This document shows, in pieces, positions 1 to 64,000 of a stretch of DNA of 64,000 nt (within the stretch, counting starts at the first letter, position 1; every line of letters starts with the position of its first letter). The DNA lies in contig CP127384.1 in NCBI GenBank assembly GCA_030285985.1, positions 124,001-188,000 of the forward strand, written 5' to 3'. Both the position numbers and the translations under genes were made by a program. This DNA comes from Aquidulcibacter paucihalophilus (GTDB lineage: Bacteria > Pseudomonadota > Alphaproteobacteria > Caulobacterales > Caulobacteraceae). The notes beneath the pieces are model-generated. The model made no database searches and was not told the DNA's origin. It worked only from the letters and a program-made list of their open reading frames with translations.

Positions 1-272
<272 letters not shown>

Positions 273-326
273 CTAGACCCGTGCGCTTTCGCCTGCAACC
301 GTAACCCCGCGTCACCCGGAGCCGTC

Positions 327-1118
327 ATGGCCAGCCTGCCCGAGATCATCGCCGCCGAGGACACGCCGGCCGACCTGATCACCATCGTCGACGAAACCAC
401 TGTTCGAGCGGAAGTGGCGGCCTGGCGGGCGAAGGTGCTGAAGCGGCCCGGCCTTTGGGACAAGGCCACGCGCGGGACCCAGGAGCGGATCAACCGGATC
501 ATCCCCGAGCGGGTCCACGCCATCATCACGGCCGGCGTCGAGGCCATGACAAAGGGCATCCTGTTCGGCTCGGACCTGATTCCGAACCGGCCCACGGTCG
601 ACGGCTCGCTGGCGGCGCGGGAGCTTCGGGCGCGGGCGAGGATCAAGGCCTACCGCACGACGGCCAGCGTCGAGGGCGGGGTCGCGGGCGCGGGCGGCTT
701 CGTGCTGGCGGCGGCGGACTTCCCGGCCCTGATGGCGATCAAGGTGCGGATGCTGGGCGATGTCGCCGGGGCCTATGGCTGGGGCGGCGATACGGTGCGC
801 GAGCGGCTGTTCCTGCTGCACATCTTCCACCTCGCCTTCGCCAGCGCGAAGCGGCGGCCAGAGGCGCTGGCGGAACTGGAGCGCTGGATCGCGGGCGCGG
901 ACCAGCCGGAGGCGATCACCGACTACGACTGGCGGCGGTTCCAGATCGAGTACCGGGACTACATCGACCTGGCCAAGCTGGCGCAGCTGATCCCGGTCGT
1001 CGGCGCGCCCATCGGGGCCGTGGTCAACTGGCGGCTGGTCGACCGGCTCGGCGAGACGGCGATGATGGCGTGCCGGTTGCGGTGGCTGGGGGAGGCTGGT
1101 CCGCCGCCGCCCGGCTGA
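327..1118 (+). CDS. EcsC family protein
   Basis: Predicted protein of 263 aa from the EcsC family, whose members are soluble or membrane-associated and of unclear function (named after a Bacillus ABC-transporter operon gene). Visible family traits are a glycine- and alanine-rich hydrophobic hairpin near residues 105-130 (VEGGVAGAGGFVLAAADFPA), the conserved RLFLLHIFHLAFA helix, and a second hydrophobic stretch near the C terminus (LAQLIPVVGAPIGAVVNW). The ATG at 327 is preferred because GGAG lies 6 bases upstream; a longer frame from 246 has no homologous look. It stands alone, divergent from mdh. The biochemical role is unknown. Confidence 0.8.
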   Translation: MASLPEIIAAEDTPADLITIVDETTVRAEVAAWRAKVLKRPGLWDKATRGTQERINRIIPERVHAIITAGVEAMTKGILFGSDLIPNRPTVDGSLAARELRARARIKAYRTTASVEGGVAGAGGFVLAAADFPALMAIKVRMLGDVAGAYGWGGDTVRERLFLLHIFHLAFASAKRRPEALAELERWIAGADQPEAITDYDWRRFQIEYRDYIDLAKLAQLIPVVGAPIGAVVNWRLVDRLGETAMMACRLRWLGEAGPPPPG

Positions 1119-1188
1119 GGCGCCCCGAACGCGGCCAGGCTTGCGTCGACTCCGGATATCGCGATGTTGCAAAGATCGGGGGGATCAC

Positions 1189-1320
1189 ATGCTGAAGCTG
1201 ATTGTGAGATTGCTTAAACATCCCGGCCGCGCGCACCATTTCACCCAGAGCCGGAGTCGGCCAGGCATGATGACCTGCAAACTCTGCAAGCTGCGCGTCT
1301 GGTCCTCTCGCGGGGGCTAG
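1189..1320 (+). CDS. Possible small protein, 43 aa, with a CxxC pair
   Basis: A short frame not recognised as any family. It starts MLKLIVRLLKHPGRAHHF and ends with TCKLCKLRVWSSRGG, so it is basic with one CxxC pair. A run of Gs (GGGGGG ending about 5 bases before the ATG) could serve as ribosome binding site. Its TAG stop shares the tetranucleotide CTAG with the stop of the convergent small ORF at 1317-1430, an arrangement seen at four convergent pairs of real genes in this window. Coding status is uncertain. Confidence 0.35.
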   Translation: MLKLIVRLLKHPGRAHHFTQSRSRPGMMTCKLCKLRVWSSRGG

Positions 1321-1430
1321 GTCAGGGCCCGATAGACAAGGAAGACGGCGGCGTAAAATATGCCCGGAACGCCGATATAAACTACGGCGAGCTGGGAGAC
1401 CGGCGCCAGGTCTCGAGGGCGGCGAAGCAT
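1317..1430 (-). CDS. Possible small single-pass membrane protein, 37 aa
   Basis: Starts MLRRPRDLAPVSQLAVVYIG and continues with a hydrophobic stretch through VPGIFYAAVFLVYRALT, so residues about 12-33 could form one transmembrane helix with a basic N terminus. The Shine-Dalgarno GGAGG lies 7 bases before the ATG, an unusually good match. The stop codon shares CTAG with the convergent ORF at 1189-1320. No family is recognised. It fills an otherwise empty stretch between the EcsC gene and the VOC gene (1119-1605). Confidence 0.5.
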   Translation of the reverse strand: MLRRPRDLAPVSQLAVVYIGVPGIFYAAVFLVYRALT

Positions 1431-1605
1431 CGGGCAATCCTCCGTATACCGGTGGGTATTCTGTGACCCTATTGTTAAGCTTCACTGAAAAATCTTCGTG
1501 TCCGAACCTTCACCATTTGTCCGCCCGGCCCGGGCCTCACACTCCGAGCGCTTGACGTTCCTGTTTTGTTCATATTGTCTGATTGTCGAAAGGGAGGGTT
1601 TGAAC

Positions 1606-1989
1606 ATGATCGGCTATGTGACGCTGGGCACCAACGACCTCGAGCGGGGGGCGAAATTCTATGATGCGATCGCCGCCGAGATGGGGACGTCGCGGATGAT
1701 GGAATGGCCCGGGGCGATCGCCTGGGGCACGCCGGGCGGCGGCGCCGGGATCGGGCTGACCAAGCCCTTCGACGGGCAGGCGGCCAGCGTCGGCAACGGG
1801 GTGATGGTGGCGCTGGAAGCGTCGTCGCGCGACCAGATCCATCGGCTGCACGAGATCGCCCTGGCCCATGGTGGAACGTGCGAGGGACCGCCCGGGCCGC
1901 GCGGGGACAGCTTCTACGCCGCCTATTTCCGCGACCCCGACGGCAACAAGCTGAACGCCTTCATGATGGAGCACGGCGCGGTGGCCTGA
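1606..1989 (+). CDS. VOC superfamily (glyoxalase/dioxygenase-like) protein
   Basis: A 127-aa single-domain member of the vicinal oxygen chelate superfamily. It has the beta-alpha-beta opening MIGYVTLGTNDLERGAKFYD and the terminal signature FRDPDGNKLNAF. The metal-ligand pattern of true glyoxalase I is incomplete, so the substrate cannot be named. The start at 1606 is chosen because AGGGAGG lies 8-14 bases upstream; the frame open from 1498 adds a non-homologous tail. It lies 115 bp before katG on the same strand, but the OxyR-like site at 2002-2038 suggests katG has its own promoter. Confidence 0.85.
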   Translation: MIGYVTLGTNDLERGAKFYDAIAAEMGTSRMMEWPGAIAWGTPGGGAGIGLTKPFDGQAASVGNGVMVALEASSRDQIHRLHEIALAHGGTCEGPPGPRGDSFYAAYFRDPDGNKLNAFMMEHGAVA

Positions 1990-2001
1990 TCCGGCGGGTC
2001 G

Positions 2002-2038
2002 ATAGATTTTCCTGTTCCTGATGACAGGGTTTATCGAT
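2002..2038 (+). promoter_or_regulatory. Degenerate OxyR-like site upstream of katG
   Basis: Four tetranucleotides at exact 7-base spacing: ATAG (2002), TGTT (2013), ACAG (2024) and CGAT (2035). The OxyR consensus is ATAG-N7-CTAT-N7-ATAG-N7-CTAT, so the first block is perfect, two blocks match 3 of 4 and one is poor. The site lies 66-102 bases before the katG start and includes the inverted repeat CCTGT/ACAGG. Regulation is inferred, not shown. Confidence 0.5.
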
Positions 2039-2064
2039 TTTCCCTCCTGAGGCGAAAGGTCTAG

Positions 2065-4353
<2,289 letters not shown>

Positions 4354-4363
4354 GCCGCTGAAG

Positions 4364-4534
4364 GGTTCATCACGGCGGGCACAACGGAAGGCACAAGGGA
4401 CACGACGGGAGCGGTGACGGTTCCTCGTTCGCGGATTCATTCTGGGTCATGAGATCGCGGCTTCGCCGCATCGATTGAAAGGCCCCGGACCCCGTTGTGC
4501 CCGTTGTGACCCCGTCGTGCCCGTTGTGATGAAC
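4364..4534. repeat. Family A inverted repeat, gene-less copy 1
   Basis: Arms of about 45 bp, each a degenerate tandem of CACAACGRR units, face each other. The left arm (4364-4410) begins GGTTCATCACGGCGGGCACA. The right arm (4491-4534) reads CCCGTTGTGCCCGTTGTGAC and ends GTGATGAAC. The loop of about 80 bp codes for nothing evident. It occupies most of the katG-oxyR gap. The same arms recur at 32689-32851 and 45545-46022. Confidence 0.85.
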
Positions 4535-4582
4535 TCGACGCCACCAATCTCATAAGGCGGTCTGATTGTCTTTGGCCAAACG

Positions 4583-4597
4583 ATAGCGAGCGCCTAT
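4583..4597 (+). promoter_or_regulatory. ATAG-N7-CTAT OxyR half-site abutting oxyR
   Basis: A perfect ATAG (4583-4586), 7 bases, then CTAT (4594-4597), directly touching the oxyR start codon at 4598. The expected upstream pair is not recognisable. LysR-type regulators commonly autoregulate, so this is a candidate autoregulatory site. Its position would also fit translation starting at the second ATG (4607). Confidence 0.5.
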
Positions 4598-5494
4598 ATG
4601 ACGGCCATGCTCCCCACCCTTCGTCAGCTCCAGTATCTCAAGCTTCTGGCCGAGCACGCCTCGTTCAGCCGGGCGGCGGAGGCGGCGCATGTCAGCCAGC
4701 CGGCGCTGTCGGCCGGGGTGCAGGAACTGGAGAAGATTCTTGGCGCGCCCGTGGTCGAGCGGACGCGCGGCAATATCCAGCTGACCGCCGTCGGGGCCGA
4801 GGCCGTCCGGCGCGGCGAGGACGTGCTGGCCCGGACGGAAGATCTGGTCGAGGCGGCGCGCAATGCCGGCAAGCCGCTGTCGGGCCGGTTCCGGCTGGGC
4901 GTCATTCCGACGGTCGCCCCCTTCCTGCTGCCGGCCAAACTGCCGGGGGTGAAGGCCCAATGGCCGGCGCTGCGGCTGTTCATCCGCGAGGACCTGACGC
5001 CGCGACTGATCGCCGGACTGAAGGCGGGCCAGCTGGACGCGGCGGTGATCGCCCTGCCCTACAGTTCGCACGGCATCGACCACGCCCGCATCGGCGACGA
5101 CGAGATCCTGGCCGCCGCGCCGGTCGGCCATGTGCTGGCCGGGACCGGGCCGATCCCGGCGGGGTCGCTCAAGGCCGAGGACCTGATCCTGCTCGAGGAC
5201 GGCCACTGCCTGCGCGACCACGCCCTGGCCGCCTTCGGCATCGAACCGCCGCGCGGCGAGGACGTTTTCGCGGCGACCAGCCTGCATACGCTGGTGCAGA
5301 TGGTCTCGGCCGGGCTGGGGGTCAGCTTCCTGCCCGAGATGGCGGTGCGGGCGGGACTGGCCGATCTGCCCGGCGTCGTGGTGCGGCCGATCGCGGCCAA
5401 GGCCCCGCGCCGCGAGATCGTGGTGGCCTGGCGCGCCGGCTCCAGCCGGGCGGCCGAGGCGAGGCTGCTGGCGGACGCCTTGAAGCTGGACTGA
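4598..5494 (+). CDS. oxyR: OxyR-like LysR-type peroxide regulator with a single cysteine
   Basis: A 298-aa LysR regulator. The N-terminal winged helix (LRQLQYLKLLAEHASFSRAA, residues about 7-65) is followed by a periplasmic-binding-like sensor domain. The hallmark LEDGHCLRDHAL places the peroxidatic Cys at residue 204. In E. coli OxyR a second, resolving Cys lies nine residues later; here that position is Phe213, and no other Cys exists in the protein. It lies downstream of katG on the same strand. Identity as OxyR is well supported by the HCLRD block and the katG/ahpC context. A mechanism that avoids an intramolecular disulfide is inferred. The start could be 4598 or 4607. Confidence 0.92.
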   Translation: MTAMLPTLRQLQYLKLLAEHASFSRAAEAAHVSQPALSAGVQELEKILGAPVVERTRGNIQLTAVGAEAVRRGEDVLARTEDLVEAARNAGKPLSGRFRLGVIPTVAPFLLPAKLPGVKAQWPALRLFIREDLTPRLIAGLKAGQLDAAVIALPYSSHGIDHARIGDDEILAAAPVGHVLAGTGPIPAGSLKAEDLILLEDGHCLRDHALAAFGIEPPRGEDVFAATSLHTLVQMVSAGLGVSFLPEMAVRAGLADLPGVVVRPIAAKAPRREIVVAWRAGSSRAAEARLLADALKLD

Positions 5495-5588
5495 GCGTCC
5501 GCTTCATTACGACTCCGTAAGGTGCGCGGCCTTTCGGCCCTGATAGGGTTCGCGCGCCCGCGTGCGCCGGGCGTCCGGAGCCCTGCCC

Positions 5589-8483
5589 ATGAAGTCCCGC
5601 CTGTTCGCCGCCGCCTCGATCGCTGCCCTGATGCTGGGCGTGTCCGCCTGCGCCACCCTGTCTGACGCGGACGGCGCAGCGGCTGATGTCATGGCCGCGG
5701 CTGAGGTGGCCGAGGCGGAAGAGCGCGCTGCCGCTCCCGGCGAGATCGTCGTCCCGCCGCTGGGCTTCGCCGAGCGGACCCTGCCGAACGGCCTGCGGGT
5801 CTTCACGGCGCGCGACACGGCCACGTCCAATGTCACGGTGCAGGTCTGGTACAAGGTCGGGGCCAAGGACGATCCGGAAGGCCGCTCCGGCTTCGCCCAC
5901 ATGTTCGAACACCTGATGTTCAAGGCGACCCGGAACCTGCCGCAGGAGACCTTCGACCGGCTGACCGAGGACGTCGGCGGTTCGAACAACGCCTCCACCG
6001 GCCTGGACGTGACCAACTATTTCGAGACCGTGCCGGCCCAGCATCTGGAGCGGATGCTGTTCGCCGAGTCCGAGCGGATGGGGTCGCTGGTCGTCGACGA
6101 GGCCTCGTTCGAGAGCGAGCGTGACGTGGTCAAGGAGGAGTTCCGCCTGCGCGTCCTGTCGACGCCCTATGGCCGGTTCCAGCGCCTGCATTCCCAGGCC
6201 TTCATCTTCCAGGACAGCCCCTATCGCCGCCCGGGCATCGGCTCGATCGCCGATCTGGACGCCGCCACCATCGATGACGTGCTGCGCTTCCACGAGACCT
6301 TCTACCGGCCCGACAACGCCTATCTGATCGTGGCCGGAAACTTCGACCAGGCCCAGCTGGACGCCTGGATCGACGGCTATTTCGGCGGCATCGAGAACCC
6401 CGACCGCGCCCTGCCCGTCAACAATGTGCCCGAGAGCTTCGGCACGGCGCGCGAGGCGACCTTCTATGGTCCCAACGTCCCCCTGCCGATGGTGCAGATC
6501 ACCTGGCCGACCGTGCCCTACAACCACCCGGACCGGGCCGCGCTGGACGTGCTGGACGGCATCCTGTCGACGGGCGAGTCGAGCCGGCTGTACCAGTCGC
6601 TGGTCTATCGCCAGCAGATCGCCACCCAAGCGACGTCGTCGAACAGCCAGCAGCAGCAGGTCGGGGTGCTGAACACCTCGGCCATCATGAGCGCCGGCCA
6701 TACGCCGGATGAAGGCATGGCCGCCCTGCGCGCCGAGGTCGCCCGCATCCGTGACGAGCCGGTCACCGAGGCCGAACTGGCCGAGGCCAAGACCGAACTG
6801 ATCGCCAGCGCCCTGCGCGGACTGGAGACCATCGACGGCCGGGCCTTCGCCCTGGGCTACACCCTGATCATGACCGGCGAGGCGGCCAGCGCGGATCGGG
6901 ACGTGGCCAATATCCAGGCCGTGACCGTGGCCGATGTGCAGCGGGTGGCGCGGGCGTACCTGCGCGACGACCGGGCCATCGCCATGCGCTATCTGCAGGC
7001 CGACGCCGAAAACCCGGCCTCGCCGGTGCAGGAGGTGTTCACCGCACCGATCACCCTGGCGACCCTGGCTCCGGCCGACGAGCCGGTGACCCTGCTGCCC
7101 GAGGGCCAGCGCACGCCGCTGCCGCAACCGGGGCCCGCCGTCGACGCTGCCACGCCGCAGGTGGCCGAGCGCCGTCTGGCCAACGGCATGCGGGTGCTGG
7201 TCGCCCGCAAGGCCGGCCTTCCGCTGATCTCGGCCCGGCTGAGCTTCGATGCCGGCACATCGGACGATCCGGCGGGCAAGGCGGGCGTCGCCAACTTCAC
7301 CGCCTCCCTGCTGACGCAAGGCACCGAAAGCCGCACCGCTCCCGAGATCGCCACCGAGATCGAACGGCTGGGCGCGGACATCGGCGCGGGCGCGGGCGTG
7401 GACTTCACCAATGTCTTCGCCTCCTCGCCGTCCAACGTCTTCCCCCAGACCATGGCCCTGATGGCCGATGTGGTCCGCAATCCGGCCTATGCCGCCGAGG
7501 AGCTGGACCGCGAGAAGACCCAGACCCTGAACGGCCTGCGGGTGCAGCTGTCGCAGCCGGGACCGGTGTCCAGCCTGGCCGCCGCCCGCGCGGTGTTCGG
7601 TGAAGCCCCCTACGCCCTGCCCGGCTCGGGCACGCCCGGCACGATTCCGGGCCTGACCCGCGAGGATCTGGTCGCCTTCCATGAGGGCCGCTACCGGCCG
7701 AGCCAGGCCACGCTGGTCTTCTCCGGCGACATCACGCCGGAGGCCGCCTACGCCCTGGCCGAGGAAGCCTTCGGCGACTGGCGCGATCCGGCGGGAACCG
7801 TGGCCACGATCGACGATCCGGCCGGGGCGCTGGTCGCACCGCGCATCATCGTGATCGATCAGCCCGGTGCCGGTCAGGCGGCGGTGGTCGCGGCCCTGCG
7901 CGGCATCGCCCGCACGGACGAGGACTATTTCCCGCTTCTGGTCGGCAACAGCCTGATGGGCGGCGGCTTCTCCGCGCGTCTGAACCAGGAGATCCGCATC
8001 AAACGCGGCCTGTCCTACGGGGCCAGTTCCGGTCTCGGCGCGCGCGCGGACGAGGGAATCCTTTCGGCCTCGGCCCAGACCCGCAACGACGCCGTGCCGG
8101 AGGTGGCCGAACTGATCCTGGCAGAGATCACCCGTCTGTCGGCGACCACCGCCACCGAGGCCGAACTGGCCCCGCGCCGCGCGACCCTGATCGGCTCGTT
8201 CGGCCGCCAGCTGGAGACCGTCGACGGCCTCGGCGGCCTGGTCGCCAACCTCGCGCTCTACGGCCTGCCGCTGACCAGCCTGGCCAGCTACGACGACGAT
8301 GTGAACGGCGTGACCCCGGAGGCCATCCGCGCCGCGGCGGCGGAACACCTGCCCGCCTCGAGCGCCAGCCTGGTCATCGTCGGCGACGCCGCGGTGTTCC
8401 TGACCGCGCTGCGGGCGAAATACCCGAATATCGAGGTGGTGCCGCTGTCGAGCCTGAACATCGACTCGGTGACGCTGAGGTAG
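5589..8483 (+). CDS. M16 family zinc peptidase lipoprotein (fused two-half form)
   Basis: A 964-aa pitrilysin-family peptidase, probably in the periplasm. The signal peptide ends in a lipobox (LGVSAC, Cys about residue 20). The zinc motif HMFEH is at residues 104-108, with a distal Glu in ESERDVVKEEF. The C-terminal half (from about residue 500, RRLANGMRVLVARKAGLP) repeats the fold without HxxEH, as usual for the inactive partner domain; many relatives split the halves into two genes. The ATG at 5589 has GGAG 8 bases upstream. It overlaps nothing and converges on the protease gene at 8487. Confidence 0.93.
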   Translation: MKSRLFAAASIAALMLGVSACATLSDADGAAADVMAAAEVAEAEERAAAPGEIVVPPLGFAERTLPNGLRVFTARDTATSNVTVQVWYKVGAKDDPEGRSGFAHMFEHLMFKATRNLPQETFDRLTEDVGGSNNASTGLDVTNYFETVPAQHLERMLFAESERMGSLVVDEASFESERDVVKEEFRLRVLSTPYGRFQRLHSQAFIFQDSPYRRPGIGSIADLDAATIDDVLRFHETFYRPDNAYLIVAGNFDQAQLDAWIDGYFGGIENPDRALPVNNVPESFGTAREATFYGPNVPLPMVQITWPTVPYNHPDRAALDVLDGILSTGESSRLYQSLVYRQQIATQATSSNSQQQQVGVLNTSAIMSAGHTPDEGMAALRAEVARIRDEPVTEAELAEAKTELIASALRGLETIDGRAFALGYTLIMTGEAASADRDVANIQAVTVADVQRVARAYLRDDRAIAMRYLQADAENPASPVQEVFTAPITLATLAPADEPVTLLPEGQRTPLPQPGPAVDAATPQVAERRLANGMRVLVARKAGLPLISARLSFDAGTSDDPAGKAGVANFTASLLTQGTESRTAPEIATEIERLGADIGAGAGVDFTNVFASSPSNVFPQTMALMADVVRNPAYAAEELDREKTQTLNGLRVQLSQPGPVSSLAAARAVFGEAPYALPGSGTPGTIPGLTREDLVAFHEGRYRPSQATLVFSGDITPEAAYALAEEAFGDWRDPAGTVATIDDPAGALVAPRIIVIDQPGAGQAAVVAALRGIARTDEDYFPLLVGNSLMGGGFSARLNQEIRIKRGLSYGASSGLGARADEGILSASAQTRNDAVPEVAELILAEITRLSATTATEAELAPRRATLIGSFGRQLETVDGLGGLVANLALYGLPLTSLASYDDDVNGVTPEAIRAAAAEHLPASSASLVIVGDAAVFLTALRAKYPNIEVVPLSSLNIDSVTLR

Positions 8484-8486
8484 GCC

Positions 8487-9317
8487 TCAGGCAGACAGAC
8501 AGACGACCTGCGCGACCCTCAGATCACGGCGCAGGTCGTCGGCGACCAGTCCATAGTTGTCGACGGTGACGAGGCGGCCGGTGAGCGGTTCGTCGGCCTT
8601 CTGCACGCCGCGGATGGCCGGGCCGAAGGTGTCGGGCGAGGTGGTGTAGATCCGGCCCCGGCGCGGGCTTTCGGCGATGGTGACGCCGACGGCGCGGCCC
8701 TGACGGTCCAGCACCGGCGCGCCCGACAGGCCCGCAAGCGTGCCGCCCAGACCGTCGGTGCGACCAACCTCGGCCCAGGCCAGAACCGGCTCGTCGCGCT
8801 GGCCGCGACCCCGGACCCTGAGCGTCTCGCGGCCCAGCAGACGGGAGGCGACCTCGCCGGCGCGTGCCTGGGGGTAGCCGGGATGGAAGCCGCGCTGGCC
8901 CTCGCGCAGGCCCTGGGCGGCCTGGACCGGAATGGCGTCCGGTCCGCCCCGGGTCAGCAGGACGGCGATGTCCGCGCGGGGCGCGAGACGCACGTCCGCC
9001 GCGACCGCACGCCCGCCGCCGACGAGGATGGCCGGACGCCGGCATCCCTCGACGACGTGACGCGCGGTGACCCAGCGACCGTCGCGCGAGATGGAGAAGG
9101 CCGTGCCGGAACTCGGCTGGAAGGGAATGTCCGGCGCATTGACGGTGACGGCGGGATCGAAGGGCGTGATCGGCCCCAGCAGGGCACCCTCGACCTCGTC
9201 CGGCGCGGGGGGTGCCGGCGGGGCGTCCGCATTCTCGCGCAGCTGCAGCGACCAGATGACGAGGGCGCTGACGACCAGCGAATAGACGAGCCAGTCCGGC
9301 AGTCTGGGGAAACCCAC
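8487..9317 (-). CDS. Membrane-anchored trypsin-like serine protease
   Basis: A 276-aa protein with an N-terminal membrane anchor (WLVYSLVVSALVIWSLQL), a proline-rich linker and a chymotrypsin-fold domain. A catalytic triad is visible: His in TARHVVEGC, Asp in RADIAVLL, and Ser in GLSGAPVLD. No PDZ domain follows, unlike DegP/HtrA. GTG start at 9317. It lies 4 bases after the DUF350 gene on the same strand, so the two are probably co-transcribed; a joint envelope role is inferred only. Confidence 0.85.
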   Translation of the reverse strand: MGFPRLPDWLVYSLVVSALVIWSLQLRENADAPPAPPAPDEVEGALLGPITPFDPAVTVNAPDIPFQPSSGTAFSISRDGRWVTARHVVEGCRRPAILVGGGRAVAADVRLAPRADIAVLLTRGGPDAIPVQAAQGLREGQRGFHPGYPQARAGEVASRLLGRETLRVRGRGQRDEPVLAWAEVGRTDGLGGTLAGLSGAPVLDRQGRAVGVTIAESPRRGRIYTTSPDTFGPAIRGVQKADEPLTGRLVTVDNYGLVADDLRRDLRVAQVVCLSA

Positions 9318-9321
9318 GGCC

Positions 9322-9765
9322 TCAGCCCGTCAGGGCGGCGGCGAGGATCAGGGCGGTCGACAGCTTGGCACCGACCAGCAGGACGGCGGCGGCGATCTCA
9401 CCGTCGCGGATGCGCTGCGGCAGGCCGGTCAGGATCATGTCGACGAGACGGAATGCCAGCAGCTGCAGCACCACGGTGGCGACGCCCCACAGGGCGATGT
9501 CCTTGAGCGAGGTCGAAACGCTCAGGCTGACCGCCAGCGGAACGGCGAGGCCGACCAGGACGCCGGAGAAGGCCACCGCGGCGGCGGCATTGCCCTCGCG
9601 GATCAGGGCGATCTCCTTCCACGGCGTGAACAGGGCGTAGAGGATCGCGCCCATGACCAGCAGGGCGAGCGTGACGCCCAGATGCGCCAGGGTCGTCGGA
9701 AAGCCGGTCGCGAAGGCCTGGACCTCGGCGCTTTCAAGCAGGGTGGTGAGGGACGAGGAATCCAT
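9322..9765 (-). CDS. DUF350 family membrane protein
   Basis: A 147-aa protein with about four hydrophobic segments (residues about 25-47, 62-82, 90-110 and 125-145) in the paired pattern of DUF350, including IREGNAAAAVAFSGVLVGLA. The family's function is unknown, although it is often found near envelope-stress genes. It is the first gene of a probable two-gene operon with the downstream protease. Confidence 0.85.
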   Translation of the reverse strand: MDSSSLTTLLESAEVQAFATGFPTTLAHLGVTLALLVMGAILYALFTPWKEIALIREGNAAAAVAFSGVLVGLAVPLAVSLSVSTSLKDIALWGVATVVLQLLAFRLVDMILTGLPQRIRDGEIAAAVLLVGAKLSTALILAAALTG

Positions 9766-9860
9766 GATTGTCCGTTGTCAGAGCCCCGCTGACGATTGCC
9801 CGGATTTCGCCCCAATCCGCAAGGGGGGCGGGGACACAGTTGGTGAAGAAGTGTGTCCGA

Positions 9861-9922
9861 AGGGATGAGGGATGAGGGAGGAGGGAGGAAGGCGGCCCGG
9901 ATGCCTCATCCCTCATCCCTCA
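9861..9922. repeat. Family B inverted tandem repeat, copy 1
   Basis: The left arm AGGGATGAGGGATGAGGGAG (9861-9880, with a GGAGGG extension) faces the right arm CCTCATCCCTCATCCCTCA (9904-9922). The right arm runs into the rlmN stop codon. The repeated unit is about 7 bp (GATGAGG). The hairpin would sit in the 3' end of the rlmN transcript. Related copies are at 11665-11770 and 27811-27894. Confidence 0.75.
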
Positions 9923-11077
9923 GGCTGCTTCCGCCGCCGCCTTGCGCACCGCCGAGGCCCGGAGCTTCTCGCTCTCGGACTTGAGCTGACCGCAGGCGGC
10001 GAGGATGTCGCGGCCACGGGGGGTGCGGATGGGGCTGGCGTAGCCGGCCTTGTTCAGGATGGCCGCGAACCGCTCGATCGTCTTCCAGTCCGAACACTCA
10101 TAGTCGGTGCCGGGCCAGGGATTGAACGGGATCAGATTGACCTTGGCCGGAATGCCCTCGATCAGTTTCAGCAGGGCGCGAGCCTCGTCGGGGCTGTCGT
10201 TGACGCCCTTCAGCATGACGTATTCGAAGGTCACGCGGCGGGCGTTGGACAGGCTGGGATAGGCGCGGATGCCGGCCATCAGCTTTTCGAGGTCGTATTT
10301 CTTGTTCAGCGGCACCAGCACGTCGCGCAGGGCGTCATTGGTGGCGTGCAGGCTGATCGCCAGCATGGCCTGGGTGCGGGTCCCGAGCGCGTCGAGCTGC
10401 GGCACGACGCCCGAGGTCGAGACGGTGATCCGGCGGCGCGACAGGGCGATGCCTTCGTTGTCCGAGATGATGTCGATAGCGTCGGCGACGTGGTCCAGAT
10501 TGTAGAGCGGCTCACCCATGCCCATGAAGACGATGTTCGACAGGCGGCGGTCTTCCTTGGGCGACGGCCATTCCTCGAGGTCGTCGCGCGCGACCTGGAC
10601 CTGGGCCACGATCTCGGCGGCGGTCAGGTTGCGGACCAGCTTCTGGGTGCCGGTGTGGCAGAAGGTGCAGTTCAGGGTGCAGCCGACCTGGGACGAGACG
10701 CACAGGGCGCCGGCGCGGCCGACGTCCGGAATGTAGACGGTCTCGATCTCAATGCCCGGGGCTGTGCGGATCAGCCATTTGCGCGTGCCGTCCTTCGACA
10801 CCTGACGCTCGACGATCTCGGGGCGGGCGAGGGTGAAGACGGCGGCGAGTTTGGCCTGGGTATCCTTCGCGATGTTGCTCATCGCGGCGAAGTCGGTGAC
10901 GCCGTAGTGGTGGATCCAGCCCCACACCTGCGAGGCACGCATCTTCGCCTTTTCCGGCGGGCAGATGTCGGCGTCGATCAGCGCCTGGCGCAGACCCCCG
11001 CGCGTCAGACCGGACAGGTTGACGGGGGCCGCGGGCTTGGCGGCGGACGTGCGGGAAAGGTCGAGCGTCAGGCTCAA
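9920..11077 (-). CDS. rlmN: Dual-specificity RNA methyltransferase RlmN
   Basis: Radical-SAM enzyme that methylates C2 of A2503 in 23S rRNA and A37 in some tRNAs. It has 385 aa; the cluster motif is CTLNCTFC (CxxxCxxC), and the methyl-carrying C-terminal Cys is in ILAACGQL. The start is TTG at 11077; AGGA lies about 8 bases upstream. A four-codon mini-ORF (ATG at 11085, stop TGA overlapping the TTG) precedes it and could couple initiation. Repeat elements flank both ends of the gene. Confidence 0.96.
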
Positions 11078-11153
11078 GGCGACATCCTGTGGGCGAGGGA
11101 GAAGCGGCTTATACCACAGATCGTGCGGGTTTTAAGGCGGGGCGGCTTCGCCG

Positions 11154-11260
11154 GGTGGTTGGTGATTGGTGGCTGGTGGTTGGCCGCCGCCTGCGGGGCC
11201 GATGTGGCGGCGTCGCCCTTCCGCAGGCCGTGAAGCTGCAATCACCAGCCACCAATCACC
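11154..11260. repeat. Family C inverted tandem repeat
   Basis: GGTGATTGGTGGCTGGTG at 11161-11178 is repeated as a perfect 18-bp inverted copy at 11243-11260. The arms consist of TGGTGATTGG-type units, and the left arm extends back to 11154. The loop is about 64 bp. It fills the gap between the small zincin gene, whose stop codon touches the right arm, and rlmN. No other copy of this sequence was seen here, but the architecture equals families A and B. Confidence 0.8.
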
Positions 11261-11664
11261 TATTCGTCTCCGCCCTCCACCTCATCGATCCGGTCGTCAT
11301 CCAGCCCGAAATGGTGGCCGATTTCGTGGATAAGGACGTGGGCTATGATCTCGGACAGACCGACGTCGCCGCGTTCGCACCATTCGTCGAGGATCGGGCG
11401 GCGATACAGGAAGATGCGCGAGGGCTCGGCCGCGGGGCCGAGGGAGTCGCGGCCGCCGAGGTCGACGCCGTGGTAGAGGCCGGTCAGTTCGAACGGGTCC
11501 TCCATCTCCATCATCGCCAGCGTCTCCTCGTCGGCGAAATCGTCGATGCGGATGACCACCTCGCCGGCCAGCGACCGGAACGGTTCGGGCAGGGCGTCGA
11601 ACGCCTCACGCGCCAGCCGGGCGAAGTCGTCGAGGGAGGGGGCGGCTTGGGTGGTCCAGGTCAT
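11260..11664 (-). CDS. Small zincin-like metallopeptidase family protein
   Basis: A 134-aa predicted zinc metallopeptidase of the compact bacterial zincin family. The motif HVLIHEIGHHFGLDDD (residues about 110-125) gives HExxH plus a downstream His and Asp. The preceding segment (SRIFLYRRPILDEW) is typical of the family. There is no signal peptide, so it is cytosolic. It is upstream of rlmN on the same strand, separated by the family C repeat. Natural substrates of the family are not established. Confidence 0.88.
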   Translation of the reverse strand: MTWTTQAAPSLDDFARLAREAFDALPEPFRSLAGEVVIRIDDFADEETLAMMEMEDPFELTGLYHGVDLGGRDSLGPAAEPSRIFLYRRPILDEWCERGDVGLSEIIAHVLIHEIGHHFGLDDDRIDEVEGGDE

Positions 11665-11770
11665 GGGGATGAGGGATTAGGCATGAGGGATGGGGTTGGG
11701 AAGGGTCGTGGCCGCCGCAGGACCCGGCATTCGCGGTCTCTCATCCCTAATCCCTAGTCCCTGTTCCCTC
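11665..11770. repeat. Family B inverted tandem repeat, copy 2
   Basis: The left arm (11665-11695) contains GGGGATGAGGGATTAGGCAT. The right arm (11737-11770) contains TCTCATCCCTAATCCCTAGT. Arm units are GGGATGA and GGGATTA. The element sits between the start of the zincin gene (11664) and divL (11816), so it could be transcribed in the divL leader. Confidence 0.78.
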
Positions 11771-11815
11771 TTCAGGTATGGTTACCGAATCACGCCGGGG
11801 AGCTGACAGGACACC

Positions 11816-14140
11816 ATGGCCGAGGCCGACATCGCCTATGTCGCGACCGCGGGCGCCGCCGGGCTGGCCCTGGCCCTCAGCGCCTGGGCGGCACGGCTGC
11901 GTGGCCGGCTGGCGGCGCGCAACCAGGTGGCGGAGTCCGAACTGGCCGCGGCCCTCGTCGATCTGGCCGATCGCGACGGGGCGCTGGCGGCATTCGAGGA
12001 CGTCCGGCTGGCCCTGGCGCCCGACGGTCAGACCAAACGCCTGGGATCGCCGCAGGCCTGGGCGGCCCTGACGCGTGAACTGGCCAGCGAGGAAGATCAT
12101 GAGCGCGATCCGGGGCTGGTGGTGCTGGACGCCGCGCGACGGGCGGCGGGACCGCGGCTGGACGCCCTCATCGATCAGGGCGAGGCTTTCGACGCGGTCC
12201 TTGAGGGCTCGGGCGGGGCGTGGTCGGTCGAGGGCCGGTCCTCGGCAGGCGCGGCCTGGCTGAGGCTGTCACGGCTGGGGCTGGTCGGGACGGCGACCGA
12301 GAGTGGCCTGGGCCTGCTCGCCGATTCCTATCCGGCACCGACCTGGATCACCGACGCCGCCGGGCGGCTGGCCTGGGCCAACAAGGCCTGGCTGACCGAG
12401 ATGAAGGCCGAGAGCGTCGAGGCGGCGCGCGAGAAGGGGCTGAGCTTCGACCGCGGGGCCGATGCCATCGTCGCGGAGGCGGGGCGGACGCACCAGCATC
12501 AGGACGGCTTCCGCTGGACCACCGGCGGTGGACGGCGGCGGGCCTGGCGGATCGTGGCCGAGCCGGTGCAGGGCGGTGCCGGCGCGGTGCTGGCCTTCGC
12601 GCTGGACATGACCGAGGCGGAGGAGACCCGCGACACCCTGCGCCGTCACGTCGAGGCCCATGACGAGACGCTGAACCACCTCGCCGACGCGGTCGCCATC
12701 TTTGGCCCGTCCAAGCGGCTGGCCTTCCACAACACCGCCTTCCAGACCCTGTTCAACATCGATCCGGCCTGGCTGGACGAACGGCCGACCCATGCCGAGT
12801 TGCTGGACCGGCTGCGCCAGCGCCGCCTGCTGCCCGAGGTCATCGACTATGCCGGCTGGAAGGCCAAGGAGCTGGACTTCTACGGCGCCTCCGAGGCCGC
12901 GCCCGACGACAGCTGGTCCCTGCCCGACGGCCGGACGCTGCGGGTGGTGCGCCAGCCGCATCCGCTGGGCGGTGTGCTGCTGCTGTTCTCGGACATCACC
13001 GACGAGCTGAAACTGCGCAGCCGTTTCAACGCCCAGATCCAGGTGCAGACGGCGACGCTCGACAAGCTCAACGACGCCGTGGCCGTGTTCGGCTCGGACG
13101 GGCGGATCCGGCTGCACAACGAGGCCTTCGACGCCTTCTGGGGCGTGACCGGAGAGGCGCTGGACGCGGCCGGCGATTTCGATGCCGTCGCCGCCCTGTG
13201 CCAGTCGACCATGCCCGATCCGGCCCTGTGGCTGGGGCTGAAGGCGCGGGTGGCGGATCCCGATCCCGAAAGCCGGGTGCCGATCGCGGGCGAGGGCAAG
13301 ACCACCGACGGCCGCATCGCCTCCTGGCTGACCCGGCCCCTGCCCGACGGCGCCACCCTGGTGGCCTTTTCCGATGTGACCGCCCGGCGCGGACTGGAAC
13401 AGGCCCTGGCCGCCAAGGCCCAGGCGCTGGAGGAGTCCACGGCGCTGAAGCGCGAGTTCGTGGGCAGCGTCTCCTATGAGCTGCGCACGCCCCTGACCAC
13501 CATCGTCGGCTATTCGGAGCTGCTGGAGATGCAGGGCGACCTGCCCGAGCGCAGCCGCCAGCACGCCGGCGCCATCCGCGTCGCCGCCAGCCAGCTGGCC
13601 AGTTCGATCGACGATGTGCTGGACATGGCCCAGATCGACGCCGGCGAGATGGAGCTGACGCTCGGTGATGTGCGGGTGCGCGACCTGCTGGACGGGGCCG
13701 CCGAACGGGTCCGGGCCCGGATCGAGTCCCGCGGCGCCCGTCTGACGGTCCAGGGTCCCGACGGCCTGCGGCCAATCCGGGCCGACGCCCAGCGGATCGG
13801 TCAGGCGCTGGATCATCTGCTGGATCACGCCGCGCGCGCGGTGTCGGAAGGCGGTTCGGTCACCCTGGCCGCCGAAGCCTCCTCAACGGAAGTCCGCATC
13901 CAGGTCGAGGATACCGGTCGCGGCATTCCCTATCACCTGCAGGCCCATGTCTTTGACCGGTTCGTGCGCCGCGAACGTGGCGGTCCGGGCGTCGGCCTGG
14001 CCCTGGTCAAGGCCCTGGTCGAGCTGCACGGCGGCTGGGCCGAGGTGGAGAGCGAGCCCGGCAAGGGCGCGACCTTCATCCTGCACCTGCCGCTGGAAGC
14101 CGCGGGCGTGGCGGCGGCACCGGAGCTGCGGCTGGGCTGA
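11816..14140 (+). CDS. divL: DivL-type cell-cycle pseudo-histidine kinase
   Basis: A 774-aa protein with an N-terminal membrane segment (residues about 5-25), a helical stretch, a series of PAS-like domains (about 150-520), then a HisKA-like helix and a HATPase domain. In the H-box SVSYELRTPLTTIVGYSELL the phospho-accepting His is replaced by Tyr554, the hallmark of Caulobacter DivL (Tyr550). The N-box reads LDHLLDHAARAV, with His where the invariant Asn should be. A G-box-like FVRRERGGPGVGLALVKALV is kept. Known role of the family: DivL binds CckA and, through DivK, sets CtrA activity and asymmetric division. A family B repeat lies just upstream. Confidence 0.93.
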   Translation: MAEADIAYVATAGAAGLALALSAWAARLRGRLAARNQVAESELAAALVDLADRDGALAAFEDVRLALAPDGQTKRLGSPQAWAALTRELASEEDHERDPGLVVLDAARRAAGPRLDALIDQGEAFDAVLEGSGGAWSVEGRSSAGAAWLRLSRLGLVGTATESGLGLLADSYPAPTWITDAAGRLAWANKAWLTEMKAESVEAAREKGLSFDRGADAIVAEAGRTHQHQDGFRWTTGGGRRRAWRIVAEPVQGGAGAVLAFALDMTEAEETRDTLRRHVEAHDETLNHLADAVAIFGPSKRLAFHNTAFQTLFNIDPAWLDERPTHAELLDRLRQRRLLPEVIDYAGWKAKELDFYGASEAAPDDSWSLPDGRTLRVVRQPHPLGGVLLLFSDITDELKLRSRFNAQIQVQTATLDKLNDAVAVFGSDGRIRLHNEAFDAFWGVTGEALDAAGDFDAVAALCQSTMPDPALWLGLKARVADPDPESRVPIAGEGKTTDGRIASWLTRPLPDGATLVAFSDVTARRGLEQALAAKAQALEESTALKREFVGSVSYELRTPLTTIVGYSELLEMQGDLPERSRQHAGAIRVAASQLASSIDDVLDMAQIDAGEMELTLGDVRVRDLLDGAAERVRARIESRGARLTVQGPDGLRPIRADAQRIGQALDHLLDHAARAVSEGGSVTLAAEASSTEVRIQVEDTGRGIPYHLQAHVFDRFVRRERGGPGVGLALVKALVELHGGWAEVESEPGKGATFILHLPLEAAGVAAAPELRLG

Positions 14141-14144
14141 CAGG

Positions 14145-16280
14145 TCAGTGGGCGTAGATCGGCGGCGCCTGGATCGTGTTCGGAAGCGCCCCGGACTCCA
14201 GAATCGCCCCGCCCGCCGAACGGATCTCGATCGAGCCGCCGCGGCTGTTCTGATTGAACCGCACCGTCACCACCCGGCCATCCGCGAGCGTGACGCTGGC
14301 CCCCGTCTGGCCGGCCGCATTGGACGCCACGGCCTGGGTCGCTGATCCATTCAGCCCGATGACATGCAGGAACTCCGAGCTGCCCCCCGCGCCCGGTTCA
14401 ACCACGTCGAACCGCGTCGCAGTGTTCGGCGGCGGAGGCGGGTTGGACGGGAGCGGCACGTACTGGCTGTTGACGTCCTGCCAACGGGTCATGGTGACGG
14501 TGGCCGCCGCCGGGACGATGCGTCTCATGTCAAAGCGGTTGGCGCCTATCACCAGGCTGGCCAGATTGCCGTTCATCGTCGGCGGAGCCGGGAAGTTCAT
14601 CGTGAAGATGTGGCGGGCGTTCGCGACGCTGGTCTGGGCGCGGTCGTAGACCACGAAGGTCGACGGCTTGATGAAGACGAACTCACGCTCGGATTTGGTC
14701 ACCCCGGACGCGGCTGTGTACATCGGCGTGATCTGGGCAGACGCATAGGCCCAGCCCGGATTGTTCGCCAGGGCCGCCATGGTGCAGGACCGGTCATAGG
14801 CCTGGTTGATCCCGGCGCCGGCGCTGGTCTCGAACCGGACCGTGTTGTGGTATTTCTGTTCCTGCTCGATGCCCGAGCGGCCGTCCATATTGGCGTCGTA
14901 GGCGAGCCAGGTGCCCTTGAAGAGCACAAAGCTTCCCTGGTCCTTGTGCGCGTGGCTTTCGGTCAGCGGTCCGCAGATGAAGTTCGCGTAGGCGGCCGTC
15001 GTCGTCCAGTCGTCGCGCATGGAGAAGCTGCCTGTGCCGCTGGCCCAATAGGCGGTGGAGAGCTCGGTCAGCGGCCGCGGGGTGATCGCGACCATGTCGT
15101 AGATATAGTCCGAGTACCGCATGAAATGCTGGCTCATCTGCCGGACGGACGACTGCCCCAGCAGGGTCTTCACAACGCCCGAAATACGCTCGTCGGGGAA
15201 GAGCATCGCCAGTTTCTGGAGGTAGTCGCGATGGTAGTCGAAAAGCAGCGCCTGCTCGTCACGCGCATGGTCGCCCGTCGGGGCGATACGGTCGAGCGTT
15301 GGGACGATGGCGTGGAGCAGCCACGGGATCGACGCCAGCGTATGCGGTGAACGCGCCGCCAGTCGCTCGCCTGTGGATCGCTCCCACCAGTCGTACAGCT
15401 GCCACAGGTTTTTCATCGCGACCCCGTAGCCGGTGCCCTCGCGCGAGCCCCCGCCCACCAGATCGGCGTTGAAGGTCGGAATCAGCTGGTTCTCGATCTT
15501 CGTGGTTCGGAATTGGGTGAGCCAGCCGTCGGCCAGGTCGTTCTCGCCCTGGGTGGCGAGGCCCAGCAGCATCGTGGCTTCAAGGAAGGAATAGTAATAG
15601 TTGTTGACCGGATTATCGACCGACCAGCCTGACCAGGGAACGGTTCTCGTGCCCCACCGGGCCTCGCTGTGGTTCCAGACATTCCAGACAGCCTGATTGC
15701 CGAAATCCTTCCAGCGCGTGCGCTGGGCGGTCGTCATGCTGGCGCGACACCAGTCGTAGACCATGGCGAGGTTGCCGATGTGCTCCCCGACATAGAGGTA
15801 GCTGTCGTAGGCGACCTCGGGCGTCACGCCGTTGGCGATCCGGTTTTCCTCAGCCTGGACATAGGCATCTGTCCTGGAAACGGCATAGGCGCAGTAGCTG
15901 GCCGCCCCGGTGACCTGGCCCATCAAGGCGATGTGCCAGGGCTCCATGCCGTAGACGTTGCCGTTCGCGACCTGCAGATCGACCGACTGTCTGAAACGCA
16001 CCGCAGCCGGCGCGTTGGAGCTGAGCTGGTTCCTGAGATGGGTGATCGTGGGGCTGTTTGACACGATGATGCGCGGCGTGCCGAGCGGCGTGATCACCGC
16101 GCCCCCCGGAGGTGGCGGTGGCGGAGGCGGTGGCGGAGGCGGCGGCGGCGTGGTCGGTGGCTGCCCCGGGTCGGCGGCCCCATCGCCTCCACCCCCGCCG
16201 CCACCGCACCCGGCCATTACCGCGCACATGAGCACCGCGCAGAGCAGCGCTGCCTTCGATCCGATCCCGCCTGTACGCAT
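14145..16280 (-). CDS. Heparinase II/III-like polysaccharide lyase lipoprotein
   Basis: A 711-aa secreted lipoprotein. The signal peptide ends in VMAGC, then comes a Gly run and a long Pro run (about residues 38-58). Next is an alpha/alpha-toroid region (AMVYDWCRASMTTAQRTRWK) and a beta-sandwich part with SHAHKDQGSFVLFKGTWLAY, which matches the His-rich active or zinc region of heparinase II-type lyases. The substrate is unknown. Codon choice is visibly less GC-extreme than in neighbours and no sugar genes are nearby, so acquisition by transfer is possible. It converges on divL (4-base gap). Confidence 0.78.
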   Translation of the reverse strand: MRTGGIGSKAALLCAVLMCAVMAGCGGGGGGGDGAADPGQPPTTPPPPPPPPPPPPPPGGAVITPLGTPRIIVSNSPTITHLRNQLSSNAPAAVRFRQSVDLQVANGNVYGMEPWHIALMGQVTGAASYCAYAVSRTDAYVQAEENRIANGVTPEVAYDSYLYVGEHIGNLAMVYDWCRASMTTAQRTRWKDFGNQAVWNVWNHSEARWGTRTVPWSGWSVDNPVNNYYYSFLEATMLLGLATQGENDLADGWLTQFRTTKIENQLIPTFNADLVGGGSREGTGYGVAMKNLWQLYDWWERSTGERLAARSPHTLASIPWLLHAIVPTLDRIAPTGDHARDEQALLFDYHRDYLQKLAMLFPDERISGVVKTLLGQSSVRQMSQHFMRYSDYIYDMVAITPRPLTELSTAYWASGTGSFSMRDDWTTTAAYANFICGPLTESHAHKDQGSFVLFKGTWLAYDANMDGRSGIEQEQKYHNTVRFETSAGAGINQAYDRSCTMAALANNPGWAYASAQITPMYTAASGVTKSEREFVFIKPSTFVVYDRAQTSVANARHIFTMNFPAPPTMNGNLASLVIGANRFDMRRIVPAAATVTMTRWQDVNSQYVPLPSNPPPPPNTATRFDVVEPGAGGSSEFLHVIGLNGSATQAVASNAAGQTGASVTLADGRVVTVRFNQNSRGGSIEIRSAGGAILESGALPNTIQAPPIYAH

Positions 16281-16506
16281 GTCTGTCCGGCCGTTCCCGG
16301 GCGTTGCAAATGGAGCGCCCGCCCGGCCCTAGCATCCTGATCCGGCAGCCTCCTGTGCCGTTCGATGAACCAGCGCCCCGGCACGACGAAAGACCAGGAT
16401 GCACGCTGAAGCGGGTGACAGGCAGGACGGGGGACAGCCTCGATCAGGCCTTCTCGCGCTGTCCGGGCCGGCGCAAGCGCGATACGTGCGCTGGAGGTTT
16501 TCTGGT

Positions 16507-17403
16507 ATGGACCCTGATCTCCGCCACCCTGGACATCCGATGGCCGCTTCGCCCAAACGCCTCAAGACCGCGCTGATCTATGATTTCGACGGCACGCTCG
16601 CGCGCGGCAACATGCAGGAAGTGACCTTCATTCCGTCGATCGGCATGGGGATCGGCGACTTCTGGGGGGCGGCGGACAAGCTGACCCGTGATGCCGACGG
16701 CGACAACATCCTGATGTACATGCAGTTGATGCTGAAGCAGGCGCGCGAGAACAATGCGCCGATCACGCGCAAGCTGTTGGCCGAGCATGGCGAGGACGTG
16801 AAGCTGTTCGACGGCCTGAAATCCGATCTGACCGGCAAGGGCTGGTTCGACCGCATCAATGCGATGGGCGAGAAATACGGGCTGGAGATCGAGCACTACA
16901 TCATCTCCGCGGGGCTCGAGGAGATGATCGACGGCTGTCCGATCCGGCCGGAGTTCCGGCACGTTTTCGCATCCAAGTTTGTCTATGACGACCATGGCGT
17001 GGCGATCTGGCCGGCGGTCGGGGTCAACTACACGACCAAGACCCAGTATCTGTTCCGCATCAACAAGGGCGTGCTGAACCACTGGGAGCACGACAAGATC
17101 AACCGCTTCATGGCCGACGACGACCGGCCGGTGCCGTTCGAACGGATGATCTTCCTCGGCGACGGCGACACCGACGTGCCGACCATGAAGATGATGCACA
17201 CCAAGGGCGGCTATTCGATCGCGGTCTATGACCCGCGCAACTCCGAGCGCGACCAGCAGAAGATCTACGGCCTGATCTCCGAGGACCGGGTCAATTTCGT
17301 CGCCGCCGCCGACTATCGCGAGGGCTCGGCCCTGGACCTGATCGTCAAGGGTCTGATCGGCCGGATCGCCATCACGGCCGGGACCGTTCCGGACGTTCTC
17401 TGA
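16507..17403 (+). CDS. HAD superfamily hydrolase
   Basis: A 298-aa haloacid-dehalogenase-type phosphatase. Motif I is IYDFDGTLARGN (nucleophile and acid Asp), motif II is a Ser in IISAGLEEM, and motif IV is FLGDGDTDVPTM. Cap-type insertions separate I and II. The start at 16507 is chosen for GGAGG 9 bases upstream; an ATG at 16540 is the alternative. Substrate unknown. Stop codons of this gene and the convergent MBL gene are 15 bases apart. Confidence 0.85.
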   Translation: MDPDLRHPGHPMAASPKRLKTALIYDFDGTLARGNMQEVTFIPSIGMGIGDFWGAADKLTRDADGDNILMYMQLMLKQARENNAPITRKLLAEHGEDVKLFDGLKSDLTGKGWFDRINAMGEKYGLEIEHYIISAGLEEMIDGCPIRPEFRHVFASKFVYDDHGVAIWPAVGVNYTTKTQYLFRINKGVLNHWEHDKINRFMADDDRPVPFERMIFLGDGDTDVPTMKMMHTKGGYSIAVYDPRNSERDQQKIYGLISEDRVNFVAAADYREGSALDLIVKGLIGRIAITAGTVPDVL

Positions 17404-17418
17404 ACCGGAAGCCGGTCG

Positions 17419-18288
17419 TCAGATCGCGTTCAGCGGCAGCTTCAGGAACCGCTTGCCCGAGGCTTCGGCCGGCGGCAGGGCCCCCGCACGTATGTTGATC
17501 TGGAGCGAGGGCAGGATCAGCGCCGGGACCTTGAGGGTGGCGTCGCGGGCCTCGCGCAGGGCGACGAACTCGTCTTCGGACCGCCCGCCGCCAAGGTGGA
17601 TGTTCGCGGCTCTCTCGGCACCCACCGTCGTCTCCCAGCGGAAGTCGGTGCGGCCCTCGGGCAGGTAGTCGTGGCCGACGAAGACGCGGGTCTCCGGCGG
17701 CAGGGCGAACAGGCGCTGGATCGATTTGTACAGCGTCCGGGCGTCGCCACCGGGGAAGTCGCAGCGCGCCGTGCCGTAGTCGGGCATGAACAGGGTATCG
17801 CCGACGAAGGCCGCGTCGCCGATCACATAGCTGACGCAGGCCGGCGTGTGGCCGGGTGTGTGCAGCACCTCGACCGGCAGCGATCCGAGTTCGAAGCGCG
17901 CGCCGTCGGCATAGAGACTGTCGAAGACCACGCCGTCGGCGGTGACGTCATGCGCCTCGAACAGGACGCCGAAGACCTTCTGTACCTCGGTGATGCGGCT
18001 GCCGATGCCGATGGGGGCACCGGTGCGGCGGCGGATTTCATCCGCGCCGGTCAGGTGGTCGGCGTGGGCGTGGGTCTCGAGCACCCGCTCGAGCGTCAGG
18101 CCGCGTTCGGCGATGCGGGCGAGGACCTGTTCAAGCGAGACCGTCGAGGTCCGGCCGCTGGCCGCCTCGAAATCGAGCACCGGGTCGATGACGGCCGCGG
18201 CCCCGGTCACGGGGTCGGCGACAAGGTAGGTGATGGTGTGGGTCGCGGCGTCGAAGAAGCCTTCAACGATCGGGGCATTGATGGACAT
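17419..18288 (-). CDS. blh: MBL-fold persulfide dioxygenase-like protein (Blh type)
   Basis: A 289-aa metallo-beta-lactamase-fold protein. The iron/zinc motif is THAHADHLTGAD, followed by further ligands in HTPGHTPAC and FVGDTLF, and in GHDYLPEG. This matches ETHE1/Blh persulfide dioxygenases that oxidise glutathione or protein persulfides to sulfite. It is divergent from bigR with a perfect palindrome between them, the organisation known from Xylella and Agrobacterium bigR-blh. The cassette continues with rhodanese and a sulfite-type exporter. Confidence 0.88.
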   Translation of the reverse strand: MSINAPIVEGFFDAATHTITYLVADPVTGAAAVIDPVLDFEAASGRTSTVSLEQVLARIAERGLTLERVLETHAHADHLTGADEIRRRTGAPIGIGSRITEVQKVFGVLFEAHDVTADGVVFDSLYADGARFELGSLPVEVLHTPGHTPACVSYVIGDAAFVGDTLFMPDYGTARCDFPGGDARTLYKSIQRLFALPPETRVFVGHDYLPEGRTDFRWETTVGAERAANIHLGGGRSEDEFVALREARDATLKVPALILPSLQINIRAGALPPAEASGKRFLKLPLNAI

Positions 18289-18314
18289 GCGGGAGCTCCC
18301 TTGTTGGCCTCAAC

Positions 18315-18339
18315 ATATTAGGTATTGCTAATTTAGCAA
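18315..18339. promoter_or_regulatory. BigR/SqrR-type operator
   Basis: A perfect 7-1-7 palindrome TTGCTAA-T-TTAGCAA (18325-18339), preceded by ATATTAG at 18315. AT-rich palindromes containing TTGCTAA are the known BigR target. It lies 27 bp before blh and 21 bp before bigR, so a single dimer site could repress both directions. Confidence 0.8.
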
Positions 18340-18359
18340 GTCCTGATATATGTCCCGCC

Positions 18360-18686
18360 ATGAACGACGCTCACACCCTGTCTCCCGACCAATTTCAAGC
18401 CAGCGCCGGCGCGGCCGCCCGCCTTCTGAAGGCGCTCTCGAACGAACGGCGCCTGATGATCCTGTGCCAGCTCGGCGACGGCGAACGCGCCGTGGGCGAG
18501 CTGCTGCCGCGGGTGGGCCTGTCCCAGTCCGCCCTCTCGCAACACCTTGCTGTGCTGCGTGAGGAGGGCCTGGTCGCCGGACGGCGCGAGGGCGTCTCCA
18601 TTCTCTACCGCATCGCCGACCCGGCGGCCCTGAAGGTCATCGCCGTCCTCGCCGACATCTATTGCCCTCCTCCCAAAGGAAACTGA
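18360..18686 (+). CDS. bigR: ArsR-family persulfide-sensing repressor (BigR/SqrR type)
   Basis: A 108-aa winged-helix regulator. It has LLKALSNERRLMILCQLGDGE, the recognition helix SQSALSQHLAVLREEGLV and a C-terminal YCPPP. Cys36 and Cys102 are 66 residues apart, as are the two redox Cys of BigR, which form a polysulfide bridge and release DNA. Metal-binding ArsR motifs (ELCVCDL) are absent. It is the first gene of the + strand cassette bigR-rhodanese-TSUP (3- and 4-base gaps). Confidence 0.9.
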   Translation: MNDAHTLSPDQFQASAGAAARLLKALSNERRLMILCQLGDGERAVGELLPRVGLSQSALSQHLAVLREEGLVAGRREGVSILYRIADPAALKVIAVLADIYCPPPKGN

Positions 18687-18689
18687 CCC

Positions 18690-19223
18690 ATGGCATCCCT
18701 CACCTCCCTGTCCCCGGCCGAGGTCTCGGCCCGCATCAAGGCCGGCAAGGCCCTGCTGGTCGACATCCGTGAACCCGACGAAGTCGCGCGCGAGCGGATC
18801 GCCGGCAGCGTCGTCGCCCCCCTGTCCCTCTTCGAGGAGGCCCATCTGGACCTCCGGCCGGGTCGGGACGTGGTCTTCATGTGCCGCACCGGCAATCGCA
18901 CCGGGTCGAACTGCGTGCGGCTGGCCGACCGTATTCCCGGCGAGGCCTTTGTACTGGACGGCGGGCTGGACGGCTGGAAGGCCCAGGGCCTGCCGACGCT
19001 CACCAATGCCAAGGCGCCGCTGGAGCTGATGCGGCAGGTGCAGATGACGGCCGGCGGATTGATCCTGATCGGGGCGCTTCTGGGCCTGCTGGTCCATCCC
19101 GGCTTCTGGGGTCTGTCGGCCTTTGTCGGCGGCGGCCTGTTCCTGGCCGGCGCGACCGGCTTCTGCGGCATGGCACGGCTTCTGGCCGTGATGCCCTGGA
19201 ACCGGGCGATGCGGGCCGCGTGA
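18690..19223 (+). CDS. Rhodanese with C-terminal membrane domain
   Basis: A 177-aa protein. The N-terminal rhodanese domain (residues 1-105) carries the catalytic Cys65 in FMCRTGNRTGSN. The C-terminal DUF2892-like part (residues about 115-165) has two hydrophobic hairpin segments. It probably handles persulfide sulfur at the inner face of the membrane. It lies 3 bases after bigR and 4 before the exporter gene. Confidence 0.9.
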   Translation: MASLTSLSPAEVSARIKAGKALLVDIREPDEVARERIAGSVVAPLSLFEEAHLDLRPGRDVVFMCRTGNRTGSNCVRLADRIPGEAFVLDGGLDGWKAQGLPTLTNAKAPLELMRQVQMTAGGLILIGALLGLLVHPGFWGLSAFVGGGLFLAGATGFCGMARLLAVMPWNRAMRAA

Positions 19224-19227
19224 CCGG

Positions 19228-20010
19228 ATGGACCCGACGCTCGCCCAGCTCGCGCTGGCCATCCTCAGCGGCGGCATCGTCGCCCTGCTGCTGACCGTGT
19301 TCGGCGGCGGCGGCTCGGTTCTGGCCGTGCCGCTGCTGCTCTATGTCGTCGGGGTCCAGGATCCGCATGTCGCCATCGGTGCCTCGGCCGCGGGGGTCGC
19401 GCTCAACGCCCTGACGGCGCTGGCCGGTCAGGCCAGGGCCGGACGGGTGCGCTGGCCCTGCGCCCTGCTGTTCGCCGCCACCGGTTCGGTGGGGGCCTTC
19501 GCCGGCTCGTCCGTGGCCAAGGCCATCGACGGCCATGCCCTGCTCATCTTCTTCGCCCTGGCCATGGGTCTGGTCGCCCTCGCCATGCTGAGGCCGACCG
19601 CGCCGGTCGGAGCCGAGAACGTGCGGCTGACGCCGGCCATGGCACCGCGGGTCGCGGTCTCGGGCGCAGGCGTCGGCGCGGCGGCGGGCTTTTTCGGGAT
19701 CGGCGGCGGCTTTCTGATCGTGCCCGGCCTGATGGGGGCCGCGGGCATGACCCTGGCCCTGGCGCAGGCCTCGTCCCTGGTCAGCGTGGCGGCCTTCGGG
19801 GCGACGACGGCAGCCAACTACGCCCTGTCGGGCCTGATCGACTGGCCGATCGTAGCCGCCATGGCCGCGGGCGGCACGGTTGGAACGCTCGCGGGCCTGC
19901 CCATCGCCAGACGGCTGGGGGCCAACGCCCTGCTCGGGCGGCGTCTGTTCGCGGGACTGATCCTGATCGTCGCCGTCTATGTGGCGATCAAGGCGCTGAC
20001 CGGGATCTAG
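19228..20010 (+). CDS. TSUP (TauE/SafE) family sulfite-type exporter
   Basis: A 260-aa membrane protein with about eight helices and the duplicated glycine-rich motifs FGGGGSVLAVPLLLY (near residue 30) and FFGIGGGFLIVPGLMG (near residue 155), typical of the TauE/SafE family. In this cassette it most likely removes the sulfite made by the persulfide dioxygenase; this is inference from context. Its TAG stop shares CTAG with the convergent PilZ-like gene. Confidence 0.9.
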   Translation: MDPTLAQLALAILSGGIVALLLTVFGGGGSVLAVPLLLYVVGVQDPHVAIGASAAGVALNALTALAGQARAGRVRWPCALLFAATGSVGAFAGSSVAKAIDGHALLIFFALAMGLVALAMLRPTAPVGAENVRLTPAMAPRVAVSGAGVGAAAGFFGIGGGFLIVPGLMGAAGMTLALAQASSLVSVAAFGATTAANYALSGLIDWPIVAAMAAGGTVGTLAGLPIARRLGANALLGRRLFAGLILIVAVYVAIKALTGI

Positions 20011-20333
20011 CGCCCGCCCGCCCGTATCCAGGCCGCGCGGGCATCGGAGAGGCGCGAGGGGACCAGGCCCCGCAGCGACGCCTGACCGGTGCGTTTGAGG
20101 CCGGCCTCCTGGCCCTTCTGCCAGGCCACTTGCGCCTCGATGGCCATACCCATGGCGATGTCGATGACCATCACCGTCTTCGGCAGGACCAGGTTCCGGT
20201 CGAGCCGGATGCGACCGCCCTGGGCCGACTGGTCGACCAGAAGGCACGACAGTTCGAAGCCGGGCGCGACCACCACCGCCCGGGTGTTGGCGGCGGAGCG
20301 GGGCTCGAAACGACGATCCTGCGGCGGGCTCAT
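20007..20333 (-). CDS. PilZ-domain-like small protein
   Basis: A 108-aa protein beginning MSPPQDRRFEPRSAANTRAV. It follows the small alphaproteobacterial PilZ pattern: an Arg-containing N terminus, then LVDQSAQGGRIRLDR resembling the D/NxSxxG strand, and a beta-rich centre (VMVIDIAMGMAIEAQVAWQKG). The two cyclic-di-GMP motifs are degenerate, so binding is uncertain. The start ATG overlaps the stop of the upstream kinase (ATGA). Confidence 0.6.
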   Translation of the reverse strand: MSPPQDRRFEPRSAANTRAVVVAPGFELSCLLVDQSAQGGRIRLDRNLVLPKTVMVIDIAMGMAIEAQVAWQKGQEAGLKRTGQASLRGLVPSRLSDARAAWIRAGGR

Positions 20334-21130
20334 GCCGACATAGAGCCCGGCAGACGGTTTCGATCCAGTTGCACCACGACATCGGCCCGGACGCCGCCGG
20401 CCAGCATCCGCCGTGTGATCCGTTCGAAATACTGGATGAAGCCGGCCAGCCGTTCGCGCTCGGCCGCGGGCAGGTCGGCCGGTGCGACGCCCAGCAGGTC
20501 GGCCTCCTGCTGGCAGCGCCAGTCCAGCACGACGTCGAACGACGGCGCGCGCAGGTAAAGGACGGCGTCGAACCGGGCGATGAAGTCGGCACAGGCCCCG
20601 TCGACGAAGCCGTTGACGGCGCGCCGCCAGCCGCCGTCGGCGTCCTGTTCGGCCTCGAGGGCATTGACCGGCGCGACCAGTGCCGCCGCCTCTTCTGGCA
20701 GGGCCCCCAGGCACCAGGCGTCGATCAGTATGGCCGAGGGCCGGCCCCGGAAGACTCGCCAGGCCTCCACGGGCCGGCGATCGTCGCCGCGCTTGTCGAA
20801 ATCGGGGATACGCGTCTCGTCATCGGGCCCGGCGGCCGAGAGGGCATCGATGAGCTGTTGCAGCAGACCGAGGTCATGCGTCCCCGGCGGGCCACGGGTG
20901 ACGAACAGCGGGTGGACGTCGCGCGCCATGGCCTCGCGTTCGGCGCGGGTCAGATAGACGTCGTCGATGGAAATCTGGGCGGCACCGAACCGGTCGGCGG
21001 CGGCGCGGGCGAGGGTGGTCTTGCCCGACCCCTGCGCGCCGACGATGGCGATCAGGGGCGGGCGAGCCTTCGGGCCCCCGGCGATCAGCCGGCCGACCCG
21101 ATCGACGAGCTCAGGATTGGCCCGGCCCAC
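20330..21130 (-). CDS. P-loop kinase, D-glycerate 3-kinase-like
   Basis: A 266-aa protein with Walker A GAQGSGKTTLA (residues about 30-40), the DDVYLT strand and the block HPLFVTRGPPGTHDLGLL. It also has PDFDKRGDDR and WCLGALP, the signature set of the glycerate kinase / Tda10-like branch of the phosphoribulokinase family. The likely reaction is ATP-dependent phosphorylation of D-glycerate or a related small acid. GTG start at 21130. It is translationally coupled to the PilZ-like gene (4-base overlap) and 9 bases downstream of the ferredoxin gene. Confidence 0.8.
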   Translation of the reverse strand: MGRANPELVDRVGRLIAGGPKARPPLIAIVGAQGSGKTTLARAAADRFGAAQISIDDVYLTRAEREAMARDVHPLFVTRGPPGTHDLGLLQQLIDALSAAGPDDETRIPDFDKRGDDRRPVEAWRVFRGRPSAILIDAWCLGALPEEAAALVAPVNALEAEQDADGGWRRAVNGFVDGACADFIARFDAVLYLRAPSFDVVLDWRCQQEADLLGVAPADLPAAERERLAGFIQYFERITRRMLAGGVRADVVVQLDRNRLPGSMSA

Positions 21131-21139
21131 GGCCGCGGC

Positions 21140-21460
21140 TCAGTGCTGGTTTTCGGGCAGGCGGACGATCAGGCCGTCCAGATCGTCGGACACCCGGATC
21201 TGGCAGGACAGGCGGCTGTTCGGCTGGACGTTCTCGGCGAAGTCCAGCATCGACTCCTCCATGGCCGAGGCGCGGCCGGTCTCGGCGGCGAAGGCCTCAT
21301 CGACATAGACGTGGCAGGTGGCGCAGGCACAGGCCCCGCCGCAGTCGGCGTCGATGCCGGGGACGTTGTTGCGGATCGCCCCCTCCATGACGGAGAGGCC
21401 GTTCTTGACCTCGACCGTGTGCTCGCGGCCGTCGTGTTCGATGTAGGTAATTTTCGCCAA
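21140..21460 (-). CDS. Adrenodoxin-type 2Fe-2S ferredoxin
   Basis: A 106-aa electron carrier. The cluster ligands are visible as CGGACACATC (CxxxxxCxxC) and a distal Cys in RLSCQIRV. It resembles FdxB/FdxE of Caulobacter and the ferredoxin of ISC systems, but isc genes are not adjacent. It directly follows sdhB with a 1-base gap, so it is probably co-transcribed with the sdh operon. Confidence 0.93.
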
Positions 21461-21461
21461 G

Positions 21462-22262
21462 TCAGGCGGCCTCGGTCTTCTTGCGTGACGGTGCCACCAT
21501 CAGCTTCTTGGTCTTGGCGATCGCCTCGGCGGGGTTCAGCCCCTTCGGGCAGACCTGGGCGCAGTTCATGATGGTGTGGCAGCGGTAGAGTTTGAACGGG
21601 TCCTCGAGGTCGTCGAGCCGCTTGTCCGTGGCATCATCGCGGCTGTCGGCGATCCAGCGGTAGGACTGAAGCAGGGCCGCGGGGCCGAGGTATTCCGTCT
21701 GGTTCCACCAGTAGCTCGGGCAGGAGGTCGAGCAGCAGGCGCACAGGATGCATTCGTACAGGCCGTCCAGCTTGGCGCGGTCTTCCGGCAGCTGGATGCG
21801 CTCCTTCTCCGGGTCCGGCTCGTCGGACTGGAGGTAGGGCTGGATCGAGTCGTACTGGGCGTAGAACAGGGTCAGGTCCGTCACCAGATCCTTGACCACC
21901 GGCTGATGCGGCAGCGGCGCGATCGAGATGGTCGAGGAGGAGCATTCCTCCCAGCCCTTGGTGCAGGCCAGGGTGTTGCGTCCGTCGATGTTCATCGAGC
22001 ACGAGCCGCAGATGCCCTCGCGGCACGACCGCCGGAAGGTCAGGGTCGGGTCGATCTCGTTCTTGATGTGGATCAGGGCGTCGAGCAGCATCGGGCCGTG
22101 ATCGTCGGCCGAGATCTCGAACGTGTCCCAGCGCGGGTCGGCGTCGACCTCGGGGTCGTAGCGATAGACCTTGTAGGTCTTGACGTTCTTCGCGCCGGCG
22201 GGGGCCTTGTGAACCTTGCCGCGCGAGGGCTTGGAGCCCTTCGGAAGAGTGAGTTGAACCAT
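21462..22262 (-). CDS. sdhB: Succinate dehydrogenase iron-sulfur subunit
   Basis: A 266-aa subunit of complex II that relays electrons through three clusters. The 2Fe-2S ligands are in [21 protein letters not shown]. The 4Fe-4S and 3Fe-4S ligands are in [17 protein letters not shown] and [17 protein letters not shown]. The ATG overlaps the sdhA stop (ATGA). Order on the minus strand is sdhC-sdhD-sdhA-sdhB-ferredoxin. Confidence 0.98.
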
Positions 22263-24046
22263 CAGTACACCCGTGCCTTGGGCTCGATGTAATCGATGTC
22301 CCTGGACATCGTGTAGTTATGCACCGGCCGGTAATCGATCTTCACTGCATCGCCGGGGACCTTCCAGGCGAGGGTGTGTTTCATCCACTCGACGTCGTTG
22401 CGGTCCGGATAGTCCTCGCGGGCGTGGGCACCGCGGCTTTCGGTGCGGTTCAGGGCACCCTCGATGGTGACCAGGGCCTGATCGATCAGGTTGTCGTATT
22501 CGAGGGTCTCGACCAGATCGGTGTTCCAGATCAGGCCGCGGTCAGTGGTCTTGATGTCGTCGCCGGCGGCGTGGATGGCGCGCAGTTTGGCGACGCCCTC
22601 CTCCAGGGTCTTGCCGGTGCGGAAGACGGCGGCGTCCGACTGCATGGCGCGCTGCATGTCGATGCGCAGCTTCGACGTAGGGGTCGAGCCGTTGGCGTTG
22701 CGGAAGCGGTCGAGGCGGGCCAGGTGGCCGTCCGTCGTCGAGGCCGGGGCGTCCGGCACCTTCGAGGCCTTGTCGACCACCTCGCCGCAGCGCAGGCCGG
22801 CGGCGCGGCCGAAGACGACCAGGTCGGTCAGGCTGTTGGAGCCCAGACGGTTGGCGCCGTGCACCGAGACGCAGGCCGCCTCGCCGACGGCCATCAGGCC
22901 GGGGACCACGGTGTCGGCATTGTCGCCGACCTTGGTCAGGACCTCGCCGTGATAGTTCGTGGGGATGCCGCCCATATTGTAGTGGACGGTCGGCAGGACC
23001 GGGATCGGCTGCTTCGTCACATCGACGCCGGCGAAGATCTTGGCGCTCTCGGAAATGCCCGGCAGGCGTTCGTGCAGGACGGCCGGATCGAGGTGATCGA
23101 GGTGCAGGTGGATGTGGTCCTTGTTCGGGCCCACCCCGCGGCCTTCGCGGATCTCGATGGTCATGGAGCGGCTGACCATGTCGCGCGGGGCCAGATCCTT
23201 CACGGTCGGCGCATAGCGCTCCATGAAGCGCTCGCCTTCCGAGTTGGTCAGATAGCCGCCCTCACCGCGGGCGCCCTCGGTGATCAGACAGCCGGCTCCG
23301 TAGATGCCGGTCGGGTGGAACTGCACGAACTCCATGTCCTGCAGCGGCAGGCCGGCGCGCAGCACCATGGCATTGCCGTCGCCGGTGCAGGTGTGGGCGC
23401 TGGTGGCCGAGAAATAGGCCCGGCCGTAGCCGCCGGTGGCCAGGATGACGAGCTTGGCGCGGAAGCGATGCATCGTGCCGTCGTCGAGCTTCAGCGCGGT
23501 CACGCCGGTGCAGGCACCGTCCTGCATGATCAGGTCCAGCGCGAAATATTCGACGAAGAACTCGACCTCGCGGCGGACCGACTGGCCGTAGAGGGTGTGC
23601 AGGATGGCGTGGCCGGTGCGGTCGGCGGCGGCGCAGGTGCGCTGCACCGGGCCCTCACCGAAATTGCGGGTCATGCCGCCGAAGGCGCGCTGGTAGATCT
23701 TGCCTTCCTCGGTGCGCGAGAAGGGCACGCCCCAGTGCTCGAGCTCATAGACGGCCTTGGGCGCGTTGCGGACGAGGTATTCGATGGCGTCCTGGTCGCC
23801 GAGCCAGTCCGACCCCTTGACGGTGTCGTACATGTGCCACTGCCAGCTGTCCTCGCCCATGTTGCCGAGCGAGGCGGAGATGCCACCCTGGGCCGCGACC
23901 GTGTGCGAACGGGTCGGGAAGACCTTGGTGACGCAGGCGACCTTCAGCCCCTGCTGGGCCGCGCCGAGGGCGGCGCGAAGGCCCGAGCCGCCCGCGCCGA
24001 CGACGACGACGTCATAGGCGTGATCGACAAATTCATAAGCAGCCAT
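22262..24046 (-). CDS. sdhA: Succinate dehydrogenase flavoprotein subunit
   Basis: A 594-aa catalytic subunit. It has the FAD Rossmann motif [17 protein letters not shown] and the covalent-FAD His in [10 protein letters not shown]. Active-site blocks are [21 protein letters not shown] and [15 protein letters not shown], followed by the C-terminal [18 protein letters not shown]. Length is normal. It is six bases downstream of sdhD. Confidence 0.98.
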
Positions 24047-24052
24047 CAGCCG

Positions 24053-24460
24053 TCAGATCCCGAAGCCGGCAGGCAGGGGCGCAGAGCCCAGGGCCAGCCG
24101 TACGATGAAGAATACGCCCGCCGCTGCGATGAGGACGCAGAGCAGGCCGATCAGGCCGAGCAGCGCGCCGCGCGAGCCGGGCTTGTGGATATAGTCGTCG
24201 ACGATGACCTTCAGCCCCATCTGCATGTGCCAGACGCTGACCAGCAGGGTGACGGCCAGCAGGACGGCGTTCACCGGCGAGCGGAACCAGGCGAGCGCCG
24301 CGTCATAGCCGCCGCCCGACAGGGCGTAGCCGCTCCAAAGGCCCCAGAGGGTCAGGGGAACGAGGATGGCAGACGACAGCCGTTCGGCGGTCCATTCCCC
24401 GGCGCCGTGGCGCTCGGAAACCTTGACGCCCTTCACGAAGGTCTTGGTGTGGCGGCTCAC
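24053..24460 (-). CDS. sdhD: Succinate dehydrogenase membrane anchor subunit
   Basis: A 135-aa membrane protein with three hydrophobic segments (residues about 30-50, 60-85 and 100-125). The family's haem/quinone region VSVWHMQMGLKVIVDDYIH includes the haem-ligand-type His. Starts MSRHTKTFVKGVKVSERHGAGE. It overlaps sdhC by 4 bases. Confidence 0.95.
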   Translation of the reverse strand: MSRHTKTFVKGVKVSERHGAGEWTAERLSSAILVPLTLWGLWSGYALSGGGYDAALAWFRSPVNAVLLAVTLLVSVWHMQMGLKVIVDDYIHKPGSRGALLGLIGLLCVLIAAAGVFFIVRLALGSAPLPAGFGI

Positions 24461-24930
24461 AGTCCGACCCTCCCGGCGCTGAACAGCAAGGCCCAGAAGG
24501 CCACGGCGATGAGGACGCCGCCGACGATCGAGGCCCAGGACAGGGCATCGGCGGCCTTGGGCGACAGGCCGCGGCCGGCGTCCCAGATCAGGTGGCGGAT
24601 GCCGCCGGCCAGGTGCAGGCAGAGCGCGACGGTCAGGCCGAACCAGACGAACAGGCCCAGCGGGGACCCCATCCAGCCGGTGAAGGTCGCATAGGCCTCA
24701 GGGCCGAAGGCGAGGGCCATCAACCAGACGAAGACCAGCACCGCCCCGACCGAGAGCGCACCGCCGGTCATGCGGTTGAGGATCGAGGCGAGCATGGTGA
24801 CATGCCAGCGCCAGATCTGCAGATGCGGCGACAGGGGACGGACACGGCCGTTGGGCTGGACCACAAAACGGCCGGTCTGATCGTCAGACGAGTCGTTGGA
24901 GGCGTCGCCCGGCAAGGGGGAGGTCGACAT
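24457..24930 (-). CDS. sdhC: Succinate dehydrogenase cytochrome b556 subunit
   Basis: A 157-aa membrane subunit. The signature RPLSPHLQIWRWHVTMLASILNR is followed by three membrane helices and the haem-ligand region CLHLAGGIRHLIWD. The N-terminal 28 residues are polar and longer than usual. No Shine-Dalgarno is visible before the ATG at 24930; a Fur-like palindrome sits there instead. It is the first gene of the sdh operon. Confidence 0.95.
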   Translation of the reverse strand: MSTSPLPGDASNDSSDDQTGRFVVQPNGRVRPLSPHLQIWRWHVTMLASILNRMTGGALSVGAVLVFVWLMALAFGPEAYATFTGWMGSPLGLFVWFGLTVALCLHLAGGIRHLIWDAGRGLSPKAADALSWASIVGGVLIAVAFWALLFSAGRVGL

Positions 24931-24932
24931 AT

Positions 24933-24947
24933 TGCGAATGGTTCTCA
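24933..24947. promoter_or_regulatory. Fur-like 7-1-7 palindrome at the sdhC start
   Basis: TGCGAAT-G-GTTCTCA; the right half matches the reverse complement of the left at 5 of 7 positions. Alphaproteobacterial Fur boxes resemble TGCGAAT-N-ATTCGCA. It lies only 2 bases from the sdhC ATG, where a ribosome binding site would be expected. Fur control of sdh is known in Caulobacter. Binding here is inferred. Confidence 0.4.
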
Positions 24948-25110
24948 GAAACCTGAGCGAATTCAGCCGCTCGAAACCGGTGAATGGGGTTTAGTCAGCG
25001 TGGCGGCGGGGGTCAACGAAACGTGAGCAGGTGCGGCATTCCGGATCACGAATTCGCGGGCGGGGTGCACGGCCTTTGTCATTCGCGCCCTTTCACGTCA
25101 GTCTGAAGCC

Positions 25111-25665
25111 ATGTCGGGTTTGATCGTCCTCGCCTTCGCCGGCCTGCTGATGCAGGAAGCCGCGCCGCATCCGTCCACCCAGGCCGCCTATCAGGCGCCG
25201 GTAATCCGGCCGTTCGAGCCGGGCCGGGATTTCGCCCGTGAACCGGCCCAGGGCGATGCGGACAGCGACCTGTACCGCCGTCCGCTGGAAGCGCCGGTGG
25301 TGGTCGAGGCCTATGTCCGCTCCTATGAGTTTACGCCGAGCGACGTCGAGGCGGCCTATGAGCAGGGCGTGACATCCGCCGAGATCCGCGCCGATCAGGC
25401 CGCGGGGCGGCTGGACGGGGCATGGCGGCTGGTCGATGCGGCGGGGCAACGGCTCTATGACCTGGTTCTTAGCGATCCGGGCGCTGGACCGGTCGAGGGC
25501 GGCTGGCGCGGTCCCGCGGGTTGGGGACCGGCGACCTCGGACGGCGCGACCCTGACGCTCGAGGGCGTGGGCGCGATGACCCTGGAGCGGACCGGGAGCG
25601 GCTGGCGCGGGCAGCTGACAATCCGCGGCGAGACCCGACCCGCAAGCCTTATCCGCCCGAACTGA
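25111..25665 (+). CDS. Hypothetical secreted or membrane-tethered protein
   Basis: A 184-aa protein not recognised as a named family. It begins with a short hydrophobic stretch (MSGLIVLAFAGLLMQEA) that could be a signal or anchor. A polar acidic region containing YVRSYEFTPSDVEAAYEQGV follows, then a Gly/Trp-rich beta-looking C-terminal third (GWRGPAGWGPATSDGATLTL). Its last 17 bases overlap the convergent HIT gene. It is divergent from sdhC across a 180-bp gap. Confidence 0.65.
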   Translation: MSGLIVLAFAGLLMQEAAPHPSTQAAYQAPVIRPFEPGRDFAREPAQGDADSDLYRRPLEAPVVVEAYVRSYEFTPSDVEAAYEQGVTSAEIRADQAAGRLDGAWRLVDAAGQRLYDLVLSDPGAGPVEGGWRGPAGWGPATSDGATLTLEGVGAMTLERTGSGWRGQLTIRGETRPASLIRPN

Positions 25666-26077
25666 GCCGGACGCGCGACACCGCCGCCTGAAGCCCGTTG
25701 GCACCGTAAGGCACAGCCGCGCCGCGCCCCCAGACCGGATCCGGCCACTGGTCGTCGTCATGGCGGCGGCCGACGACATGGACATGCAGCTGGGCGGTGA
25801 CATTGCCGAGGGCGGCGACGTTCAGCTTCTGCACCGGCCGACCGGCGGCCTGCCCCAGGTCGCGCACCCGTTCGCCGGCGCGGACGACCTCGTCCATCAG
25901 AACGGCGCGCTCGGCGGGGCTGAGGTCCTCGATCTCGTGCAGACCGGCGCGGCGCGGGATCAGGATCAGCCACGGATAGCGGGCGTCGTCCTGCAGCCGC
26001 ACCTGGCACAGGGTCCAGTCGCAGGCGATGACGGAGCCCGTCTCGAAGGCCGGGTCAGCTTTGAACACAGCGGTCAT
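25649..26077 (-). CDS. HIT family hydrolase
   Basis: A 142-aa histidine-triad protein. The motif QLHVHVVGRR at residues about 96-105 is a slightly altered HxHxHxx (the third position is variable), with supporting WLILIPRRAG and KLNVAALGNVTAQ. Such proteins hydrolyse nucleotide phosphoramidates or dinucleoside polyphosphates. The sequence QLHVHVVGR is common in alphaproteobacterial diadenosine-tetraphosphate-hydrolase-like members. Confidence 0.88.
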   Translation of the reverse strand: MTAVFKADPAFETGSVIACDWTLCQVRLQDDARYPWLILIPRRAGLHEIEDLSPAERAVLMDEVVRAGERVRDLGQAAGRPVQKLNVAALGNVTAQLHVHVVGRRHDDDQWPDPVWGRGAAVPYGANGLQAAVSRVRLSSGG

Positions 26078-26121
26078 GCCCTTCGGTCGCCCGGAGGCGG
26101 TGCCGGGTCAAGCCGGACGGG

Positions 26122-27018
26122 TCAGTTCAGCGCATAGACCACGCAGGCGCGGTCGGTCAGTTCGCGCAGGGGCGGCTGCATGGCCAGTCGGGCCGCCTCG
26201 ATCTGATCCTCGGTCGGCGCGGCCGCACCGGGAGGCGGGGGCGGCGGTGCCGGGGCCGCGCTGCGCACGACCCGCGACCCGGTGACCACAACCTCGTCGA
26301 CGGTGGTCGCCTGCTCGGAGCCGGAGGAATAGGACGGCCAGCCCGCCAGGACATCGGTTTCGCAGGCGCGGCCGGTCGGATCGATCACCCGGACGCCGCC
26401 GAGGCTGGCCCCGGCGTTGGTCGCCGCCTCACGCGCCCGCCGGGCCGCGTCCTTGACCGCCTCGGCCTGAAGCCAGGTGTTGGTCGCGTTGTCCGGATCG
26501 AGGCTGAAGCTGACCCGGCTGGTCGAGGTCGGCTCGGAGGCGATCACGGTCGCATAGACCCGCTCGAGCACGGACACGTCGCGGACGGTGATGCTGACCG
26601 AGGCATCCGCCTGGTAGCGGGCGATGCGATCCGGGCGGACGTTGTCGCGCAGGACGCCGGCCTCGTCGCGATACTGGTCATAGATCGGGCGGGTGGTGAT
26701 GGCGGTCTCGACCCGGACGGCGTCGACGCCATAGGCCGCGAGGGCCTGGCTGAGGGCGCGGATCTGGTCGGCCGCCTTGCGCGAGGCGTCGGCGGCGCTG
26801 CGGTCGATGGACTGGAAAGTCGCCCCGAAACCGGCGCGGTTGGCAGGGACCTCGGCGCGGACATAGCCGACCGAGGCGATGACCGGATCGCGCATCCACC
26901 AGGGGGCCGGCACATAGCGGTCGCCCATGCTGGCCGTTGGCGTCTGGGCCGTCGCGGCCGCGGGCAGGACGACAGGCAGGGCCGTGGCGATCAACAGGGC
27001 GGCGGTCAGTCGGCGCAT
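26122..27018 (-). CDS. SIMPL-domain (DUF541) periplasmic protein
   Basis: A 298-aa protein with a cleavable signal peptide (MRRLTAALLIATALPVVLPA, cleavage near ATAQ) and a SIMPL-type repeat core (IRALSQALAAYGVDAVRVET, YQADASVSITVRDVSVLERV, EAVKDAARRAREAATNAGAS). A Pro-rich linker precedes a C-terminal tail. The family (Oxidative stress defence protein BP26-like) forms channel-like multimers; its function is unclear. The start at 27018 is preferred because GAAGG lies 9 bases upstream; an ATG at 27027 touches that GAAGG. It is divergent from ahpC. Confidence 0.85.
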   Translation of the reverse strand: MRRLTAALLIATALPVVLPAAATAQTPTASMGDRYVPAPWWMRDPVIASVGYVRAEVPANRAGFGATFQSIDRSAADASRKAADQIRALSQALAAYGVDAVRVETAITTRPIYDQYRDEAGVLRDNVRPDRIARYQADASVSITVRDVSVLERVYATVIASEPTSTSRVSFSLDPDNATNTWLQAEAVKDAARRAREAATNAGASLGGVRVIDPTGRACETDVLAGWPSYSSGSEQATTVDEVVVTGSRVVRSAAPAPPPPPPGAAAPTEDQIEAARLAMQPPLRELTDRACVVYALN

Positions 27019-27113
27019 GGGGGACATCCTTCGATTGCCCGCTGACCCTGGGGCACCTGAAAGCACGGGTAAAGCCGCGATCCGCTTTCGTCGGAACTGC
27101 GGAGTCACCCCAC

Positions 27114-27139
27114 CTATCGCTGCGATAGAAATTATCTAT
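27114..27139 (+). promoter_or_regulatory. OxyR box upstream of ahpC
   Basis: CTAT (27114-27117), 7 bases, ATAG (27125-27128), 7 bases, CTAT (27136-27139). Three of the four tetranucleotides of the OxyR consensus are perfect at exact spacing; the outermost ATAG is not kept. It lies 110 bases before the ahpC start and about 24 bases before a TTGACT -35-like hexamer (27163). Confidence 0.75.
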
Positions 27140-27167
27140 CAAACAAACCCGTTTCCAATCATTGACT

Positions 27168-27182
27168 TTGTGCACTGCACAA
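27168..27182. promoter_or_regulatory. Perfect 7-1-7 palindrome in the ahpC core promoter
   Basis: TTGTGCA-C-TGCACAA directly follows and partly overlaps the -35-like TTGACT. Its position between -35 and -10 fits a repressor operator. The binding protein is unknown; the form recalls GntR/Fur-like sites but matches no consensus recognised here. Confidence 0.5.
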
Positions 27183-27248
27183 GCCATTTCGCGGTTGCGG
27201 CGCCTCTCCCCGGCGCAATCCCTTTCAGACATCTCAGGAGCACCCGCC

Positions 27249-27803
27249 ATGCTGGGCGTTGGACAAACACTGCCGGACTTCAAGATCATCGGCGTCAAGC
27301 CGGGCTTCAACAGCCACGAAGAGAACGGCGTCTCGGCCTTCGAGCCGATCACCAAGGACAGCTTCGAAGGCAAGTGGAAGGTCATCTTCTTCTACCCGAA
27401 GGACTTCACCTTCGTGTGCCCGACCGAGATCGCCGAGTTCGCCTCGCTGGCCCGCGAGTTCAACGACCGCGACACCGTGGTGATGGGCGGCTCGACCGAC
27501 AATGAGTTCGTGAAGCTGGCCTGGCGCCGCGACCACGCCGACCTGTCCAAGCTGCCGATCTGGCAGTTCGCCGACAACGGCGGCAAATTCGCCCGCGACC
27601 TCGGCGTTCTGGACGAGGCCGAAGGCGTCGCCCTGCGCGCCACGTTCGTGGTCGACCCGCACAATGTCGTGCAGCACGTCTATGTCACCAACCTGAACGT
27701 GGGCCGCGCCCCGGCCGACACCCTGCGGGTCGTCGACGCCCTGCAGACCGACGAACTGTGCGCCTGCAACCGCCCGGTCGGCGGCGAGACGCTGGCGGCC
27801 TAA
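27249..27803 (+). CDS. ahpC: Alkyl hydroperoxide reductase, peroxiredoxin AhpC
   Basis: A 184-aa typical 2-Cys peroxiredoxin that reduces H2O2, organic peroxides and peroxynitrite. The peroxidatic Cys is in PKDFTFVCPTEIAEF and the resolving Cys region is LCACNRPVGG at the C terminus. The ATG at 27249 follows an AGGAG at 27236-27240. With ahpD downstream, the pair resembles the mycobacterial-type AhpC-AhpD system, which uses dihydrolipoamide-linked reduction rather than AhpF. Upstream DNA holds an OxyR box and a second palindrome. Confidence 0.96.
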   Translation: MLGVGQTLPDFKIIGVKPGFNSHEENGVSAFEPITKDSFEGKWKVIFFYPKDFTFVCPTEIAEFASLAREFNDRDTVVMGGSTDNEFVKLAWRRDHADLSKLPIWQFADNGGKFARDLGVLDEAEGVALRATFVVDPHNVVQHVYVTNLNVGRAPADTLRVVDALQTDELCACNRPVGGETLAA

Positions 27804-27810
27804 GCGCCGC

Positions 27811-27894
27811 AGGGACGAGGGTCGGGGGGCGAGGGACGAAAGTCCCGGCCTCTCGACCCCTGCCTTCTGCCTCGACCCTCATCCCTCGACCTTG
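27811..27894. repeat. Family B inverted tandem repeat, copy 3
   Basis: The left arm (27811-27840) contains AGGGACGAGGGTCGGGGGGC. The right arm (27851-27894) contains CCTCGACCCTCATCCCTCGA. Units are GGGACGA, GGGTCGA and GGGATGA. The element fills the ahpC-ahpD gap, so a strong hairpin would separate the two coding regions in a shared mRNA. This may set their expression ratio. Confidence 0.75.
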
Positions 27895-27903
27895 AGAGTA
27901 TCC

Positions 27904-28437
27904 ATGTCCCTCGACGCCCTTCGCGACCTGATGCCGGCCTATGCCAAGGACATCTCCCTGAACCTCGGCTCGCTCGCCTCGGAGACCGTGCTGAACGACC
28001 AGCAGAAATGGGGCTGTTTCCTCGCCTCGGCCCATGCGGTCGGCGTCGCGTCGGTGGTCAAGGCGATCGAGGCCCAGGCGGCGACGGTGCTGACGCCCGA
28101 GGCGATGACCGCGGCCAAGGCCGCCGCCGCCATCATGGGCATGAACAACATCTACTACCGGTCGCTGCACCTGATGAAGAACCACGAGTACACGACCATC
28201 CCCGCCCGGCTGCGGATGAACATCCTGGCCAATCCGGGCGTGGACAAGATGGATTTCGAGCTGTGGTCGACGGCCGTCTCGGCCATCAACGGCTGCGGGG
28301 CCTGCCTCGACGCCCACGAGGGTGCCCTGCGCCAGCACGGCGTGCCGGCGACCCATGTCCAGACGGCCCTGCGCATTGCCTCGGTGGTCCACGCCGCCAG
28401 CCGGATCGCGGCCTCGGAAGCGGCGCTGGCGGGCTAG
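27904..28437 (+). CDS. ahpD: Alkylhydroperoxidase AhpD
   Basis: A 177-aa carboxymuconolactone-decarboxylase-fold protein. The active-site pair is CGACLDAHE (CxxC with the downstream His), at residues about 130-138. It reduces AhpC with lipoyl-type partners in the known mycobacterial system. The ATG at 27904 has a weak GAGAG upstream; a TTG at 27892 is an alternative. Its stop shares CTAG with the convergent SRPBCC-like gene. Confidence 0.94.
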   Translation: MSLDALRDLMPAYAKDISLNLGSLASETVLNDQQKWGCFLASAHAVGVASVVKAIEAQAATVLTPEAMTAAKAAAAIMGMNNIYYRSLHLMKNHEYTTIPARLRMNILANPGVDKMDFELWSTAVSAINGCGACLDAHEGALRQHGVPATHVQTALRIASVVHAASRIAASEAALAG

Positions 28438-28949
28438 AGGTCCAGCCGGTCCCCGAGCCGGCGGAACTGCTCGGTCATGACGGCGTCGATGGCGTCCGCC
28501 ATGGCACCGGTTCCCGGCCCGTTGACCACAAAGGTCCATCGGAGCACCCGCTCGCCGCCGTCGGGCGGATCGGACCAGGTCATGGTCAGGACAGCGTCAG
28601 CGCCCATGCCCTGCAAGGGGCCGAACGGGGCATCGAAACGCACCATGCGGCGCTCGGGCCAGACCATCACGACCTCGGCATGTTTGATCCCGCCACCGGG
28701 CAAGGCTTCGCACCAGCAGCCGCCGGGGATGAGATCCAGACGGATATTGGCGGCATCGCCGGAATAGGTGTGCTCGCTGCTCCACCAGCCGGCGGGCATG
28801 GCCACGGTTTCAAGTACCGTCTCCGGCGCGGCCCGGACCGGGCGCTCGAAGGCGAGCGTGAAGCCGTTTTCCGTCCGCGCCCTGATCTCGGCCGAGGCGG
28901 TGGTTGCAAGCATCGCCAGCGCCAGGCCGGCCGAAATGGTCTTGAGCAT
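28434..28949 (-). CDS. Secreted SRPBCC-like protein
   Basis: A 171-aa protein with a clear signal peptide (MLKTISAGLALAMLATTASA). Its body resembles the polyketide cyclase / START-like fold: FERPVRAAPETVLETVAMPAGWW, PGGCWCEALPGGGIKHAEVV, RRMVRFDAPFGPLQGMGADA, LRWTFVVNGPG. Ligand unknown. A GGAGGATC-type sequence precedes the ATG. Confidence 0.75.
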   Translation of the reverse strand: MLKTISAGLALAMLATTASAEIRARTENGFTLAFERPVRAAPETVLETVAMPAGWWSSEHTYSGDAANIRLDLIPGGCWCEALPGGGIKHAEVVMVWPERRMVRFDAPFGPLQGMGADAVLTMTWSDPPDGGERVLRWTFVVNGPGTGAMADAIDAVMTEQFRRLGDRLDL

Positions 28950-28994
28950 CCATGATCCTCCCGGCCCGCATGGGCGGCGGTCGGACCCGAAGTG

Positions 28995-29846
28995 TCAAGC
29001 CGGGGTGAAGGTCAGCGGGGCGCCCCAGAACTGGCTGACCAGATCGGACTGTGGTCCGGCCTTGCCGCTGGTGAGGAAGTCGCGGCGACCCGAGCCGCCG
29101 AGGTCGTACTCGGGGTGGCGCTCGAAATAACGGGCGAGGGCGTCGGCGACGGCGGTGGGCTGGTGGATCACCGGCGTGCCGGGCGGCAGGGCGGCGGCGA
29201 ACAGGTCGGCCACGATCTCATAATGGGTGCAGCCGAGGATGGCCTGGTCGGGATGGCGGCCGATGCGGCGGCGCAGGGCGTCGACATGGTCGTCGACCAC
29301 CACCTTCAGTTCCTCGGCCGGGGCGCCGAGTTCGATCAGGCCGGCAAGGCCCGGGCAGGGTTCGGAGAAGACGGCCAGGTCCTCACGACGCTTGTCGATC
29401 TCGATCTCATAGACCCGGCTCATGGCCGTGGCGGCGGTGCAGAAGACGCCGGTGATGTCGATCGCCTCGATCTTGTCGTCCAGCGGCGTCCGCTCATAGG
29501 TCCAGGGCAGGCCGGTCGCGGCCTCGATGGTCGGAACGATGATGCCCAGAACATTGATCGCCCGGCCGTGACGGGCGCGGGCCTCGGGCACCCAGCTCTG
29601 CTGCAGGCGGCGCAGGGCGATGGCGGAGGCCGTATTGCAGGCGAGGACGATGACATTGGCCCCGGCCTCGAACAGCCGCTCGCAGCCGGCCCGGGTCAGG
29701 TCGACGATCTCCTCGCCGCCGCGGCCGCCATAGGGGGCGTTGGCCTGGTCGGCCAGATAGACGAAGTCCCGCTCGGGGAACCGTCGTGTCAGTTCGCGGT
29801 GGACGGTGAGGCCGCCCACGCCGGAGTCAAAAACGCCAATCGCCAT
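28995..29846 (-). CDS. murI: Glutamate racemase
   Basis: A 283-aa cofactor-independent racemase that supplies D-glutamate for peptidoglycan. The opening is IGVFDSGVGGLTV. The two catalytic cysteines are in VLACNTASA and ILGCTHYEIV, and PYGGRG is also present. Length is normal. It lies 45 bases downstream of the SRPBCC gene's start and is divergent from the M3 peptidase. Confidence 0.97.
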   Translation of the reverse strand: MAIGVFDSGVGGLTVHRELTRRFPERDFVYLADQANAPYGGRGGEEIVDLTRAGCERLFEAGANVIVLACNTASAIALRRLQQSWVPEARARHGRAINVLGIIVPTIEAATGLPWTYERTPLDDKIEAIDITGVFCTAATAMSRVYEIEIDKRREDLAVFSEPCPGLAGLIELGAPAEELKVVVDDHVDALRRRIGRHPDQAILGCTHYEIVADLFAAALPPGTPVIHQPTAVADALARYFERHPEYDLGGSGRRDFLTSGKAGPQSDLVSQFWGAPLTFTPA

Positions 29847-29970
29847 GGCGCGGCGTTTAGACGCCCCGCCGGACCGCGTCCACCAGCGAAGATTACGGCC
29901 CGTTCATGTGACAGTCAGGCCGGGAAGGGCCTACGGTCCGCACAATTCCCATTTCGGACGGAGTTTACCC

Positions 29971-32139
29971 ATGCACAGACGCCAGCTTCTTGTCGCCGGA
30001 GGCAGTCTGCTCGCCCTGTCGGCCTGCGCCTCCAACGGCATGTCGATGGGCGGGGGCACCCCGGCCGCGACCCTGGCGGCGGACGCCGCCATCGCCCGCG
30101 CCGTCCTGCCGGTCCAGACGCCCCGGGCCGAACTGTTGCAACCCTGGACAGGCGCTTACGGCGGCACCCCGCCCTGGGACCGGGTGACCGCAGCCAAACT
30201 GCGCGCCGCCATGCTGGAAGGCATCGAGCTGCAGCGCGCCGAGATCGAGGCGATCGCCAACAATCCGGAACCCGCCACCTTCGCCAACACCATGGTCGCC
30301 CTGCAGATGGCCGGCGAACCGCTGGACCGGGCCGGCTCCATCTACGGCGTCATGACCTCGAACATCGGCTCGGACGACTACAATGAGGTCGATACCGAAC
30401 TGTCGCCCCTGCTGTCGGCGTCCGGCGACGAGATCACCTTCAATGAGCGGCTGTTCGCCCGTATCAAGGCCGTCGCCGACGGTGCCGCGGCCGCCGGCCT
30501 GACCGCCGAACAGACCCGGATCGCGACCCGCAGCCGCGACAGCTTCGTGCGCAACGGCGCCGCGCTGGACGCCGCCGGCAAGGCCGAGCTGGGTCGGATC
30601 AACACCGCCCTGGCCAATGCCTTCACCAGCTTCGGCCAGAAGGTCGTGGCCGACGAAAACACCTGGACGGTCATCTCGACCGAAGCCGGCGTCGCCGGCC
30701 TGCCCGCCTCGAACAAGGCCGCCGCGGCCGCCGCGGCCCGCAGCCGCAACGTCCAGGGCTGGGCCATCGTCAACACCCGCTCGAGCGTCGATCCCTTCCT
30801 CAGCTTCGCCGACGACCGCGGCCTGCACGAAGTGGTCTGGCGCAAATTCGTCAACCGCGGCGACAACGGCGACCGCAACGACACCAATGCGACCATCGCC
30901 GAGATCGTGAAGCTGCGTCAGGACCGCGCCCGTCTGCTGGGCTTCGGCAACCACGCCGAATGGCGGATGCAGGACACGATGGCGAAGACCCCGCGCGCGG
31001 CCATGGATCTTATGAACCGCGTCTGGGCACCGGCCAAGGCGCGGGTGGCGGAAGAGGTCGCCGACATGCGCGCGATCGCCGGTCACGACATCGAGCCGTG
31101 GGACTACCTCTACTATGCGGAGAAGGTCCGGAAGCAGAAGTACGACCTCGACCAGAACGAGCTGAAACCCTATTTCGAGCTCAACAACGTCCGCGCCGGC
31201 TCGTTCGAGATGGCGCGTCGCCTGTACGGCTTCACCTTCGAAAAACTGCCCGCGGGCACCGTGCCGGTCTTCCATCCGGACGTCACCGTCTATGAGGTCA
31301 AGGACGCCGGCCGGCCGATCGGCCTCTACTACGCCGACGACTATGCCCGCGCCGGCAAGCGGTCCGGGGCCTGGATGACGACCTACCGGTCTCATTCGAC
31401 CTTTGACGGCGAGAAGAACACCCTCGGCTCGAACAACAACAATTTCGTCAAGGCCGAAGGCAGCGAGCCGATCCTGATCTCGCTCGACGACGCCGAGACC
31501 CTGTTCCACGAGTTCGGCCACACCCTGCACGCCTATTCGTCGAAGGTGACCTATCCGGCCCTGGGCGGCACGCCGCGCGACTATGTCGAATATCCGTCGC
31601 AGGTCCACGAGCACTGGGTGCTGAGCCGGCCGATCCTCGACGGCTTCATGAAACACTACCAGACCGGCGAACCCATGCCGCAGGCGCTGGTCGACAAGGT
31701 GCAGGCCGCCCAGACCTTCAACCAGGGCTATGCGACGGTCAGCTATCTGTCCTCGGCCCTGGTCGATATGGACCTGCACACCCAGGCGACCCCGCCGACC
31801 GACATCGACGCCTTCGAGCGCGAGAGCCTGGCCCGCTACGGCATGCCGAAGGAGATCGTGATGCGGCACCGCCTGCCGCAGTTCAATCACCTGTTCACTT
31901 CGGACGCCTATTCGGCGGGCTACTATTCCTACCTCTGGTCAGAGGTCATGGACGCCGACACCTGGGCCTATTTCGAGGACTCCGGCGACGTCTTCAATCC
32001 GGACATCGCCAGCCGCTACAAGGCGATCATCCTGGCCGAGGGCAACACCACCGACCGCGCCGAGGCCTATCGCCGCTTCCGCGGCCGCGACCCGGACGTC
32101 ACGGCCCTGCTGAAGGTGCGGGGCTTCCCGGTTTCCTGA
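29971..32139 (+). CDS. M3 family metallopeptidase lipoprotein (Dcp-like)
   Basis: A 722-aa peptidyl-dipeptidase/oligopeptidase-type enzyme. The N terminus MHRRQLLVAGGSLLALSAC has a twin-Arg-like start and a lipobox with Cys at residue 19, so a periplasmic, lipid-anchored location is likely. The zinc motif is LFHEFGHTLHAYSSKV with a downstream Glu region (DYVEYPSQVHEHW). The C-terminal domain ends YRRFRGRDPDVTALLKVRGF. A strong terminator follows. Confidence 0.93.
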   Translation: MHRRQLLVAGGSLLALSACASNGMSMGGGTPAATLAADAAIARAVLPVQTPRAELLQPWTGAYGGTPPWDRVTAAKLRAAMLEGIELQRAEIEAIANNPEPATFANTMVALQMAGEPLDRAGSIYGVMTSNIGSDDYNEVDTELSPLLSASGDEITFNERLFARIKAVADGAAAAGLTAEQTRIATRSRDSFVRNGAALDAAGKAELGRINTALANAFTSFGQKVVADENTWTVISTEAGVAGLPASNKAAAAAAARSRNVQGWAIVNTRSSVDPFLSFADDRGLHEVVWRKFVNRGDNGDRNDTNATIAEIVKLRQDRARLLGFGNHAEWRMQDTMAKTPRAAMDLMNRVWAPAKARVAEEVADMRAIAGHDIEPWDYLYYAEKVRKQKYDLDQNELKPYFELNNVRAGSFEMARRLYGFTFEKLPAGTVPVFHPDVTVYEVKDAGRPIGLYYADDYARAGKRSGAWMTTYRSHSTFDGEKNTLGSNNNNFVKAEGSEPILISLDDAETLFHEFGHTLHAYSSKVTYPALGGTPRDYVEYPSQVHEHWVLSRPILDGFMKHYQTGEPMPQALVDKVQAAQTFNQGYATVSYLSSALVDMDLHTQATPPTDIDAFERESLARYGMPKEIVMRHRLPQFNHLFTSDAYSAGYYSYLWSEVMDADTWAYFEDSGDVFNPDIASRYKAIILAEGNTTDRAEAYRRFRGRDPDVTALLKVRGFPVS

Positions 32140-32167
32140 CCGGGTCGCGAGCGTCAGCGACAATAAC

Positions 32168-32202
32168 AAGGGGGCCGGCGGAGTGATCCGCCGGCCCTTT
32201 TG
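32168..32202 (+). terminator. Rho-independent terminator after the M3 peptidase
   Basis: An 11-bp perfect stem GGGCCGGCGGA (32172-32182), loop GTGA, TCCGCCGGCCC (32187-32197), flanked by AAGG and TTTT. This is the cleanest intrinsic terminator in the window. Confidence 0.92.
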
Positions 32203-32219
32203 TCTGTCCGCGCCGGCGA

Positions 32220-32522
32220 TCAGAGAATGACCGGCACGCGGCTGAGCGCATAGTCCACCTGAACGGCTCCCGGCAGCTGCCGGACCGCCTCATTGCGGAA
32301 GGCTGTGCGGCAGAAGGCGCGGTCGCTGATACGGCTGCCCGGGCGTTTGACACCCCGGCAAGCCCGGCTGGCCGCGGCCGAAACCCGGGCGTCGAAGGCG
32401 TCGGCGCCGGCGGCGCTGGCCAGGTCGAGGTCCCCCCACCGGACACGCGCTTCCTGGGCGGAGGCGGCACCGGCGGCGAGGCTGACAGTCAGGGCGGCGA
32501 CGAGAGAAGCGGGGATTTTCAT
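32220..32522 (-). CDS. UrcA family protein
   Basis: A 100-aa secreted protein with a signal peptide (MKIPASLVAALTVSLAAGAASA). The UrcA core follows: RVRWGDLDLASAAGADAFDARVSAAASRACRG, in which the aligned W/Y-x-DLDL and two Cys (ACRG and FCRTAF) are family features. Function unknown; the family is widespread in Caulobacterales and sphingomonads. AGGAG lies about 7 bases before the ATG at 32522. Confidence 0.85.
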   Translation of the reverse strand: MKIPASLVAALTVSLAAGAASAQEARVRWGDLDLASAAGADAFDARVSAAASRACRGVKRPGSRISDRAFCRTAFRNEAVRQLPGAVQVDYALSRVPVIL

Positions 32523-33076
32523 GGCGATCTCCTGCGGAGGTCTGCGTCGCTCGTGGCGGCGACGAGGCGGGAGATACGGCCGGGCTGTTTCAGGCCCGTG
32601 TGGCTTCCGCGGCGAAATCGCGACGGCGGATGAATTCGCGGAAAGCTGAACGGTGATCATCGTTTGGCGGCGCATCAAACAGACCCGGGGTTCATCACAA
32701 CGAACACAACGACTCCACAACGGACACGACGGCAGCATGGGTGCGGCGCGAACGCGCCATTCCTCCCTGGATGAGAAGGCGCTGCGCGCGACGGCGGAGC
32801 GCCGGCCCCGTCGTGTTCCCTGTGCTCTCGTTGTGTTCGTTGTGATGAACCAGCCGGCCGCTGCCGCCCCGCGCCTTGTCTTCGCCCCCCTTTTCCGCCA
32901 TAAGCCGCCGCTTCCGACGCAAGTGAACCTCGCGTCTCCACCATCACGACCCCGGTTCCGGCCGGACGAGGATGGCGAGAACCCTCCGCCGACGTGATCG
33001 TCGCCGGAGGCCATTTCGCTATGGAGACCGTTTCACCCGCCGGAAGCAGGTGGCCTTCGGGCTGACGAGGTAGTGA
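32523..33076. other. Non-coding stretch before ffh
   Basis: No credible gene was found in these 554 bases. The UrcA ribosome site is at the left edge and the family A inverted repeat occupies 32689-32851. The right third carries no recognised promoter motif apart from the ffh ribosome site (GAGG at about 33067). Short open frames here are translations of the repeat arms. Confidence 0.6.
32689..32851. repeat. Family A inverted repeat, gene-less copy 2
   Basis: The left arm (32689-32732) starts GGTTCATCACAACGAACACA. The right arm (32808-32851) includes CTCGTTGTGTTCGTTGTGAT and ends GATGAACC. The outer 20 bases of the arms are a perfect inverted match. The loop is about 75 bp without coding look. 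It is located between urcA and ffh. Confidence 0.88.
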
Positions 33077-34600
33077 ATGTTCGAGGCTCTGAACGAGCGG
33101 CTGACAGGCGTCTTCGACCGGATCACCGGGCGCGGTGCCCTGTCCGAAAAGGACGTCTCCGAGGCGATGCGCGAAGTCCGCGTGGCGCTGCTCGAGGCCG
33201 ACGTCGCCCTGCCCGTCGTCAAGGACTTCATCGCCTTCGCCACCGAACGCGCCACGGGCGAGGACGTCATCCGCTCGGTCAAGCCGGCCGATCAGGTGGT
33301 CAAGATCGTCTATGACGGCCTGGTCGAGATGCTGGGCGGCGATGAGCCGACCCCGATCAATCTGAACGCCACCCCGCCCGCCGTGATCCTGATGGCCGGC
33401 CTGCAGGGCTCGGGCAAGACGACGACCTCGGCCAAGCTGGCGCTGCGCCTGACCAAGTTCGATCGCAAGAAGGTCATGATGGCCTCGCTGGACACGCGTC
33501 GTCCGGCGGCCATGGAGCAGCTGCAGACCCTCGGCAAACAGATCGAGGTCGCGGTCCTGCCGATCGTGGCCGGCGAGTCGCCGATCCAGATCACCAAGCG
33601 CGCGCTGCAGTCGGCGAAACTCCAGGGCTTCGACGTCCTGATCCTCGACACCGCCGGCCGGATCACGCTGGACGAGGCCCTGATGGCCGAGGTGGCCGAG
33701 GTCGCCGCCGTTTCGAAGCCGGTCGAGACCCTGCTGGTCGCCGACAGCCTGACCGGCCAGGACGCCGTCCGCACCGCCAAGGCCTTCCACGACCGCCTGC
33801 CCCTGACGGGCCTGGTCCTGACCCGCGCCGACGGCGACGGGCGCGGCGGGGCCATGCTGTCGATGCGCGCCGTCACCGGCCTGCCGATCAAATACATCGG
33901 CGCGGGCGAGAAGGTCGACGCGCTGGAAGTGTTCGACGCCCGCCGCGTCGCCGGCCGCATCCTCGGTCAGGGGGACATCGTCGCCCTGGTCGAGAAGGCG
34001 TCGCAGGAGCTGGACCAGTCCAAGGCCGAGGCCATGGCCCGCAAACTGGCCAAGGGCCAGTTCGACCTGAACGACCTCGCCGGCCAGCTGCAGCAGATGA
34101 AGCGGATGGGCGGTCTTCAGGGCATCATGGGCATGCTGCCCGGCGTGGCCAAGATGAAGAACCAGATGGCCGAGAGCGGCGTCGACGATCGGATGATCGC
34201 CCGCCAGGAAGCCATCATCTCCTCAATGACCAAGGCCGAGCGCAAGAAGCCCGACCTGCTCAACGCCAGCCGCAAGAAGCGCGTCGCCGCCGGCGCCGGC
34301 GTCGAGGTCCAGGACATCAACCGCCTGCTCAAACAGCACCGCCAGATGGCCGACATGGTCAAGTCCATGTCGCGCGGCGGCGGCAAGGGCATGAAGCAGA
34401 TGGCCGCCATGATGGGCGGCCTCGGCGGCGGCATGGGCGGCGGCCCCGACATGGCCCGCCTCAAGGCGATGGGGGGCGGCCGCATGCCCGAGCCCAGCGC
34501 CGACGAAATGAAAGCCCTTCAGGACCGGCTCGCCGGCCTGGGCGGCGGACAACTTCCGGGGGGCCTTCCGGGCCTGCCGGGCTTCCCTCCCAAGAAATAA
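33077..34600 (+). CDS. ffh: Signal recognition particle GTPase
   Basis: A 507-aa SRP54 homologue that targets inner-membrane proteins co-translationally. The N domain is followed by the G domain with G1 GLQGSGKTTTSAKLA, DTAGR and TRADGDGRGG, and a methionine-rich M domain (residues about 300-470) binding signal peptides and 4.5S RNA. The C-terminal tail is Gly/Met-rich. It is followed by rpsP after 25 bases. The 4.5S RNA gene was not identified in the window. Confidence 0.98.
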   Translation: MFEALNERLTGVFDRITGRGALSEKDVSEAMREVRVALLEADVALPVVKDFIAFATERATGEDVIRSVKPADQVVKIVYDGLVEMLGGDEPTPINLNATPPAVILMAGLQGSGKTTTSAKLALRLTKFDRKKVMMASLDTRRPAAMEQLQTLGKQIEVAVLPIVAGESPIQITKRALQSAKLQGFDVLILDTAGRITLDEALMAEVAEVAAVSKPVETLLVADSLTGQDAVRTAKAFHDRLPLTGLVLTRADGDGRGGAMLSMRAVTGLPIKYIGAGEKVDALEVFDARRVAGRILGQGDIVALVEKASQELDQSKAEAMARKLAKGQFDLNDLAGQLQQMKRMGGLQGIMGMLPGVAKMKNQMAESGVDDRMIARQEAIISSMTKAERKKPDLLNASRKKRVAAGAGVEVQDINRLLKQHRQMADMVKSMSRGGGKGMKQMAAMMGGLGGGMGGGPDMARLKAMGGGRMPEPSADEMKALQDRLAGLGGGQLPGGLPGLPGFPPKK

Positions 34601-34625
34601 TCCGAATTAACGAAAGAGACTGAAA

Positions 34626-35219
34626 ATGCTGAAGATTCGTCTGGCCCGCGGCGGCGCCAAGAAGCGCCCCTACTATTACATCGTCGTTGCTGACAGCCAC
34701 GCTCCGCGCGACGGCAAATTCATCGAGCGCGTCGGCACCTACAACCCGATGCTGCCGCGCGACGGCGAGCAGAAGCGCGTCAATCTGAAGACCGACCGGA
34801 TCGCCGAATGGCTCGGCAAGGGCGCCCAGCCCACCGACCGCGTCGCGCGCTTCCTGAGCCAGGACGAAGCCCTGGCCGGCAAGGTCAAGTGGACCCAGGG
34901 CAACAACCCGAAGAAGGCCGAGCCAGGCAAGAAGGCCCAGGAACGCGCCGCCGAGCGCGCCCAGCGCGAAGCCGACCGCGCCGAGGCCGAAGCCGCCGCC
35001 AAGATCGAGGCCGCTGAAGCCGCTGTCCGCGCCAAGGAAGAAGCGGCTGCTGCCGCCGAAGCCGCCAAGAACGCGCCGCCGGCTCCCGAGCCCGAAGCCG
35101 CTGCTGAAGAAGCCCCGGCCGCTGAAGCTGAAGCCGTGACGGAAGAGGCCCCGGCCGAAGCCGCCGCCGAAGAAGCCCCGGCTGCTGAAGCGACCGAAGA
35201 AGAAAAGACCGAGGCCTAA
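34626..35219 (+). CDS. rpsP: Ribosomal protein bS16 with a long acidic C-terminal tail
   Basis: A 197-aa protein of the 30S subunit. The conserved part is residues 1-80 ([20 protein letters not shown] and [13 protein letters not shown]). Residues about 95-197 are an Ala/Glu/Pro-rich, low-complexity tail with repeated [13 protein letters not shown] segments. Ordinary bS16 is about 80-90 aa; alphaproteobacterial versions are often extended, and this one is at the long end. Between ffh and rimM, as usual. A terminator follows. Confidence 0.97.
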
Positions 35220-35258
35220 GGCTTTCGGGTTCCGCTCCGGCGGGACACAGACGAACGG

Positions 35259-35298
35259 AAAGCAGCGTCCGGACCACCGGGCGCTGCTTTTCATTTAT
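35259..35298 (+). terminator. Probable intrinsic terminator after rpsP
   Basis: A 9-bp stem AAAGCAGCG (35259-35267) / CGCTGCTTT (35282-35290) with a 14-base loop, followed by TTCATTTATT. It would separate rpsP from rimM, or act as an attenuator between them. Confidence 0.7.
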
Positions 35299-35356
35299 TG
35301 GGGTGCGCTACCGCGCTTCGCGCTACTTGAGCGCAGGATCCTTGAATGAGGCGGCG

Positions 35357-35884
35357 ATGACGACCGACAGCAAACTCATCCTCGTCGGCCAGGTCGCCGG
35401 CGGGTTCGGGGTCAAGGGCGAGGTGCGGGTGACCGCTTACACCGCCGAGCCGATCACCCTGCTGTCCTATGGCGTCCTGCTGCGCGCCGACGGTTCGACC
35501 GGCCTGACGCTGACCGGTGGCCGGGCGGAGAAGTCCGCCGTCGTCGGCCGGGCGAAGGAGATCGCCACCAAGGAACAGGCCGACGCCCTGCGCGGGCTGA
35601 AGCTCTACATCCCCCGCGACAAGCTGCCGGAACCCGACGAGGACGAATTCTACCTGACCGATCTGGTCGGCCTGGAAGCGCGCGACCCGGAAGGCGTGGT
35701 CCTCGGGACCGTGAAGTCCGTGCAGAATTTCGGTGCCGACGACATGCTGGAGATCGCCCCGGCACTGGGCGGCCCGACCTGGTACCTGCCCTTCACCAGG
35801 GACGCCGTGCCCGACCTGCACATCACCGACGGCTGGCTGCTGGCGGTGAAACCGACCGAGATCGGCGAACGCGAGCCGGACTAG
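35357..35884 (+). CDS. rimM: Ribosome maturation factor RimM
   Basis: A 175-aa 30S maturation factor binding uS19. N-terminal RimM domain (LVGQVAGGFGVKGEVRVTAY) and C-terminal PRC barrel (DEFYLTDLVGLEARDPEG, FGADDMLEIAP, WYLPFTRDAVP). ATG at 35357. The usual next genes trmD and rplS are not here; instead fabI converges and its stop shares CTAG with the rimM stop. Confidence 0.95.
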   Translation: MTTDSKLILVGQVAGGFGVKGEVRVTAYTAEPITLLSYGVLLRADGSTGLTLTGGRAEKSAVVGRAKEIATKEQADALRGLKLYIPRDKLPEPDEDEFYLTDLVGLEARDPEGVVLGTVKSVQNFGADDMLEIAPALGGPTWYLPFTRDAVPDLHITDGWLLAVKPTEIGEREPD

Positions 35885-36702
35885 GCTTCCTCGTCCGCCG
35901 CCATGCCCATCATGTGGAAGCCGGCGTCGACGTGGATGACCTCGCCCGTGGTCGAGAAGCCGAGGTCGGAACACAGCCACAGGGCAGCGCCGGCGACGCC
36001 TTCCATGGAGGTGTCTTCCTTCATCGCCGACATGGCCCGGCCCTGGGCGATCATGCCGCGGCCGCCCGAGATGCCGGCCAGGGACAGGGTGCGCATGGCT
36101 CCGGCCGAGATGGCGTTGACGCGGATGCCGCGCGGGCCCAGGTCGCGGGCGATGTATCGGGTCGCCGCTTCCAGACCGGCCTTGGCCACGCCCATGGTGT
36201 TGTAGTTGGGGATGGCCCGCTCCGAGCCGAGGTAGGTCATGGTCACCATCGACCCGCCGTTGGGCATCAGTTTCGACGCCCGTTTGGCGACGTCGACGAA
36301 GCTGAACACCGAGATATTCATGGCCAGCAGGAAGCTGTCGCGGGTGGTGTTGTCGACGAAGGAGCCCTGCAGCTCGTTCTTGTTGGCGAAGGCCACCGAA
36401 TGGACGACGAAATCGATCGTGCCGAAGGCCTTTTCCAGCTCGGCAAAGGCCAGGTCCATCGAGGCGTCGTCGGTGACGTCGGCCTGGATCAGCAGCTTGG
36501 CGCCGACGCTCTCGGCCAGCGGGCGCACGCGGCGCTCCAGACCCTCGCCCATATAGGTGAAGGCCAGTTCGGCGCCCTGGGCGGCCAGCTGGGACGCGAT
36601 GCCCCAGGCGATGGAGTTGCTGTTGGCGACCCCCATGATCAGGCCCTTCTTGCCCTTCATGAGTTCACCGGTGGGCATGTTCCAGCCGCTCTCGCTCGCC
36701 AT
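35881..36702 (-). CDS. fabI: Enoyl-ACP reductase (NADH)
   Basis: A 273-aa short-chain-dehydrogenase-type enzyme for the last step of fatty acid elongation. The FabI-specific glycine region is GLIMGVANSNSIAWGIASQL. The catalytic Tyr-x6-Lys is in YNTMGVAKAG, with ISAGAMRTLSLAGI downstream. It is separated from fabB-fabA by an antiporter gene on the same strand. Typical length; the target type of triclosan/diazaborine. Confidence 0.97.
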   Translation of the reverse strand: MASESGWNMPTGELMKGKKGLIMGVANSNSIAWGIASQLAAQGAELAFTYMGEGLERRVRPLAESVGAKLLIQADVTDDASMDLAFAELEKAFGTIDFVVHSVAFANKNELQGSFVDNTTRDSFLLAMNISVFSFVDVAKRASKLMPNGGSMVTMTYLGSERAIPNYNTMGVAKAGLEAATRYIARDLGPRGIRVNAISAGAMRTLSLAGISGGRGMIAQGRAMSAMKEDTSMEGVAGAALWLCSDLGFSTTGEVIHVDAGFHMMGMAADEEA

Positions 36703-36761
36703 CTTGTGTCTCCGTGTTTTGAACGCCGAGGGTTAGCAGCGCCCGGCTTTGGGGGGAAGCG

Positions 36762-37949
36762 TCAGCCCGCCTCCGCCTCGCGCCGCCGGGCCAGCCGCTG
36801 AAGCAGGGGCGCGGCGGTGACGCCGTGGACGAGGATCGAGACAAGGATGATGAAGCCGACGATGGCCCAGAGCCGTTCGCTGTCGCCGAAATCCCCGTGA
36901 TTGAGGCCGTAGGCGACGTAGTAGACCGAGCCGACGCCGCGGATGCCGAGGAAGGCGAGCAGCAGCCGCTCCCGCATCGGCTGGCCGGATCCGGTCATGG
37001 CGATCAGCCCGGCGGCAGGCCGCACCACAAACACCACGGCCAGACCGATCAGGGCGTCGATCCAGGTCAGGCTGGCCAGCAGGCCGTTGGCGAGGGCCCC
37101 GCCGAACAGGACCAGCAGCAGCATCATCAGCAGGCGTTCGATCTGGTCGGAGAAGTCGTGCATCTCCTGATGGATCTCGTGATCACGCTCGGCCGCGCGG
37201 ATCGTCAGGGCGCAGACGAAGACGGCGAGAAAGCCATAGCCGTGCGCGAGTTCGGTGGCCGCATAGGCCACCAGGGTGGCGGCCAGGGCGACGAGGCCGT
37301 CGCCGAACCGGGTCCCGCCGCCACGGAAGATCAGCCGCGCGAACGCCAGGCCGGTCAGCACCCCGACGCCGAGCCCGGCCAGCAGCTTCCAGCCGACCTT
37401 GATGGTGAACCAGTCCGTCAGACCACCGGTCGAGGCCAGCCCCCCGGCCGCCGCCAGGATGGCCAGATGGACGAAGGGGAAGGCCAGGGCGTCGTTGAGC
37501 CCGGCTTCCGAGGTGAGGCCGAAACGCACCTCGTCCTCGTCGCCGGACTTCGGCGGCCCGACCTGGACGTCAGCGGCCAGCACGGGGTCGGTGGGTGCCA
37601 TGGCCGCTCCCAGCAGCAGGGCCATGGCCAGGCTGAAGCCGAGGCCGGCGACCCCGAGCCAGGCCACCGCCACGATGGTCAGCGGCATGGCTATGGCCAG
37701 CAGCCGCCAGGTCGTCGCCCAGCGTCGCCAGCCGAGGGGGCGGTCGAGTTTCAGCCCCGCGCCCATCAGGCTGATGATGACCACCAGCTCGGTCAGCCGC
37801 TCGGTCGCCGTGTCCCAGGTCCGCGGGTCCGGATTGAAGGACAGCAGGCCGGTGCTGAACACCAGCACGCCGACGGCGACACACAGGATGGCGAGGGTCA
37901 GCGGCAGGCGCTTCAGCCCCACCGGTGCCCAGGCCACCAGCAGGACCAC
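36762..37949 (-). CDS. CPA1-type cation:proton antiporter
   Basis: A membrane protein of at least 395 aa with about 11-12 helices. Transport-core residues are in AAMAPTDPVLAADVQVGPP and LTSEAGLNDALAFPFVHLAI (the ND pair and acidic residues of Na+/H+ exchangers). The GTG at 37949 gives a truncated first helix. Upstream in frame to a TAG lies a further hydrophobic stretch TLDPYILFLLGLGAV, without ATG/GTG/TTG, so a CTG at 37994 may be the real start. Located between fabI and fabB. Confidence 0.85.
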   Translation of the reverse strand: MVLLVAWAPVGLKRLPLTLAILCVAVGVLVFSTGLLSFNPDPRTWDTATERLTELVVIISLMGAGLKLDRPLGWRRWATTWRLLAIAMPLTIVAVAWLGVAGLGFSLAMALLLGAAMAPTDPVLAADVQVGPPKSGDEDEVRFGLTSEAGLNDALAFPFVHLAILAAAGGLASTGGLTDWFTIKVGWKLLAGLGVGVLTGLAFARLIFRGGGTRFGDGLVALAATLVAYAATELAHGYGFLAVFVCALTIRAAERDHEIHQEMHDFSDQIERLLMMLLLVLFGGALANGLLASLTWIDALIGLAVVFVVRPAAGLIAMTGSGQPMRERLLLAFLGIRGVGSVYYVAYGLNHGDFGDSERLWAIVGFIILVSILVHGVTAAPLLQRLARRREAEAG

Positions 37950-38056
37950 GGCGCCGAGGCCGAGCAGGAACAGGATGTAGGGGTCGAGGGTCAGGGGTGA
38001 TCCATCCGGTTGGGCGGGACCATCCTAGCGCGCCGGAAGCCGGTTGGCTCCCGGGC

Positions 38057-39286
38057 TCAGACCTTCGACAGGATCAGCGTGCCGTTGGTGCCGCCAAATC
38101 CAAACGAGTTGGACATGACATGCTTCAACTCGCCGTCGTGGCGTTTGCGCAGGATCGGCATGCCCTCGAACTCGGGGTCGAGGTTCTCGATGTGGGCGCT
38201 TTCGGCGGCGAAGCCGTGCTTCATCATCAGCAGGCAGTAGATGGCCTCCTGGGCGCCCGCAGCCCCAAGGGAGTGGCCCGTCAGCGACTTGGTCGAGGAG
38301 ATCATCGGCATCTGGTCACCGAAGACGTTGCGGACCGCCCCCATCTCCTTGGAGTCCCCGACCGGCGTCGAGGTGCCGTGCGGGTTGAGGTAGTCGATCT
38401 TCGGATTGCCGGCCATTTCGAGCGCGATCTTCATGCAGCGCTCGGCACCCTCGCCCGAGGGGGCGACCATGTCATAGCCGTCGGAATTGGCGCCGTAGCC
38501 GGTGACCTCGGCATAGATGGTCGCGCCGCGGGCCACGGCCCGCTCATATTCTTCCAGCACCACGATGCCCGCGCCGCCGGCGATGACGAAGCCGTCGCGG
38601 TCCTTGTCATAGGCCCGGCTGGCGCGGCCCGGCGTCTCGTTGAAGTTCGAGGACATGGCGCCCATGGCGTCGAACATGTTGGACATGGACCAGTCGATGT
38701 CCTCGACGCCGCCGGCGAAGACCACGTCCTGCTTGCCCCAGGCGATCTGTTCGGCGGCCGCACCGATGCAGTGGGCGCTGGTCGCGCAGGCCGAGGAGAT
38801 CGAATAGTTGATCCCCTTCAGCTGGAACCAGGTGGCCAGGACGGCCGAGGGGCCCGAGGCCATGGCCTTGGGCACGGCGAACGGCCCGATGCGCTTGGGC
38901 GAGTTTTTCTCGACCGTGGTGGCGGCCGCCTGGAGGATGATCTGGGTCGAGGGGCCGCCCTCGCCGACGATCAGGCCGATGCGCTCGGACTGGATCTCCT
39001 CGGCGGTCATGCCGGAGTCCTTCAGCGCCTCCTCGAAGGCGATGTGGCCCCAGGCGGTGCCGTTGGCGAGGAAGCGGGCGGCGCGGCGGTCGACGTGCGG
39101 GGCCCAGTCCTCGGCCGTGGCACCCAGCGCCGGCGGAGCCCAGACCTGCGAGCGGAAGCCGTACTGGATGTGGTCCGGCGCGGCGACGACGCCGGAGCGC
39201 GCCTCGCGCAGGGAGGCTGCAACCTCATCCTGGCCGGTGCCGATGGAGGATACGATGCCCAGACCGGTGACGACGACACGCCGCAT
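38057..39286 (-). CDS. fabB: Beta-ketoacyl-ACP synthase I
   Basis: A 409-aa condensing enzyme for unsaturated and saturated fatty acid elongation. The catalytic Cys167 is in [12 protein letters not shown], and the two His are in [11 protein letters not shown] and [13 protein letters not shown] at 39286 with AGAAGGA about 7 bases upstream. It follows fabA by 59 bases, the standard anaerobic unsaturated fatty acid pair. Confidence 0.97.
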
Positions 39287-39345
39287 GGTGGTTTCCTTCT
39301 TGATGCCGAAATCGCCGCGTTGGCCGCGGTCTGTAACGAGGGTGA

Positions 39346-39876
39346 TCAGCCGCCGACGGGTTCGGTCGCGCCAAACAGACCGACCCGCATGTCGGTCGCC
39401 GTATAGATGGGGACGCCGTCGGCTTCGAGAACCCCGTCGGCGATACCCATGACCAGCCGGCGGTTGATGACGCGCTTGAGGTCGATCTTGTAGACGACCT
39501 TCTTGATGTCCGGCGTGACCTGGCCGGTGAATTTGACCTCGCCCACGCCCAGCGCCCGGCCTTTGCCGGGGCCGCCGATCCAGCCGAGGTAGAAGCCGAC
39601 CAGCTGCCACATGGCGTCGAGACCCAGGCAGCCGGGCATGACCGGGTCGCCGATGAAGTGGCACTGGAAGAACCAGAGGTCCGGATGGATATCCAGCTCG
39701 GCCTCAATATAACCCTTGCCGTGGGCTCCGCCGTCCGCGTTGATGGTCACGATCCGGTCGAGCATCAACATGGGCGGGGCCGGCAGACGGGCGTTGCCGT
39801 TGCCGAACAGCTCGCCCCGGCCCGAGGCCAAAAGGGCCTCGTAGTCGAACGACGACGGATATTGCGACTGGCTCAA
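39346..39876 (-). CDS. fabA: 3-hydroxydecanoyl-ACP dehydratase/isomerase
   Basis: A 176-aa enzyme that introduces the cis double bond of unsaturated fatty acids. The active-site His73 and Asp87 are in [21 protein letters not shown]. coli has His70 and Asp84. Hot-dog fold and length are normal. It starts the fabA-fabB operon. Confidence 0.98.
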
Positions 39877-39962
39877 TGCGGCTCTCCAGCGGGTGTTGCT
39901 GCCGGGTTACACGACGGGAACCGACGGCTCAACTTTTTAGCTGTGGGAGCGGACAGCGGCGA

Positions 39963-40520
39963 TCAGCGACCGCGGCCGGCCGGGCGGGCGGCGCTGCACA
40001 GGGCGCGTTCCTGGCCGCCGAAGACCTCGTTCTGGCGCACGAAGCCGTGCATCCGGCGCACCCGCACCTCGCACCAGCCGTCCTCGCAGTCTTCCATGGC
40101 CACGACCGAATGCGGCGTCAGCCGGGCCCGCAGGGCGGCGGTGTCGGACGGGCCGGAGCGGATCGGGATCTCGGCGTCCGAGGCGTTGAAGGCGCTGCGA
40201 CGGCTGGAGACCACGCTGCGGTGAACCCAGGCGACGCCACCTTCCGGGTCGCAGATCTTGCGCCATTCCGTGGTCTCGGCGACCACCTGCACGGGCAGGC
40301 CCGAGACCTGGTATTCCCACAGGATCCGGTAATCGAGGCCGGGGCCGAACCGCGCCCGAACCTCGTCGGACTTCAGCGACAGCCACCGCGGCACCGGTTG
40401 TCCGCTGGGGGTCGGCCGACCATCGGGCATGGCCTGGCCCGCCCCGGCCAGGGCGGCCGCGGCAAGGACGCCGGCGAGGACGGCCAGTCGTTGGAAGCGG
40501 GAGCGAGCCTTGCCAGACAC
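39963..40520 (-). CDS. Secreted SH3-domain protein
   Basis: About 185 aa with a signal peptide (residues about 1-30, RFQRLAVLAGVLAAAALAGA) if the GTG at 40520 is used. The mature part has two SH3-like units: SLKSDEVRARFGPGLDYRIL to VAWVHRSVVS, and AEIPIRSGPSDTAALRARL to RMHGFVRQNEVFG. Similar alphaproteobacterial proteins bind or modulate cell wall. A TTG at 40565 is an alternative start but overlaps the divergent gene's ATG. Confidence 0.82.
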   Translation of the reverse strand: MSGKARSRFQRLAVLAGVLAAAALAGAGQAMPDGRPTPSGQPVPRWLSLKSDEVRARFGPGLDYRILWEYQVSGLPVQVVAETTEWRKICDPEGGVAWVHRSVVSSRRSAFNASDAEIPIRSGPSDTAALRARLTPHSVVAMEDCEDGWCEVRVRRMHGFVRQNEVFGGQERALCSAARPAGRGR

Positions 40521-40564
40521 GGGATGCGCCAATAAGCCGAAGCGATTGAAACCGAAGGCCGCCA

Positions 40565-41551
40565 ATGTCCGCGCCCAGACTTAAGGTGGTGTTAACCAGA
40601 CGACTGCCCGACGCGGTCGAGACGCGCATGCGCGAGCTGTTCGACGCCGAACTGAACCTGACCGACCGGCCCATGGATCGCGCAGCGCTCGAGGCGGCGG
40701 TGCAGCGCGCTGATGTGCTGGTCCCGACCATCACCGACACGATCGACGCCGCCCTGATCGGCGCGGCCGGCGAGCAGCTGAAGATGATCGCCAATTTCGG
40801 CGCGGGCGTGGACCATATCGACATCGACGCGGCCGTCGGACGCGGCCTGATCGTGACCAATACGCCCGGCGTCCTGACCGAGGACACGGCGGACCTGGCC
40901 ATGGCCCTGATCCTCGCGGTGAGCCGCCGCATCGTCGAAGGTGCCCAGGTCGTGGCCGAGGGCCGGTTCGAGGGCTGGACCCCGACCTGGATGACCGGGC
41001 GCAAGCTGTGGGGCAAGCGGCTGGGCATCGTCGGCATGGGCCGGATCGGCCAGGCGCTGGCGCGGCGTGCGAAGGCGTTCGGGATGCAGGTCCACTACCA
41101 CAACCGCAAACCCGTCCCGGCCATGATCGCCGAGGAGCTGGGGGCGACATACTGGGACGATCTGGACCAGATGCTGGCGCGGATGGACCTGATCTCGCTG
41201 AACTGTCCGGCGACGAAGGATACCTGGCACCTGCTGTCGGCCGAGCGGCTGGCCCGTTTGCAGCCGCACGCCCTGTTGATCAACACCGCCCGCGGCGAAC
41301 TGATCGACGAGGCGGCCCTGTCCGATGCGGTGGCGCGCCGCGCGATCGCCGGGGTCGGGCTGGATGTCTATGAGCACGAGCCGGCCATTCATCCGGGCCT
41401 GCTGGGCCACGCCAATGTGGTGCTTCTGCCCCATCTTGGGTCGGCGACGCTGGAGGCCCGGCAGGACATGGGCGACCGGGTCATCACCAATATCCAGACC
41501 TTCCGCAACGGCCACCGGCCGCCGGACCGGGTCATCCCGGCCATGCTCTGA
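40565..41551 (+). CDS. D-2-hydroxyacid dehydrogenase (glyoxylate reductase-like)
   Basis: A 328-aa NAD(P)-dependent enzyme. The Rossmann motif is GIVGMGRIGQALARRAKAFG with HNRKP after the second strand, suggesting NADPH preference. Catalytic Arg is in NTARGELIDE, Glu in DVYEHEP, and His in LPHLGSATLE. It probably reduces glyoxylate or hydroxypyruvate. The glycerate-kinase-like gene at 20330 would use the product D-glycerate, but the two loci are 20 kb apart. Confidence 0.92.
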   Translation: MSAPRLKVVLTRRLPDAVETRMRELFDAELNLTDRPMDRAALEAAVQRADVLVPTITDTIDAALIGAAGEQLKMIANFGAGVDHIDIDAAVGRGLIVTNTPGVLTEDTADLAMALILAVSRRIVEGAQVVAEGRFEGWTPTWMTGRKLWGKRLGIVGMGRIGQALARRAKAFGMQVHYHNRKPVPAMIAEELGATYWDDLDQMLARMDLISLNCPATKDTWHLLSAERLARLQPHALLINTARGELIDEAALSDAVARRAIAGVGLDVYEHEPAIHPGLLGHANVVLLPHLGSATLEARQDMGDRVITNIQTFRNGHRPPDRVIPAML

Positions 41552-41619
41552 CTCCTTGCGCTTGACGCCTGACCAAACCTTGGGTTGGTAGGGGGCGAGT
41601 AGCGTTTCGGGGTGGAACC

Positions 41620-43653
41620 ATGACAACCGGATTGACCAAGGCCGCGCGGGCCGCCCTGTCGCGGCGCGGCCTGCTGGCTGGAACCGTGGCACTGGCCGGG
41701 GCGTCAGCCTTGCCTGCGGGCGTGGCGCGCGCCCAGGGCGGCGCCTATCCGCTGGCCGAGTTCTTCAAGCCGACCATGAGCAGCGGCGCGGCCCTGTCGC
41801 CGTCCGGAAACCGGATCGCCGTGGCCGAAAACCTCGGCACCGATGAAAACCCGGTCAGCGCCATCGACTTCATCGACGCCGCCGATCCGGAAGGCCAGCG
41901 TCGCCGGGTTCCGCTCGGCGCGGTCATGGTCAGTTTCATCGACTGGGCCAGCGACGACCGCCTGCTGGTAAGCGTGATCCTCAAGGCCGAGACCTCGGCC
42001 CGATCCCAGGCCGGATCGAACCGGCGGGTCGAGGGCGTCGAATACTATATGCGCCGGACGATCTCGGTGCACGCCACGAGCGGTGAAGTGGTGTTGCTGT
42101 TCAGCGATCAGCGCAACCGCATGCGCAACTCGTTCGACATGGGCCGCATCATCGACATGCTGCCCGGCGATCCGGACAATGTCCTGATGGCCGCGTGGGA
42201 GTCCGACGGGGTCATGGGCCTGCACCGCGTGAACGTGACCACGGGGGCGGCGACGCGGATCGAACGCGGCGGCTCGGGGACCTATCACTGGCGGGCCGTC
42301 AACGGCGTCCCCGTCCTGCGCCATGACATGAACAGCCGCGGCACGGTCGAGACCATCATGGTCCGGGCGCCGGGCGAGACCGAGTGGAAGATGGCGCGCC
42401 GCACCCGTGTGCGCGAGGCCCCCGACTTCGAATGGGTCGGCGGCAGCGAGACGCCGGGCAAGGTGCTGGTCATCGCCCGCTTCGACCATGAGGACGTCCA
42501 GAGCGTCCGCGAGATGGACCTGACGACGACGGCGCTCGGTCCGCCGCTGAACCCGCGCCCCGGCCGGGACGTCGCCTACGGCCTGCCGGACTCGGCCGGC
42601 AACTATCTGGGCGCGGCCTACTATGGCGAGCGACTGGAGTATGAGTTCACCGACCCCGCGCTGGCCGTCCACCACCGCGCGCTGAACCGCTTCTTCGGCA
42701 ACAGCTGCAACGTCCATTTCACGGACGTCGACATGGCCCGCAACCGCTTCATCGCCCGGGTCGACGGGCCGGCGGAGCCCGGTGCCTGGTTCTTCTACGA
42801 CAAGACCGCGCGGGCGATCGTCAACCTCGGCCAGGCGCGGGATCTGGACCCCGCGCGACTGGGCGCGGGCGAGGTCCTGCAGGTGCAGACACGCGACGGC
42901 GCGGCCATCGAGGCTTATCTGACGGCCCCGCCCGGAGGCCGGCCCGGCCCGCTGGTGGTCCTGCCGCATGGCGGACCCGAGGTGCGTGACACGCCGGGCT
43001 GGGACCGGCAGGTGCAGGTGCTGGCGGCGCAGGGCTGGTGGGTGCTGCAGCCCAATTTCCGCGGCTCGGGCGGCTATGGCCAGGCCTTCGCCCAACAGGG
43101 CTGGACCCGCTGGGGCGACCGGATGCAGGACGACGTCGAGGACGCCGTCGCCCACGCCATCGCCACCCGGGGGCTGGACGGCTCGAAGGTCGCGATCATG
43201 GGCACCAGCTACGGGGCCTATGCGGCCCTGATGGGGGCGGTGAAGCGGCCGGACCTGTACAAGGCCGCCATCGGCATCTGCGGCGTCTACGACCTGCCCG
43301 ACGTGCTGGCGTGGGAAGACCGCGAGGACGACACCCCCGGCAAGCCGATCTATGAATTCTGGACCAAGCGTATCGGCGACCGGTCGGTCATGGGCCCGGC
43401 GCTGGAGGCGGCCTCACCCCGTCGCCGGGCCGGCGAGATCACCTGCCCGGTCTTCCTGGTGCACGGGGTCGACGATCCCGTCCTGCCGCTGAGCCAGTCC
43501 CGGCGCATGCGCGACGCCCTGCGCACCGCCGGCAAGACGGTCGAGCTGATCGAGGTCGAGGACGCCGGGCACGCGGACTGGGAGGACGCCCGGGAGCAGG
43601 AACTGATGACCCGCTACGTCGCCCTCCTGCGCCAGGCCTTCGCCCAGGCCTAG
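41620..43653 (+). CDS. S9 family prolyl-oligopeptidase-type peptidase
   Basis: A 677-aa secreted serine peptidase. The N terminus has a twin-arginine-like signal (LSRRGLLAGTVALAG with an ARAQG cleavage region). A beta-propeller-like region is followed by an alpha/beta hydrolase domain from about residue 440. Catalytic Ser530 is in GTSYGAYAAL, Asp618 in GVDDPVL, and His651 in DAGHADW. Substrate peptides unknown. The stop shares CTAG with the convergent moeB-like gene. Confidence 0.93.
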   Translation: MTTGLTKAARAALSRRGLLAGTVALAGASALPAGVARAQGGAYPLAEFFKPTMSSGAALSPSGNRIAVAENLGTDENPVSAIDFIDAADPEGQRRRVPLGAVMVSFIDWASDDRLLVSVILKAETSARSQAGSNRRVEGVEYYMRRTISVHATSGEVVLLFSDQRNRMRNSFDMGRIIDMLPGDPDNVLMAAWESDGVMGLHRVNVTTGAATRIERGGSGTYHWRAVNGVPVLRHDMNSRGTVETIMVRAPGETEWKMARRTRVREAPDFEWVGGSETPGKVLVIARFDHEDVQSVREMDLTTTALGPPLNPRPGRDVAYGLPDSAGNYLGAAYYGERLEYEFTDPALAVHHRALNRFFGNSCNVHFTDVDMARNRFIARVDGPAEPGAWFFYDKTARAIVNLGQARDLDPARLGAGEVLQVQTRDGAAIEAYLTAPPGGRPGPLVVLPHGGPEVRDTPGWDRQVQVLAAQGWWVLQPNFRGSGGYGQAFAQQGWTRWGDRMQDDVEDAVAHAIATRGLDGSKVAIMGTSYGAYAALMGAVKRPDLYKAAIGICGVYDLPDVLAWEDREDDTPGKPIYEFWTKRIGDRSVMGPALEAASPRRRAGEITCPVFLVHGVDDPVLPLSQSRRMRDALRTAGKTVELIEVEDAGHADWEDAREQELMTRYVALLRQAFAQA

Positions 43654-44384
43654 GCGCAGACCGGACAGTCGGGGTCGGCAGCGACCGTGACCGTCCGGGC
43701 GGTCCCGGCCAGGCCGTCATAGATCAGCAGCCGGCCCGTCAGCGCCTCGCCCGCGCCTGTGATCAGCTTGATGGCCTCGAGCGCGGTCATGGAGCCGACC
43801 ACGCCCGCCAGCGCCCCTATGACGCCGACGCGGGCGCAGGTTTCGGCGTCGGGCGGGGCGGCGGGCACGAGGCAGCGGTAGCACGGGCGACCGGCAAAGA
43901 CGCCGACCTGGCCGCTCCACCGGCCGAGCGCGCCTGACACCAGTGGAATGCGCGCCGCCACGCAGGCGGCGTTGACGGCGAACCGGGCCGCAAAATCGTC
44001 GGTGCCGTCGATGACGACGTCGCAGTCCCGGATCAGGCGCGCGGCGTTCGTATCGCCGAGCCGTTCGCCCACCGGTTCGATGCGGATGTGGGGGTTGAGC
44101 GCGGCAAGCGTATCGGCCCCGGCCTCGACCTTGGGCCGGCCGATATCGGCGACGTCGAAGGCGATCTGGCGCTGGAGATTGGACAGGGCGACCGCGTCAT
44201 CGTCGATCAGGCGCAGCGTGCCGACTCCGGCCGCTGCCAGATAGAGGGCCGCGGGAGCGCCGACGCCGCCGAGCCCGATCAGGCCGACGCGCGCGGCCTT
44301 GAGCCGCTGCTGGCCGGGTCCACCGACCTCGGACAGCACCAGATGGCGGGCGTAGCGCTCGATTTCATCGTCGGAAAAGGTCAC
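43650..44384 (-). CDS. MoeB/ThiF/HesA family adenylyltransferase
   Basis: A 244-aa E1-like enzyme that adenylates the C-terminal Gly of a ubiquitin-like sulfur carrier (MoaD or ThiS). It has YARHLVLSEVGGPGQQRLK, the Rossmann GLGGVGAPAALYLAAAGVG with LSNLQRQIAF, and a zinc site of two CxxC pairs (CYRC and CPVC at the very end). GTG start at 44384. Whether it serves molybdopterin or thiamine cannot be told from context. Confidence 0.93.
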   Translation of the reverse strand: MTFSDDEIERYARHLVLSEVGGPGQQRLKAARVGLIGLGGVGAPAALYLAAAGVGTLRLIDDDAVALSNLQRQIAFDVADIGRPKVEAGADTLAALNPHIRIEPVGERLGDTNAARLIRDCDVVIDGTDDFAARFAVNAACVAARIPLVSGALGRWSGQVGVFAGRPCYRCLVPAAPPDAETCARVGVIGALAGVVGSMTALEAIKLITGAGEALTGRLLIYDGLAGTARTVTVAADPDCPVCA

Positions 44385-44423
44385 GCCCCCAGTTAGGGGG
44401 TGCGCACCCGGACGTCCACGCCG

Positions 44424-44813
44424 TCAGGCGGCCTTGCGGATATCCAGCAGGACTTCGGCCTCATTGGCCGACAGGCGGGAGATGCACGTCAGGCCGATCC
44501 GCTCCAGCAGGGCGGCGGGATCGGCGGTCAGGGCGATCGGCTCCTGAAGGCGGCGCTCGGGGATGGGCATGTCGGACAGGACCCGCAGGCCCGTATGGCG
44601 CGGATCGGCGATGATGCGGCGCATCAGCCGGTCCAGATCGGCGCGTCCGCCCTCGAGGGCCTGGAGGATATGGCCCTGATGGAACATGAGGCAGCCGCAC
44701 ACGCGGTCGCGCCGGTTGTTGCGGTCCGAGACGCCCAGAATCTGGGCGATCGACAGGGTCGAGGCCCCGGTCGCGCCAACGGCTTCGCTGGCGTAAATCA
44801 CGCGATGAAGCAC
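44424..44813 (-). CDS. BLUF-domain blue-light photoreceptor
   Basis: A 129-aa single-domain FAD protein. The flavin-switch residues are visible: Tyr7 in HRVIYASEA, Asn32/Asn33 in RNNRRDRVCG, and Gln51 in ILQALEGG. The C-terminal part (RVLSDMPIPERRLQE) carries the usual beta-5 strand. There is no output domain, so it must act on a partner protein. GTG start at 44813 with AAGGGA about 7 bases before. A perfect palindrome lies 41-60 bases upstream. Blue light shortens the flavin hydrogen bonding in known BLUF proteins. Confidence 0.93.
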   Translation of the reverse strand: MLHRVIYASEAVGATGASTLSIAQILGVSDRNNRRDRVCGCLMFHQGHILQALEGGRADLDRLMRRIIADPRHTGLRVLSDMPIPERRLQEPIALTADPAALLERIGLTCISRLSANEAEVLLDIRKAA

Positions 44814-44853
44814 GACGCTTCCCTTATATATCAAGTTATGGGGTATGATTGAG

Positions 44854-44873
44854 CAATGTAACGGGTTACATTG
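44854..44873. promoter_or_regulatory. Perfect 8-4-8 palindrome between BLUF gene and hslV
   Basis: CAATGTAA-CGGG-TTACATTG. It lies 41 bases before the BLUF start and 83 bases before hslV, and could be the operator of either. A TATATA -10-like hexamer at 44824-44831 (minus direction) places it near the -35 of the BLUF promoter. The cognate regulator is not identified. Confidence 0.55.
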
Positions 44874-44955
44874 GTCATAATGTGGCTGGACGCAGCCCTT
44901 GTAATTCGGTCGCTTTCCGCTTGCCGCGCCGCATTTCGGTCGCCATCTGCAACGG

Positions 44956-45513
44956 ATGATGAACGCGAACCCCAACTTCCCGGACTGGCACGGCACCACC
45001 ATTCTGGCGGTGCGCAAGAACGGTCGAACCGTCATCGCCGGCGACGGCCAGGTCTCCATGGGGCCGACCATCGTCAAGGGTGCCGCGCGCAAGGTGCGGG
45101 TGCTGGCGGGCGGCAAGGTGCTGGCAGGCTTCGCCGGCGCCACGGCCGACGCCTTCACCTTGATCGAACGGCTCGAAGCCAAGCTGGAGCAGTATCCCGA
45201 CCAGCTGGCCCGCGCCTGCGTCGACCTCGCCAAGGACTGGCGCACTGACCGCTATCTGCGCCGGCTGGAAGCCATGCTTCTGGTCGCGGACAAGAGCTCG
45301 ATCTTCACCGTCACGGGCGTCGGCGACGTGCTGGAGCCGGAACACGGTGTGGCCGCGGTCGGCTCCGGCGGCAATTTCGCCCTGTCCGCCGCCCGCGCCC
45401 TGATCGAACACACCGACATGGACGCCGAAACCATCGCCCGCCGGGCCATGGAGATCGCGGCGGAAATCTGCGTCTACACCAACGGCAACCTGACGGTTGA
45501 GACGCTGGGGTGA
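44956..45513 (+). CDS. hslV: ATP-dependent protease proteolytic subunit HslV
   Basis: A 185-aa proteasome-like peptidase of the HslUV (ClpQY) complex. After a 13-residue propeptide the N-terminal nucleophile is Thr14 in [31 protein letters not shown] and [14 protein letters not shown] are family blocks. hslU lies downstream but is separated by a GxxExxY gene inside an inverted repeat, unusual because hslV and hslU normally abut. Confidence 0.97.
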
Positions 45514-45544
45514 TTTATGGTTGTGTCAACGCTGTGGGTGTCGA

Positions 45545-46022
45545 GGTTCATCACAGCGGGCACAACGGATGCACAACGAACACGACGGGACCGAAGCGGT
45601 TTCGGCCCACGTGAACCATGCAGGAAGAGCGGTGATGGACGCCGCGTTCGCGGTGCATCGGGCACTGGGCCCCGGGCTGCTTGAGTCGGTCTATGAGGCA
45701 TGCCTCTCCGAAGAGCTGAGACAGGCCGGCCTGACTGTAGAGCGAGAGGTGGGCATCCCGGTCGCCTACGGCGAAGCGCGACTGGATGTGGGCTATCGCC
45801 TTGATCTGCTTGTTAACAGGTGCGTCGTCGTCGAGGTTAAATCGATCGACGCCCTGGCGTCGATCCATGCTGCCCAGCTGTTGACCTATCTCCGCTTCTC
45901 AGGTCTCCGTCTCGGCTATCTGATCAACTTCAACACGGTTCGGCTCAAGGACGGCTTTCGCCGATTCGTGCTCTGATTCCGTTGTGTTCATTGTGATCTC
46001 GCTGTGTTCGTTGTGATGAACC
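45545..46022. mobile_element. Family A inverted repeat enclosing the GxxExxY gene
   Basis: The left arm (45545-45590) begins GGTTCATCACAGCGGGCACA. The right arm (45977-46022) includes CGCTGTGTTCGTTGTGATGA and ends in GAACCC. The arms match those of the gene-less copies at 4364-4534 and 32689-32851. The enclosed gene starts inside the left arm and stops immediately before the right arm. No clear target-site duplication is seen. Mobility is inferred from the dispersed copies and from the position between hslV and hslU. Confidence 0.6.
45569..45976 (+). CDS. GxxExxY family protein, PD-(D/E)XK-like
   Basis: A 135-aa protein. The name motif is Gly36-Leu-Leu-Glu39-Ser-Val-Tyr42 in ALGPGLLESVYE. 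A nuclease-like core follows: Asp79 in YRLDLLVN and Glu89/Lys91 in VVVEVKSID, the D...ExK arrangement of PD-(D/E)XK enzymes. A conserved C-terminal QLLTYLRFSGLRLGYLINF comes next. The first residues HNEHDG are encoded by the repeat arm itself, so the ATG at 45569 depends on the element. The biochemical function of the family is not established. Confidence 0.85.
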   Translation: MHNEHDGTEAVSAHVNHAGRAVMDAAFAVHRALGPGLLESVYEACLSEELRQAGLTVEREVGIPVAYGEARLDVGYRLDLLVNRCVVVEVKSIDALASIHAAQLLTYLRFSGLRLGYLINFNTVRLKDGFRRFVL

Positions 46023-46045
46023 CTTCCAGCCCCAATATCTCGCCC

Positions 46046-47347
46046 ATGACCGAACTCTCTCCCCGCGAAATTGTCTCCGAGCTGGATCGTTTCATCGTCG
46101 GCCAGGACGACGCCAAGCGCGCCGTGGCTGTGGCCTTGAGGAACCGCTGGCGGCGCAAGCGCGTGCCGGATGACCTGCGCGACGAGGTCACGCCCAAGAA
46201 CATCCTGATGATCGGGCCCACCGGCGTGGGCAAGACCGAGATCGCCCGCCGGCTGGCCAGGCTGGCCGGCTCGCCCTTCCTCAAGGTCGAGGCGACCAAA
46301 TTCACCGAGGTCGGCTATGTCGGCCGCGACGTGGACTCCATCATGCGCGACCTCGTCGAGGCGGCGCTGGTCATGGTGCGCGACAAGCGACGCACCGGGG
46401 TCAAGGCCAGGGCCGAGGCGGCGGCCGAGGAGCGGATCCTCGACGCCCTGGTCGGCCCGGGGTCGCAGCCCGCCACCCGCGAAAGCTTCCGCAAGAAGCT
46501 TCGGGCCGGGGAGATGGATGACAAGGAGATCGAGCTCCAGCTGGCCGAGACGGCCTCGCCCGTGCAGGGGCTGGACATCCCCGGCGGCGGCAATGTCGGC
46601 ATGATCAATCTGTCGGAAATGCTGGGCAAGCTGGGCGGGCAGCGCACGAAGACCGCCAAGCTGCTGGTCCGGGACGCCGTGGCCCCGCTGGTCAACGAGG
46701 AGAGCGACAAACTGCTGGATCAGGAAAGCCTGACCACCGAGGCGCTGCTGCTGGCCGAGAACGAGGGCATCGTCTTCATCGACGAGATCGACAAGGTCGC
46801 GGGCCGCTCCGACCGCTCCGGCGGCGACGTCAGCCGCGAGGGCGTGCAGCGCGACCTGCTGCCGCTGATCGAGGGCACCACCGTCTCGACCAAATACGGA
46901 CCGGTGAAGTCGGACCATGTGCTGTTCATCGCCTCGGGCGCCTTCCACGTCGCCAAGCCGTCGGACCTGCTGCCCGAACTGCAGGGCCGGCTGCCGATCC
47001 GGGTCGAGCTGAAGGCCCTGACGCGGGACGACTTCGTGCGCATCCTGACCGAGCCGGAAGCCAATCTGATCCGCCAGAACCAGGCCCTGCTGGCCACCGA
47101 GAACGTGACCCTGACCTTCACCCCCGATGCGGTCGAGGCCCTGGCCGATGCCGCCGTGGCGGCCAATGGCGCGGTCGAGAACATCGGGGCGCGGCGGCTG
47201 GTGACGGTGATCGAGCGGGTGCTGGAGGAAACCAGCTTCAAGGCGTCCGATCTGTCCGGCCAGACCGTCGCCTTCGACGGCGACCGGGTGCGGGATCTGG
47301 TCGCGGAATTGGCGCGCGACGCCGACCTGAGCCGCTTCATCCTCTAG
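46046..47347 (+). CDS. hslU: ATP-dependent protease ATPase subunit HslU
   Basis: A 433-aa AAA+ unfoldase partner of HslV. It opens [20 protein letters not shown]. Walker A is [15 protein letters not shown], the pore motif region GYVGRDVDS, and Walker B FIDEIDK. The C-terminal tail DLSRFIL inserts into HslV. ATG at 46046 with no clear Shine-Dalgarno; an in-frame ATG at 46016 lies in the right arm of the repeat, so the element also shapes its leader. Confidence 0.97.
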
Positions 47348-47409
47348 ACGGGCAACCCTTCTCGCGGTTCATTCGTATTTATGCGCCAACCGACGCGAGG
47401 GACGCCCCG

Positions 47410-47946
47410 ATGAGATCCGTTCAGACCGCCGCCGCCAGCTTGACCATCGCCCTCGGCCTTTGCGCCTTGGCGAACCCGGCCGCGGCCCAGTCGCGCCCTG
47501 TGGCGCTGGACCAGTTCGACGGCCGCTGGTTCGAGATCGCCCGTAGTCCCAACGACGTCCAGAAGGACTGCCGGCGCGCCCAGATCGACTTCAATCCGCA
47601 GACCCAGGCCAACCGCTATTCCATCGTCGTCACCTGCACCCGGCGGGCGGACGGCGGGGTCGAGACCCTGCGCGCCAACGCCCGCGTCACCGATCCCGGG
47701 ACCAACACCCGCTTCCGCTTCACCCTGACGGGCCTGCTCGGCGTGGGCGGGCTGGCGGGGCAGAACTACTGGGTCCAGGAGCACGCGCCCGACTACAGCT
47801 GGGCCATCCTGGCCTTGCCGAACAAGTCGGACTGGTGGGTCTGGCACCGCAGCCAGAGCCCGTCCGAGGCCGATCGCACGCGCCTGCTGGCCCGCGCTCG
47901 CGCGCTGGGGCTGGATACCGGCTCCGTGGTCCACACCGGACGCTAG
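47410..47946 (+). CDS. Lipocalin family protein (Blc-like)
   Basis: A 178-aa periplasmic protein with a signal peptide (MRSVQTAAASLTIALGLCAL, cleavage near AAAQ). It has the lipocalin Gly-x-Trp start FDGRWFEIAR, a Cys pair (DCRRAQ and VTCTRR), and the late YWVQEHAPDYSWAILALPNK block typical of bacterial Blc. There is no lipobox, unlike E. coli Blc, so it is probably soluble. Ligands are likely lipids. Confidence 0.88.
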   Translation: MRSVQTAAASLTIALGLCALANPAAAQSRPVALDQFDGRWFEIARSPNDVQKDCRRAQIDFNPQTQANRYSIVVTCTRRADGGVETLRANARVTDPGTNTRFRFTLTGLLGVGGLAGQNYWVQEHAPDYSWAILALPNKSDWWVWHRSQSPSEADRTRLLARARALGLDTGSVVHTGR

Positions 47947-47982
47947 GGCAGACCGCCGGGTTCGGCTCCCGGCTTGAAATCG

Positions 47983-47997
47983 GAACATATGCCGAAC
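47983..47997 (+). promoter_or_regulatory. LexA (SOS) box upstream of mmcB
   Basis: GAAC-N7-GAAC (47983-47986 and 47994-47997), an exact alphaproteobacterial LexA consensus. It lies 11 bases before the mmcB ATG. SOS induction of mmcB is known in Caulobacter, which supports the call. Confidence 0.85.
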
Positions 47998-48008
47998 ATA
48001 AAGACGGC

Positions 48009-48464
48009 ATGGCCGCCGCCCTGCTCCAGATCGACCTCGTCTTCAGCCGGCCGCAGACCACGCTGGCGGTGACCCGCGGCGCGGCGCGGCTGATGGTCGA
48101 CCTCGGCTATGCCCCGCTGCTGGAGGTCGGCCTGCCCAATGGACGGCGCGCCGACGTCATGGCCCTGGGGCCGCGCGGCGACATCGTCATCTGCGAGGTC
48201 AAGTCGGGGGTCGAGGACTATCGGGTCGACCGCAAATGGGGTGAGTACGGGCCGTTCTGCGACGCCTTCTATTTTGCCGTCGCGCCCGAATTCCCGAGCG
48301 ACATCCTGCCGGACGAGCCGGGGCTGATCGTCGCCGACGGCTTCGGCGGGGCGGTGGTGCGCGAGGCACCGGCCTCACCCCTCGCACCGGCGCGGCGCAA
48401 GGCGCTTATCGTGGCCTTTGGTCGGCTGGGGGCGATGCGGACGCTGCGCGACCCGGCGGGCTGA
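48009..48464 (+). CDS. mmcB: MmcB family DNA repair protein
   Basis: A 151-aa protein of the PD-(D/E)XK-like MmcB family, needed for mitomycin C resistance in Caulobacter. Nuclease-like residues are in RRADVMALGPRGDIVICEVKSG (Asp and Glu-x-Lys), followed by DYRVDRKWGEYGPFCDAFYF. ATG at 48009. A perfect LexA box precedes it. Convergent with the COG3650-like gene (4-base gap). Confidence 0.92.
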   Translation: MAAALLQIDLVFSRPQTTLAVTRGAARLMVDLGYAPLLEVGLPNGRRADVMALGPRGDIVICEVKSGVEDYRVDRKWGEYGPFCDAFYFAVAPEFPSDILPDEPGLIVADGFGGAVVREAPASPLAPARRKALIVAFGRLGAMRTLRDPAG

Positions 48465-48468
48465 ACCC

Positions 48469-48924
48469 CTATTCGACCACCGGACCGCTTTCGCCCGTGG
48501 ACATGACGGCGGCGGTCGAGGCAGCACAGCCGGTCAGGTCCTGGTCCCCGACCTTGACCATGGCCGTCAGCGGATAAGTCCGGTCGCTCATGCCGTCCGA
48601 GCATTCGGTGGCGATCAGGGTGACGCGAAGCTCGGTCCCATCCGCGGTTTCCGCCTCATACGTCGCCGTCGTGCCCTGGGCCACAGGATTGGGCTGGGGC
48701 GCGCGCTGCTCGGGAGAGTCGGGGGACGTATAGACCAGTTCGGTCCCGGTCAGTTCGACGCTCCAGAACGGCTCGGTGCCGAGGGCGCGGACCGGCTGGG
48801 CCAGATCGACGCCGCCGAGCACCGGCGCAGGCTGCTCAGACGGGGACTCCGGCTGTTCCGGCGCCTCGGACGGCGAACAGGCGGCGAGGGCGAGGACAGC
48901 GAGGGCGGCGAATACGGGACGCAT
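48469..48924 (-). CDS. COG3650-like lipoprotein
   Basis: A 151-aa predicted lipoprotein. The lipobox LALAAC puts Cys at about residue 16. A Pro/Glu-rich linker leads to a domain with VRALGTEPFWSVELTGTELV, the recognisable opening of the COG3650 family. Two further Cys (TECSDGMSDRTYPL and LTGCAAS) may form a disulfide. Function unknown. ATG at 48924 with GGAG 7 bases upstream. Confidence 0.82.
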   Translation of the reverse strand: MRPVFAALAVLALAACSPSEAPEQPESPSEQPAPVLGGVDLAQPVRALGTEPFWSVELTGTELVYTSPDSPEQRAPQPNPVAQGTTATYEAETADGTELRVTLIATECSDGMSDRTYPLTAMVKVGDQDLTGCAASTAAVMSTGESGPVVE

Positions 48925-49001
48925 GGGAGACTCCGGGAGGATTGACCGCAGGAAGCGCGGACGCTGCCCCCGGGTCAAGGCCGGATCCGTGAGTCAGGCG
49001 C

Positions 49002-49526
49002 TCAGGGCTGGCCGTTGGCCGCCGGCACCGAGGCCATCATCACGCCGTCGGACGGCGCGGCGGGGGCTTTGTAGATGAAGCCGTAGGTCGGATAGACGGT
49101 GGTGCCGAGGTCCTGGATCGGATTGTACCAGACCTTGACCGCCGTCCAGTCGCCGCCCTGCGAGACGTCGACGACGGTGACGTTTTCCTCGACCCGGCCG
49201 CGGCTTCCGCCCCAGTTGGCGTGGGTCACGCGGATCACCCGGTCGGTCAGGATTTCAGAGACGACAGCGACATGGCCGCGGCTCATCCGGCCGCTCGGCT
49301 GGAAGGCGAGGACCGAGCCGGTTTCCGGGCGACCGCCGGTGCGGAACTTGCCCTGGGCCTGACGCCACCAGGTCAGGGCGTCGCCGAAGATGTTGATGCC
49401 CGAGAACATGCGGGCGAAGGTCACGCACTGCCAGTACGGCTCGTCGGCCTTCACGGCGGGGGCATAACCCAGCGCCGAAAATCCGAGGGTCGCCGCAACC
49501 GCGGCGGCTGTGAGCCGTTTCAACAT
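49002..49526 (-). CDS. Secreted CHAP-domain amidase/peptidase
   Basis: A 174-aa protein with a signal peptide (MLKRLTAAAVAATLGFSALG, cleavage near VKADE). The CHAP domain carries the nucleophile Cys in YWQCVTFAR and the catalytic His in MSRGHVAVVSEI, with a following Asn in VTHANWGGSRG. Probably cleaves peptidoglycan peptide bonds. The gene is monocistronic. Confidence 0.9.
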   Translation of the reverse strand: MLKRLTAAAVAATLGFSALGYAPAVKADEPYWQCVTFARMFSGINIFGDALTWWRQAQGKFRTGGRPETGSVLAFQPSGRMSRGHVAVVSEILTDRVIRVTHANWGGSRGRVEENVTVVDVSQGGDWTAVKVWYNPIQDLGTTVYPTYGFIYKAPAAPSDGVMMASVPAANGQP

Positions 49527-49563
49527 GCAGGCGTGGTTCCCGACCCGTTTCCGTCGGCTAGCC

Positions 49564-50706
49564 CTAGACGATAGTTTCCGAGGGTTGAAGTCCCCTTTCG
49601 GGCGAGTCCGTGCGCGCTTTCGCCGCAGTGGCCCGTGCGGCGCGGCGGTCGGCGAACCCCCTCATGGCCTTGCGGGCCGGGCGTTCGACGAGGTGGTAGG
49701 TCAGCATGGCCGCGACCGGAATCGCCGCCACCAGCGCGAGCCACACAATGATGTGAAACCGCTTGTCGTCGGCCCCGGTCAGCCGCGCCGCGACATTGGT
49801 GGTCAGCAGCAGCGCCGGCGCGCAGACCATGTAGATCGAATAGCTGATCTCCCCGAGATAGACCCCGAATTTCGAGCCCAGAACACCCGCGCGGGCGTTG
49901 TCCAGCGAGCCGAGCCCGAGGATCAGACCGCCGGCGGCCAGGACCGTGACCGCGTCCCACAGGCCCAGCGAGGCGCTGGCCAGCACAGCGAGGCCGCTGA
50001 CGAGGGCGACCGGGCCGGCGAAGGGCACGCCGCCGCGTCGATGAACCAGATAGAGGGCGCAGCCGAGCGCGAAACAGGGAACGATCCGCAGCGCGCCCCA
50101 GCGGAAGGTGGCCTCGGTCAGGGAGTAGCCGGCCAGCGGCTCGAAGGCCGCATAGAGGCCCAGCGCGAAGACCGCCGCCAGCACCGTGGCCAGCACGGGC
50201 CGGTTCCTGAGCCGCCAGGCCACGAAGGCAAAGGCGGGGAAGCTGAGATAGGCCGCCCATTCCGCGGAGATCGACCAGGACGGATGGTTGAAGGCCGAGC
50301 TGGGGGCGAGGCCCCAGGCGTGGGTCAGGGTCAGATTGGCCGGAAGCGACCGCCAGTCGCTCAAACTGCCGTCGATGCTCAGACCCGCGACCCCGGCGGC
50401 CAGCCCCAGGCCGATCATGCCGAACAGGGTGACCAGATGCAGTGGATAGACCCGCGCCAGCCGCGCCCACAGAAAGCCGCCGTAGCGGAACCGCTTCTCG
50501 CCCGCCGCCTCGAGGTAGACGTGGCTGAGGATGAAGCCCGACAGGACGAAGAAGGTCTCGACGCCCAGATAACCCTTGGTCACCGCGACCGGGACGAAAG
50601 CGACGTCGAGGTGCGGCCAGGCCGTGTAGAGCACCACCCAAAGGGCTGCGAAGAACCGCAGGGTCGTCAGGGCGCGCAGATCGGGGGGTGTCGGAACGGG
50701 CGTCAT
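49564..50706 (-). CDS. Membrane acyltransferase 3 family (OafA/YrhL-like)
   Basis: A 380-aa integral membrane O-acyltransferase with about ten helices. The opening LRALTTLRFFAALWVVLYTA is followed by GYLGVETFFVLSGFILSHVY and AWGLAPSSAFNHPSWSISAEW. These contain the R-x10-H-like and SGF and SxxxE features of the family. It likely acetylates a surface or envelope glycan. The gene stands alone. Confidence 0.92.
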   Translation of the reverse strand: MTPVPTPPDLRALTTLRFFAALWVVLYTAWPHLDVAFVPVAVTKGYLGVETFFVLSGFILSHVYLEAAGEKRFRYGGFLWARLARVYPLHLVTLFGMIGLGLAAGVAGLSIDGSLSDWRSLPANLTLTHAWGLAPSSAFNHPSWSISAEWAAYLSFPAFAFVAWRLRNRPVLATVLAAVFALGLYAAFEPLAGYSLTEATFRWGALRIVPCFALGCALYLVHRRGGVPFAGPVALVSGLAVLASASLGLWDAVTVLAAGGLILGLGSLDNARAGVLGSKFGVYLGEISYSIYMVCAPALLLTTNVAARLTGADDKRFHIIVWLALVAAIPVAAMLTYHLVERPARKAMRGFADRRAARATAAKARTDSPERGLQPSETIV

Positions 50707-50765
50707 GGCCCGCAGGCTATCCGACCGGGGGTACAGGAACCGTTAAACGGCGCGGCTGGCAGGTC

Positions 50766-51140
50766 TCAGGCCGCGCATTCCGCCGGTTTCGCCTCGCCCG
50801 GCGCATACTGGTCGCAGGACCGCTCGATCTCGCCCTGGATCATCTCGCAGGCGTTGGCGACGTTGCAGGGCGGGTGGGTGGCAGGGCTGACAGCGATGCA
50901 CCGGTCGACCAGCCGCTGCGCGGCCGCTTCCCCGATGTCGTTCAGGCAGGACACCGGCGCACCGACAGGGGCCAGGGCCACGGCCGGATCGACCTCTTCC
51001 TGCGGCGGCGCATCGGCCGGCATTTCGGGCGCCGGCGCAGCGGCGGCGGCGGCCGGTTCGGCCGCCGGAGCCTCGGCGGGGCGTTCGCAGGCCGAGACCA
51101 GGGCGGTCACAGCCAGCAGGGCGAATACGGTCCGGCGCAT
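50766..51140 (-). CDS. Small cysteine-rich lipoprotein, unknown function
   Basis: A 124-aa protein. The lipobox is TALVSAC with Cys at residue 18. An Ala/Pro/Glu-rich linker extends to about residue 60. The C-terminal domain has six Cys (SCLNDIG, DRCIAVS, PPCNVANAC, ERSCDQY and AECAA) that could form disulfides. No family is recognised. Confidence 0.7.
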   Translation of the reverse strand: MRRTVFALLAVTALVSACERPAEAPAAEPAAAAAAPAPEMPADAPPQEEVDPAVALAPVGAPVSCLNDIGEAAAQRLVDRCIAVSPATHPPCNVANACEMIQGEIERSCDQYAPGEAKPAECAA

Positions 51141-51215
51141 CAGGCACTCCGATCGGTCGCGGGAAGCCCCACCTTAGGCACGGTTCGGCCCGACGCGGAA
51201 GCGCCGGGCGTCCGC

Positions 51216-51941
51216 TCAGCGGCCCAGGGCGGCCCGCTGCAGGGCGAACAGTTCGGCGCAGCCGCCCTCGGCCAGCTGGAACAGCCGATCAAACTCGGCA
51301 CGGGAGAAGCCGCGCTTCTCGCCCGTGGCCTGGATTTCGACGATCGCGCCGGCCCCGGTCAGGACGAAGTTGGAATCGGCCTCGGCGTTGGAATCTTCCT
51401 CATAGTCGAGGTCCAGCACCGGCTGGTCGTTGCAGACGCCGCAGGAGACGGCCGCGACCTGGTCGAGGATGGGATCGGTCTTCAGCACGCCTTCGGCGCG
51501 CAGATAGTCGAAGGCGCTGGCCATGGCGACCCAGGCGCCGGTGATAGCCGCCGTGCGGGTGCCGCCGTCGGCCTGGATGACGTCGCAGTCCAGCGACACC
51601 TGACGCTCGCCCAGGGCCTTGAGATCGACCACAGCGCGCAGCGAGCGGCCGATCAGGCGCTGGATTTCCTGCGTCCGGCCGCTCTGCTTGCCGGCGGCGG
51701 CCTCGCGGCGGCCGCGGGTGTGGGTGGCGCGGGGCAGCATGCCGTACTCAGCGGTGACCCAGCCCTGACCGGTATTGCGCATCCAGCCGGGCACCTTTTC
51801 CTCGACCGAAGCCGTTACCAGCACCTTGGTATGGCCGAAGGTGACCAGGCAGGAGCCCTCGGCATAGCGGTTGACGCCGGTCTCCAGCGTCACGACGCGG
51901 AGCTGGTCGGGGGTGCGGTCGGACGGGCGGGCGGTGGTCAT
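51216..51941 (-). CDS. rph: Ribonuclease PH
   Basis: A 241-aa phosphate-dependent 3' exoribonuclease that trims tRNA ends. Blocks: [59 protein letters not shown], and [20 protein letters not shown]. Length is normal, without the C-terminal truncation of E. coli K-12 strains. Divergent from hrcA across 47 bases, the usual alphaproteobacterial neighbour. Confidence 0.98.
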
Positions 51942-51988
51942 CGATGGATTTCCTTGGACGGGGCGGCGGCGCTGCTTATCCTGAAACC

Positions 51989-53083
51989 GTGAGCCTGTAT
52001 GCCCCCAACCCTTCGCCGTTCAGCGGCAGCCCGGCCGGTCTTGCCGCGCTGGACGAACGTGCGCGCGATATTTTCCGGCGGATCGTCGAGAGCTACCTGC
52101 AGACCGGCGAGCCCGTCGGCTCGCGCACACTGTCCATGACCGGGGTGTCCCTGTCCCCCGCCTCGATCCGCAACACCATGCAGGACCTGACCCTGGCGGG
52201 GCTGCTGGGCGCGCCGCACACCTCGGCGGGGCGGATCCCGACCCACGCCGGCCTGCGACTGTTCGTCGACGGCCTGCTGGAGATCGGCGACGTCGGCACC
52301 GAAGAACGCCGCGAGATCGACGCGCGGCTCGCGGGTCGCGGCCGCAGTTTCGACGAGGCGCTGAACGAGGCCTCCAGCCTGCTGTCCGGCCTCGCCGGCG
52401 GGGCCAGTATCGTGGCCAGCCCGGTGCGGGAGGCCGGGGTCAAACACGTCGAATTCGTCGCCCTCGGACACGACCAGGCGCTGGCGGTGCTGGTCGGCGA
52501 CGACGGCTCGGTCGAGAACCGGCTGATGCCGCTGAAGGCGGGGGTCACCCCCTCGACCCTGACCGAGGCGTCCAACTTCCTCAACGCCCGCCTCAAGGGC
52601 CGGCCCCTGCACGAGGCGCGCACCGAAATGCGCACCGAACTGGAGGCGGCCCGCCGCGAGCTGGACGCCGCCGCCGCCCGTCTGGTCGAGGACGGCATGG
52701 CCGCCTGGTCCGGCGGGGCCGAGCGCGAACGGTCACTGATCGTGCGTGGCCGGGCCAATCTCCTGCACGACCGCGAGACCGCCGAGGATCTGGAAAAGGT
52801 CCGCATCCTGTTCGACGACCTGGAGCAGAAGGAACAGCTGATCGGCCTGCTGGACGGGGTCTCGACGGCCCAGGGCGTGCGAATCTTCATCGGGGCGGAA
52901 ACGAGACTCTTTTCGCTTTCGGGTTCCGCCGTGATCGCGGCACCCTATATGACGGGCCGCCAGCGGGTTCTGGGCGCCATCGGCGTGATCGGACCCGCGC
53001 GACTGAACTATGCCCGCATCATACCGTTGGTGGACTATACCGCCCGGGTGCTGGGGCGAATGCTGGACGGACAAGAGACTTGA
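51989..53083 (+). CDS. hrcA: Heat-inducible transcription repressor HrcA
   Basis: A 364-aa repressor of CIRCE-controlled chaperone operons. It has an N-terminal winged helix ([55 protein letters not shown]), a GAF-like centre and a C-terminal dimerisation part ([20 protein letters not shown]). The GTG at 51989 is preferred; an ATG at 51944 lies almost on the divergent rph start. No CIRCE element (TTAGCACTC-type) was seen here. Overlaps grpE by 4 bases. Confidence 0.95.
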
Positions 53084-53712
53084 GCGACACACACGACGAC
53101 CTCCCCCATTCCGAAGAGCTGGCCGCCGATATCGCGGAAGCCGAGGCGAACGCCGAGGCTGGTCTGGATGACGGCCTCGGGCCCATCGACGCCCTGATCG
53201 CCGAGCGCGACCAGTGGAAGGACCGCGCCCTGCGCGCCGTCGCCGAGGCCGAGAACACCAAAAAGCGGGCCGAGACCCAGTCCAACGACGCCCGCGCCTA
53301 CGCCATCCAGCGTTTCGCCCGCGACCTGCTGGGCGTGGCCGACAATCTGGAGCGCGCCCTGATGGCCGCCCCGAAGGACGCCGGTGCCGGCGAGGCCGGT
53401 CTGGTCACCGGGCTTGAGCTGACCCAGAAGTCGCTGCTGCAGGCGTTTGAGAGCAACAACCTCAAGCGCGTCGCCCCCGAGCCGGGCGAGGCCTTCGACC
53501 CGCACCTGCATCAGGCCATGATGGAACAGCCCTCCGACACGGTCCAGGGCGGCCAGGTGATCCAGACCCTGCAGGCCGGCTACGCCCTGTTCGGTCGCAC
53601 CGTGCGCCCGGCCATGGTGGTGGTCGCGGCCAAGGGTTCCGGCGCAGCGGCGGGCAATGCGGCCTACGCCGCGGCGGGTGCCACCGGCGGGAATTTCGAC
53701 CAGAAGGCCTGA
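53080..53712 (+). CDS. grpE: Nucleotide exchange factor GrpE
   Basis: A 210-aa DnaK co-chaperone. A charged N-terminal coiled coil (residues about 10-80, [20 protein letters not shown]) leads into the beta domain [20 protein letters not shown] and [20 protein letters not shown]. The TTG start at 53080 overlaps the hrcA stop as TTGA, implying translational coupling. Confidence 0.96.
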
Positions 53713-53716
53713 GCGC

Positions 53717-54622
53717 TCAGGTTTTCAGCCGCTCTCCAAAGAACGCCAGCAGCCGGCTCCAGCCGTCCGCCGCATCCGCCGCGCGATAGCTGTCGCGATA
53801 GTCGGCGTGGAAGGCGTGGGGGCTGTCCGGATAGACGTGGATGCCGCTGGCGGTCTGGCCGGCGCGTTGCAGGGCTTCGCGCATGGCCTCGACGCTGGTC
53901 AGGGGGATGCCGCGGTCCTGACCGCCGTACAGGCCCAGTACCGGGCATTTCAGGTCGTCGGCCAGATTGACGGGCCAGGGCTGGCCGGCCGCGGCCTGTT
54001 CGGGTGTCGCGGTCGCCGCGGGTGCGAGGCGGCCGTACCAGGCCACGCCGGCGTCCAGCACGGCGAAGCGGGCGCAGGCCTGCCAGACCACCTTGCCGCC
54101 CCAGCAGAAGCCGGTGATGCCGACCTTGTCGGAATTGGCCCAGAGCTGCTGGCTGACCCAGTCGAGGGTCGCCGAGACATCGCCCATGACCTGCTCATAG
54201 TTGGCCGCGCCGACAATCTGTTGAACGCGAGTCATGTCCGACAGGGGGGCCGGGTCCTCGACCCGGTTGAAGAAGGACGGGGCGACCGCCGCAAAACCGG
54301 CCTTTGCCAGCCGCCGGCAGAGGTCGCGGATGTATTCGTGGACGCCGAAGATCTCGGACGCGACCACCACCACCGGCCAGGGGCCGTCGCCGGCCGGGCG
54401 TGCGACGAAGATCGGCAGGTCGAAGCCGTCCGGGGCCGGAATGGTGGTGTTTTCCTGCGTCAGGCCCTCACCGTCCGTGGTGATCGGGGCCGCCTGCCGG
54501 GCCAGGGCTGCGGGGGCATAGCCGGCGAAGGCCAGCCCACCGACCACGCCGGTCGCCAGGGCGCGGCGGCTGAAGCGGAAATCGTCGGGCTCGGGTCCCT
54601 CGGGGCGGATCAGGTTCGGCAT
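53717..54622 (-). CDS. Secreted dienelactone hydrolase family protein
   Basis: A 301-aa alpha/beta hydrolase with a Tat-type signal (DFRFSRRALATGVVGGLAFA). The triad is Cys in GITGFCWGGKVVW, Asp in YGGQDRGIP, and His in SPHAFHADYR; Cys as nucleophile is the dienelactone hydrolase feature. Other members act on lactones and esters. ATG at 54622 rather than the TTG at 54625. Convergent with grpE (4-base gap). Confidence 0.92.
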   Translation of the reverse strand: MPNLIRPEGPEPDDFRFSRRALATGVVGGLAFAGYAPAALARQAAPITTDGEGLTQENTTIPAPDGFDLPIFVARPAGDGPWPVVVVASEIFGVHEYIRDLCRRLAKAGFAAVAPSFFNRVEDPAPLSDMTRVQQIVGAANYEQVMGDVSATLDWVSQQLWANSDKVGITGFCWGGKVVWQACARFAVLDAGVAWYGRLAPAATATPEQAAAGQPWPVNLADDLKCPVLGLYGGQDRGIPLTSVEAMREALQRAGQTASGIHVYPDSPHAFHADYRDSYRAADAADGWSRLLAFFGERLKT

Positions 54623-54697
54623 CAAACGGCTCCGGTCTGGCGAAGCCGGGAGACTGGCCGCGCGCCCGTCCGTCGTCCATTCACGATTGCCGTGAAG

Positions 54698-55315
54698 CTA
54701 ACGCGCCCGGCGAAGCGTCAGATTGATCCGGCCGCCGCCCGGCACCAGGGTCGAGGAGCCGGCGATGACCCGGTCGATCCCGTGCCGCGCCAGCCGTGCC
54801 GGGCCGGTCAGGGCGCAGACGTCGCCCGAGGCCAGCCGCACCGTCCGCGTCGGCCCGCCACCGGCCGCGCCGATCCGGAACATCGCGGCATCGCCGAGCG
54901 AGACAGACAGCACAGGCGCGCTTTGGTCCTGCTCGTCGAGATCCTGATGCAGGCCCATCCTCGCACCCTCCCGGTAGCGGTTGACCAGACAGGCGTCGGG
55001 CGGCTCCGGCCAGCCGGTCAGGTCACTCCAGAGCGCCATCAGCGCCCGGGGCATCGGTGGCCATGGGGCACCGGTCACCGGATGGGTCGGCTGGTAGCGG
55101 TAGCCGCCCCGGTCCGAGACCCAGCCCAGCGGGCCGAGATTGGTCATCTCCACCGCAAAAGGCCGCCCGCCCGGCGTCACGGGCCGATAGAAGGGCGCCT
55201 GTTCCGCGGCCGCCAGCACCTCGGCCAGCAGATCCGCCTGTTCAGACGCGGAAAGGGCTCCCGGCCAGAACCGGAAGCCCTCCATACCCGTATCGATCTC
55301 GCGCGCAGAACCCAT
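54698..55315 (-). CDS. alkB: AlkB-like alpha-ketoglutarate-dependent dioxygenase
   Basis: A 205-aa Fe(II)/2-oxoglutarate enzyme that repairs alkylated bases oxidatively. Metal ligands: HxD in GLHQDLDEQD and a distal His in ARHGIDRV. The 2-oxoglutarate Arg is in RINLTLRR. LVNRYREGARMG is the substrate-side strand. No LexA box or Ada site was seen upstream. ATG at 55315. Confidence 0.94.
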   Translation of the reverse strand: MGSAREIDTGMEGFRFWPGALSASEQADLLAEVLAAAEQAPFYRPVTPGGRPFAVEMTNLGPLGWVSDRGGYRYQPTHPVTGAPWPPMPRALMALWSDLTGWPEPPDACLVNRYREGARMGLHQDLDEQDQSAPVLSVSLGDAAMFRIGAAGGGPTRTVRLASGDVCALTGPARLARHGIDRVIAGSSTLVPGGGRINLTLRRAR

Positions 55316-55389
55316 GCCCAGAGGATAGGGCTTCCGCCCCGGCGCTCAAGCAGCGAGCGACCGGGTCGCGAGCGTTGACGCCCCCGGGA

Positions 55390-55788
55390 TCAGCGCGTGT
55401 AGTAATAGTCCGCGATCTGGCAGACGTTGACGTTGAAGCGCGTCAGGACCTGGCCGTTGGTGAACTCGGCCTTGAAGTCATACAGGCAGGCACCCGAGCC
55501 GTCGTCGATGTTCATCATGATGCTGCTGCCGGCGGCCAGGGTGCCGCGGCCCAGCATGTCTTCTTCCCAGTCCGTGACGCGCGAGTCGGAGGCGTAGAAG
55601 CGCAGCATGGTCCAGCCGGTGTTGTTGTGGATGCGCACCCGGCGGTTCAGGCCGTCACGCGACTGGACCGGTGCCGAAGCGGCGGCCTTGTCGGCGGCGA
55701 CAACCGGCTCGGCGGCGGTGGCGACGGAAGCGGTTCCGAGGGCCGCGACGATCAGCGCGGCGCGGGCGATGCTCTTGAAGGTTTTCAT
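55390..55788 (-). CDS. Hypothetical secreted protein
   Basis: A 132-aa protein with a signal peptide (MKTFKSIARAALIVAALGTA, cleavage near ATAAE). The mature part contains NRRVRIHNNTGWTMLRFYAS, ASDSRVTDWEEDMLGRGTLA and GACLYDFKAEFTNGQVL, a beta-rich pattern with two Cys. No family name is known to me; similar short secreted proteins occur in Caulobacterales. GGAGAG lies before the ATG. Upstream 55789-56092 holds the dnaK promoter region. Confidence 0.7.
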   Translation of the reverse strand: MKTFKSIARAALIVAALGTASVATAAEPVVAADKAAASAPVQSRDGLNRRVRIHNNTGWTMLRFYASDSRVTDWEEDMLGRGTLAAGSSIMMNIDDGSGACLYDFKAEFTNGQVLTRFNVNVCQIADYYYTR

Positions 55789-55910
55789 ATCAGTCTCTCC
55801 CCAGCGGCCGGACCCTGATGGCTCGGCGATGACGGTGTTATGCCATTGCTGAAGGGTGGCCGCATCTGACGGACCCTGACGGTTGAATCGTGCGTCAGGG
55901 CTGTTTGGGG

Positions 55911-55938
55911 CTTGCGGCAGGTGGGGTGTTTCCCATAT
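55911..55938 (+). promoter_or_regulatory. Candidate sigma-32 promoter for dnaK
   Basis: CTTGCG at 55911-55916, 15 bases, then CCCATAT at 55932-55938. Alphaproteobacterial heat-shock promoters resemble CTTG...CCCATAT. It would give a dnaK leader of about 145 bases. Heat-shock control of dnaK is known in Caulobacter; this site is inferred. Confidence 0.65.
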
Positions 55939-56092
55939 CGGCCTCAACCGCTGTAAATCCCCGCAGTTCGTGGGGCTTTGCGGCCGGAACCGTACCAACC
56001 GACCAAAGACCCTGACACCGGGGGCGGTCACGCGCGGCGCTTCGCTTTAAAAGGCCGCCGCATCGCCCGCTGAATGGAGTGAAAGACGACAC

Positions 56093-58003
<1,911 letters not shown>

Positions 58004-58026
58004 GCCGGAGCGGCCCGCAACTGTCA

Positions 58027-58058
58027 CGGCCCCGCCTGTCCCGAGACGGGCGGGGCCG
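58027..58058 (+). terminator. Strong hairpin between dnaK and dnaJ
   Basis: CGGCCCCGCCTGTC (58027-58040), loop CCGA, GACGGGCGGGGCCG (58045-58058): 14-bp arms with one mismatch, followed by TTTC. Probable terminator or attenuator that lowers dnaJ relative to dnaK. Confidence 0.8.
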
Positions 58059-58171
58059 TTTCACGAAACTTGCATCAGTCGACCGGGCGCCCATGTCAGC
58101 CTGGTCAGCCGTCCGGTCGCCGCCCGACAAGAGGCGCGGGCCATCGGCAAGGGTAAGAGGACGAACGCCGC

Positions 58172-59359
58172 ATGGCGACGCGTGACTATTACGAGGTTCT
58201 GGGGGTCGAGCGGACCATCGACGCCGCCGGCCTGAAGGCCGCCTATCGCAAATTGGCGATGCAGCACCATCCTGATCAAAACGGCGGGTGCGAAGACTCC
58301 CTGGCCCGCTTCAAGGAAATCTCCGAAGCCTATTCGGTCCTCTCCGACGACCAGAAGCGCGCGGCCTATGACCGGTTCGGTCATGCCGGGGTCAACGGCG
58401 GCGGCGGCGGGTTCGGCGGCCAGGGCCAGGGCTTCACTGACGTCAACGACATCTTCTCGCAGGTCTTCGGCGACGCGTTCGGCGATGTGTTCGGCGGCCG
58501 CGCCGGCGGCGGCGCGCGCCAGCATGGCCCGCGCCGCGGCTCGGACCTGCGCTATGATCTCGAGATCACCCTGGAGCAGGCCTACAAGGGCTCCGACGTC
58601 GAGATCGCCGTGCCCACCACCGCCGCCTGCGACACCTGCGAGGGATCCGGCGCGAAAAAGGGGGCCAAGGCCTCGACCTGCACCACCTGCCAGGGCGCGG
58701 GTCGCGTCCGCTCCGCCAACGGCTTCTTCCAGGTCGAGCGCACCTGCCCCCACTGTGGCGGGCAGGGCTCCCGTCTGGCCGCCGCGGACGCCTGCACGGC
58801 CTGCGCCGGCCACGGCCAGGTGCGCAAGAACCGCAAGCTCCAGCTCAAGATCCCGGCCGGGGTCGATGACGGCTCGCGCATCCGCCTGTCGGGCGAGGGC
58901 GACGCCGGCACGCGCGGCGGACCGCGCGGCGACCTCTATGTCTTCATCTCGGTCACACCCCACGAACTGTTCGAGCGCGACAACCTCGATCTGCTGGTGA
59001 CCGTGCCCGTGCCCATGACCACGGCGGCCCTCGGCGGCGAGATCGACGCCCCCTGCCTGACGTCCGAGGCCTGCGACGGCCGCTGCCGGGCACCCGTCAG
59101 CGTCCCCGCCGGGGCCCAGACCGGCAAGACCGTCCGCATCAAGGGCAAGGGCATGCCGCATCTGAACGGCAAGAACCGCGGCGACCTCGTGGTCGAGCTA
59201 TTCGTCGAGACCCCGACCGACCTGACCGCGCACCAGAAGGAGCTGCTTCAGGAGCTGGCGGCCTCGCTGGGCGAGAGCCAGACTCCGCGCAACTCCTCGT
59301 TCGCCGGCAAGGCCAAACGCTTCTGGGCCGACATTCTGGGTTCGGAAGCGCCACAGTAG
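58172..59359 (+). CDS. dnaJ: Hsp40 co-chaperone DnaJ
   Basis: A 395-aa protein. The J domain (residues 1-70) carries HPD in MQHHPDQNGG. It is followed by a Gly/Phe-rich stretch and four zinc motifs CDTCEGSG, CTTCQGAG, CPHCGGQG and CTACAGHG (residues about 150-215). Two beta-sandwich C-terminal domains complete it. The domain order is complete for a class A J-protein. Follows dnaK after a hairpin. Confidence 0.97.
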   Translation: MATRDYYEVLGVERTIDAAGLKAAYRKLAMQHHPDQNGGCEDSLARFKEISEAYSVLSDDQKRAAYDRFGHAGVNGGGGGFGGQGQGFTDVNDIFSQVFGDAFGDVFGGRAGGGARQHGPRRGSDLRYDLEITLEQAYKGSDVEIAVPTTAACDTCEGSGAKKGAKASTCTTCQGAGRVRSANGFFQVERTCPHCGGQGSRLAAADACTACAGHGQVRKNRKLQLKIPAGVDDGSRIRLSGEGDAGTRGGPRGDLYVFISVTPHELFERDNLDLLVTVPVPMTTAALGGEIDAPCLTSEACDGRCRAPVSVPAGAQTGKTVRIKGKGMPHLNGKNRGDLVVELFVETPTDLTAHQKELLQELAASLGESQTPRNSSFAGKAKRFWADILGSEAPQ

Positions 59360-59426
59360 GCGTCGGCCGAGGATGACGACGCTCGCGAATAGCGCCAGAA
59401 TGTCCGCGAACTGACAGGGGTCCGAC

Positions 59427-60176
59427 TTGAGCGTCATCTTCCACGCAGGCATATCCGGCGCGCGCGGCCGGATGGGCCGGGCCGTCTCGACCGTTCTGGA
59501 TGCCCGCGAGGACGTCGTTGTCGCCGCCCGCTTCGACCGCGGCGAGACGCCCGACCTGTCGCTGTGCGACGTGATCATCGACTTCTCGACCCCCGATGCC
59601 TCGGTCGAACTGGCCCGGACCTGCGCCGAGCGTGGCGGGCCGGCCCTCGTCATAGGCTCCACCGGCCTGACGCCCGAGCAGGAAACCGACATCCATACGG
59701 CGTCAGAGAAGATCGCCATCGTCCGCAGCGGCAATTTCTCGCTCGGAGTCAACATATTGATCGGACTGGTGGAACACGCGGCCCAGCGGCTCGACGCGGC
59801 CGACTGGGACATCGAGGTTCTGGAAACCCATCACCGCCGCAAGGCCGATGCGCCGTCGGGCACGGCCCTGATGCTGGGCGAGGCCGCCGCCAATGGCCGT
59901 GACGTCGACCTGGCCGACGTCCGCTCCGCGCCCTACGACGGCATCACCGGCGAGCGGGAGATCGGCCGGATCGGCTTCGCCTCCCTGCGCGCCGGCGGGG
60001 TGATCGGAGAGCATACGGTCCTGTTCGCCTCGGCAGACGAAACCCTGACGCTCAGCCATTCGGCCATCGACCGGTCGCTGTTCGCCAAGGGCGCCGTCGC
60101 CGCCGCCGCCTGGGTGCGCAGTCGCAAGCCGGGCCTCTACGACATGCAGGACGTGCTGGGGTTCCGGCAGGCATAG
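59427..60176 (+). CDS. dapB: 4-hydroxy-tetrahydrodipicolinate reductase
   Basis: A 249-aa enzyme of lysine and diaminopimelate synthesis. NAD(P) motif GISGARGRMGRAV. Catalytic His pair and Lys are in ETHHRRKADAPSGTAL, and GEREIGRIGFASLRAGGVIG EH is the substrate loop. TTG start at 59427 with AGGGG 7 bases upstream. Slightly shorter than the E. coli enzyme. Confidence 0.96.
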   Translation: MSVIFHAGISGARGRMGRAVSTVLDAREDVVVAARFDRGETPDLSLCDVIIDFSTPDASVELARTCAERGGPALVIGSTGLTPEQETDIHTASEKIAIVRSGNFSLGVNILIGLVEHAAQRLDAADWDIEVLETHHRRKADAPSGTALMLGEAAANGRDVDLADVRSAPYDGITGEREIGRIGFASLRAGGVIGEHTVLFASADETLTLSHSAIDRSLFAKGAVAAAAWVRSRKPGLYDMQDVLGFRQA

Positions 60177-60181
60177 GCCTT

Positions 60182-60199
60182 GGCAGGCTGTCGCCTGCC
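60182..60199 (+). terminator. Short GC hairpin after dapB
   Basis: GGCAGGC-TGTC-GCCTGCC, five bases after the dapB stop. A perfect 7-bp stem but no T-run, so the terminator role is only probable. Confidence 0.5.
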
Positions 60200-60328
60200 G
60201 GGGACGCTACGTTCGCGACGCGGTCGCTCACTACTTGAGCGCGGACTCCAGGATTCCCCTTGAAGCCCGCGCGAAGCGCCAGGCCGCGTCGGGTCGACAG
60301 GGCGGCGCCCTGTGACCGCGGCCCAACA

Positions 60329-60694
60329 TCAATGCGCGTGCCGCCGGTGACCGTGCCCCCGCCCCACGAACAGCGACTTGATGAAGAACATCACGGCGAT
60401 GACCACGGCGAAGCCGAGGAACAGGGCCAGCACCGTCATCCAGAAGCCCATCGTCAGCAGGGGCGGCATCACGAAGGCGCCGCCATCCAGCATCGGCCGC
60501 ACCAGACCCACGAGGATGAAGGCGAGCGCCGCACCCAGCGAGGTCGCCCACAACCGGCTCCAGGCCGGCATCATCAAGGCTGCGATCACCGCGATGACCA
60601 GGCCGGTGACCTGGTTGATGGTGTCGAACCCGCCCTGGGCGAGACCGAACAGCCCGCTCAGAAACACACCGATCGAATCGAACAGGGACTCCAT
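60329..60694 (-). CDS. Small membrane protein with a histidine-rich tail
   Basis: A 121-aa protein with about three to four hydrophobic helices (residues about 8-25, 30-50, 55-75 and 85-110). The cytosolic-type basic tail VGRGHGHRRHAH has four His in eleven residues and could bind metal. AGGAGG lies 8 bases before the ATG at 60694. No family recognised. The gap 60177-60328 between dapB and this gene holds only a hairpin and a short dispersed motif. Confidence 0.72.
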   Translation of the reverse strand: MESLFDSIGVFLSGLFGLAQGGFDTINQVTGLVIAVIAALMMPAWSRLWATSLGAALAFILVGLVRPMLDGGAFVMPPLLTMGFWMTVLALFLGFAVVIAVMFFIKSLFVGRGHGHRRHAH

Positions 60695-60766
60695 GACGCC
60701 AACCTCCTGGATGCGGCCCAAGCTTGGCCGGACGCGGGGTTAACGCCGGTCGGCGGGAATGGCTCC

Positions 60767-61216
60767 CTAGCGCCCGGTCGAGCCGAAGCCGCCGGCGCCG
60801 CGCGCGGTTTCATCCAGCGCCACCACCTCGACCATGGTCGCCTGTTCATGCCGGGCGATGACCATCTGGGCGATGCGTTCGCCGCGGCGGATGACGAACG
60901 GCTCCTGCCCATGGTTGATCAGGATGACCCCGACCTCGCCGCGATAATCGCTGTCGATGGTGCCGGGCGAGTTGAGACAGGTCAGGCCATGCTTCAGGGC
61001 CAGACCCGAGCGCGGCCGTACCTGGGCCTCATAGCCGGGCTCGAGCGCGATCTTCAGTCCGGTCGGGACCAGGGCCCGCGCTCCCGGCGCCAGCGTCACC
61101 GGCGCGTCCTCGGCCACCGCCGCGCGCAGGTCCATCCCGGCCGAGCCGCCGGTCTCATAGGCCGGAAGGGGCAGGCCTTCGGCATGCGGCAGGCGTTCGA
61201 CGCGGACGGTGGTCAT
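60767..61216 (-). CDS. dut: dUTP diphosphatase
   Basis: A 149-aa trimeric enzyme converting dUTP to dUMP. Motifs: [10 protein letters not shown] (1), [11 protein letters not shown] (2), [18 protein letters not shown] (3), [12 protein letters not shown] (4), and the C-terminal [11 protein letters not shown] (5). All five are intact. 14 bases downstream of coaBC on the same strand, the common alphaproteobacterial order. Confidence 0.98.
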
Positions 61217-61230
61217 GCGGGCAAGGCCTT

Positions 61231-62457
61231 TCAGGCTTTGAAATGGTCGGCGATGCGGGCGGCCAGCTTGCGCGCCACCTCGGCCTTGGACTGGCGCGGC
61301 CAGGTTTCGGCCGAGCCATCCCGGGTGAACAGGGTGACCGTATTGCCGTCGGCACCGAAAACGTCATCGGAGACGTCATTGCCCACGATCCAGTCGCAGC
61401 CCTTGCGCGACAGTTTGGAGCGGGCGTTGGCTTCAAGGTCGGTCGTCTCGGCGGCGAAGCCAACCACCAGCTTCGGCCGCTTCTTTCCGGGGGCCGAAAT
61501 GCCCGCGAGGATGTCGGGGTTCTCGATCAGCGACAGCAACGGCGGGCCGCCGGGTGCCTTCTTGATCTTGCCCGAGGCGACGCCGTCGACGCGCCAGTCG
61601 GCGACCGCCGCGCTCATCACCGCGATTTCGGCCGGCAGGGCCGCCGCCACCGCCGTCTGCATCTCGCGCGCCGTCTCGACCCACACCCGCTCGACGCCCA
61701 CAGGCGCGGCCAGGGCGACCGGTCCGGACACCAGGGTCACCTGTGCCCCCAGACGGGCAAGGGCTTCGGCGATAGCATAGCCCTGTTTGCCACTGGAGCG
61801 ATTGGTCAGGCCGCGCACAGGGTCGATCGGCTCGAAGGTCGGACCGGCGGTGACCACGGCGCGACGGCCAGCCAGCGGCCGCCCGTCAGGTCCCGCCAGC
61901 AGGCCTTCGATCGCTGACAGGATCGCCGCCGGCTCTGCCATCCGGCCCGGTCCGAACTCGCCGCAGGCCATCTCGCCCTCATCCGGGCCGACCACGGCCA
62001 TGCCGTGAAAGCCGTCGAAGCTCTTCAGACGCTGGACATTGGCCTGCACCGCCGGGTGCAGCCACATCCGCACATTCATCGCCGGGGCCAGCAGCACCCG
62101 CTTGTCGGTGGCCAGAAGCGTGGTCGAGGCGAGATCGTCGGCCAGGCCGTTGGCCGCCTTGGCGATCAGCCCCGCCGTGGCCGGTGCCACCACCACCAGA
62201 TCAGCCCAGCGCGACAGCTCGATATGGCCCATGGCCGTTTCGTCGTCCGGCATGAACAGGTTCTGGCGCACCGGCTGGCCTGTCAGGGCCGCCAGGGACA
62301 TCGGGGTCACGAACTCGGACCCCGCCGCGGTGAGCACGCTCATGACCTCTGCACCGGCCTTTTTCAGCAGCCGAACCAGTTCCAGCGACTTGTAGGCGGC
62401 GATGCCGCCGCCGACGATCAGCAGGATCTTGCGTCCGGACATCGAGGCTGGGGTCAT
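61231..62457 (-). CDS. coaBC: Bifunctional CoaBC (phosphopantothenoylcysteine decarboxylase/synthase)
   Basis: A 408-aa coenzyme A biosynthesis enzyme. The N-terminal flavoprotein domain ([29 protein letters not shown] with the PXMNXXMW motif, and a substrate-clamp Cys in [13 protein letters not shown]) is fused to the C-terminal CTP-dependent ligase ([30 protein letters not shown]). Start ATG at 62457 or 62442. It shares the intergenic region holding a LexA box with the divergent lipoprotein gene. Confidence 0.97.
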
Positions 62458-62511
62458 GCTGCTGATCTAGCGATGCGGCCGGGCGGCGTCGAGAGGAACC
62501 CGTCCCGACTG

Positions 62512-62526
62512 GAACATTGCAGGAAC
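62512..62526 (+). promoter_or_regulatory. LexA (SOS) box before an uncharacterised lipoprotein gene
   Basis: GAAC-N7-GAAC (62512-62515 and 62523-62526), identical in form to the mmcB box. It lies 55 bases before the ATG at 62581 and an equal distance from coaBC. The lipoprotein gene is the more likely target. Confidence 0.75.
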
Positions 62527-62580
62527 ATATGACCTGTGGTTATGCTGCGTTTGGCGGATTTCAATCACGGGAGGATTTCA

Positions 62581-63086
62581 TGATCGCCAACAAGGGTTCT
62601 GCATGGCTGGCGGCAGGATTGCTGGGGCTGGCCGGGTGCGGCAACGGCGGCTCGGCCGTCGAGACGCGGGAGCGCGAGGCACCGGGGGCTGAAGCGTCGC
62701 TGACCAGCGCGCCCTCGCAAGCCGCAGAGGCCGTCCCCGAAAAAGCGCGGCCCGTGCTGACCGCCAACCGGCGCGAAACCGTCGACGCCAAGATCACCCG
62801 GCTGTTCGAGCGCAACGGTGCCGATTTCGGCGCGGAGACGCCGCGGGACTATCTGGCCAAGGTCCAGGCGTTCATCTCGCGCCCGCCGGCCGGGACGGAG
62901 CGGGTCGAGCGTCCCAATGGTGATGTGCTGCTGTATCAGGCCTCGACCAACACCTTTGCGGTGGTGTCGCGGGACGGCGTGCCGAAAACCATGTTCAAGC
63001 CGCGCGACGGCGCGGCCTACTGGGCCGAGCAGAAGGACGCCGCGCCGAATTTCGGCCGGCGACGTTCCGGATCATCAGAAGAATAA
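62581..63086 (+). CDS. Putative SOS-linked lipoprotein with an unknown C-terminal domain
   Basis: A 168-aa protein. The signal peptide ends in the lipobox GLAGC (Cys about residue 20). An acidic low-complexity linker runs to about residue 60, then a compact domain: ITRLFERNGADFGAETPRDYL, then VERPNGDVLLYQASTNTFAV, then DGVPKTMFKPRDGAAYWAEQ. This domain resembles the C-terminal ends of some polymorphic-toxin or colicin-like RNases/DNases, a resemblance from memory only. A LexA box precedes the gene. Function unknown. Confidence 0.75.
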
Positions 63087-63119
63087 GTCGGACCGGAGAG
63101 CGACCGGCGGGACGAGGAG

Positions 63120-63536
63120 TCAGTCCTCGTCCTGCTCCTTGCGCTCGGCCATGTCGCGGATCAGTTCCAGGGCCAGCTTCTGCTGACGGGTGGACAGCTG
63201 GGGTGCCAGACGGCTGATTTCGATGGTGTAGCGCGTGGCCGGGAAGTCGTGCTCGAAAGCACCGCCACCCTCTGCCATGCCCGCGATCTGGGCACCGGTC
63301 AGGCCTTCGAAGAAATAGCCGATGTCGACCTTGAAGAAGCGGGCGATGTCCCAGAGCTTGGACGCCGAGATGCGGTTGGCACCCTTCTCGTATTTCTGGA
63401 TCTGCTGGAACGTCAGGCCGAGCGCGCGACCGAGGTCACTCTGGTTATAACCGAGCGCGAGACGTTTCTCGCACACCCGCCGGCCCACATGCCGGTCTAC
63501 GGGATGAGGACCGTCCTCGCCCTTGCCTCTCGCCAT
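63120..63536 (-). CDS. XRE-family transcriptional regulator
   Basis: A 138-aa regulator. The N-terminal helix-turn-helix (residues about 15-70) is VCEKRLALGYNQSDLGRALG and TFQQIQKYEKGANRISASKL. A helical C-terminal region ends in a charged tail. It is the regulator commonly found beside lnt in alphaproteobacteria. A GGACGAGGA/TCCTCGTCC hairpin (63110-63132) spans its stop codon. Confidence 0.9.
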   Translation of the reverse strand: MARGKGEDGPHPVDRHVGRRVCEKRLALGYNQSDLGRALGLTFQQIQKYEKGANRISASKLWDIARFFKVDIGYFFEGLTGAQIAGMAEGGGAFEHDFPATRYTIEISRLAPQLSTRQQKLALELIRDMAERKEQDED

Positions 63537-63696
63537 CGTCCATTCGTCCTTCGGTTGCTTACGGCCAAGCCTGAATGCGCTCGTGATTCGTCGCTGTCAC
63601 CAAAAATTGCAAAAACCGCGTCGCCTGGAACAGCCCCGGTTGCGTAACCGGCTCTATTGCTCTCGCAGGGCGTGAATTCAGGCAAAAAGTTGCGAA

Positions 63697-64000
63697 TCAG
63701 TCGGGTGTAACGCCCCGACGCAGGCGGCTCCAGGGCGCGGCGACCGCCAGCCCGGCCAGCACAGCCAACCAGAACAACAGGTCCCCGAAACGCCCGTAGA
63801 AGGTGGCCGCCGTCGGCCGGGGCAGGCGGGCGTCGATCACGCCACTCTCACCCGGCTCAAGCCGCTGGTCGTCAATCACCCGACCCCAGGGGTCGATCAT
63901 GGCGGAAACGCCCGTGGGCGTGGACCGCACCACCGGCAAACCGGTCTCGATGGCGCGATAGCTGGCGAGATTCAGATGCTGGAGCGGCCCGGAACTGCGC
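63697..64000 (-). CDS. lnt: Apolipoprotein N-acyltransferase, C-terminal part (cut by window edge)
   Basis: Inner-membrane enzyme that adds the third acyl chain to lipoproteins. The visible 100 C-terminal residues begin with GPLQHLNLASYRAIETGLPV and continue with VRSTPTGVSAMIDPWGRVID, the end of the nitrilase-like domain. The last membrane helix is LLFWLAVLAGLAVAAPW. The catalytic Glu, Lys and Cys lie outside the window. The frame is open to the right edge. Confidence 0.93.
   Translation of the reverse strand, partial: RSSGPLQHLNLASYRAIETGLPVVRSTPTGVSAMIDPWGRVIDDQRLEPGESGVIDARLPRPTAATFYGRFGDLLFWLAVLAGLAVAAPWSRLRRGVTPD

Follow-up and report, generated by a model that had tools for sequence, protein, structure and literature searches.

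A gene of the GxxExxY family and the inverted-repeat arms that enclose it form one unit in the genome of Aquidulcibacter paucihalophilus, and within the genus the presence of the gene is associated with the number of hairpins built from such arms, and the lineage of the gene with their type. These data point to an undescribed partnership between a nuclease and a hairpin. The reading we prefer, and regard as just on the probable side of even, is that a RecB/Cas4-like nuclease acts in trans on its own hairpins and spreads them or keeps them alike. The original observation of a gene packaged in a dispersed inverted repeat is confirmed, and the interpretation put on it is partly supported: the picture now differs in that the arm sequence varies by lineage, the genus copies of the gene keep to two operon sites, and hairpins also enclose genes of another protein family, which is unrelated.

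The cassette and its gene

The window, i.e. the whole stretch of 64,000 nucleotides that was analysed, covers positions 124001-188000 of a 3.10-Mb single-contig genome and contains the following features:

4364..4535, no strand assigned: gene-less hairpin E1, arms as in the gene element (arm probe, reading of the hairpin)
32689..32851, no strand assigned: gene-less hairpin E2, arms as in the gene element (arm probe, reading of the hairpin)
44956..45513, + strand: upstream host gene, presumably hslV from its sequence, co-directional with the GxxExxY gene
45545..45590, + strand: left arm, opening with GGTTCATCAC; four CACnnnG units (AGCG, AACG, AACG, GACG)
45569..45976, + strand: GxxExxY protein gene, 135 aa, predicted PD-(D/E)XK (RecB/Cas4-like) nuclease fold (TIGR04256, PF13366, AlphaFold2)
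45980..46022, - strand: right arm, inverted copy of the left arm; minus-strand units from the outer end AACG, AGCG, AATG, AACG
46046..47347, + strand: downstream host gene, which we take to be hslU from its sequence, co-directional with the GxxExxY gene (the listed open reading frame opens at a GTG at 46004, the likely ATG being at 46046)

The inverted match joins 45545-45597 to 45970-46022 over 53 nt with 74% complementarity; both arms open with GGTTCATCAC and hold four CACnnnG units apiece, the unit starts of the left arm lying 9-11 nt apart. The coding sequence (135 codons plus stop) begins inside the left arm, its ATG lying in the spacer just 5' of the third unit, and arm sequence makes up codons 1-7 (MHNEHDG), as had been predicted; the ATG occupies the identical codon in 30 of 35 genus copies examined (L017 left out). 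At the other end the expectation that the stop codon abuts the right arm holds nearly, not exactly: the TGA (45974-45976) ends 3 nt short of CGTTGTG at 45980, where the repeats of the right arm begin.

The sequence GGTTCATCACAACGAACAC, used as a probe for the arm end, has five matches in the window at up to three mismatches and none in 100 shuffles. They fall on both arms of the gene element, both arms of E2 and the right arm of E1, so that the two gene-less elements said to share the arms are real. The genome as a whole has one GxxExxY gene and 11 exact copies of the 13-nt arm end, around which seven gene-less hairpins can be read, E1 and E2 included. The interiors of E1 and E2 have no significant similarity to the GxxExxY gene, and those of the gene-less copies are mostly unrelated to one another (one 22-nt match), which leaves transposition of whole units as a candidate only.

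The family assignment made earlier is borne out: the protein matches TIGR04256 over residues 20-134 with 139 bits (cut-off 35), and PF13366 (PDDEXK_3, cut-off 22) is its only Pfam match. At E 0.001 it has 7955 relatives among 7995 candidates scored; a search by sequence for a relative of solved structure found none. In an alignment of 35 proteins the proposed catalytic residues D79, E89 and K91 never vary, nor does Q103, and Y107 is nearly invariant, giving a QxxxY-like motif as in Cas4/RecB-family and Hjc nucleases. The AlphaFold2 model (pLDDT 92) matches restriction-endonuclease-like folds, near Cas4 and Hjc. By its D..ExK core and modelled fold the protein is of the PD-(D/E)XK type, and cleavage activity is predicted; for an enzyme of this RecB/Cas4/Hjc-like kind, hairpins, cruciforms or ends are suitable substrates. 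Cas4 proteins carry four cysteines, whereas the window protein has two, and the neighbours found in the genus are hslV/hslU or argD/argF, not CRISPR genes. One report describes a GxxExxY annotation at a place where a cas4 gene was expected (PMC8934634).

Arm number and arm type in the genus

A GxxExxY match occurs in 24 of 120 relatives, all of the same genus (22 above the cut-off); the 24 include G046 and four genomes with broken copies only (G004, G026, G063, G071). The arm test takes the best local inverted match between the upstream and downstream flanks of a gene and compares it with the same windows shifted along the locus. Among 41 distinct genus genes, 38 exceed the 99th percentile of this control, and the three below it are broken copies (L031 and L033 with an internal stop, L034 truncated). 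Repeats of the same gene were left out (L004, L039, L043, L051, L069-L071, L073, L075-L078, L081, L100, L104), and L028 and L255 (N-terminal part apparently out of frame) were used from the start of similarity. Mismatched flank pairs within the genus pass in 72%, because the arms share a consensus.

Two unit types can be distinguished, CACnnCG (ACG type) and CACnnAG (AAG type). The unit reader takes only units ending in CG or AG, and in the right arm of the window the reading took in the three units ending in CG. A two-unit arm pattern matches in 68 of 111 genomes, and read backwards it gives a single match overall. For genome-wide counts of each arm type in 111 genomes, the first two units of an arm had to be of one type. 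The comparison of gene with arm number covers 73 genus genomes, because genomes G120 and above were outside the genome-wide gene screen. At least four gene-less (extra) arms are present in 20 of the 24 genomes with the gene vs 6 of the 49 without, and the median number of arms is 16.5 with the gene (14.5 after subtracting two per gene) vs 0 without. The six exceptions with at least four arms and no detected gene include G057 with 17 and G031 with 11. On the argD tree, eight independent pairs differ in the gene; on average 5.5 go with the trend and 0.2 against it (median p 0.06). Such contrasts are few and their sign tests miss 0.05, so that the tree gives support but not proof for the link between gene and hairpin number.

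The type of the arms follows the gene in a similar manner. Elements are nearly pure, left and right arm types agreeing with rho 0.96 (33 of 36 elements used), and arm type changes three times on the gene tree. All 16 genomes with an AAG-lineage gene contain gene-less arms of the AAG type, vs 2 of 12 with an ACG-lineage gene (p 5e-6); G062, which has both lineages, was excluded from the start, no use was made of genomes whose genes are all broken, and five others (G040, G056, G129, G140, G157) were dropped for having fewer than two gene-less arms. On the argD tree, from which G017, G020 and G152 are absent, arm type agrees with gene lineage in 23 of 25 genomes, and six independent pairs divide 4.8 to 0 (median p 0.06). 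The exceptions are G013, with an AAG gene, 38 ACG and 9 AAG arms, and G010, with an ACG gene, 6 ACG and 3 AAG arms; G020, with an ACG gene, has 4 AAG arms beside 21 ACG. Near relatives illustrate the pattern: G000 and G029 (ACG gene) have 0 AAG arms and 15 and 25 ACG arms, while G142 and G070 (AAG gene) have 33 and 20 AAG arms and 21 and 4 ACG arms, the gene's own included.

Since the lineage of the gene goes with the type of distant arms, the simplest account is a protein that acts in trans. The nuclease would recognise the DNA hairpins or cruciforms into which arms of its type fold, both in its own cassette and in gene-less copies elsewhere in the genome, and would nick or resolve them; repair that uses another hairpin or the opposite arm as its template would then spread copies and keep the arms of a genome alike. 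We infer this putative step of binding, cleavage and repair from comparison of genomes.

Genomic sites, descent and movement

In the genus, hslV precedes 20 of the 41 distinct genes and argD precedes 19. For 29 of these 39 the neighbour on the other side (hslU or argF) is seen too, and for 10 only the upstream one; in three copies of the hslV group the distance from hslV is about 1 kb. All 39 placed copies run in the direction of their neighbour. A flipping of the gene at the two sites was considered and rejected, as all 39 are co-directional once loci are oriented.

Site labels change twice on the gene tree vs 11.9 times in shuffles, which indicates mostly vertical descent. Three genes of the hslV group, namely that of the window, its sister L020 and L026, nest among 17 argD-argF copies (clade of 20, 98/93) and carry ACG arms, so that gene and arms either moved together or together replaced a resident copy. 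Sites without the element, which the original prediction had asked for, exist among relatives as short hslV-hslU spacers, and relics occur as well: G046 keeps a stub of the left arm, G057 and G157 keep remnants of the right arm, and the gene in G063 is internally deleted. No target duplication was noticed by eye at the sites compared, where loci without the element have either relics of it or differences larger than the element itself.

In three genomes (G138, L160; G035, L181; G151, L170) the hslV-hslU spacer lacks a GxxExxY element and holds gene-less hairpins whose repeats are of TGGTGGC or TGGCGAG type, giving the impression of a site that attracts hairpins.

The gene shows purifying selection (dN/dS 0.05-0.18). 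This low ratio, the long residence at two sites and a fold near Cas4 and Hjc would also suit a domesticated host function, in which the nuclease serves the cell as a resolvase of hairpins or junctions and uses the hairpins as sites of regulation or repair. Such a function is very improbable given the patchy distribution (a match in 24 of 120 relatives and in 65 of 398 phylum genomes) and the occurrence of broken copies and site relics.

Gene-less hairpins can be followed in the same way. E1 is present at the same site with homologous flanks in 11 of 30 loci examined (our own included); both flanks occur without the hairpin in 16, and a flank is missing in 3. The E1 arms are mainly ACG in seven loci and mainly AAG in four, so that arms were rewritten in concert at one place. 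E2 is present in 2 of 30 loci (own included), those of G000 and G142. Both flanks of its site were found in 11 loci: six lack E2 between close flanks, the missing stretch being longer than E2, and three more hold other sequence; a flank is missing in 19. At this site G013 (L469) has a 647-nt insert, presumably a HicAB toxin-antitoxin pair.

The association of hairpin number with gene presence and of hairpin type with gene lineage agrees with the earlier notion of an autonomous gene-bearing partner with gene-less passengers; frequent jumping of the gene-less copies is at most a candidate, E1 being common to 11 genomes at one site. The shared E1 site, the two site changes on the gene tree and the independent contrasts that miss 0.05 would also agree with passive hairpins, for which template switching and slippage suffice to make the arms and keep them alike, the gene being a useful or selfish resident and the correlations a matter of shared ancestry. 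Template switching at quasipalindromes is described as homogenising inverted-repeat arms (PMC8604942, PMC7202029). It can explain the matching of left and right arms without the protein, but not the link between gene and type. The available contrasts have hairpin number and type going with the gene, near relatives differ by gene type as described above, and the gene-in-hairpin arrangement recurs across many phyla, all of which makes a purely passive origin quite unlikely.

Hairpin-packaged genes in other phyla and their relation to known systems

Beyond the genus, the expectation that GxxExxY genes elsewhere lie between inverted arms proved correct. The arm test is passed by 31 of 48 scorable loci in a phylum sample of 50, itself a part of the matches (30 returned, 19 chosen to widen families, and L032, a locus of the genus genome G046 with other arms, which fails), and by 62 of 79 scorable named loci among the matches listed, of which there are at least 80. 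Two phylum loci and one named locus were unscorable; below the control lie 3 genus, 17 phylum, 17 named and 10 four-helix loci (see below). Among the matches listed, passing loci come from Acidobacteria, Verrucomicrobia, Planctomycetes, Chloroflexi, Bacteroidetes, Zetaproteobacteria, Methanosarcinales and the cyanobacteria Nostoc and Dolichospermum. Arms outside the genus are other short repeats, of CACAGAG, CGCAAAG and CACGAAG types. Mismatched upstream and downstream flanks pass in only about 10% in the phylum and named sets, so that arms fit their own partner.

Genes of a four-helix-bundle family (TIGR02436, S23-type), with a match in 42 of 249 phylum genomes, are also found in tandem-repeat hairpins, in our own genome (C1:2271019-2271342, L402) and in L396-L425. 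Their repeats are of other types, among them TAGGCAG in our own genome, GAGTGAG and GGCGAATG. With 27 of 30 returned loci scored (L414, L415 and L421 left out for an uncertain offset), 17 pass the inverted-arm test. This is a second hairpin-packaged family, unrelated to GxxExxY. PF05635 is related in one source to the Avd protein of diversity-generating retroelements (PMC10053308). We tentatively propose, as a possibility that falls well short of probable, a class of operon-resident hairpin elements of bacteria and archaea, each matching a small protein to a hairpin of tandem repeats: the protein would read the repeat as an address and drive the copying and homogenisation of the genome's hairpins of that type, GxxExxY with CACnnnG-type repeats and the four-helix (S23/Avd-like) family with heptamers such as TAGGCAG, as a selfish or regulatory network without a transposase.

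That 39 of 39 placed genus copies run with the operon is not predicted by a purely DNA-level element and counts against the nuclease acting on DNA hairpins, and outside the genus co-oriented neighbours likewise run with the gene (27 vs 7 in the phylum set; 43 vs 8 in the named set, among the matches listed). The strongest rival is a role at the RNA level: the arms would pair in the operon transcript, hide the start codon and offer double-stranded RNA to RNase III, the cassette being tolerated in operons like the intervening sequences of 23S rRNA, and the protein would act on RNA or be a passenger. A predicted transcript fold pairs the arms with the AUG in the stem (z -6.07). The intervening sequences are stem-loops of about 430 nt with one small ORF (S23), lying inside a transcribed unit at conserved insertion sites and cut by RNase III (PMC4990558), and their ORF family is the one found in hairpin arms at 17 of 27 loci. 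Selection on RNA pairing predicts more G-U than A-C in the stems, but the counts over GxxExxY elements are 187 vs 154 (p 0.08), or 47 vs 35 when taken by element (p 0.22), and in the four-helix elements the order is reversed (7 vs 22); the excess is confined to the genus set (90 vs 52), whose copies are related and whose arms are in part coding. A comparison with Rfam gives no family above threshold, and the match between gene lineage and the arm type of distant gene-less hairpins is left unexplained. A role in RNA is for these reasons unlikely. The genus copies differ from 23S rRNA intervening sequences, furthermore, in lying outside rRNA (39 of 41 beside hslV/hslU or argD/argF), in their ORF family and in their tandem-unit arms.

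Returning to the nuclease acting in trans on DNA hairpins, the closest likeness is with REP/REPIN-RAYT (TnpA_REP) systems, in which palindromes are accompanied by an HUH/Y1 transposase-type protein. Both have one gene whose flanking repeats also make up dispersed gene-less hairpins, a nuclease-type enzyme (here predicted), and a copy number and repeat type that go with the gene, here as an association with few contrasts and six exceptions among genomes without the gene. In contrast to RAYT, the GxxExxY protein is PD-(D/E)XK (Cas4/RecB/Hjc-like) by Pfam and fold, its arms are four-unit tandem repeats that pair across the whole gene, and its copies lie in operons, in the operon's direction. The cassette therefore seems to work like REPIN/RAYT without being a member, the defining HUH transposase being absent. 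Terminal inverted repeats and the coexistence of gene-bearing and gene-less forms recall MITEs and insertion sequences, from which the cassette differs by having no transposase and by having the first codons of its gene within the repeat.

In the literature searched, which did not include subscription papers and preprints, the pairing of GxxExxY genes with hairpins was not recognised and PDDEXK_3 was not mentioned by name; the GxxExxY name and the accessions TIGR04256, TIGR02436, PF13366 and PF05635 are scarce there. If true, the pairing would give the so far unassigned GxxExxY family a testable substrate, account for the repeats beside its genes in many phyla and constitute a REPIN-like system with a different enzyme. 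How non-coding hairpins persist and stay alike in a genome could then be approached by swapping ACG- and AAG-type partners.

Several loci outside the genus have more elaborate arrangements. L319, which fails the arm test, has a complete gene-less hairpin downstream of the gene instead, and together with L321 and L332 it belongs to loci where whole or almost whole gene-less hairpins lie beside the gene, on one side or on both, rather than a single arm on each side. In L272, L280 and L316 the gene is followed by a second left arm and then a right arm, like a tandem hairpin array. In one phylum family (L266-L295) GxxExxY elements recur beside the same kinds of host genes, which from their protein starts we take to be trpD-trpC, sufC, ileS and pyrC.
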